This document shows, piece after piece, positions 1 through 35,555 of a DNA stretch of 35,555 bases. The DNA comes from Flavobacteriia bacterium (GTDB lineage Bacteria > Bacteroidota > Bacteroidia > Flavobacteriales_D > Crocinitomicaceae): assembly GCA_947458955.1 (NCBI GenBank), contig CANGZT010000009.1, positions 1-35,555 on the forward strand. The letters are read 5' to 3'. Position 1 is the first letter of the stretch; every line of letters begins with the position of its first letter. Below the pieces are notes generated by a model. The model was not told where the DNA came from. It saw only the letters and a list, made by a program, of their open reading frames with translations, and searched no databases. Made by a program: the position numbers and the translations under genes.

Positions 1-58
1 AATATTGTCCGATTGGACCTCTATTTTTTTTGATTTTATCAAATATGTCTTGTGCCAT
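1..58 (-). CDS. 5' end of a truncated CDS (MAQDIFDKIKKNRGPIGQY...), possibly a PLP-dependent alpha-oxoamine synthase / serine palmitoyltransferase-like protein
   Basis: Reverse-strand ATG at 58-56 is open to the window edge; the N-terminus resembles the 'DIFDKI..N.GP.G.' start of Bacteroidota SPT-like aminotransferases (from memory). Only 19 residues are visible. Confidence 0.35.
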   Translation of the reverse strand, partial: MAQDIFDKIKKNRGPIGQY

Positions 59-233
59 ATTGTAAGAATTAAATGTAATTTACATTTTGTTAGTCTTTGC
101 AAAAGTACAAAGTTTTATATGTAAACGAAAAATGACATCTATAAATTATCAACAACATAAGGTGTTAATTATCTTATTTGAAACAATCTTCACTTTGATT
201 CTATATATTTGCAAAAAATAATATACTCAGGAA

Positions 234-1331
234 ATGGCTTTGAAATGTGGTATCGTAGGTTTGCCAAACGTAGGTAAATCAACACTTTTTAATTGTTTGT
301 CGAATGCAAAAGCGCAATCTGCAAACTTCCCTTTTTGTACAATTGAACCGAATGTTGGTACTATTTCTGTTCCAGATCCACGTTTGGAAAAATTGGAGTC
401 GATTGTAAATCCTGAGAGAGTTGTACCTACAACTATGGAGATTGTTGATATTGCTGGTTTAGTGAAAGGGGCTTCAAAAGGAGAGGGCTTAGGAAATCAA
501 TTCTTGGCTAATATTCGTGAAACAGATGCAATTATTCATGTCTTGAGATGTTTTGACGATGGTAACATTATCCACGTTGATGGTTCTGTAGATCCAATAC
601 GTGATAAAGAAGTGATTGACCTAGAGTTGCAATTGAAAGATTTAGAGTCAATTGAGAAAAAAATACAATCTTTAGTTCGTAATTTAAAATCGGGCGACAA
701 AGAAGTTGTTAAGGAAAACGAATTAGCAACACGCATCAAAGAACATTTAGAAAAAGGACTTTCTGTTAGAAGTTTGGAAATGGATGAAAATGAAAAGGAA
801 CTAGTGAAACGTTTTCATTTGATCACTTCAAAACCAGTAATGTATTTGTGTAATGTAGATGAAGCTTCTGTAAAAACAGGAAATCAATACGTTGATAAAG
901 TGAGAGAGCATGTAAAAGCTGAAAATGCTGAAGTATTAGTAATTGGTGCAAAAATTGAAGCTGATATAACTGAGTTAGAAACCTATGAGGAACGTCAAAT
1001 GTTTTTAGAAGAATTAGGTTTAGAGGAGCCGGGGGTTAATCGCTTAATTCGTTCGGCGTATGCACTTTTAGATTTATACACTTATTTTACAGCAGGTGTT
1101 AAAGAAGTAAGAGCTTGGACGATTACAAAGGGAATGACAGCTCCACAAGCTGCAGGGGTTATCCATACAGATTTCGAAAAAGGTTTTATTCGTGCTGAAG
1201 TAATGAAATATGCTGATTATACAACCTATGGTTCTGAATCAGCTGTGAAAGACGCGGGTAAATTTAAGGTAGAAGGAAAGGAATATGTAGTTGAAGATGG
1301 TGATATTATGCATTTTAGGTTTAATGTTTAA
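234..1331 (+). CDS. ychF: Redox-regulated ATPase / Obg-family GTPase YchF
   Basis: MALKCGIVGLPNVGKSTLFNCLSNAKAQSANFPFCTIEPNVG (G1 motif) and C-terminal TGS-like domain ending GDIMHFRFNV. Confidence 0.97.
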   Translation: MALKCGIVGLPNVGKSTLFNCLSNAKAQSANFPFCTIEPNVGTISVPDPRLEKLESIVNPERVVPTTMEIVDIAGLVKGASKGEGLGNQFLANIRETDAIIHVLRCFDDGNIIHVDGSVDPIRDKEVIDLELQLKDLESIEKKIQSLVRNLKSGDKEVVKENELATRIKEHLEKGLSVRSLEMDENEKELVKRFHLITSKPVMYLCNVDEASVKTGNQYVDKVREHVKAENAEVLVIGAKIEADITELETYEERQMFLEELGLEEPGVNRLIRSAYALLDLYTYFTAGVKEVRAWTITKGMTAPQAAGVIHTDFEKGFIRAEVMKYADYTTYGSESAVKDAGKFKVEGKEYVVEDGDIMHFRFNV

Positions 1332-1343
1332 AAATAAACCTAT

Positions 1344-1377
1344 AAAAAAAACCCAGTTTCAAAACTGGGTTTTTTTA
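1344..1377. terminator. Bidirectional intrinsic terminator between convergent ychF and DUF2795 gene
   Basis: AAAAAACCCAGTTT-CAA-AACTGGGTTTTTTT inverted repeat with A-tract and T-tract on either side. Confidence 0.9.
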
Positions 1378-1390
1378 TGCAAAGTAGATT

Positions 1391-1612
1391 TTAATACTCG
1401 TCTTCGTTGAAAAGAAAATCATCTTTCGAAGGATAGTCAGGCCAGATTTCTTCAATGCTTTCGTAAACATCTCCTTCGTCTTCTAAGTCTTGTAGGTTTT
1501 CAACTACTTCCAATGGTGCGCCATGACGAATTGCAAAATCTATTAACTCATCCTTAGTTGCTGGCCATGGAGCGTCTTCTAAATAAGATGCTAACTCTAA
1601 AGTCCAATACAT
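1391..1612 (-). CDS. DUF2795 domain small protein
   Basis: 73 aa MYWTLELASYLEDAPWPATKDELIDFAIRHGAPLEVVENLQDL..., typical DUF2795 pattern. Confidence 0.85.
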   Translation of the reverse strand: MYWTLELASYLEDAPWPATKDELIDFAIRHGAPLEVVENLQDLEDEGDVYESIEEIWPDYPSKDDFLFNEDEY

Positions 1613-1801
1613 AACTCTTGTTTTTGATAGTTAAATTTGCCACAAAAAAATAAAAAATTTTTCAAAAAATCAATGATTTACATAAATTTATTTTCAAAAA
1701 AATAATTTGACCTAAATTATTTAAAATCAAAAAACTATAATATAATCTTTACAAGTCTAATATTTTATTAAGTTTAATTATGAATTGTGGAAATGTTTCA
1801 A

Positions 1802-1831
1802 TTGCTATCCAAAAATATTTAATTAAATTTG
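1802..1831 (+). promoter_or_regulatory. Bacteroidota-type sigma-A promoter upstream of carB
   Basis: TTG (1802-1804), exactly 19 nt, TAAATTTG (1824-1831), matching the Bacteroidetes -33 TTG / -7 TAnnTTTG consensus. Confidence 0.7.
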
Positions 1832-1883
1832 CGCTCAATTTGTAGTATAGTTTTGTCAAATTGAAATCTAAATAGCGCATTTT

Positions 1884-4700
1884 ATGCCAAAAAACGAATC
1901 CATTAAATCAGTTTTAATCATCGGAAGTGGTCCTATTGTGATCGGTCAAGCTTGCGAATTCGATTATTCAGGCTCTCAAGCCGCTCGTTCACTTCGTGAA
2001 GAAGGAATAGAAGTAACTCTAATAAACTCAAATCCAGCAACGATCATGACTGATAAGTTGGTAGCGGATAATGTTTATTTGTGGCCGTTAGAACCTGAGT
2101 ATATTGAGAAAATCTTGAATTTGCACAAAATCGATGCAGTACTTCCTACGATGGGAGGACAAACCGGTCTAAACTTGGCAATGAAATGCGAAGAGATGGG
2201 AATGTGGGAAGAGTACAATGTAAAAATGATTGGAGTTGATATTGATGCGATTAATATTACGGAAGATAGAGAACAGTTTAGAGAGTTAATGGGTAAAATA
2301 GATGTACCTATGGCACCTCAAAAAACAGCTAAATCATTCTTGGAAGGTAAAGAAATTGCACAAGAATTTGGATTCCCATTATGTATCAGAGCTTCGTTTA
2401 CGTTAGGTGGTGCGGGAGCTTCTGTGGTACATGACCCCAAAGAATTTGATACTTTATTAGAAAGAGGCTTGCAATTATCTCCGATTCATGAGGTGATGAT
2501 TGATAAAGCGTTGCTAGGTTGGAAAGAATATGAATTAGAGTTATTGAGAGATAACAATGATAACGTAGTTATTATTTGTTCAATCGAAAACTTTGATCCG
2601 CTTGGAATACACACAGGGGACTCTATTACGGTTGCTCCTGCTATGACTTTGTCTGATACTACTTTCCAACGAATGAGAGACATGGCAATCAAAATGATGC
2701 GTTCAATAGGTAATTTCGCTGGTGGATGTAACGTTCAGTTTGCTGTTTCTCCAGATGAAAAAGAAGATATCATTGCGATTGAGATTAACCCTCGTGTATC
2801 TCGTTCATCTGCATTGGCTTCTAAAGCAACGGGGTATCCGATTGCTAAAATTGCATCTAAATTGGCGATAGGTTACAATTTAGATGAATTGAAAAACCAA
2901 ATTACAAAAAGTACATCAGCGTTATTTGAGCCTACATTAGACTATGTAATCGTTAAAATACCAAGATGGAACTTTAATAAATTCCCAGGTACTGATAGAA
3001 GATTAGGTCTTCAAATGAAATCGGTAGGGGAGGTAATGGGAATTGGTCGTTCATTCCAAGAAGCATTACAAAAAGCATGTCAATCATTAGAAATTAATCG
3101 TAACGGATTAGGGGCTGACGGGAAAGAATTAACAAACCAAGAACAAATTTTACATTCATTAGAAAATGCATCTTGGAACCGTTTATTCCACGTGTATGAC
3201 GCAATTAAATTAGGAATTCCGTTTAAAACGATTCACGATAAAACGAAAATCGACTTCTGGTTTCTAAAGCAAATTGAAGATTTAATCAAGTTAGAGCGTA
3301 AAATAGAGAAGTACCATTTGGGTAATTTCCCTAAAGAGTTAATGTTTGAAGCTAAACAAAAAGGTTACGCCGATAGACAAATCGCTCATTTGCTTCGATG
3401 TCTAGAGTCTGAGGTTCATGTGAAGAGAACAGAAATGGGAATTAAACGTGTTTTCAAATTAGTAGATACATGTGCTGCTGAGTTTGAAGCAAAAACACCT
3501 TATTACTATTCTACTTTTGAGTATGAAAACGAAAGTATCGTTACGGATAAAAAGAAAATAGTTGTTTTAGGTTCTGGTCCTAACCGTATTGGGCAAGGTA
3601 TTGAGTTTGATTACAGTTGTGTACACGGAGTGTTGGCTGCAAAAGAATGTGGTTACGAAACCATTATGATCAATTGTAACCCTGAAACAGTTTCAACAGA
3701 TTTCGATACAGCTGACAAACTATATTTTGAACCTGTTTTCTGGGAACATATTTACGATATTATCCAACATGAAAAACCGGAAGGTGTCATTGTTCAGTTA
3801 GGTGGTCAAACAGCACTTAAATTGGCTGAAAAACTTCACCGTTTTGGTGTTAAAATTATCGGAACAAGTTACGAAGCATTAGATTTAGCGGAAGATAGAG
3901 GTCGTTTTTCTAAATTATTGGAAGAAAACAATGTGCTTTTTCCTAAATATGGTGTAGTAGAAGATGCTGAACAAGCCTTAAAATTAGCAGATGATTTAGG
4001 TTTTCCTTTATTAGTTCGTCCTTCTTATGTATTAGGAGGACAAAAAATGAAAATTGTTATTAATAAAGAGGAATTAGAGCACCACGTAGTAGATATCATT
4101 GGTGAAATGGGTAGTAATCAAATTTTACTAGATCATTTTATTGGTGGAGCGATTGAAGCGGAAGCAGACGCGATTTGTGATGGCGAAGATGTGTATATCA
4201 TCGGAATCATGCAACACATTGAGCCTGCTGGTATCCACTCAGGAGATTCTTATGCAGTGTTACCTCCATATAATTTAGGTGATATGGTTTTGCTTCAAAT
4301 TGAGGAAATAACGAAAAAGGTAGCATTAGCATTAAAAACAAAAGGTTTAATCAATATTCAGTTTGCAATTAAAGATGACAAAGTATATGTAATCGAAGCA
4401 AACCCAAGAGCTTCAAGAACAGTTCCTTTTATTGCAAAAGCTTATGATGAACCTTATGTAAATTATGCTACTAAAGTTATGTTAGGTCATTCTAAGGTGA
4501 AGGATTTTAAATTCAATCCTAAAAAAGAAGGCTATGCAATTAAAATTCCTGTTTTCTCTTATGAGAAATTTCCTGATGTTAAAAAAGAATTAGGTCCAGA
4601 AATGAAATCTACAGGAGAAGGAATACGTTTTGTTAAAAACTTGAAAGATCCTTTCTTTGTAAAGATTTATTCAGAAAGAAATATGCATTTGTCTAGATAA
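1884..4700 (+). CDS. carB: Carbamoyl-phosphate synthase large subunit (short form without MGS domain)
   Basis: Two ATP-grasp/CPSase halves (ESIKSVLIIGSGPIVIGQACEFDYSG; KKIVVLGSGPNRIGQGIEFDYSCVHG); ends shortly after LGPEMKSTGEGIRFV. Confidence 0.97.
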   Translation: MPKNESIKSVLIIGSGPIVIGQACEFDYSGSQAARSLREEGIEVTLINSNPATIMTDKLVADNVYLWPLEPEYIEKILNLHKIDAVLPTMGGQTGLNLAMKCEEMGMWEEYNVKMIGVDIDAINITEDREQFRELMGKIDVPMAPQKTAKSFLEGKEIAQEFGFPLCIRASFTLGGAGASVVHDPKEFDTLLERGLQLSPIHEVMIDKALLGWKEYELELLRDNNDNVVIICSIENFDPLGIHTGDSITVAPAMTLSDTTFQRMRDMAIKMMRSIGNFAGGCNVQFAVSPDEKEDIIAIEINPRVSRSSALASKATGYPIAKIASKLAIGYNLDELKNQITKSTSALFEPTLDYVIVKIPRWNFNKFPGTDRRLGLQMKSVGEVMGIGRSFQEALQKACQSLEINRNGLGADGKELTNQEQILHSLENASWNRLFHVYDAIKLGIPFKTIHDKTKIDFWFLKQIEDLIKLERKIEKYHLGNFPKELMFEAKQKGYADRQIAHLLRCLESEVHVKRTEMGIKRVFKLVDTCAAEFEAKTPYYYSTFEYENESIVTDKKKIVVLGSGPNRIGQGIEFDYSCVHGVLAAKECGYETIMINCNPETVSTDFDTADKLYFEPVFWEHIYDIIQHEKPEGVIVQLGGQTALKLAEKLHRFGVKIIGTSYEALDLAEDRGRFSKLLEENNVLFPKYGVVEDAEQALKLADDLGFPLLVRPSYVLGGQKMKIVINKEELEHHVVDIIGEMGSNQILLDHFIGGAIEAEADAICDGEDVYIIGIMQHIEPAGIHSGDSYAVLPPYNLGDMVLLQIEEITKKVALALKTKGLINIQFAIKDDKVYVIEANPRASRTVPFIAKAYDEPYVNYATKVMLGHSKVKDFKFNPKKEGYAIKIPVFSYEKFPDVKKELGPEMKSTGEGIRFVKNLKDPFFVKIYSERNMHLSR

Positions 4701-4951
4701 TGACTTTAATCGCTAGTATTCAAGGAACTTTTAAAATGATGCTGATGATAATCGGAGGGTTTGTCTTACTCCGGTTCTTAGGCCAGCTTTTGATTGTTAA
4801 AAGAAATTTAGCGGAACAAAAAAGGCAACAAGATTTCCAAAAAGAACTGCAAAAACAACAGTCTTTTTATAAAAAAAATTCAGGAAAAGTAAACATACTT
4901 GGAAAAAAACAAACTACAAATTTTCAAGATGTTGATTACGAAGAAGTATAA
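4700..4951 (+). CDS. DUF4834-like small membrane protein
   Basis: 83 aa with one N-terminal TM, a Q/K-rich linker and acidic DVDYEEV tail; TAATG overlap with carB stop; precedes YfhO-like gene. Confidence 0.65.
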   Translation: MTLIASIQGTFKMMLMIIGGFVLLRFLGQLLIVKRNLAEQKRQQDFQKELQKQQSFYKKNSGKVNILGKKQTTNFQDVDYEEV

Positions 4952-4954
4952 TCT

Positions 4955-4984
4955 TAAGTCCACCTAACCAGTGGACTTTTTTTA
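4955..4984 (+). terminator. Intrinsic terminator
   Basis: AAGTCCAC-CTAACCA-GTGGACTT followed by TTTTT. Confidence 0.85.
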
Positions 4985-4990
4985 GTTTTA

Positions 4991-7951
4991 ATGATTATGA
5001 AACATTTTTTTAAGTCGAACTGGAAACACTTTACTGCTGTAGGTGTAATCATTTTGGTTACTTTCATTTATTTTAATCTTCAATTTCAAGGGTATGGATT
5101 AAAACAACATGATATTGAACAATTCGGAGGGGCGTCTCATGAAATTCAATACTATAGAGAGCATACTGGTAAAGAAACACTTTGGACAAACTCCATGTTT
5201 GGTGGTATGCCTTCTACACAAATTTCTGTTATCTATGAGGGTAATTATATTAAAAACGCAATCGATAGTTTTTTAAAAGTTCTTCCCCCTCCGGCTGGTC
5301 CTGCAATGTTATATATGTTAGGATTTTATATTTTAATGTTATGTCTGAATATAAATCCGTGGGTTGGTCTTCTAGGATCCATAGCTTTTGGTTTTTCAAG
5401 TTATGATATAATCATTATTCAAGCTGGTCATAATACTAAAGCATTAGCTGTAGCTTTTATGGCACCTGTTGTTGGAGCATTTATTATGTCGTATCAACGT
5501 AATTTGAAGTGGGGAATTATTTTATCATCTTTATTTATGTTGATTGAATTATCAATGAATCATTTACAAGTAACTTATTATCTTGGTATTTTACTTGTTG
5601 GACTTGGGGTTGTGATGTTTGTAAATGCAGTTATTAAAAAAGAGATAAAACGTTTTTTAATTGCTTCTCTAGGAATCGGTATAGCGTATTTTTTAGCCTT
5701 ATTGGTTAACTATGGAAATATATCTATGACTAAAGATTATGCTAAACATACAATTAGAGGTGGAAATGATGTGACAATATCACCTAATGGTGATTCAAAT
5801 GCCGAAAATTCAACTACCGGATTGGATAAAGATTATATTACTCAATGGAGTTATGGAGTAGGTGAATCGTTTACATTAATATCCCCATATGTTAAAGGAG
5901 GAGGGACAGTAGCCTTAGCGGATTCACCTTTTGCAGAAAATATAGATAAGGTAGAGTTATCACCTGAACAACGTAAAAACGTAATGAATACTCCCGTTTA
6001 TTGGGGGGAACAACCAATGACATCTGGACCAGTTTATATTGGAATAATAGTTGTGTTTTTAGCGCTCTTAGGTTTAGTTTTTTTACAAAACCCAATAAAG
6101 TGGGCTCTTTTAGGAGTTACTTTTTTAACGCTTGCACTTTCTTGGGGTAAAAATTTCATGGGTTTGACCGATTTTTTTCTTGAAAATATTCCTGGTTATA
6201 ATAAGTTTAGAGCGGTTACTATCATTCTTGTTATGGTGGAATTGTGTGTGCCAATCTTAGGTGTTTTATTTCTTGATTACCTAATTAAGGAAAGAGAAAA
6301 AATCAAAGAGAAGAAAAAAACTTTTTTTATTTCATCTGCAATTTTTATCATAGTATTATTTGGGATAAAAATGATTGGTTTAGGAGATGGTTACGCCTCT
6401 TCTAATGATCAGAACCAGATTAATAATGTAGAATCTAATATTAAATCTCAAATACTTGGAATGGATCCGTCTGTTCTTCTCTCTCAATATCAGTTAGACG
6501 TTAATAATCCAACTCAATTAGATCAATTTATTAAACAACAAAGCGCTCCTTATTTAGAGGGTTTTGAAGGTATGAAAAAAGTACGTGAATCGATTTTTAA
6601 TGATAGTATGAATCGATCAATTTTACTGACAATTCTAGCGATTGGTTTAATTGCTGCACTGTTTTATACAGAGATGAAGTCAGAACTAGTGTTAATTTGT
6701 TTAGTCATCATTACGGCAATAGATTTGATACCTGTTGCTAAAAATTATCTCGGTAACCAAGAACAAGGCAATGGGTATAAATTTTGGGCGGAAAGAGGTC
6801 AAACTTTATTTCCAATGGAGGCCTCTGTTGCAGATAGAAGCATTATGGAAAACGAAATTGCTACTAATCCTAAATTAAAAAGTGTTTTGATGAAGGCTGA
6901 AAATGAAGGTATTGCCAAAGCAATGGAATTAGAACTTTCTGGTGCGGCGAAATCTCGTGTTGTTGATGCGTATAAGTTTGCTGAATTGAATATAAACACA
7001 AACTATCGAGTTTTTGATATGTCTGGAGGGTTTAATAGTGCAAACTCATCTTATTTTCACAAAGCATTAGGTGGGTACCATGGTGCTAAATTAAGAAACA
7101 TTCAAAACTTATTTGATTTCCATATCACTACTTCCAATTACAAGGTGTATGATATGTTAAATGTTAAATATTTTATATCAAATGGTAACCAGGTTCAACC
7201 GAATCCAACGGCCTTAGGAAATGTTTGGTTTGTAAATTCAATTCGTAAAGTTTCGAATCCAAACGATGAAATAAGAGCCTTAGGTTCTCAACTTGATTTA
7301 GAAAACGCTTTCCAAGGTACGCTATTGGTTAATGGAAAAGCTACTAATAAAATAAAAGCGTTTAGTTCGGATAAGATTCAATATATTTTGAAGTCAGACA
7401 CAATACAAGTACCTATGTCCAATGGTTTAACCGAGGGATTGGAGGCTATGTTTGTGATGGATGTAAATGGAAAGACAAATTTAGTTCCATTACAAACGTT
7501 AGAAATGGATACAGCGAAGTCTTTCTTAAAATTAGTTAAAATAAAAAATGCGAAGGAGTTTAAACCAAATCAAGAAGCAATCGTTTTAACTGATGAATTT
7601 TCAAAAATAGGAAAGTTGAAATTTGACGGTCAAGGGACAATCAAAATGTCTAAGTATGTTCCTAATAAAATATCCTATTTATCTGATTCTAAATCAGAGC
7701 AATTTGCTGTTTTTTCAGAAGTGTACTATCCGGAGGGTTGGAAAGCAACAATAGATGGAAAAGAAGTTCAGATTGTTAAAACAAATTATTTATTGAGAGG
7801 TTTAAAAGTACCTCCTGGTAAACATAAAATTGAATTTGTTTTCGATTTACCAAAATTTCATACCTCAGGAACTTTAGCATCGATAGCTTCAATTCTTGTT
7901 TTACTAGCACTCGGTGCTGGAATTTATACAGATAGAAAAAGAAAAATGTAG
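4991..7951 (+). CDS. YfhO-family multi-pass membrane protein (Bacteroidota type)
   Basis: 986 aa; many TM helices, FGGMPSTQIS motif, C-terminal YPEGWKATIDGKEVQIVKTNYLLRGLKVPPGKHKIEFVF typical of the YfhO C-terminal domain. Confidence 0.88.
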   Translation: MIMKHFFKSNWKHFTAVGVIILVTFIYFNLQFQGYGLKQHDIEQFGGASHEIQYYREHTGKETLWTNSMFGGMPSTQISVIYEGNYIKNAIDSFLKVLPPPAGPAMLYMLGFYILMLCLNINPWVGLLGSIAFGFSSYDIIIIQAGHNTKALAVAFMAPVVGAFIMSYQRNLKWGIILSSLFMLIELSMNHLQVTYYLGILLVGLGVVMFVNAVIKKEIKRFLIASLGIGIAYFLALLVNYGNISMTKDYAKHTIRGGNDVTISPNGDSNAENSTTGLDKDYITQWSYGVGESFTLISPYVKGGGTVALADSPFAENIDKVELSPEQRKNVMNTPVYWGEQPMTSGPVYIGIIVVFLALLGLVFLQNPIKWALLGVTFLTLALSWGKNFMGLTDFFLENIPGYNKFRAVTIILVMVELCVPILGVLFLDYLIKEREKIKEKKKTFFISSAIFIIVLFGIKMIGLGDGYASSNDQNQINNVESNIKSQILGMDPSVLLSQYQLDVNNPTQLDQFIKQQSAPYLEGFEGMKKVRESIFNDSMNRSILLTILAIGLIAALFYTEMKSELVLICLVIITAIDLIPVAKNYLGNQEQGNGYKFWAERGQTLFPMEASVADRSIMENEIATNPKLKSVLMKAENEGIAKAMELELSGAAKSRVVDAYKFAELNINTNYRVFDMSGGFNSANSSYFHKALGGYHGAKLRNIQNLFDFHITTSNYKVYDMLNVKYFISNGNQVQPNPTALGNVWFVNSIRKVSNPNDEIRALGSQLDLENAFQGTLLVNGKATNKIKAFSSDKIQYILKSDTIQVPMSNGLTEGLEAMFVMDVNGKTNLVPLQTLEMDTAKSFLKLVKIKNAKEFKPNQEAIVLTDEFSKIGKLKFDGQGTIKMSKYVPNKISYLSDSKSEQFAVFSEVYYPEGWKATIDGKEVQIVKTNYLLRGLKVPPGKHKIEFVFDLPKFHTSGTLASIASILVLLALGAGIYTDRKRKM

Positions 7952-7959
7952 TATAATCG

Positions 7960-7986
7960 AAAAGCTGTCCATCGGGCAGCTTTTTA
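7960..7986 (+). terminator. Intrinsic terminator after YfhO-like gene
   Basis: AAAAGCTGTCC-ATC-GGGCAGCTTTTT (one G-U pair) with T-tract. Confidence 0.85.
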
Positions 7987-8019
7987 TTAATCATCAAACA
8001 TTCATCATTCACCATTCAT
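7985..8019. repeat. Heptameric degenerate tandem repeat, consensus CATTCAY
   Basis: TATTAAT CATCAAA CATTCAT CATTCAC CATTCAT, ending 1 nt before the ATG at 8021. Confidence 0.65.
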
Positions 8020-8020
8020 T

Positions 8021-8377
8021 ATGAGAGTCTTAGTAATCGGTGCAAGTAATAATCCAGATCGATATGCTTATAAAGCGATTGAAATGTTATTAAAATATAA
8101 ACATCAACCCATTCCATTTTCTCAGAAAAAATCAGAAGTCTGTGGGTTGAAAATAGAAAATGAATGGAAAAATTGGGAGGAAATACATACTGTTACATTA
8201 TATATTAACCCTAAACTACAAGAAACGTATTACGATTTAATTATTGGTTTAAAACCTAAAAGGGTAATTTTTAATCCTGGTACTGAAAATAAAGTTTTCC
8301 AAGAAAAATTAAAATTAAAAAATATTGAAGCCCTAGAAGCTTGCACATTAGTGATGCTTAGTACAAATCAATTTTAA
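8021..8377 (+). CDS. CoA-binding (Rossmann fold) domain protein
   Basis: MRVLVIGASNNPDRYAYKAIEMLLKYKHQPIPF...NPGTEN..., YccU-like. Confidence 0.88.
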   Translation: MRVLVIGASNNPDRYAYKAIEMLLKYKHQPIPFSQKKSEVCGLKIENEWKNWEEIHTVTLYINPKLQETYYDLIIGLKPKRVIFNPGTENKVFQEKLKLKNIEALEACTLVMLSTNQF

Positions 8378-8382
8378 GAAAT

Positions 8383-8425
8383 TAAAAGTGTATAATTACA
8401 CAATATACACTTTTAGTTTTTTTAT
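8383..8425. terminator. Bidirectional terminator between convergent genes
   Basis: Perfect 12-bp stem TAAAAGTGTATA-ATTACACAA-TATACACTTTTA followed by GTTTTTTTATTTT. Confidence 0.85.
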
Positions 8426-8426
8426 T

Positions 8427-8975
8427 TTAATATTTTGGAACCCAAGGTTGCTCTGGTGCACCAAGATCTTGAGTTAGTTTTCGAGATAGCACAAATAGAT
8501 AATCACTCAATCGGTTTAAATATTTTAGAATCACTAAATCTACCGTTTCTTCTTCATTAAGGTGATTGGTCATTCTTTCTGCTCTTCTACAAACACATCG
8601 TGCGATATGACAATAAGAAACAGTAGTATGTCCTCCTGGTAAAACAAATGATTTCATTGTTGGTAGCGTAGCATCCATTTCATCAATCCAATCTTCCAAC
8701 TGTTTGATATCATCTGCTTTTATTTCTGGCAGTTTCATAGTTGATTTAACGGGATCGGAGGCAAGGTGTGAACCAATCGTAAATAATCGATCTTGAATCG
8801 TGATAATTTGTTCAATGTAAATCGGATTGATCTGTTGGTCTCTAATTAAACCAAGATAGGAATTTAATTCATCTACTGAACCATACGATTCAATTCGAAT
8901 TGCATGCTTAGGAATACGAGTTCCTCCGATTAACTGAGTTGTACCTCCATCTCCAGTGCGAGTATATATTTTCAT
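8427..8975 (-). CDS. Cob(I)yrinic acid a,c-diamide adenosyltransferase (PduO type)
   Basis: MKIYTRTGDGGTTQLIGGTRIPKHAIRIESYGSVDELNSYLGLIR; C-terminal CRRAER..., NRLSDYLFVLSR. Confidence 0.95.
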   Translation of the reverse strand: MKIYTRTGDGGTTQLIGGTRIPKHAIRIESYGSVDELNSYLGLIRDQQINPIYIEQIITIQDRLFTIGSHLASDPVKSTMKLPEIKADDIKQLEDWIDEMDATLPTMKSFVLPGGHTTVSYCHIARCVCRRAERMTNHLNEEETVDLVILKYLNRLSDYLFVLSRKLTQDLGAPEQPWVPKY

Positions 8976-8978
8976 AAT

Positions 8979-9761
8979 TTAATAACGGATAATAAAATGT
9001 TCTTTTTCTTTATTGTCTTTAAGTAAAATAATTCCTAACTTAAATAAATCTATTGTTAAATTAAAACGTTTGTCAGCTGTTATTTGTTCCCAAGCATCAT
9101 ACATGTCACCAGACCATCGTATATCATCAATAAGAATAAGGGTTTCATTGTGAGCATATTCTATTGCTTTTTCTAGATGTTTGAAAAGTTTTTCACTCGT
9201 GTGATCTCCATCTATAAAAATCAAATCATATTTCGTTTGTGGCTTAGTGTCAAAAAAAGTATCAAAAGTGTTTCTGTGAAATTCTATTTTATGATTGGAG
9301 AAATTCTTGAAATTTTTTTGATTAATCTCATATAGGATATTACTTCCTTCTACCGTATCAATTTCTGCAGATGGGTGCCCAAGTGATAATGCAAGACTAC
9401 CAAAACCAAAGTTTGTACCCAATTCTAAAATGCGCGTAGGTTTGTAATGTGTTGAAATTTTATAAAGTAACGTCCAATATTTCCCTTTAGTTCGAGCATT
9501 TGTTGCATATTGTTTGATTTGTGCGAATGTGTTTTTTCGTTTTGATCCAGCTCCTTGGGTATCAAATTCATAATTATTTTTATCATTGTAAAGTGTAGAA
9601 GTAAATCGTGCTAACGTTTTTTTATCTTTTTTAGCAACTTTTTGAGAAAAACAAACGTCTACTAATTCATAAACGAAGGGAGAATGTATCTGATGTCTTC
9701 CTTTGGCTTTTGCAATGTATTTAATATATTCGCATATTATATTCACACTACAAATAAACAA
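8979..9761 (-). CDS. Class I SAM-dependent methyltransferase (O-methyltransferase-like)
   Basis: ILELGTNFGFGSLALSLG (motif I), YDLIFIDGDHTSEKLFKHL; N-terminal HQIHSPFVYELV common to a Bacteroidota family. Confidence 0.85.
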   Translation of the reverse strand: MFICSVNIICEYIKYIAKAKGRHQIHSPFVYELVDVCFSQKVAKKDKKTLARFTSTLYNDKNNYEFDTQGAGSKRKNTFAQIKQYATNARTKGKYWTLLYKISTHYKPTRILELGTNFGFGSLALSLGHPSAEIDTVEGSNILYEINQKNFKNFSNHKIEFHRNTFDTFFDTKPQTKYDLIFIDGDHTSEKLFKHLEKAIEYAHNETLILIDDIRWSGDMYDAWEQITADKRFNLTIDLFKLGIILLKDNKEKEHFIIRY

Positions 9762-9776
9762 AAAAGATTCTTAATC

Positions 9777-11183
9777 ATGAAGTCCGTGCAAATAGATGTT
9801 AATAGTATAGATGCTCAAAGGGAAAAAGTATTTGGTGATCAGCCTGAATTAAAATTGGTTAGCCCTTGTAAATTAGGTGAAGGGATCATCAATTCTGATG
9901 AAGAACAAAGAGAGTTACTAATTAATAAATTTGAAAACACGGATTTAAAAACTACCTTTTTTATACCCGCTTCTGGTTCTGGTTCAAGAATGTTTCAGTT
10001 TTTATTTGATTTTTTAGAAGATCCCACAGAGGAAAACACGAGTCAAGTAGAACGCTTTTTGAATTATATTGAGGATTTTGCTTTTTTCAATAAGCTACCA
10101 ATAGATATTCGTAAGAAAATCAAAAATAATGATATAAATTTAGACGAGTTTGTTCGGTATTTATTGACTGAAGTAGGAATGGGATACGGTGATTTACCAA
10201 AAGGATTAATTCCATTCCATAAAAATGGACCTTTTGTTTTGAATCCCTATCAAGAGCAATTGTTACAAGGATTACAGGTAAAAGAAGAAAACACGGCTTT
10301 TCATTATACAATTAAAGCTTCGTTTGAAGAGAAGATTGGTCAAGAGTTGTCTAGTTTACAGGGAGTTATTGGTCATGATGTTGATGTTGCGTTTTCTTAT
10401 CAAGATGTTTCTACTGATGCTATAGCTTTTGACGATGAAAGAAACCCATTGTTTTTGGATAATGGAGAAATTCTTACTAGACCTTCAGGTCATGGTGCAC
10501 TTTTGGATAATTTAAATACAATTACTTCTGATTTAATCTTCATAAAAAATATTGATAATGTTCAACATTTTGCTAAATCTAAAGTTTCTCAGGAAACATG
10601 GAAATACCTGGGAGGTATGGCGATTTGGTTCCAAGAGCGAATTAGTAAATTAATTAAGACTCCATCTATGGATGAATTAATTAAATTAAATAATCGCTAC
10701 CAGTTTTTACATCCAAATTTAATAGCAGAATTAACCGAGCAAGATATACCTAATTTATTAAACCGTCCTTTTAGAATATGTGGTATGGTGCGAAATGAAG
10801 GACAAGCTGGAGGAGGTCCTTTTTGGGTAGAGGAGGAAGGTAAGATTTCCAAACAAATAGTTGAGAAATCTCAAATTAACCTTAAAGGAAAACAATATCG
10901 ATTAATGGTGCAATCAACTCATTTTAATCCTGTTGTGATTGTGGCTGTAAACAAGGATAGTAACGGAAAACCTTTTGATTTAAGGGATTTTTGTGATGAC
11001 AGCAAATACTTTGTAGTGAATAAAAAATATAAAGGAAAAAACATTTCCTTCTCAGAATTACCAGGGTTATGGAATGGTTCAATGGCGTATTGGAATACTA
11101 TTTTTGTAGAAATCCCAACAAAATCTTTTAGTCCTGTTAAAACGGTATTAGATTTACTCGGTAAAGCACATAAGGAAGATTAA
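9777..11183 (+). CDS. DUF4301 family protein
   Basis: FFIPASGSGSRMFQFLFDFLED..., GHGALLDNLN, RICGMVRNEGQAGGGPFW. The start in the track (9684) runs into the divergent gene; ATG 9777 (MKSVQIDVNS) is preferred. Confidence 0.87.
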   Translation: MKSVQIDVNSIDAQREKVFGDQPELKLVSPCKLGEGIINSDEEQRELLINKFENTDLKTTFFIPASGSGSRMFQFLFDFLEDPTEENTSQVERFLNYIEDFAFFNKLPIDIRKKIKNNDINLDEFVRYLLTEVGMGYGDLPKGLIPFHKNGPFVLNPYQEQLLQGLQVKEENTAFHYTIKASFEEKIGQELSSLQGVIGHDVDVAFSYQDVSTDAIAFDDERNPLFLDNGEILTRPSGHGALLDNLNTITSDLIFIKNIDNVQHFAKSKVSQETWKYLGGMAIWFQERISKLIKTPSMDELIKLNNRYQFLHPNLIAELTEQDIPNLLNRPFRICGMVRNEGQAGGGPFWVEEEGKISKQIVEKSQINLKGKQYRLMVQSTHFNPVVIVAVNKDSNGKPFDLRDFCDDSKYFVVNKKYKGKNISFSELPGLWNGSMAYWNTIFVEIPTKSFSPVKTVLDLLGKAHKED

Positions 11184-11185
11184 TT

Positions 11186-12103
11186 TTACCTACTTTTTCT
11201 TCTTTTTAATAGAAATTGTTGCAATAAAAAATCTAATGGCTCGTTCGTATCTATACTAACAAAGTCTATGTTTTGTTGTCCAAGTTTCAATTTTAGGTTT
11301 TCAAAATATGAATTCACCTTTTCTTGATAGTTTGCTTTAAATTCAATCGGTTGTAGTCTTATTTCTTCTTGTGTTTCCATGTCAATCACACGTATAGGAC
11401 GATTGGGTAATTGAAAATCAATCTCATGTTCTTTGTCCGTTATATGAAAAACAATAACTTCGTGTTTGTTATATTTTAAATGTTGAATTGCTTCTATAAA
11501 TTCAGGTTCCTTTTCAGGCGAATCAAGTAAATCACTAAATAGAATCACTAAACTTCTTTTGTGGATAGATTCAGCAATAGCATGAAGTGAAGTTATTAAA
11601 TTAGTAGAATGAGTATGATTTGGTTTATATTCATGGAGGTATTTTTCCAATTCTTGATATAGAAAATGAAGGTGACTCTGAGATGATTTTGATGGTGTCT
11701 GTAGATTTAAATCCGTATCAAAACAGGTGATACCTACGGCATCCCTTTGTTTTTTTAGTAGTTCCATGATTGATGCTCCTGCAAGAATAGCGTATTCAAT
11801 TTTGGATAAATTTTCTCCTTGTTGAAAATACATCGAGCTCGAAGTGTCGAATAGTAGTTGACAGCGTAAATTGGTTTCTTCGTCGTATTTTTTAGTGTAT
11901 AGTCGATCGGTTTTACCATATAATTTCCAATCGATGTGCTTAGTAGATTCTCCTTGATTATAAATACGATGTTCAGCAAATTCTACCGAAAAACCATGAA
12001 AAGGGCTTTTATGTAATCCAGTGACAAACCCTTCAACAGCTTGTTTTGCTAATAACTCTAGCGTGCCAAATTGGACGATTTCTGACCGACTGATTTTACG
12101 CAT
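11186..12103 (-). CDS. DUF58 domain (vWA-like) protein
   Basis: GLHKSPFHGFSVEFAEHRIYNQGESTKHIDWKLYGKTDRLYTKKYDEETNLRCQLLFDTSSSM. Confidence 0.93.
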   Translation of the reverse strand: MRKISRSEIVQFGTLELLAKQAVEGFVTGLHKSPFHGFSVEFAEHRIYNQGESTKHIDWKLYGKTDRLYTKKYDEETNLRCQLLFDTSSSMYFQQGENLSKIEYAILAGASIMELLKKQRDAVGITCFDTDLNLQTPSKSSQSHLHFLYQELEKYLHEYKPNHTHSTNLITSLHAIAESIHKRSLVILFSDLLDSPEKEPEFIEAIQHLKYNKHEVIVFHITDKEHEIDFQLPNRPIRVIDMETQEEIRLQPIEFKANYQEKVNSYFENLKLKLGQQNIDFVSIDTNEPLDFLLQQFLLKRRKSR

Positions 12104-13019
12104 GGGTTCTTTTCTGATGATAATGTTTCACGACTATATTTAATAATACTCCTGCTAAAATTAAGAAAATACCAGTAAAGGAACTAAAAGGTAAAATTTC
12201 ATTAAATAAAAATGTACCAACGAGTATAGCATAAATTGAACCTAAGTATTGAAAAGGACTTACGATAGTAACATCGCCGAACATGAAAGCTTTTGTCATA
12301 AATACCTGTGCTATTTGCGTGAATATTCCAAGTAATAAAACATACAGCCATTCTATTCCTTTGGGAGTGATAAAGTCAAAATAAGACCAAATTGCCATAA
12401 CAGGTAAAGAGATCATTGGAAAGGCAATAACTACATGTAAGGGGTGTTCTGAGCTTTTTAGTTTTACAACAGATACATAAGCTAGTCCAGAGAAAATTGC
12501 TGATAATACGCCAATTAAAATCCAAGAATACAAAGAAAGTTGATGAGATACACCTTCGTTTTCAAAAGTGTTTTTCCCTAAACCAATCACAAACACACCG
12601 CTTAGGGCAATAAATATGCATAACCATTGTAACCATTTTATTTTTTCTTTCAACCAAATTGTTGCAAATAATAAAGTGAAAATAGGAGCTAAATATTGTA
12701 GTGTAGAAGAAATCGCAATAGGGAGTGTATGAATTGTATAGAAAAATAATGTCAAAGCAATCATTCCTGATGTACCTCGAATGAGTAGCCATTTTTTATT
12801 TTGTCCGATGATAGGTAAGTTTTTTGATTTTAAAATAAAGGCACTGATCGAAAAGGAAATCACAGAACGAAAAAGTACTAACTCATGTATCGGAAATGAA
12901 GAATATACGGGAAGTGCACTCGAAGTAGGACCATTTGTTAAAATTTTTACAAAAAAATTGACAAACATGAAACACAATCCAGAACCAATCATGTAAAGTA
13001 TGCCTTTGTTGACTTTCAT
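12096..13019 (-). CDS. EamA/DMT-superfamily transporter
   Basis: About 10 TM helices, EamA repeats (STLQYLAPIFTLLFATIWLKEKI; SPFQYLGSIYAILVGTFLFNEIL); 8-nt overlap with DUF58 gene. Confidence 0.92.
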   Translation of the reverse strand: MKVNKGILYMIGSGLCFMFVNFFVKILTNGPTSSALPVYSSFPIHELVLFRSVISFSISAFILKSKNLPIIGQNKKWLLIRGTSGMIALTLFFYTIHTLPIAISSTLQYLAPIFTLLFATIWLKEKIKWLQWLCIFIALSGVFVIGLGKNTFENEGVSHQLSLYSWILIGVLSAIFSGLAYVSVVKLKSSEHPLHVVIAFPMISLPVMAIWSYFDFITPKGIEWLYVLLLGIFTQIAQVFMTKAFMFGDVTIVSPFQYLGSIYAILVGTFLFNEILPFSSFTGIFLILAGVLLNIVVKHYHQKRTHA

Positions 13020-13168
13020 TCGGTAAATGTACTTACTTTAACTAGAGGCTGCAATATTATCATTCTGTTAATTCTGTTTAAACCGTAGGCTAAATTTGTG
13101 TTATGTGATAATTTTGACTTCAGTTTTTTAGTTTTTTTTTAAAAATTTTGCTCATTAAAGTATAGGTT

Positions 13169-13816
13169 ATGATGAAGTTTAATGTAATATGTGTTTTGTT
13201 TGTGTTTTTAACATTTAATTATTTTGCTCAAAAATCAGGTGCTGGCGTTGAAGATATTGAGGGAAATATTTACAAAACGGTAATTATTGGTAAACAAGAG
13301 TGGATGGCTGATAATCTAAAAGTAACTAAGTATAGAAATGGACAGCCGATTCCCTTTATTTCAGATAGTACGGTTTGGAGTCAATGGAATGCCGGTGCTT
13401 ACATGTTCTACAAACACGATGTGAAACATGGTGTACTATACAATTGGAATGTGGTAAATGATTTAAGAAAAGTGTGTCCAGTTGGTTTTCATGTACCAAC
13501 TAATGCGGAGTGGGATACCTTGGCTAAAAATTTAGGAGGAAATGAGATTGCTGGAGGAAAAATGAAGTCTAAATTACATTGGGAAGCGCCTAATACTGGG
13601 GCAACGAATGAAAGTGGTTTTTTTGCTTTACCAAAAGGAAATTATGGAATCAATGGTTCTTTTAATGGAATTGGTCGAAATGCGTATTGGTGGACTGCTA
13701 CTCAAAATGGAGAGTTGAGTTCTTGGGGTAGAGAAGTTGGCTATAACGATGTACAATTATTTGTGGGACACGCTGACAAACGCGATGCACTCTCTGTTAG
13801 GTGTGTGAAAGATTAA
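13169..13816 (+). CDS. Secreted FISUMP-domain protein (Fibrobacter succinogenes major paralogous domain)
   Basis: Signal peptide plus DIEGNIYKTVIIGKQEWMADNLKVTKYRNG...CPVGFHVPTNAEW...YWWTATQ...SVRCVKD. Confidence 0.92.
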   Translation: MMKFNVICVLFVFLTFNYFAQKSGAGVEDIEGNIYKTVIIGKQEWMADNLKVTKYRNGQPIPFISDSTVWSQWNAGAYMFYKHDVKHGVLYNWNVVNDLRKVCPVGFHVPTNAEWDTLAKNLGGNEIAGGKMKSKLHWEAPNTGATNESGFFALPKGNYGINGSFNGIGRNAYWWTATQNGELSSWGREVGYNDVQLFVGHADKRDALSVRCVKD

Positions 13817-13894
13817 TTTTTCACCCATTCTTTGTTTTGATAGTTAAGACTTAAAAAGATTATTTGTATATTGGCATTACATTAATTTTTAAAT

Positions 13895-14587
13895 ATGCTA
13901 ATATCAAAAATTTCTAATTTTTTTGTTTTTTTAATTTTTATAACATTTTCATTTTCATTGTTGTCTCAAGAAGAGGATGAGGAGATTGACGATGCTATTT
14001 ACACTCGTATTAATCCTAAACATTCTTTAACGATTGAGTTGGGCTTGCCTATTGGCATATCTAATAAAGGATTTAAAGGGTTTTTACAAGGTATGGTCAA
14101 TTTTTCACCATACTATCATTATAATTTTAAAAATAACATCTCAGTAGGTCTCGGTGCCAACTACAATTTCTTTTGGATCAATCACGTCCTTTCGCCGGAT
14201 AAAAACAACGTAGGTGCAATTCATGCATTAGGAGCTTTTGTTGAACTCGGGTATGAAAAATTTTATACGGATAGGATTGGAACAGATTTCAGTGTTAAAA
14301 CAGGGTATTCTCAATTAAATTTTTATTCAGTTAATAACAGAGCACTCGGACTTGGTACACCTACCAAAAATATAACTTTCGTTGAGCCAACTTTTTCGTT
14401 AATTATCACAGCGGACGAATTTTCATCCTTTCGATGGAATGTGGGGTATGCTTTCCAAAATTATGCTTTTAACCCGACAAGTTTAGGATTTGCCAATGCA
14501 AAGGAGTATAGTTCGGATGATTATCAAAAACCTACACAATTCTTTTCTTTTGGATTTGGGTATACCTATTACTTCAAGCAACGTTAA
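13895..14587 (+). CDS. Outer-membrane beta-barrel-like hypothetical protein
   Basis: Signal peptide (ISNFFVFLIFITFSFSLLSQ), alternating aromatic beta-strands, C-terminal FFSFGFGYTYYFKQR. Confidence 0.65.
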   Translation: MLISKISNFFVFLIFITFSFSLLSQEEDEEIDDAIYTRINPKHSLTIELGLPIGISNKGFKGFLQGMVNFSPYYHYNFKNNISVGLGANYNFFWINHVLSPDKNNVGAIHALGAFVELGYEKFYTDRIGTDFSVKTGYSQLNFYSVNNRALGLGTPTKNITFVEPTFSLIITADEFSSFRWNVGYAFQNYAFNPTSLGFANAKEYSSDDYQKPTQFFSFGFGYTYYFKQR

Positions 14588-14588
14588 T

Positions 14589-15458
14589 ATGTTTGTAATT
14601 GAAAATACGGTCTCGGCTATTAAATCGTATATGCTAGAAAGACTTTCGGTTTTTTACGCTGAACGAGAAATAACTTATTTTTTTAAAAAAGCAGTTTGTC
14701 AACGTTTAAACTTAAGTGACGCTGATTTCTTACTTGCAAATAACCAGCGTTTGTCTGAATCTGATCTTCTTTACTTTAGGAATATTGTAAAGAGACTTTT
14801 AAATAATGAACCTTTTCAATATATCATTGGTGAAACTTGGTTTTACGACTTAGTAATTAAATGTGATAAGCGTGCGCTCATTCCTCGTCCTGAAACAGAG
14901 GAATTGGTTGATTTAATTATCCAGGATCATCTTAATCAGTCTAATTTGAAGGTGTTGGATCTGTGTTCTGGTACTGGGTGTATTGCAATTGCTTTGGCTA
15001 AAAACTTAAAGAATGCTTCTGTAATTGGAGTAGAATTATCTCAAGAAGCAATTGATTTAGCAAAGAAAAATGCATTGTTAAATCATGTTTCAGCCTCCTT
15101 TTTGAATGGAAATGTTTTGGAAGTTCTTCCTTTGGAAATCACACCAAAATCAGTAGATATTGTCGTTTCGAATCCTCCATACATTCCATTGAAAGACAAA
15201 GAAAAAATGGAGAAAAATGTACTTGATTTTGAACCACACATGGCACTTTTTGTTTCTGATAGGGAGCCGTTGATTTTTTATGATAGAATTGCAGATCAAG
15301 CGAGTTTGGTTTTGAAAGAAAAAGGCTTTTTATATTTAGAAATACATGAAAGTTTTGGTGTTCAAACTCAAGATTTACTAGAAAATAAAGGGTTTAAAAA
15401 GATTGAAATCTTTAAGGATTTACAAGGTAAAGATAGGATGATTAAAGCTAGTTTTTAA
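14589..15458 (+). CDS. prmC: Peptide chain release factor N(5)-glutamine methyltransferase
   Basis: LIPRPETEELVDLI, DLCSGTGCIAIALA, VSNPPYIP (NPPY motif). Preferred start ATG 14589, 1 nt after previous stop, rather than 14490. Confidence 0.96.
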   Translation: MFVIENTVSAIKSYMLERLSVFYAEREITYFFKKAVCQRLNLSDADFLLANNQRLSESDLLYFRNIVKRLLNNEPFQYIIGETWFYDLVIKCDKRALIPRPETEELVDLIIQDHLNQSNLKVLDLCSGTGCIAIALAKNLKNASVIGVELSQEAIDLAKKNALLNHVSASFLNGNVLEVLPLEITPKSVDIVVSNPPYIPLKDKEKMEKNVLDFEPHMALFVSDREPLIFYDRIADQASLVLKEKGFLYLEIHESFGVQTQDLLENKGFKKIEIFKDLQGKDRMIKASF

Positions 15459-17474
<2,016 letters not shown>

Positions 17475-17565
17475 AATTCTATCGGTCATTTAATTTTGGT
17501 TACTTTCATATCTGTATTAAATCTGTTATTAATTTCACTAAATTTGAAGTGTTAAATTAAATCGT

Positions 17566-18447
17566 ATGAATAAGTTTAAAGGCACGGGTGTCGCTTTGGT
17601 AACACCATTCAAATCAGATAAATCAGTAGATTTTGATGCGCTAAGAAAATTGGTTCGTCTGCAATTGACTGGAGGTACTGATTTTTTGGTGGTGATGGGA
17701 ACTACCGCGGAGTCTCCTACTTTATCATATGAAGAAAAAGCAGCTATTCTAGAAACTGTTTTGGATGAAAATGCAGGTCAATTACCGATCGTTTTTGGAG
17801 TTGGTGGAAACAACACAACAGAATTAGTTGCTAAACTTAAGAATTTACCTAAAGGAGTGGATGGTATTCTTTCAGTTTCTCCTTACTATAATAAACCTAC
17901 CCAGGAAGGTATTTTTCAACATTTTAAAGCAATTTCGGAAGCTTCTCCAGTACCGGTTATTTTATATAATGTTCCTGGAAGAACAGGTTCAAATATGTTA
18001 GCTCAAACTACGCTGAATTTAGCGCAACTGCCAAATATAGTTGCTGTGAAAGAAGCATCTGGAAACATGGATCAAATCATGGAGATTATCAGTCAGGCAC
18101 CAAAAGGTTTTTCCGTTTTATCTGGTGATGATGCAATTACAATGCCCTTAATCGCTTGTGGGGCTGAAGGGGTAATTTCTGTTGTTGCAAATGCACTACC
18201 TGAAAAATTCACTTCAATGGTGAAGGTTGCACTACAAGGCGATTTTTCATCAGCGAAAAAAATTCACAATGAACTTCTTCCTATTACTAAAATGTTTTTT
18301 GAAGAAGGTAATCCTGGTGGTGTGAAAGTTGCTTTAGAAAATAGAGGTGTCATGTCTCAAGATTTACGTTTGCCGTTAGTACCTGTTTCAACTAATTTGG
18401 CGAATAGGATTAATAACGAAATGAAGTCGCTATTGACTTTTGCTTAA
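17566..18447 (+). CDS. dapA: 4-hydroxy-tetrahydrodipicolinate synthase
   Basis: FKGTGVALVTPF, GTTAESPTLSYEEK, YNVPGRTGSNM, VAVKEASGN. Confidence 0.97.
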   Translation: MNKFKGTGVALVTPFKSDKSVDFDALRKLVRLQLTGGTDFLVVMGTTAESPTLSYEEKAAILETVLDENAGQLPIVFGVGGNNTTELVAKLKNLPKGVDGILSVSPYYNKPTQEGIFQHFKAISEASPVPVILYNVPGRTGSNMLAQTTLNLAQLPNIVAVKEASGNMDQIMEIISQAPKGFSVLSGDDAITMPLIACGAEGVISVVANALPEKFTSMVKVALQGDFSSAKKIHNELLPITKMFFEEGNPGGVKVALENRGVMSQDLRLPLVPVSTNLANRINNEMKSLLTFA

Positions 18448-18469
18448 TATTTTAAAATATAAAAATTAG

Positions 18470-18505
18470 AATAAGCAGGGTAGATCGTCCTGCTTATTGT
18501 TTTAA
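18470..18505 (+). terminator. Intrinsic terminator after dapA
   Basis: AATAAGCAGG-GTAGATCGT-CCTGCTTATT then GTTTT. Confidence 0.8.
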
Positions 18506-18514
18506 AGGTGCATC

Positions 18515-19525
18515 ATGAGTATATATCAAGAAATCAAACAATTAGTTGAAAAATCTTCTAAAATAGTCATCACATCGCATAAATCTCCTGATGGCGATTC
18601 TATAGGGAGCTCAGTTGGTTTGTATTTGGTTTTGAAAGGGCTAGGTAAAGACGTGGTTGTATGTCACCCAGATCCAGCGCCTGATTATTTACATTGGGTA
18701 CCTAATGTTGGAGTGATTGAGAATTGGGAGGAGAATAAATTAAGAGTGCAACAGCATTTAGATAATGCTGACTTAATTTTCTCGCTAGATTATAACGAGC
18801 CTAGTCGATTAGGGGAAGATATGGGTGGGGTTTTACGTGTGTCTAAAGCTAAAAAAGTAATGATCGATCACCATTTACATCCAGAAAATTATGTAGATGC
18901 AATGTTGTCAGATACTACTTCGTGTTCTACATGTCAATTAGTTTATGATGTAATAGAAAAAGCAAATTGGAATGATTTTTTAAGTACAGATGCTGGAATT
19001 TGTTTGTATTTGGGGATTATGACGGATTCAGGTTCTTTTCGTTTTCCTTCGGTACTTTCTCACACACACGAAGTTGTTGCTAATTTATTGAAATTAAATA
19101 TAAACCATGCAGTTATTCATGAAAATATTAATGATACAAATACCCTAGATCGACTACGCTTGAAAGGGTATGCATGTGCTGAAAAATTGGTTGTTAAAGA
19201 AGATCTAAAGATTGCTTATATCTGGTTGACTAAAGATGAATTGAAAAGATTTAATCACCAAAAAGGAGATACAGAAGGTTTAGTGAATACAGCACTATCC
19301 ATTTTAGGGATGAAAGTAGCTGTCTTATTTACAGAAGCGGAAGGGTATGTGAAAATTTCCTTTAGATCTAAAGGTTCAGATAATCCGGTTAATGTGCTTG
19401 CTTCAACTTATTTTAACGGGGGAGGACATGTCAATGCCTCAGGGGGTCGATTTGATGGTAAAGTTGAGGAAGCTATTGATTTGTTTTTAGAAGTTGCTCC
19501 ACAATTTTTCAATGTTAATAATTAA
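18515..19525 (+). CDS. DHH-family phosphoesterase (NrnA/RecJ-like bifunctional oligoribonuclease/pAp phosphatase)
   Basis: SHKSPDGDSIGSSVGL, DYNEPSRLG, IDHHLHPENY, FNGGGHVNASGG. Confidence 0.93.
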   Translation: MSIYQEIKQLVEKSSKIVITSHKSPDGDSIGSSVGLYLVLKGLGKDVVVCHPDPAPDYLHWVPNVGVIENWEENKLRVQQHLDNADLIFSLDYNEPSRLGEDMGGVLRVSKAKKVMIDHHLHPENYVDAMLSDTTSCSTCQLVYDVIEKANWNDFLSTDAGICLYLGIMTDSGSFRFPSVLSHTHEVVANLLKLNINHAVIHENINDTNTLDRLRLKGYACAEKLVVKEDLKIAYIWLTKDELKRFNHQKGDTEGLVNTALSILGMKVAVLFTEAEGYVKISFRSKGSDNPVNVLASTYFNGGGHVNASGGRFDGKVEEAIDLFLEVAPQFFNVNN

Positions 19526-19566
19526 CTATTAAAAATTCAATATCAACCATTAATCTTTAATAATTC
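19515..19566. repeat. AT-rich heptameric degenerate tandem repeat, consensus about TTAAYWA
   Basis: TTAATAA TTAACTA TTAAAAA TTCAATA TCAACCA TTAATCT TTAATAA TTC, ending directly at ATG 19567. Confidence 0.5.
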
Positions 19567-20079
19567 ATGCAGGTTTTATTTTTAATTCTTACCTCGATTT
19601 TGTTTTGTGCTTGTAGTTCAGATGAGGTGAATAAAGAAATCGATTGGAATAAAAAAAAGTCGATGGAATTAAATCGAAAACTAGCTAAAAAGGAGAAATT
19701 AGATATTTTGATGTTTTTAGAAAATCACCCCCAGTGGAAAATGAAAGAAACAGGATCTGGTTTGTTTTATCAAATTGTTGACGAAAAACAGGGTGAAGTA
19801 GTTGCTAAACCAGGCCTAGAAGCAGCGGTAAAGTATAAAATTTCGTTTTTAAATGGCGATGTTTGTTATGAGACACCAAAAGAAGAACTATCTTATTTTA
19901 AAATAGATCATTCTGATATTGAGTCTGGTGTGCAAGAAGGGGTGAAAAAAATGAGAAAAGGAGAAAAAGCAGTGTTTATCGTTTCATCGCATTTAGCACA
20001 TGGTATTACTGGAGATCAAAATAAAATTCCGCCTGCAACAACGCTGGTAGTTGAAATTGAATTAGTTGATTTGTATTAA
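19567..20079 (+). CDS. FKBP-type peptidyl-prolyl isomerase lipoprotein, GldI-like
   Basis: Lipobox SILFCAC; FKBP fold VKYKISFLNGD...GVQEGVKKMRKGEKAVFIVSSHLAHG...IPPATTLVVEIELVDLY; neighbours match flavobacterial gldI context. Confidence 0.75.
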   Translation: MQVLFLILTSILFCACSSDEVNKEIDWNKKKSMELNRKLAKKEKLDILMFLENHPQWKMKETGSGLFYQIVDEKQGEVVAKPGLEAAVKYKISFLNGDVCYETPKEELSYFKIDHSDIESGVQEGVKKMRKGEKAVFIVSSHLAHGITGDQNKIPPATTLVVEIELVDLY

Positions 20080-20088
20080 ATTGCATTT

Positions 20089-20937
20089 ATGAAGTATATC
20101 TATTTATCCTTAGCCGTCCTTTTGTTTTCATGTTCTGTTGAAGGTGTGAAAAATGAAAAAGAAGTTATTCCCAATCCAAAAGTCATTAAGTCGGATTTAA
20201 AACAGACTTTTAGTGAAAACAAAACTTTGAAACCAACGAAAATAAAAGATCAAAAATTTTTCGAAAATGGTTTGAAAATCAAATGGTTTAAGCATGGTAA
20301 AGGGGAAGAGATTAATAAGGAGGATGTGATTTTGATTAATTACCAAGTTTTTCTTGAAGATGGTACCTTAGTTGATGGAAATGAACTTCTCTCAAGACCT
20401 AATTTGCCATTTTTGGTTGGCTATGGTATGCAGACAAAGGGTTGGGATATCGCGCTTACTACACTACGCATAGGTGATTTCGTTGAGATTTTTATCCCCT
20501 CTAATTTAGCGAGAGGGAAAGATGGAATCAAAGGTTTAATTCCACCAAATGCAAACAATATCATTCGTTTAAAAGTAGTTAAAAAAATAAATCCTACAAA
20601 CATAATTGATGGTGTAAAAGTTTGGTTACTTGAAGAAAATAAGGCTGAAAATAAACGCGCTAGCGAGCAAAATCAAGTTGAATTTCATTACATGGTTGGA
20701 ACCCCAACAAATCCAAAATACGACATTAGTTACCAAAGAAATAAACCCTTTAAATTGAAGTTTGATGATAAAGGAATTGTTGATGGACTCAAAAAAGGTT
20801 TAATAAATTGTAAAAGATCAGATAAACTATGGATTGTCGTGCCTGCTGAAAAGGCATATGGTACTAAAGGATATTTGGATCTGGTTAAACCGAATGAAAA
20901 ATTATTCTATGACATTTTTGTCATGGAAGTATACTAA
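20089..20937 (+). CDS. Double-FKBP-domain peptidyl-prolyl isomerase lipoprotein
   Basis: Lipobox LLFSC; first FKBP domain with GWDIALTTLRIGDFVEIFIPSNLARG...IPPNANNIIRLKVV, second with GIVDGLKKGLINCKRSDKLWIVVPAEKAYG. Confidence 0.8.
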   Translation: MKYIYLSLAVLLFSCSVEGVKNEKEVIPNPKVIKSDLKQTFSENKTLKPTKIKDQKFFENGLKIKWFKHGKGEEINKEDVILINYQVFLEDGTLVDGNELLSRPNLPFLVGYGMQTKGWDIALTTLRIGDFVEIFIPSNLARGKDGIKGLIPPNANNIIRLKVVKKINPTNIIDGVKVWLLEENKAENKRASEQNQVEFHYMVGTPTNPKYDISYQRNKPFKLKFDDKGIVDGLKKGLINCKRSDKLWIVVPAEKAYGTKGYLDLVKPNEKLFYDIFVMEVY

Positions 20938-21054
20938 TTTTACTACGATTTTTGTATATTTGGGCTTCTTCCTAAATTCTTAAGGAAGAAATAAATAGTT
21001 AAAATGCTAAATACAAGTAAATTTCAGTCTTTTTTACTTGATAAATAGATATAT

Positions 21055-22080
21055 ATGAGAAAAGTACTTTTAGGTTTATTGATTGTTTCATCTTTTTATG
21101 GATTCTCCCAAAAACATAGAACAATCAATACCGAAGAAGATTTAATCTTTGACACGGATCAAGAAGAGTTTTTTTTAGATAATACTTTTGATGGTATTTT
21201 AAATCATGAAGTACATAGAAAAGTAACACAAGATGAACGTCTCAATTTTTCAATGACTTGGGATAATGATTTTTTATTCGCCTCTAAAAAAAGAAATTCA
21301 ATCGCAAAATTCGAAGATACACTCTGGTTATGTGTCGGAGATTCTCTTTCGAAGGAATTTCGTGTACCTTTCGATGGTTATTTAACTTCTCATTTCGGTC
21401 CTAGACACGGAAGACCACACCACGGTGTTGATATATCTTTGAAAACAGGAGATATGATTTATGCTTCTTGGAGTGGTAAAGTTAGGTATGCTAAGTTTAA
21501 TAAAGGGGGGTATGGTAATTTGGTGGTAATTAGACATTATAATGGTTTAGAGACTTTTTATGCACACTTGAGCAAAATTCTGGTTTTACCTAATCAAGAT
21601 GTAGTCGCTGGTGAGCCAATAGGCTTAGGAGGAAATACGGGAAGATCTTTTGGGCCTCACTTACATTTTGAAGTTCGTTTCTATGATATTCCAATCAACC
21701 CTGAACATATAATTGATTTTGCGAAGAAAGATGTAAAAGATCAGAATGTATTGGTTCACAAAGATTTATTTAAAGTGCATTTACCGGGTGAGCAACCTAA
21801 AATTGAATTTCCTGAAAATCAGGAAGAAGAACATGATCATAGTGTAGAAGCGGGTGATGTTTTAGCTGGAGTCGCTTTACCCGTTGCTGAGAAATTGAGT
21901 GTTTCAGAAAATAAATCAGTTGCTCCCAAAGAATTTAGAAAATATCACAGAGTACGATCTGGTGATAACTTATCTAAAATTGCAAATCAATACGGAACTA
22001 CTTTAGATAAAATTTGTGATCTAAATGGTATTAAAACCAACAAAACAATTGATGTTGGTCAAATGATTCGTGTGAAATAA
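21055..22080 (+). CDS. M23 (LytM) peptidoglycan endopeptidase with C-terminal LysM
   Basis: HFGPRHGRPHHGVDISLKTG and GPHLHFEVR metal-binding motifs; C-terminal YHRVRSGDNLSKIANQYGTTLDKICDLNGI LysM. Confidence 0.95.
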   Translation: MRKVLLGLLIVSSFYGFSQKHRTINTEEDLIFDTDQEEFFLDNTFDGILNHEVHRKVTQDERLNFSMTWDNDFLFASKKRNSIAKFEDTLWLCVGDSLSKEFRVPFDGYLTSHFGPRHGRPHHGVDISLKTGDMIYASWSGKVRYAKFNKGGYGNLVVIRHYNGLETFYAHLSKILVLPNQDVVAGEPIGLGGNTGRSFGPHLHFEVRFYDIPINPEHIIDFAKKDVKDQNVLVHKDLFKVHLPGEQPKIEFPENQEEEHDHSVEAGDVLAGVALPVAEKLSVSENKSVAPKEFRKYHRVRSGDNLSKIANQYGTTLDKICDLNGIKTNKTIDVGQMIRVK

Positions 22081-22087
22081 TAAATCG

Positions 22088-22867
22088 ATGCGCGCGCTAT
22101 TTAATTTTCTCTTTATAACTTTCATACTTTCCGCTTGTTCTGAGTACGCTAGGGTAGTAAAATCAGATGATTATGAGAGAAAATATATACTTGCTAATGA
22201 GTTTTTTGCTGATAGAAGTTTCGTAAAGGCAATAAATTTATACGAACAAGTCTACCAAAGAAATCCAAAAAATAGCCAAGGAGAAAAAGCGTATTTTAAC
22301 CTAGCAGAGTCAAATTTTAATTTAGGTGACTACCTGATGGCATCATATTACTATGCTTCTTTTTCTGAAAAATTTCCAGAAAGTATAAAATGCGAAGAAG
22401 CTGCGTTTAAAAATTTGATTTGTTTAATTAAAGATACTCCTAAATACTCCTTAGATCAATCAGAGACTAATATAGCTTTAAACGAAATTCAACTTTTTAT
22501 ATACAAATTTCCAAGATCAATCAAAATGGATTCTTGTAATGCTATGATGGATCAATTAAGAGGTCGGCTTGAACTAAAAGATTTTGAGTCGGTTAAGTTG
22601 TATGATAAAACTGAAAATTACATTTCTGCTGTCACAACGGCTGAAACATTCATTAAGGATTATCCCACTTCTAAATTCAAAGAAAAAACCTATGAAATAT
22701 TAATTCGCAATTCTTATTTGCTTGCAGTTAATAGTGTAGAAGAGAAAAAAATAGATAGAATTGCTAAAACTATCGAAAGATATAATAACTTTGTCATTGA
22801 GTTTCCTTCAAGTGAATTAAATTTTCAATTATCTGAGAAAATTGCTAAATTGAAGAAAATTATTTAA
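22088..22867 (+). CDS. bamD: Outer membrane protein assembly factor BamD-like lipoprotein
   Basis: Lipobox FILSAC, TPR region KAINLYEQVYQRNPKNSQGEKAYFNLAESNFNLGDYLMASYYYASFSEKFPES. Confidence 0.88.
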   Translation: MRALFNFLFITFILSACSEYARVVKSDDYERKYILANEFFADRSFVKAINLYEQVYQRNPKNSQGEKAYFNLAESNFNLGDYLMASYYYASFSEKFPESIKCEEAAFKNLICLIKDTPKYSLDQSETNIALNEIQLFIYKFPRSIKMDSCNAMMDQLRGRLELKDFESVKLYDKTENYISAVTTAETFIKDYPTSKFKEKTYEILIRNSYLLAVNSVEEKKIDRIAKTIERYNNFVIEFPSSELNFQLSEKIAKLKKII

Positions 22868-22888
22868 AATCTTAATTAAATTAAAGAT

Positions 22889-23206
22889 ATGAATTTTAAA
22901 AACACTAATTCTGAGCGTTCTACAGTAACTAGAGACACAATCAACTTCGAAGAAAAAACAGGTAATTTATATGAATCGATTGTTGTTATGTCGAGAAGAT
23001 CTAACCAAATCGCTTCTGAGTTGAAAGAAGAGTTGACTAGTAAACTTCATGAATTTGCATCATCTACAGATAATTTGGAAGAGGTTTTTGAAAATCGTGA
23101 ACAAATTGAAATTTCAAAATATTACGAAAAACTTCCAAAGCCTGTGGCTATTGCAATGAGTGAAATGTTGGAAGATAAAATCAACGTTCGTAAAATTGAA
23201 GAATAA
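22889..23206 (+). CDS. rpoZ: RNA polymerase omega subunit-like protein (Rpb6 family)
   Basis: NLYESIVVMSRRSNQIASELKEEL..., located between bamD and coaBC as in other Bacteroidota. Confidence 0.85.
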   Translation: MNFKNTNSERSTVTRDTINFEEKTGNLYESIVVMSRRSNQIASELKEELTSKLHEFASSTDNLEEVFENREQIEISKYYEKLPKPVAIAMSEMLEDKINVRKIEE

Positions 23207-23211
23207 ATAAA

Positions 23212-24405
23212 ATGAAAGGCAAACGCATCCTTATCGGGATTACTGGAGGTATTGCTGCGTACAAAATTGCTTTTCTGATTAGATTATTAAAAAAACAAGG
23301 GGCAGAAGTCAAATGTATAATGACTCCTGCCTCTTCTGATTTTATCCCCCCGCTTACCATTGCAACCTTATCCGAAAATCCAGCTTATGTTGATTTTTGG
23401 AATAAACAAAATGGGCAATGGACCAATCACGTTGATCTCGGGTTGTGGCCGGATGTATTTATTATTGCTCCACTCACAGCAAATACATTGGCTAAATTAG
23501 CTAATGGTTATTGCGATAATTTGTTGACAGCGACTTATCTGTCAGCAAAATGTCCCGTGATTGTTTCTCCTGCAATGGATTTAGATATGTATGCGCATGA
23601 AACCACGAACAACAATTTGAACAAACTTGCTTCGTATGGAGTACATATAATGCCAGCTGAAGTTGGGGAGCTTGCAAGCGGATTGGTTGGGAAAGGGAGA
23701 ATGGTTGAACCTGAATCTATTGTGAAATATTTAACTGATTTTTTTGTTACACAGAAACAATTTGATGCTAAAACAATCTTAATCACGGCTGGACCAACTT
23801 ATGAATACATTGATCCTGTTAGGTTTATTGGTAATTTTTCTTCAGGCAAAATGGGTTATGCTATTGCAGACGAATTTCTTAAACGTGGAGCTAAGGTGAT
23901 TCTCATAACCGGTCCTACAAATCAAACGTTAGTTCACCCCAATTTAGAAGTAGTCTCTGTAGTAACTGCAGAAGAAATGTTCGAATTTGTCAGGTCTCGT
24001 TGGGTAGAGGCTAATGTAGGTGTTTTTAGTGCAGCTGTTGCAGATTACAGGCCAGAGCAAATGGAAACATCTAAAATCAAAAAGAAAGACGATAAAATCA
24101 CGATTAATTTAGTTAAGAATCCGGATATTCTTGCATGGGCTGGTAAAAACAAAACAAAAGACCAATTTCTAGTTGGCTTTGCCTTGGAAACCAACAATGC
24201 CCTAGAATATGGTAAAAATAAATTAAAGCTCAAAAATCTAAATGCGATTGTAATTAATTCTCTTGCTGATCCTGGTGCTGGTTTTGCTGCTGATACCAAT
24301 AAGATTTCAATTCTATCAGAAGACGAGCAATTGCTTGATTTTGATTTGAAGTCCAAAGCGGATGTAGCAGTTGATATTGTGAATTTTATTAATACTAAAC
24401 AATAA
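23212..24405 (+). CDS. coaBC: Bifunctional phosphopantothenoylcysteine decarboxylase / phosphopantothenate-cysteine ligase
   Basis: GKRILIGITGGIAAYKIAFLIRLLKK, APLTANTLAKLANGYCDNLL, ITAGPTYEYIDPVRFIGNFSSGKMG. Confidence 0.97.
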   Translation: MKGKRILIGITGGIAAYKIAFLIRLLKKQGAEVKCIMTPASSDFIPPLTIATLSENPAYVDFWNKQNGQWTNHVDLGLWPDVFIIAPLTANTLAKLANGYCDNLLTATYLSAKCPVIVSPAMDLDMYAHETTNNNLNKLASYGVHIMPAEVGELASGLVGKGRMVEPESIVKYLTDFFVTQKQFDAKTILITAGPTYEYIDPVRFIGNFSSGKMGYAIADEFLKRGAKVILITGPTNQTLVHPNLEVVSVVTAEEMFEFVRSRWVEANVGVFSAAVADYRPEQMETSKIKKKDDKITINLVKNPDILAWAGKNKTKDQFLVGFALETNNALEYGKNKLKLKNLNAIVINSLADPGAGFAADTNKISILSEDEQLLDFDLKSKADVAVDIVNFINTKQ

Positions 24406-24475
24406 CTTTCCTTTTTTTCTTTTTCCTTGTATTTTGGAAAATATCTGTCTATTTTTAATCTGAAATTATTTTTTC

Positions 24476-25381
24476 ATGAAGAAGATTCTTACTTGTTTAA
24501 TTTCTTTCTTTTTAATTGTTTTTGTTTCAGGTCAAGAACTTAATTGTAAGGTAGATGTGTTGGCTGATGCAAAAGTTGTTCTTAGTTCTACAGATAAAGA
24601 GGTGATAGAACAATTGAAACAATCTATGAATGACTTTATGAATAATACAAAATGGACTAAAGATAAATTTGCGACGGAGGAACGGATCAATTGTGTTTTA
24701 CAATTCCAGATAACAAGCATGCCATCTCCAGGTATTTTTTTAGGAACGATTCAGGTACAGTGTTCTAGACCCGTGTTTAATAGTGCCTATAATACAACTT
24801 TGTTAAATATAGCAGATCAGGATGTTACTATCCCTTTTCAAAGAAATACAGTGTTGCTATATACACCAAATCAGTTTCGGGACAATTTGACTTCAGTCCT
24901 TGCTTACTATGCATATTTGATTCTAGGTATGGATTATGATTCTTTTTCGCTTAAAGGAGGTTCTGTATATTTTGTTGAAGCACAGCAAATAGTTACTAAT
25001 GCGCAATCTGCTGGTTTTTCAGGTTGGATGTCGAATGAAACATCGAAAAAAAATAGATATTGGATCATTGATAATGTACAACAACAGTTGTTTGAACCTT
25101 TGAGAGAATGTAATTATGAATACCATCGTAAAGGGCTTGATAGATTGTATGATAACAAAATTGAGGCTAAAAAAGCAATCTTCGGAGCACTAGATAAATT
25201 AACAAAAATTGCTAGTTCTAGACCGAGCAGTATTAACGTAACCAATTTTGTTCAGTCTAAATCACAAGAGATTAAAAATTTATATTTTGATGCGTCTCAA
25301 CAAGAAAAAATAGATATGGTCAATCTTCTCAAAAAGTTAGACCCTGTCAATGCTTCTAAATACCAAGAAATTCTAAATTAA
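24476..25381 (+). CDS. DUF4835 family secreted protein
   Basis: Signal peptide then QELNCKVDVLADAKVVLSSTDKEVIEQLKQSMNDFMNNTKWTKDKF; position between coaBC and recN. Confidence 0.87.
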   Translation: MKKILTCLISFFLIVFVSGQELNCKVDVLADAKVVLSSTDKEVIEQLKQSMNDFMNNTKWTKDKFATEERINCVLQFQITSMPSPGIFLGTIQVQCSRPVFNSAYNTTLLNIADQDVTIPFQRNTVLLYTPNQFRDNLTSVLAYYAYLILGMDYDSFSLKGGSVYFVEAQQIVTNAQSAGFSGWMSNETSKKNRYWIIDNVQQQLFEPLRECNYEYHRKGLDRLYDNKIEAKKAIFGALDKLTKIASSRPSSINVTNFVQSKSQEIKNLYFDASQQEKIDMVNLLKKLDPVNASKYQEILN

Positions 25382-27039
25382 TGCTAAGTTCTATTGTAGT
25401 TCAAAATTTTGCTCTAATTGATCGTTTAACTTTAAATTTTAATAAAGGGTTTACGGTAATTACGGGTGAAACTGGTTCTGGTAAATCGATATTATTAGGT
25501 GCATTGAACCTAATATTAGGTGAACGAGCAGATTATTCGGTGATTCGTGATAAATCTATAAAAACCATCGTTGAGGCTAATTTCGATATTCAGAAATATA
25601 ATCTCAAGAATTTTTTTGATGAAAATGAACTTGATTATTTGGAGGAGACGATTGTAAGAAGGGAAATTACAGCCCAAGGAAAATCAAGGGCTTTTATCAA
25701 TGATACCCCAGTCTCATTATCGGTTTTAAAAGATTTTTCAGAGAGAATGATCAATATTCATTCGCAACACCAAACGATTGAGTTAAGAGATAGTCATTTT
25801 CAATTGGACTTACTTGATACATTAGCTGATTCAGTTTCACTCAGAAATGAATATACTACATTATTTAATCAATGGAGAAAAAATACAAAGGAAGTTAGTA
25901 ATCTAATTGAATTGCGGTCTAAATTGTTGTTAGATGCTGACTACAATGCGTTTCAAGCAAATGAGCTTGCTGAACTAAACCTTGAAAAAGAAGATTACTC
26001 TAAGATTGAAAATGAATTAAATCAACTTGAACATGCTGAGGAGATACAACAGTCTTTTGGGTATATCATAGAAGTTCTATCACAAGAAGGAACTTCTGGA
26101 AATGTACTTGACACTTTCATTTCTTTGAAAGCAAAAATGGATAGAGTAGCGAGTTTACACCCGGATCTTTATACATTAGGTGAAAGAATTAAAAGCGTTT
26201 ACATTGAAATAAAAGATATTGGTGAGGAAGCAATTACAGGATTAGATTCTATAAATGCTGATCCGAATCAATTACTTGCTTTAAACTCTAAATTAGATAA
26301 GTTCAATCAGGCGTTACGAAAACACAATGTGAATTCTCAGGCTGAGTTACTCCAAATTTTTGAAAAATTTAATCACAGTCAAACCAATATAGAAGAGATT
26401 GATTTGCAAATTTTAGAGTTGGAGAAGTTAGTAGAGATTTTGCAAAAACAAGTGTTTGAAAAGGCAACGGAATTAGAATTAAAAAGACAAAAAGCGATTC
26501 AAGATATTGAAAATGAAGTGGTGGGTTTACTTGAAGAATTAAAGTTGCCAGATTCAAGATTTGTTATACAACTTTCTAATTTAGAACATTTGACGAGTAA
26601 AGGTAGAAATGAGGTACATATTTTATTTACAGCGAATAAAGGAATGGAGCCCAAGTCTATTGAAAAAGCGGCTAGTGGTGGTGAACTTTCACGTTTGATG
26701 TTGGCACTTCAGTATTTGCTTTCAAAAAGAAAACAGTTACCTACAATTATTTTTGATGAAATAGATACAGGGGTGTCTGGAGAAGTAGCACAAAGAATTG
26801 GAAATCTTCTTGCTAAAATGGGGGAAAAAATGCAGTTGTTAGCTATAACACATTTACCACAAGTTGCAGGCAGAGGACAATTTCATTGGAAAGTACAAAA
26901 ATCACATATTGATGAAAAGACCTTAACTCAAGTACTTATTTTAGATGAAAAACAGCGAGTAGAAGAGATTGCGCGATTAATGAGTGGTGATAATATAAAT
27001 AAAGCAGCATTAGAAAATGCTAAGGCTTTAATGAATTGA
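25381..27039 (+). CDS. recN: DNA repair protein RecN
   Basis: GFTVITGETGSGKSILLGALNLILGERAD, coiled coil, AASGGELSRLMLALQ, IIFDEIDTGVSGEVAQRIG. Confidence 0.97.
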   Translation: MLSSIVVQNFALIDRLTLNFNKGFTVITGETGSGKSILLGALNLILGERADYSVIRDKSIKTIVEANFDIQKYNLKNFFDENELDYLEETIVRREITAQGKSRAFINDTPVSLSVLKDFSERMINIHSQHQTIELRDSHFQLDLLDTLADSVSLRNEYTTLFNQWRKNTKEVSNLIELRSKLLLDADYNAFQANELAELNLEKEDYSKIENELNQLEHAEEIQQSFGYIIEVLSQEGTSGNVLDTFISLKAKMDRVASLHPDLYTLGERIKSVYIEIKDIGEEAITGLDSINADPNQLLALNSKLDKFNQALRKHNVNSQAELLQIFEKFNHSQTNIEEIDLQILELEKLVEILQKQVFEKATELELKRQKAIQDIENEVVGLLEELKLPDSRFVIQLSNLEHLTSKGRNEVHILFTANKGMEPKSIEKAASGGELSRLMLALQYLLSKRKQLPTIIFDEIDTGVSGEVAQRIGNLLAKMGEKMQLLAITHLPQVAGRGQFHWKVQKSHIDEKTLTQVLILDEKQRVEEIARLMSGDNINKAALENAKALMN

Positions 27040-27046
27040 TAATTAC

Positions 27047-27445
27047 ATGAGAAAAAATATAATAACAACGTCTTTATTTTTAATTGTAACCTCAATTGTT
27101 TTGGGTGCTTTTGGTGCGCATGCTTTGGAGAAAGTTATCAAAGAAGCAGATAAACTTCATACTTTTGAAGTAGGGGTAAGGTATCAAATGTACGGAGGTC
27201 TCGGTTTATTACTTTTAGGAGCTATATACGATTATTTTCCGTTTAGCTTAAAAGCAGTTTATCGTTTACAAACGATTGGAATTTTGTTGTTTTCGCTTTC
27301 AATTTATGGATTGGTATTAACACCTTTGTTAGGTTTAAAATTGAAAATGGTTTTTGGTCCATTAACTCCCATAGGCGGATTGTTATTAATCATTGGTTGG
27401 GCTGTTTTGTTGGTTAAACACCTAAAAAGTAAGTATAATGAGTAA
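27047..27445 (+). CDS. DUF423 family membrane protein
   Basis: IVLGAFGAHALEKVI...LHTFEVGVRYQMYGGLGLL...FGPLTPIGGLLLIIGW. Confidence 0.93.
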   Translation: MRKNIITTSLFLIVTSIVLGAFGAHALEKVIKEADKLHTFEVGVRYQMYGGLGLLLLGAIYDYFPFSLKAVYRLQTIGILLFSLSIYGLVLTPLLGLKLKMVFGPLTPIGGLLLIIGWAVLLVKHLKSKYNE

Positions 27446-28220
27446 ATTATCAATTACGATTTTAGGTTCTGGTACTTCTCAAGGAGTTCCTGTAATTGCC
27501 TGTGATTGCCATGTTTGTACATCTAAAAATGCGTATGATAAACGCTTACGTGCTTCCATCTTGGTGAATTTTAATGGGGAGAATTTTGTAGTCGATGCTG
27601 GACCTGATTTTCGATATCAAATGCTAAGAGCAAATGTGAAATCCTTAAGAGGTGTTTTGTTTACCCATGAACACAAAGACCACATTGGTGGTTTGGATGA
27701 TGTGCGCGCCTTTAATTTCAGAGAGTCAAGAGATATGGAGGTCTTTTGTACGAAAAACGTAGAAATAGCGCTTCATCGTGAATACCATTACGTTTTTTCG
27801 GAAGAACGTTACCCAGGAATTCCAATGATCAATATAAATAATATCGATTTACTCCCTTTTGAATTACCTGGAGGGTTACCTGTAGTTCCTATCCGTGTAA
27901 TGCATTACAAAATGCCTGTAACCGCATTTCGTTTTTGTGATTTTACCTACATAACAGATGCTAAAACAATAGAAGATAAAGAAATAGATAAAATAAAAGG
28001 CACTAAGATTTTAGTTGTTAATGCGCTTAGATTAGCGGAGCACATCTCTCATTTTAACTTGTCTGATGCATTGAGTTTGATTCAAAAAATTGCTCCCGAA
28101 CGTGCGTATTTGACACATATTTCACATCTGTTTGGATCGCATGACGAGATTAAAGCGCTTTTACCGGCAAATGTATTTCCAGCTTATGATGGGTTAACCA
28201 TTGAATTAGAAGTGGCATAA
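27438..28220 (+). CDS. MBL-fold metallo-hydrolase (PhnP-like)
   Basis: ILGSGTSQGVPVIACDCHVC, FTHEHKDHIGGLDDVRAF, LTHISHLFGSHDE. Confidence 0.92.
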   Translation: MSKLSITILGSGTSQGVPVIACDCHVCTSKNAYDKRLRASILVNFNGENFVVDAGPDFRYQMLRANVKSLRGVLFTHEHKDHIGGLDDVRAFNFRESRDMEVFCTKNVEIALHREYHYVFSEERYPGIPMININNIDLLPFELPGGLPVVPIRVMHYKMPVTAFRFCDFTYITDAKTIEDKEIDKIKGTKILVVNALRLAEHISHFNLSDALSLIQKIAPERAYLTHISHLFGSHDEIKALLPANVFPAYDGLTIELEVA

Positions 28221-28254
28221 ATTTCGAAAATAAGCAAGAATTAATCAAATAATA

Positions 28255-28266
28255 GTACATTTGTAC
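28255..28266 (+). promoter_or_regulatory. Candidate fabI -7 element (TACATTTG) inside inverted repeat GTACA-TT-TGTAC
   Basis: Matches TAnnTTTG; no clean TTG at the expected -33 spacing. Confidence 0.4.
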
Positions 28267-28287
28267 AAAGCTAAATGCTAGAAAACT

Positions 28288-29103
28288 ATGGCAAATAATT
28301 TATTAAAAGGTAAAAGAGGAATTATTTTTGGCGCTTTAAATGAGCAATCTATCGCTTGGAAAGTAGCTGAAAGAGCACACGAAGAGGGTGCTCAATTTGT
28401 ATTGACTAACGCTCCTATCGCAATGAGAATGGGAGAAATTAATAATCTTGCTGAAAAAACAGGAAGTCAAATTATTCCTGCTGATGCTACAAGTGTTGAA
28501 GATTTAGAAAACTTGTTTACTCAAGCAATGGAGATTTTAGGTGGAAAAATTGATTTCGTTTTACACTCAATCGGAATGTCTCCAAACGTTCGTAAGGGAA
28601 AGCATTATACAGAAAATGATTACAAATTCTATGCGCAAACCATGGATGTTTCTGCCATTTCTTTACACAAAACGTTAGCAACAGCTTACAAATTAGATGC
28701 AATCAATGAATGGGGGTCGGTAGTAGCTTTAACGTATATTGCTGCACAACGTATTTTCCCTGATTACAACGATATGGCTGACGCGAAGTCTTTGCTAGAA
28801 TCGATTACGCGTTCTTTCGGTTACCACTATGGTATCAAGAAAAAAGTACGTGTGAACACAATTTCTCAATCTCCAACGGTAACTACTGCTGGTCAAGGAA
28901 TCAAAGGATTTACTGAATTTATTAATTTCTCAGAACAAATGTCTCCACTTGGAAATGCAGGAGCTATTGATTGTGCGAATTATACAATCTCTATGTTCTC
29001 TGATTTAACGAAGTACGTTACGATGCAAAACTTATTCCACGATGGAGGTTTCTCTAATACGGGAGTAACTCAACAAGTAATTGACAAATTCGGAGACGAA
29101 TAA
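28288..29103 (+). CDS. fabI: Enoyl-[acyl-carrier-protein] reductase (NADH) FabI
   Basis: GKRGIIFGALNEQSIAWKVAERAHEEGAQFVLTNAP, FVLHSIGMSPN, YNDMADAKSLLESITRSFGYHYG, FHDGGFSNTG. Confidence 0.96.
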   Translation: MANNLLKGKRGIIFGALNEQSIAWKVAERAHEEGAQFVLTNAPIAMRMGEINNLAEKTGSQIIPADATSVEDLENLFTQAMEILGGKIDFVLHSIGMSPNVRKGKHYTENDYKFYAQTMDVSAISLHKTLATAYKLDAINEWGSVVALTYIAAQRIFPDYNDMADAKSLLESITRSFGYHYGIKKKVRVNTISQSPTVTTAGQGIKGFTEFINFSEQMSPLGNAGAIDCANYTISMFSDLTKYVTMQNLFHDGGFSNTGVTQQVIDKFGDE

Positions 29104-29110
29104 GAATCGT

Positions 29111-31081
29111 TTATTTTATTTTGTCAAAGCGTTGAATCAAAGGGTTCAACGCTTTTTTTGTTTCAGGTGATAAAGTACTTTCGTTATCTGTGTAAATGCG
29201 TTTAGCAATTTGCTCATAACTAGGTTCGTTTAACATTAACTCGTATAGCTGATAATTACTTTCTATATCACCATACTTTGATAAAAAAGTATCGATAGCT
29301 TCTGCTGTTTTTATATACCCAAAGCGTATGCTTTGATTGAACCAAAGCCTTTGCAATGCCTTATTTGGATGTGTAGAAAAATGATATTTACTTTCTAAAT
29401 AGTCTAGTTTCTCTGTGCTGATCGTTTTGGGTAAAAGTTGAATAAATACATACCAATCATCTAATGTGTATTTTTTAACAAGGCGTTTAAACTTCTTTAT
29501 TTTTGAAAATTTACGCTGATAACTATACAATTTACAATCTCTGTGTATGGTTTTATACCTTTTGGATTCAATGAGTAAATCTTGCTTGTTTAATTTACTG
29601 TCCGCTAACCAATGTTTGATGTTGTAATTGATGATTTCGTTTTGAATTAAGAAATGGGTTAGTTCACGTTCAAATCGTTCCTTGGTGTTTACTGTTTTTT
29701 TCTTATTATAATTAGCTAAAAAGCGTTCAAATAAGGTTCTACCGATTGTTTTTTCAAGATGATTCAGAAATAAAAAGCCTTTAAGTTGATAATTCATTCT
29801 TTCTTGATAATTAATATAGTAGTTTTCTTCGCAAGGCTTACTGTATACATTCGAGAGCTTTACTAGAGGAATGTGTAGTGTTTTTGCATTTTTTCGATTT
29901 TGTTCAACATAACTTTTTATTAAAAAATCTCGGTATTCAATGCTTGTGTTTTTGGTTTTGATATATAAAGCTAAAAAGCGGTTCATGCCAATGATTAATT
30001 GCCGATTAGGCTCACATTTGGTGCTGAATAAGGGGTAGGGCCAAGTTTGAAATAGGTATTCTTGTAAATAATCATCTGAGGATTGGAATCTGCTTAAACT
30101 CACTGGATGTACGAAGGATAAATTGGGGTAGTCGAAGGACTTGAAGGGAAATTTTGGGGGTAAAATACAAAGATTATTTTCCTTACGTTGAAGATCTCCA
30201 AATAGGGTTGTCGTTTGATTTTTTAGAAAATTAAAACGTTTAAATTCAGTTGTTATTTTACTTGATGTAAATTGATTTAAGTAATAGATTGTTATTTCTT
30301 TATTTATTTTTTTTGAAGCTAAATTCCCCAAGAAAATACCAATATCATAAACTGCGAGTTTATGGGGTGATTCGTAAAAAAATCGATTGCTATCTAGTTG
30401 GTGAAGGTTGGTTGTAGAACCGAAAATAGGAGTTAGGTTACAATCATTTTCAATCTCTATTGAAAAATCAAGTTTGTGGTGACTTACATCTTGAATTGGA
30501 ATCCAATTTCGAGTGTATTTTTCACCTGGAATGGTGTAAAGTAGGTTGTGAGCTGGTCTTATGCTATCGATGTACCAATGTAAATTGGTTGGTTTCTCTG
30601 TGGTTTGGTAATAAATGTTGACGAAACGAGTGTGTTTGGTGATGTTTACACTCAAAGGGGCGCCATGAATACTATCTTCAAGTCCAATTACATAGTCAGT
30701 GTTTTTTTCATTTCCAATTTTACCTACTGTCACCTTTTGAATTTGAAGTCCATTGATGTCAAAAAGTATAGTATCGCTTTTGTGTTTTTTCAAACGGTAT
30801 CGAGCAATACCGTAAATAGATTTATTGCTAAAGTTGATGTCTAAATCCAGGTGAAGTTGTTCGGCAACTACCTGTCTTGTATTGGCATAACTGAAATCAT
30901 TACCAAGTTCTAAATCAGTGATGCTTGGTTTTATCACCTGTTTTTCCTCATGGTTTGTAGTACACGAAACGACAAAACCAACCAAGATCAAAAGACTAGT
31001 TGAAACTATATTTTTTTTATATTTTTTAAATTTCAATATATTGAATTTTAATTTGTTAATATTTAAAATATAATTAATCAC
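29111..31081 (-). CDS. M1/leukotriene-A4-hydrolase-like lipoprotein lacking all canonical catalytic residues (pseudo-aminopeptidase)
   Basis: Lipobox GFVVSC; N-terminal M1 domain (EQLHLDLDINFSNKSIYGIARYRL, IQDVSHHKLDFSIEI); LPPKFPFKSFDYPNLSFVHPVSL aligned to LTA4H [23 protein letters not shown]; C-terminal helical repeat domain ALQRLWFNQSIRFGYIKTAEAIDTFL. Confidence 0.8.
   Translation of the reverse strand: MINYILNINKLKFNILKFKKYKKNIVSTSLLILVGFVVSCTTNHEEKQVIKPSITDLELGNDFSYANTRQVVAEQLHLDLDINFSNKSIYGIARYRLKKHKSDTILFDINGLQIQKVTVGKIGNEKNTDYVIGLEDSIHGAPLSVNITKHTRFVNIYYQTTEKPTNLHWYIDSIRPAHNLLYTIPGEKYTRNWIPIQDVSHHKLDFSIEIENDCNLTPIFGSTTNLHQLDSNRFFYESPHKLAVYDIGIFLGNLASKKINKEITIYYLNQFTSSKITTEFKRFNFLKNQTTTLFGDLQRKENNLCILPPKFPFKSFDYPNLSFVHPVSLSRFQSSDDYLQEYLFQTWPYPLFSTKCEPNRQLIIGMNRFLALYIKTKNTSIEYRDFLIKSYVEQNRKNAKTLHIPLVKLSNVYSKPCEENYYINYQERMNYQLKGFLFLNHLEKTIGRTLFERFLANYNKKKTVNTKERFERELTHFLIQNEIINYNIKHWLADSKLNKQDLLIESKRYKTIHRDCKLYSYQRKFSKIKKFKRLVKKYTLDDWYVFIQLLPKTISTEKLDYLESKYHFSTHPNKALQRLWFNQSIRFGYIKTAEAIDTFLSKYGDIESNYQLYELMLNEPSYEQIAKRIYTDNESTLSPETKKALNPLIQRFDKIK
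29126..29158 (+). terminator. Intrinsic terminator of fabI, inside the 3' coding end of the opposing gene
   Basis: AAAGCGTTGAA-TCAAAGGG-TTCAACGCTTT followed by TTTT; perfect 11-bp stem. Confidence 0.85.
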
Positions 31082-31116
31082 TTTAATTATTGGTAGAATA
31101 AATATTTTTTTAACAC

Positions 31117-31207
31117 CTAATGTCTTATGTCTAGTGACTACTGTCTTTTGTCTAATGTCTAATATCTTTTGTCTAGTGACTATTGACTATTGACTAGTGT
31201 CTCGTAT
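31117..31207. repeat. Heptameric degenerate tandem repeat, 13 units of consensus CTWNTGW
   Basis: CTAATGT CTTATGT CTAGTGA CTACTGT CTTTTGT CTAATGT CTAATAT CTTTTGT CTAGTGA CTATTGA CTATTGA CTAGTGT CTCGTAT; no indels, next CTA is the complement of the stop codon of the adjacent gene. Confidence 0.92.
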
Positions 31208-31936
31208 CTATGCTTCTCTTCTCATAAAATGTTGTATCACCTCTGAAGCACCGTGTAAACCAAAAAGTCCAGGCATATAGCTGATGGTACCATAGAATGA
31301 GCGTTTAAAATTACTTCCATCTGTAAGTTTTAATGAGTCTTTAAGTTGTAATTCTGATGAATAAACAGCTTTAACTCGTTTAAAGTTTATTTTTTCTCTT
31401 TTTAAACGTTTTTTGATAGTTCGTCCTAGTTTACAGTTGTGTGTGTTTTCAAGTTTAGTGACTTGTACTTTAGAGGGATCTAATTTTCCACCTGCTCCCA
31501 AATGAGTGATGATTTTAATTTTTAGTCTAAGGCAGGCTTTGATCCATTCTAATTTTGGCGTGACTGAATCGATGCAGTCCATGACATAGTCTGGTTTGTA
31601 TTCTTCAAGTATTTCCCATACGCGTTCTGGAACGACAAATTCTTCAATAATGTTTAATTTGATGTCAGGGTTTATGTCTTTTATTTTTTCACCAAGAACC
31701 ACAGCTTTATTTCGATCGATAGTTGAATTTACTGCGGTCAATTGTCTGTTTTTGTTAGTTATATCAAAAACATCTCCATCGATAATGGTCATGGTTCCAA
31801 TTCCGGATCTAGCTATAAATTCACCAGCGAAGGATCCGATGCCTCCTAGACCAACGATTAATACATGTGCGTCTTTTAATTTTGCTATGTTCTCCTCTCC
31901 AATAAGTAAGGCGCTTCTTTCTAGCCAATTTCCCAT
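31208..31936 (-). CDS. tcdA: ThiF-family tRNA threonylcarbamoyladenosine dehydratase (TcdA-like)
   Basis: RSALLIGEENIAKLKDAHVLIVGLGGIGSFAGEFIARSGIGTMTIIDGDVFDITNKNRQL; SYMPGLFGLHGASEVIQ. Confidence 0.92.
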   Translation of the reverse strand: MGNWLERSALLIGEENIAKLKDAHVLIVGLGGIGSFAGEFIARSGIGTMTIIDGDVFDITNKNRQLTAVNSTIDRNKAVVLGEKIKDINPDIKLNIIEEFVVPERVWEILEEYKPDYVMDCIDSVTPKLEWIKACLRLKIKIITHLGAGGKLDPSKVQVTKLENTHNCKLGRTIKKRLKREKINFKRVKAVYSSELQLKDSLKLTDGSNFKRSFYGTISYMPGLFGLHGASEVIQHFMRREA

Positions 31937-32541
31937 TTCTTAAATACTGTTTTAAAGTTGTTGCTAATTATGTTTTTCAAATCTAACAAAGAAATCTCTT
32001 TTAAGGAAGCAACTTGTTGGTAAACTTCCTCAATGTTGTGGTTGAGATCGTTGTCTGTTTCTAAAAACAATCTGTCTTTTGGGATGGATTTGAGTGTAGA
32101 TTGTAATTTCTTGTCATGTAAAATAGCAGTTCCAATGCTGAGATAGAATCCCTCGTTTATTAAGATCGTTGTTAGGTTGGTCTTTCTGAATCCGTGAATG
32201 ATCCATGGTTGCTTAGGCTTTAGTGATCGTTTTATCTCAATTAATTCATTGTATGCTTTTATGCAATGAATAATAACAGGTAAGTTTAGTTTTTCAGCAT
32301 AAATTAGTTGTGATTTAAAATCTTTAATTTGTTTATTAATATCTGTTTGAATTGTTTTATCTAAACCAATTTCTCCAATAGCAAGGCAGTTTTTATGGGT
32401 GCAAATAGTTTCGTTAAATAAAAATTGATTTACCTCAAATGGAGCGATACCATAGCTGAAAGGTGAAGTTAAAACTTCTTTAGCGTGCATGATTTCTAAC
32501 CCAAATTCTTTTTTTTGATGCGTATGAAGGTTTATCAACAT
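31921..32541 (-). CDS. TatD-family hydrolase
   Basis: NLHTHQ, AIGEIGLD, LPVIIHCIKAYNELI, WIIHGFR, RLFLETDND; 16-nt overlap with tcdA. Confidence 0.88.
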   Translation of the reverse strand: MLINLHTHQKKEFGLEIMHAKEVLTSPFSYGIAPFEVNQFLFNETICTHKNCLAIGEIGLDKTIQTDINKQIKDFKSQLIYAEKLNLPVIIHCIKAYNELIEIKRSLKPKQPWIIHGFRKTNLTTILINEGFYLSIGTAILHDKKLQSTLKSIPKDRLFLETDNDLNHNIEEVYQQVASLKEISLLDLKNIISNNFKTVFKKWEIG

Positions 32542-32616
32542 TGTTTTTCTTTTTTAAACGAAAGATACCAATTTAAAATAAATTTCATATTTTCACGCCT
32601 TTGTAATTTTAAACCT

Positions 32617-34473
32617 ATGGAACAAACACAAAAAGGACACCCTAAAGGACTGTACTTATTATTCACCACTGAAATGTGGGAGCGTTTTAGTTACTACGGT
32701 ATGCGTGGTATTTTTACCCTTTTCTTGACTGGAGCTTTAATGTTTGATAAGAAAACGGCATCAGGCTTTTACGGTTCATATACTAGTTTGGTTTATTTGA
32801 CTCCAATTATAGGAGGTTATTTTGCCGATAACTTGTGGGGGAACAGAAGATCTATAATGGTAGGAGGTATCATGATGGCTATCGGTCAATTTTTTATGTT
32901 CTTAAGTGGGTCGTTCTACCAACAACATGATTTAGCTGTAACTTTTATGTTGATAGGCCTAACTTCATTAATTTTTGGAAATGGATTTTTCAAACCAAAC
33001 ATTTCTACGTTAGTTGGTCAATTATATTCTGAAACGGATAAACGTAAAGATGCTGCATTTACAATCTTCTACATGGGGATCAATTTAGGTGCTTTTATCG
33101 CTCCATTAATTTGTGGTGGTCTAGGTGAACGATATGATATTAATGGTAATCCAATTGCTGGCGCTTTCAAATGGGGGTTCCTATGTGCTTGTATTGGTAT
33201 GATTATCTCAGTTGTAATGTTCAAATTAAGAATGAACAAAGTACTTGTTGGTCCTGACGGTGAGCAAATTGGTGTAGTATCTAACAAGATGAGATTAGCG
33301 AAAATGAATGAAGACAAGGGAGTTGAAGTAGTTGATGCTCCTAAATCTAAAAGAAATGTGTATACAGGCGTTTTAGTTGGAATTTTCTTATTCATCATCT
33401 TAAGGCTTCAAGTGTTTATTTCTGCCGATGAATCTACTGTAGATGTTGTAAACAACTATATTTCTGCAGCTATTTTTGCTATCGCTGTCGCGATTCCTTT
33501 GATTATTATTCTTGATAAGTCGTTAACTAAAGTGGAAAAAAGCCAAATTAGCGTGATTTACATCATTGCATTTTTCGTAATTTTCTTCTGGGCTGCATTT
33601 GAACAAGCAGGTGCCTCATTGACTTTCTTTGCACAAGAACAAACAGATCGTGTATTCTTTGGTTGGGCAATGCCAGCAAGTTGGTTCGGTAGTTTTAACG
33701 CTGTATTTATAGTGATTTTGGCGCCAATAGTTTCAATTTTATGGACTAAATTGGCAAATAAAGGAAAAGAGCCTGCTTCACCATACAAACAAGCGATGGG
33801 GTTATTCTTACTTGCTTTAGGTTATGTGTTTATTGCCTATGGAGTAAAAGGGGTAGAGCCAGGAATCAAAGTAAGTATTATTTGGTTGACAGGTCTTTAT
33901 TTAATACATACGGTGGGTGAATTATTCTTATCACCAATTGGTTTGTCTATGGTAAATAAGTTAGCACCTGTTCGTTTTGCTTCTTTATTGATGGGAGTAT
34001 GGTTCTTAAGTACTGCTGCTGCGAATAACTTTGCTGGTTTCTTAAGTTCATTCTATCCAGAACCTGTTGTTAAAGCTTCTTATGTGCGTGAATTAGAAAA
34101 AGAATTTACTACTAAATCTCATAATGCACTATTACAAGTGGAAGATCTTAAAGAGGCTAAGTTAGCTGATACTACTGTTGTTTTTGATGCAAAAGGGGTA
34201 GAACAAAATGTGAAATATGATGCAATTAAGTTTAATAATTTATTTCCAAAAACAACTAATAAAAAACAATTAGAAGAAAACGCGAAAGTGATTGAAAAAA
34301 TCAAAATTGATGCAGCTAAAAACTCAATCAATATTGAAAAATCATTCTTAGGAATTAAAATCAATGATTTACATTCATTCTTCATGTTATTTGTTTACTT
34401 AGCTGGTGGTGCAGCCATTGTACTATTCTTCTTAAGTAAACCATTACTGAAAATGATGCACGGAGTTAAATAA
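32617..34473 (+). CDS. POT/PTR-family proton-dependent peptide transporter (MFS)
   Basis: HPKGLYLLFTTEMWERFSYYGMRGIFTLFLTGAL, NPNISTLVGQLY-type FKPNISTLVGQLY, FYMGINLGAFIAPLICG; preferred start ATG 32617 rather than 32515. Confidence 0.95.
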   Translation: MEQTQKGHPKGLYLLFTTEMWERFSYYGMRGIFTLFLTGALMFDKKTASGFYGSYTSLVYLTPIIGGYFADNLWGNRRSIMVGGIMMAIGQFFMFLSGSFYQQHDLAVTFMLIGLTSLIFGNGFFKPNISTLVGQLYSETDKRKDAAFTIFYMGINLGAFIAPLICGGLGERYDINGNPIAGAFKWGFLCACIGMIISVVMFKLRMNKVLVGPDGEQIGVVSNKMRLAKMNEDKGVEVVDAPKSKRNVYTGVLVGIFLFIILRLQVFISADESTVDVVNNYISAAIFAIAVAIPLIIILDKSLTKVEKSQISVIYIIAFFVIFFWAAFEQAGASLTFFAQEQTDRVFFGWAMPASWFGSFNAVFIVILAPIVSILWTKLANKGKEPASPYKQAMGLFLLALGYVFIAYGVKGVEPGIKVSIIWLTGLYLIHTVGELFLSPIGLSMVNKLAPVRFASLLMGVWFLSTAAANNFAGFLSSFYPEPVVKASYVRELEKEFTTKSHNALLQVEDLKEAKLADTTVVFDAKGVEQNVKYDAIKFNNLFPKTTNKKQLEENAKVIEKIKIDAAKNSINIEKSFLGIKINDLHSFFMLFVYLAGGAAIVLFFLSKPLLKMMHGVK

Positions 34474-34477
34474 TACG

Positions 34478-34501
34478 AAAGGGGCTTAGCCCCTTTTTTT
34501 T
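34478..34501 (+). terminator. Intrinsic terminator after first POT gene
   Basis: AAAGGGGC-TTA-GCCCCTTT with T8 tract. Confidence 0.93.
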
Positions 34502-34585
34502 GTTTATTGAATTCTATAATTTTCTAATTTTACACTTAATTTTAGAACTATACTAATTATTAATATTTTAATCTTCAAATTTTAT

Positions 34586-34602
34586 ACTGAGCTTGTCGAA
34601 GT
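34586..34602. repeat. REP-like 17-mer ACTGAGCTTGTCGAAGT
   Basis: Higher-GC word in an AT-rich intergenic region, recalled as a dispersed intergenic sequence (CTTCGACAAGCTCAG) in many bacterial genomes. Confidence 0.5.
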
Positions 34603-34623
34603 GCTGTAATCTTAAAATCAATT

Positions 34624-35555
34624 ATGTCAAAAAATCACCCTAAAGCCTTACCGTTTTTATTCTTTTCTGAAATGTGGGAACGTTTCGGATATTATTTAAT
34701 GATCGGAATTTTTACGCTGTATTTAAAAGATGCCGTAAATGGTTTTGGTATGACCGAAGCCGAAGCGTCTGATTTGTATGGAACGTTTATTGCCTTTGTG
34801 TTTTTAACACCCTTTATTGGAGGTTTATTAGCAGATAGAGTGCTAGGTTATAGAAAATCGATTACCATTGGTGGTATTATGATGGGAGTTGGGTATTGTT
34901 TGATGTCTATTCACTCTCTATCTATGTTATACACTGCTATGTTGTTAGTGATTTTAGGAAATGGTTTTTTTAAACCGAATATTTCAACATTGTTAGGAAA
35001 TGTGTACAATGATGAGAAATACATCCATAAAAAAGACGAAGGATACAACATCTTCTACATGGGGATTAATATTGGAGCTTTCATCTGTAATTTCTTTGGT
35101 GCAGCATTGTATAATATGATTGGATGGGGAGCTGCGTTTATAGCTGCTGGAATAGGTATGTTTATTGGAATTATCATTTTTTGGATTGGAACTAAACATT
35201 TTAAACATGTTGATGTAATCAAACCTGCCTCCGATTCGGATATGTCCTTATTGAAAATTTTTGGAGTAATTCTTTTTCCTTCAATCATTTTCGGATTAAT
35301 TGGGTATTTCTTACCAGAGCCATTAGTAGGTTCACATTCGACAGATGCTTTTTTGTTTGGATGTTTGCCAATAGTTTTCTTTTATGGAAGATTGTATGTA
35401 AAATCTCCGAAAGAAGAAAAAAGACCCATTGCCGCAATGTTGGCTATTTTTTCAGTAGTCATATTGTTTTGGGCGGTATTCAAACAAAATGGTTCAACGT
35501 TAAATACCTGGGCAGATCGATATACAAATCGTGAAATTCCATCTGCTATGGTACC
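34624..35555 (+). CDS. Second POT/PTR-family peptide transporter, 3' truncated by window end (absent from ORF track)
   Basis: ATG 34624 opens MSKNHPKALPFLFFSEMWERFGYYLMIGIFTLYLKDAVNGFG...GNGFFKPNISTLLGNVY...GYNIFYMGINIGAFICNFFG; frame stays open to 35555. Confidence 0.93.
   Translation, partial: MSKNHPKALPFLFFSEMWERFGYYLMIGIFTLYLKDAVNGFGMTEAEASDLYGTFIAFVFLTPFIGGLLADRVLGYRKSITIGGIMMGVGYCLMSIHSLSMLYTAMLLVILGNGFFKPNISTLLGNVYNDEKYIHKKDEGYNIFYMGINIGAFICNFFGAALYNMIGWGAAFIAAGIGMFIGIIIFWIGTKHFKHVDVIKPASDSDMSLLKIFGVILFPSIIFGLIGYFLPEPLVGSHSTDAFLFGCLPIVFFYGRLYVKSPKEEKRPIAAMLAIFSVVILFWAVFKQNGSTLNTWADRYTNREIPSAMV

Follow-up and report, generated by a model that had tools for sequence, protein, structure and literature searches.

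The closest described relatives of the protein analyzed here are ColAP, a cold-active M1 aminopeptidase of Colwellia psychrerythraea (PDB 3cia), and the leukotriene A4 hydrolases (LTA4H) of human, Xenopus and yeast (TIGR02411, PF09127). ColAP carries an intact GGMEN motif, an intact HELAH-x18-E zinc site and an intact catalytic Tyr, and the equivalent zinc and base residues of LTA4H are H295, E296, H299 and E318. In LTA4H, E271 serves as the site for the amino end of the substrate, R563 and K565 form the carboxylate site, and Y383 touches the substrate (PMC3405069). Among eukaryotic proteins, the TFIID subunit TAF2 has a predicted aminopeptidase-like fold (PMC4309443), and a review of metallopeptidase pseudoenzymes has yeast Tma108 as its only M1 entry (PMC11266112). 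Closest in lineage are the active LTA4H-type lipoproteins of other Crocinitomicaceae (for example L055, and L011, which is 28% identical to the protein under study), which are orthologous to it and in which the catalytic residues are invariant.

In the window, i.e., the whole stretch of 35,555 nucleotides that we analyzed, we identified a minus-strand ORF (31081..29111) with a GTG start, 656 codons and no internal stops, confirming that the reading frame is intact as the initial annotation had stated. The true start is probably the TTG at codon 16 (31036), since this agrees with the start of the ortholog L002. A signal peptide and the lipobox GFVVSC precede the M1-like part of the protein, and the lipidation Cys of this previously noted lipobox is invariant in 30 of 30 aligned homologues; the lipobox suggests that the protein is lipid-anchored at the envelope. 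The gene and its parts are as follows:

29111..31081, minus strand: candidate pseudopeptidase gene, LTA4H/ColAP-type M1 lipoprotein (ORF, family match, fold)
30962..30979, minus strand: lipobox GFVVSC, residues 35-40, predicted lipidation at Cys40 (sequence)
30308..30904, minus strand: N-terminal beta domain, residues 60-258 (AF2 model, domain identity)
29699..30307, minus strand: former catalytic domain, residues 259-461 (PDB alignment, AF2, domain identity)
29114..29698, minus strand: C-terminal helical domain, residues 462-656, with PF09127 at 541-645 (PF09127, AF2)

Both profile searches and structure prediction place this protein with LTA4H and ColAP. It matches TIGR02411 over residues 64-643 (E = 2.5e-30) with 105.8 bits, which is far below the equivalog cut-off of 761.7, and PF09127 over residues 541-645 with 36 bits (cut-off 27 bits); no match of the protein to PF01433 (cut-off 27.7 bits) was reported. 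Its homology to LTA4H is full length, and ColAP is its best match in both sequence and fold, also over the full length and with the same three-domain layout: phmmer against the PDB returned 3cia first (1.9e-36), and a profile of the genus matched 3cia at 9.8e-73. The AF2 model (pLDDT 81.7, with 71-97 per 10-residue block in the N-terminal beta domain) gave ColAP 3cia (1.1e-33) and then LTA4H as the top Foldseek matches, and the model of a 35%-identical congener (pLDDT 80.2) again ranked ColAP and LTA4H first, with a TFIID complex chain (7edx_B) also found; the input alignments of both models included active homologues, and confidence was low in the loop carrying Cys417. Judged from these profiles and models, the relationship to LTA4H is well beyond chance, and the M1/LTA4H fold with three domains that had been read from the sequence is borne out by TIGR02411, PF09127, 3cia, and AF2 with Foldseek.

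Alignment of the protein with its active homologues identified a different residue at every catalytic position, affecting all the motifs that are intact in ColAP, and also at the Arg that binds the substrate carboxylate in LTA4H:

30128..30142, minus strand: KSFDY (314-318) in place of GGMEN (alignments)
30047..30061, minus strand: EYLFQ (341-345) in place of the zinc motif HELAH (alignments)
29990..29992, minus strand: Ile364 in place of the third zinc ligand Glu (alignments)
29786..29788, minus strand: Gln432 in place of the catalytic Tyr383 (alignments and profile alignment to 3cia)
29267..29269, minus strand: Asp605 in place of the carboxylate-binding Arg563 (alignment; role of R563 from PMC3405069)

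The first zinc His has become E341, the catalytic Glu Y342 and the second zinc His Q345, and these changes, together with GGMEN to KSFDY and Glu to I364, agree with the initial annotation throughout. Its view that the proton-donor Tyr is kept did not hold. The aligned residue is Gln432, since the conserved K434-G435 anchors the register and Tyr431 lies one residue off; alignments A1 and A2 and the 3cia profile alignment agree on this register, and two MAFFT alignments, in which subclades B and C show a gap around Tyr/Cys417, were not used there. Gln occupies the position in 10 of 10 close pseudo-homologues, with the region reading FKQLKG, NLQLKG or RYQIKG in congeners versus AYVKG in the active enzymes, and the additional loss of this Tyr makes the case for a pseudo-peptidase stronger than first described. 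The GxMEN motif, which holds the Glu271 site, is absent from all congeners, the equivalent of Arg563 is never Arg in the genus, and a search of the protein for an intact HExxH-E elsewhere found none. Compared with LTA4H, the protein therefore lacks the zinc site, Glu271 of GxMEN, Tyr383 and Arg563, so that both substrate anchors are gone and catalysis is predicted to be lost; with both zinc His, GxMEN, Tyr and Arg gone, the M1 zinc mechanism would be left without working parts. The statement that every catalytic residue is replaced holds for the protein in the window and fails for subclade C (L009, L010), which keeps Glu at both 342 and 364. The pattern of replacement varies by subclade, with E, Q or K at 341, Q, N, T or S at 345, and I, T, S, L or E at 364.

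Our survey of orthologs demonstrated that the gene is present in 11 of the 13 genomes of the genus and that none of these 11 copies has either zinc His, so that the loss is fixed and clade-wide at the level of the genus. Outside the genus, the zinc His and the GGMEN residues are present in 75 of 75 aligned relatives, and 19 of 20 further loci that we checked by pattern have an intact site, the remaining one being a fragment. In the tree, the 11 pseudo copies form one side of a branch with SH-aLRT 99, and they have long branches and odd composition. One locus, L113, was considered as a further pseudo copy and rejected: it comprises only an N-terminal piece, lies where a contig ends, and groups with the active enzymes. 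An active query run against 246 genomes of the order scored 1e-74 to 1e-92 in those congeners that it matched and far better in nearly all others; no other clear outlier appeared among the 246, with a few weak ones (G193 and G201 on score alone, and G018, which is fragmented). A single-sequence search of the genome contigs with the window protein gave no match, and a search with alignment A2 gave matches. In named collections, the close relatives come from metagenome bins that go under the names Flavobacteriia, Flavobacteriales or Crocinitomicaceae, and several have species labels that are plainly unreliable; thus, public bins (L048, L049, L054, L083) carry implausible labels (Chryseobacterium gleum, Chitinophaga pinensis, Planktophila, Polynucleobacter) on Crocinitomicaceae-like contigs. 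The most divergent pseudo member, L026 (G012:C6:43171-44964), has a partly deleted active-site helix region at a retained ancestral locus, and may represent a further step of divergence.

Most pseudoenzymes described in textbooks arose from a gene duplication that left an active sister in place. We examined the locus and the remaining M1 complement of the genus, and the conserved neighbors in the window are as follows:

31208..31936, minus strand: tcdA-like ThiF-family gene, conserved upstream neighbor (profile match, locus comparison)
31921..32541, minus strand: TatD-family gene, conserved upstream neighbor (profile match, locus comparison)
32515..34473, plus strand: POT (PTR2) peptide transporter gene, divergent, also beside many active orthologs (profile match, locus comparison)

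The order POT transporter(s)/tatD/tcdA/M1 is common to the congeners, to L026 and to several active orthologs (L055, L058, L061, L065), with L055 and several other active copies sharing the lipobox as well. When the genus was searched with an active query, the dead copy came first, followed only by M1 proteins of other subtypes, and no active copy of the LTA4H type was returned. Both the window's genome and G001 encode peptidases of these other subtypes with an intact HExxH-x18-E, and the motif is kept in all ten other-subtype M1 proteins that we examined from two genomes. The check for a separate active paralog that the initial annotation called for thus found only M1 of other subtypes and none of the LTA4H type. 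Completeness is only 60% for the window's genome and 90% or more for six congeners. The ancestral locus, together with the failure to find an active copy in the genus, argues that the ortholog itself was converted, i.e., that the sole LTA4H-type ortholog appears to have been inactivated in place near the base of the genus, rather than persisting as an inactive duplicate next to a working copy.

The neighbors tatD, tcdA and fabI are housekeeping genes and offer no functional lead. The presence of POT transporters at the locus bears on the idea that the protein is a peptide-binding decoy or chaperone that holds peptides uncut, perhaps feeding the adjacent transporter or the other M1 peptidases, an idea also favored by the retained two-domain cleft architecture and by the precedent of yeast Tma108 (PMC11266112). 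However, the same POT neighborhood accompanies active copies, and Tma108 keeps its HExxH. POT transporters are, moreover, inner-membrane proteins, and we consider this explanation unlikely because both peptide-end anchors, the amino-end Glu271 and the carboxyl-end Arg563, are gone from the old cleft.

Several further features of this region were observed. Between tcdA and the pseudopeptidase gene (31117-31202) lie approximately 12 degenerate tandem heptamers (TAGACAT/TAGTCAC type) with higher periods of 21 and 42 bp; TAGACATTAGACA, at up to 2 mismatches, has 6 matches versus 1.4 expected in the whole window, and Rfam gave no match in the window. The TatD-family protein (31921-32541) is short at 206 aa, with a profile match starting at position 60 of 253; its gene is fast-evolving in the genus (dN/dS 0.15-0.30), but the protein still appears to have HxH and further likely metal ligands. 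In the neighboring coaBC and recN (L049 12031-13221 and 9399-11057, versus L047/L048), dS is very unequal between the same genome pairs, with recN at 0.19 versus 1.3-1.4, which suggests recombination near the pseudopeptidase locus.

If the protein had no function, the gene would be a slowly decaying pseudogene, and the long branches, the loss of 50 or more positions that are invariant in active enzymes and the partial loss of the active-site helix in L026 could all be read in this way. Our analysis of selection makes this highly improbable. In three close pairs, dN/dS of the pseudopeptidase is 0.10-0.15 at dS 0.17-0.29, which is similar to functional neighbors: about that of a beta-lactamase-fold gene and at or below that of TatD, with fabI, tcdA and POT lower. 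ORFs are intact in 11 species down to <30% identity, with no frameshifted ortholog among the 11, and the signal peptide, lipobox and fold are retained. Of the two congeners without a match, whose assemblies are only 74-76% complete, G005 has a tcdA match that starts with the first bases of a contig and a truncated fabI frame, and G003 is missing tcdA as well as the M1 gene. That the only LTA4H-type copy has lost its catalytic site and is still selected implies that the protein has a selected job besides aminopeptidase catalysis. The proposal that this is a pseudo-peptidase kept by selection for a role other than catalysis is supported by the recovered M1/LTA4H fold, by the lack of a second HExxH-E and by these dN/dS values.

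As to what this job might be, the alignments identified invariant residues that are specific to the pseudo-homologues, including His168, Pro185, Glu187, Ser238, Gly248, Pro348, Phe352, Cys356, Cys417 and Gln432. Two of these are Cys:

30014..30016, minus strand: Cys356, a Cys newly invariant across 10/10 pseudo-homologues, unconserved in active enzymes (alignments)
29831..29833, minus strand: Cys417, second new invariant Cys (alignments; low model confidence here)

The pair is kept in 10 of 10 pseudo-homologues and absent in L026, and could possibly form a Cys356-Cys417 disulfide. Several of the residues that are invariant in 10 of 10 pseudo-homologues and absent or unconserved in active enzymes are potentially reactive, and it can be proposed that the old cleft was repurposed as a new, non-zinc catalytic site using, e.g., His168, Glu187, His325, Cys356 and Cys417; within subclades, moreover, the former active-site region shows purifying selection, at dN/dS 0.03-0.15. 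We regard a repurposed enzyme as quite unlikely, with weaker support because each subclade has its own replacements at the catalytic positions, which is not what a fixed new site would show; most of the new invariants are missing from L026, and the catalytic domain is just 27% identical between subclades.

Pseudo subclades A and B are 51% identical to each other in the N-terminal, 27% in the catalytic and 35% in the C-terminal domain; the corresponding values among active enzymes of the family are 62%, 70% and 46%. The N-terminal beta domain is thus the best-conserved domain between pseudo subclades, the reverse of the situation in active enzymes. A stricter reading, in which only this domain is constrained, was softened, since within recently diverged pairs the three domains are under about the same constraint; purifying selection acts along the whole pseudopeptidase chain.

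We consider it probable that the protein is the direct ortholog, converted in place, of the LTA4H/ColAP-type envelope lipoprotein that occurs throughout the family and order, and that it is kept for binding or docking, a role that we infer from the evidence above. In the simplest version, the ancestral enzyme would already have had a second, non-catalytic role, mainly on the N-terminal beta domain, such as docking to a partner or to a surface polymer; peptide cleavage by the LTA4H-type enzyme would then have become dispensable, with other M1 peptidases still encoded, and the binding role would have been kept while the cleft was rebuilt as structure (the new Cys pair, Pro348, Phe352, Gln432). 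That such an important prior function, mainly of the N-terminal domain, is the reason why the sole LTA4H-type enzyme was converted in place is a tentative suggestion, about which we are more doubtful than confident. If true, active orthologs across Flavobacteriales would be bifunctional, with a role in docking or as a scaffold that can be separated from their peptidase activity.

A search of the open-access literature found no report of a bacterial M1 or LTA4H-type pseudopeptidase. TAF2 likewise has an M1-like fold without a peptidase role, as a structural part of TFIID, but is eukaryotic, larger, nuclear, not of the LTA4H type and not a lipoprotein. Tma108 is likewise an M1 member with a proposed non-enzymatic binding role, but it keeps HExxH-x18-E and binds nascent chains via the substrate pocket, whereas the site of the window protein is gone. 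Non-catalytic M1-fold proteins are thus already known from eukaryotes. In this aquatic genus the only LTA4H-type copy has lost its catalytic site at the original locus, and other genera keep the site invariant, a natural separation-of-function experiment that provides a defined set of active and dead orthologs for finding the job of the protein.
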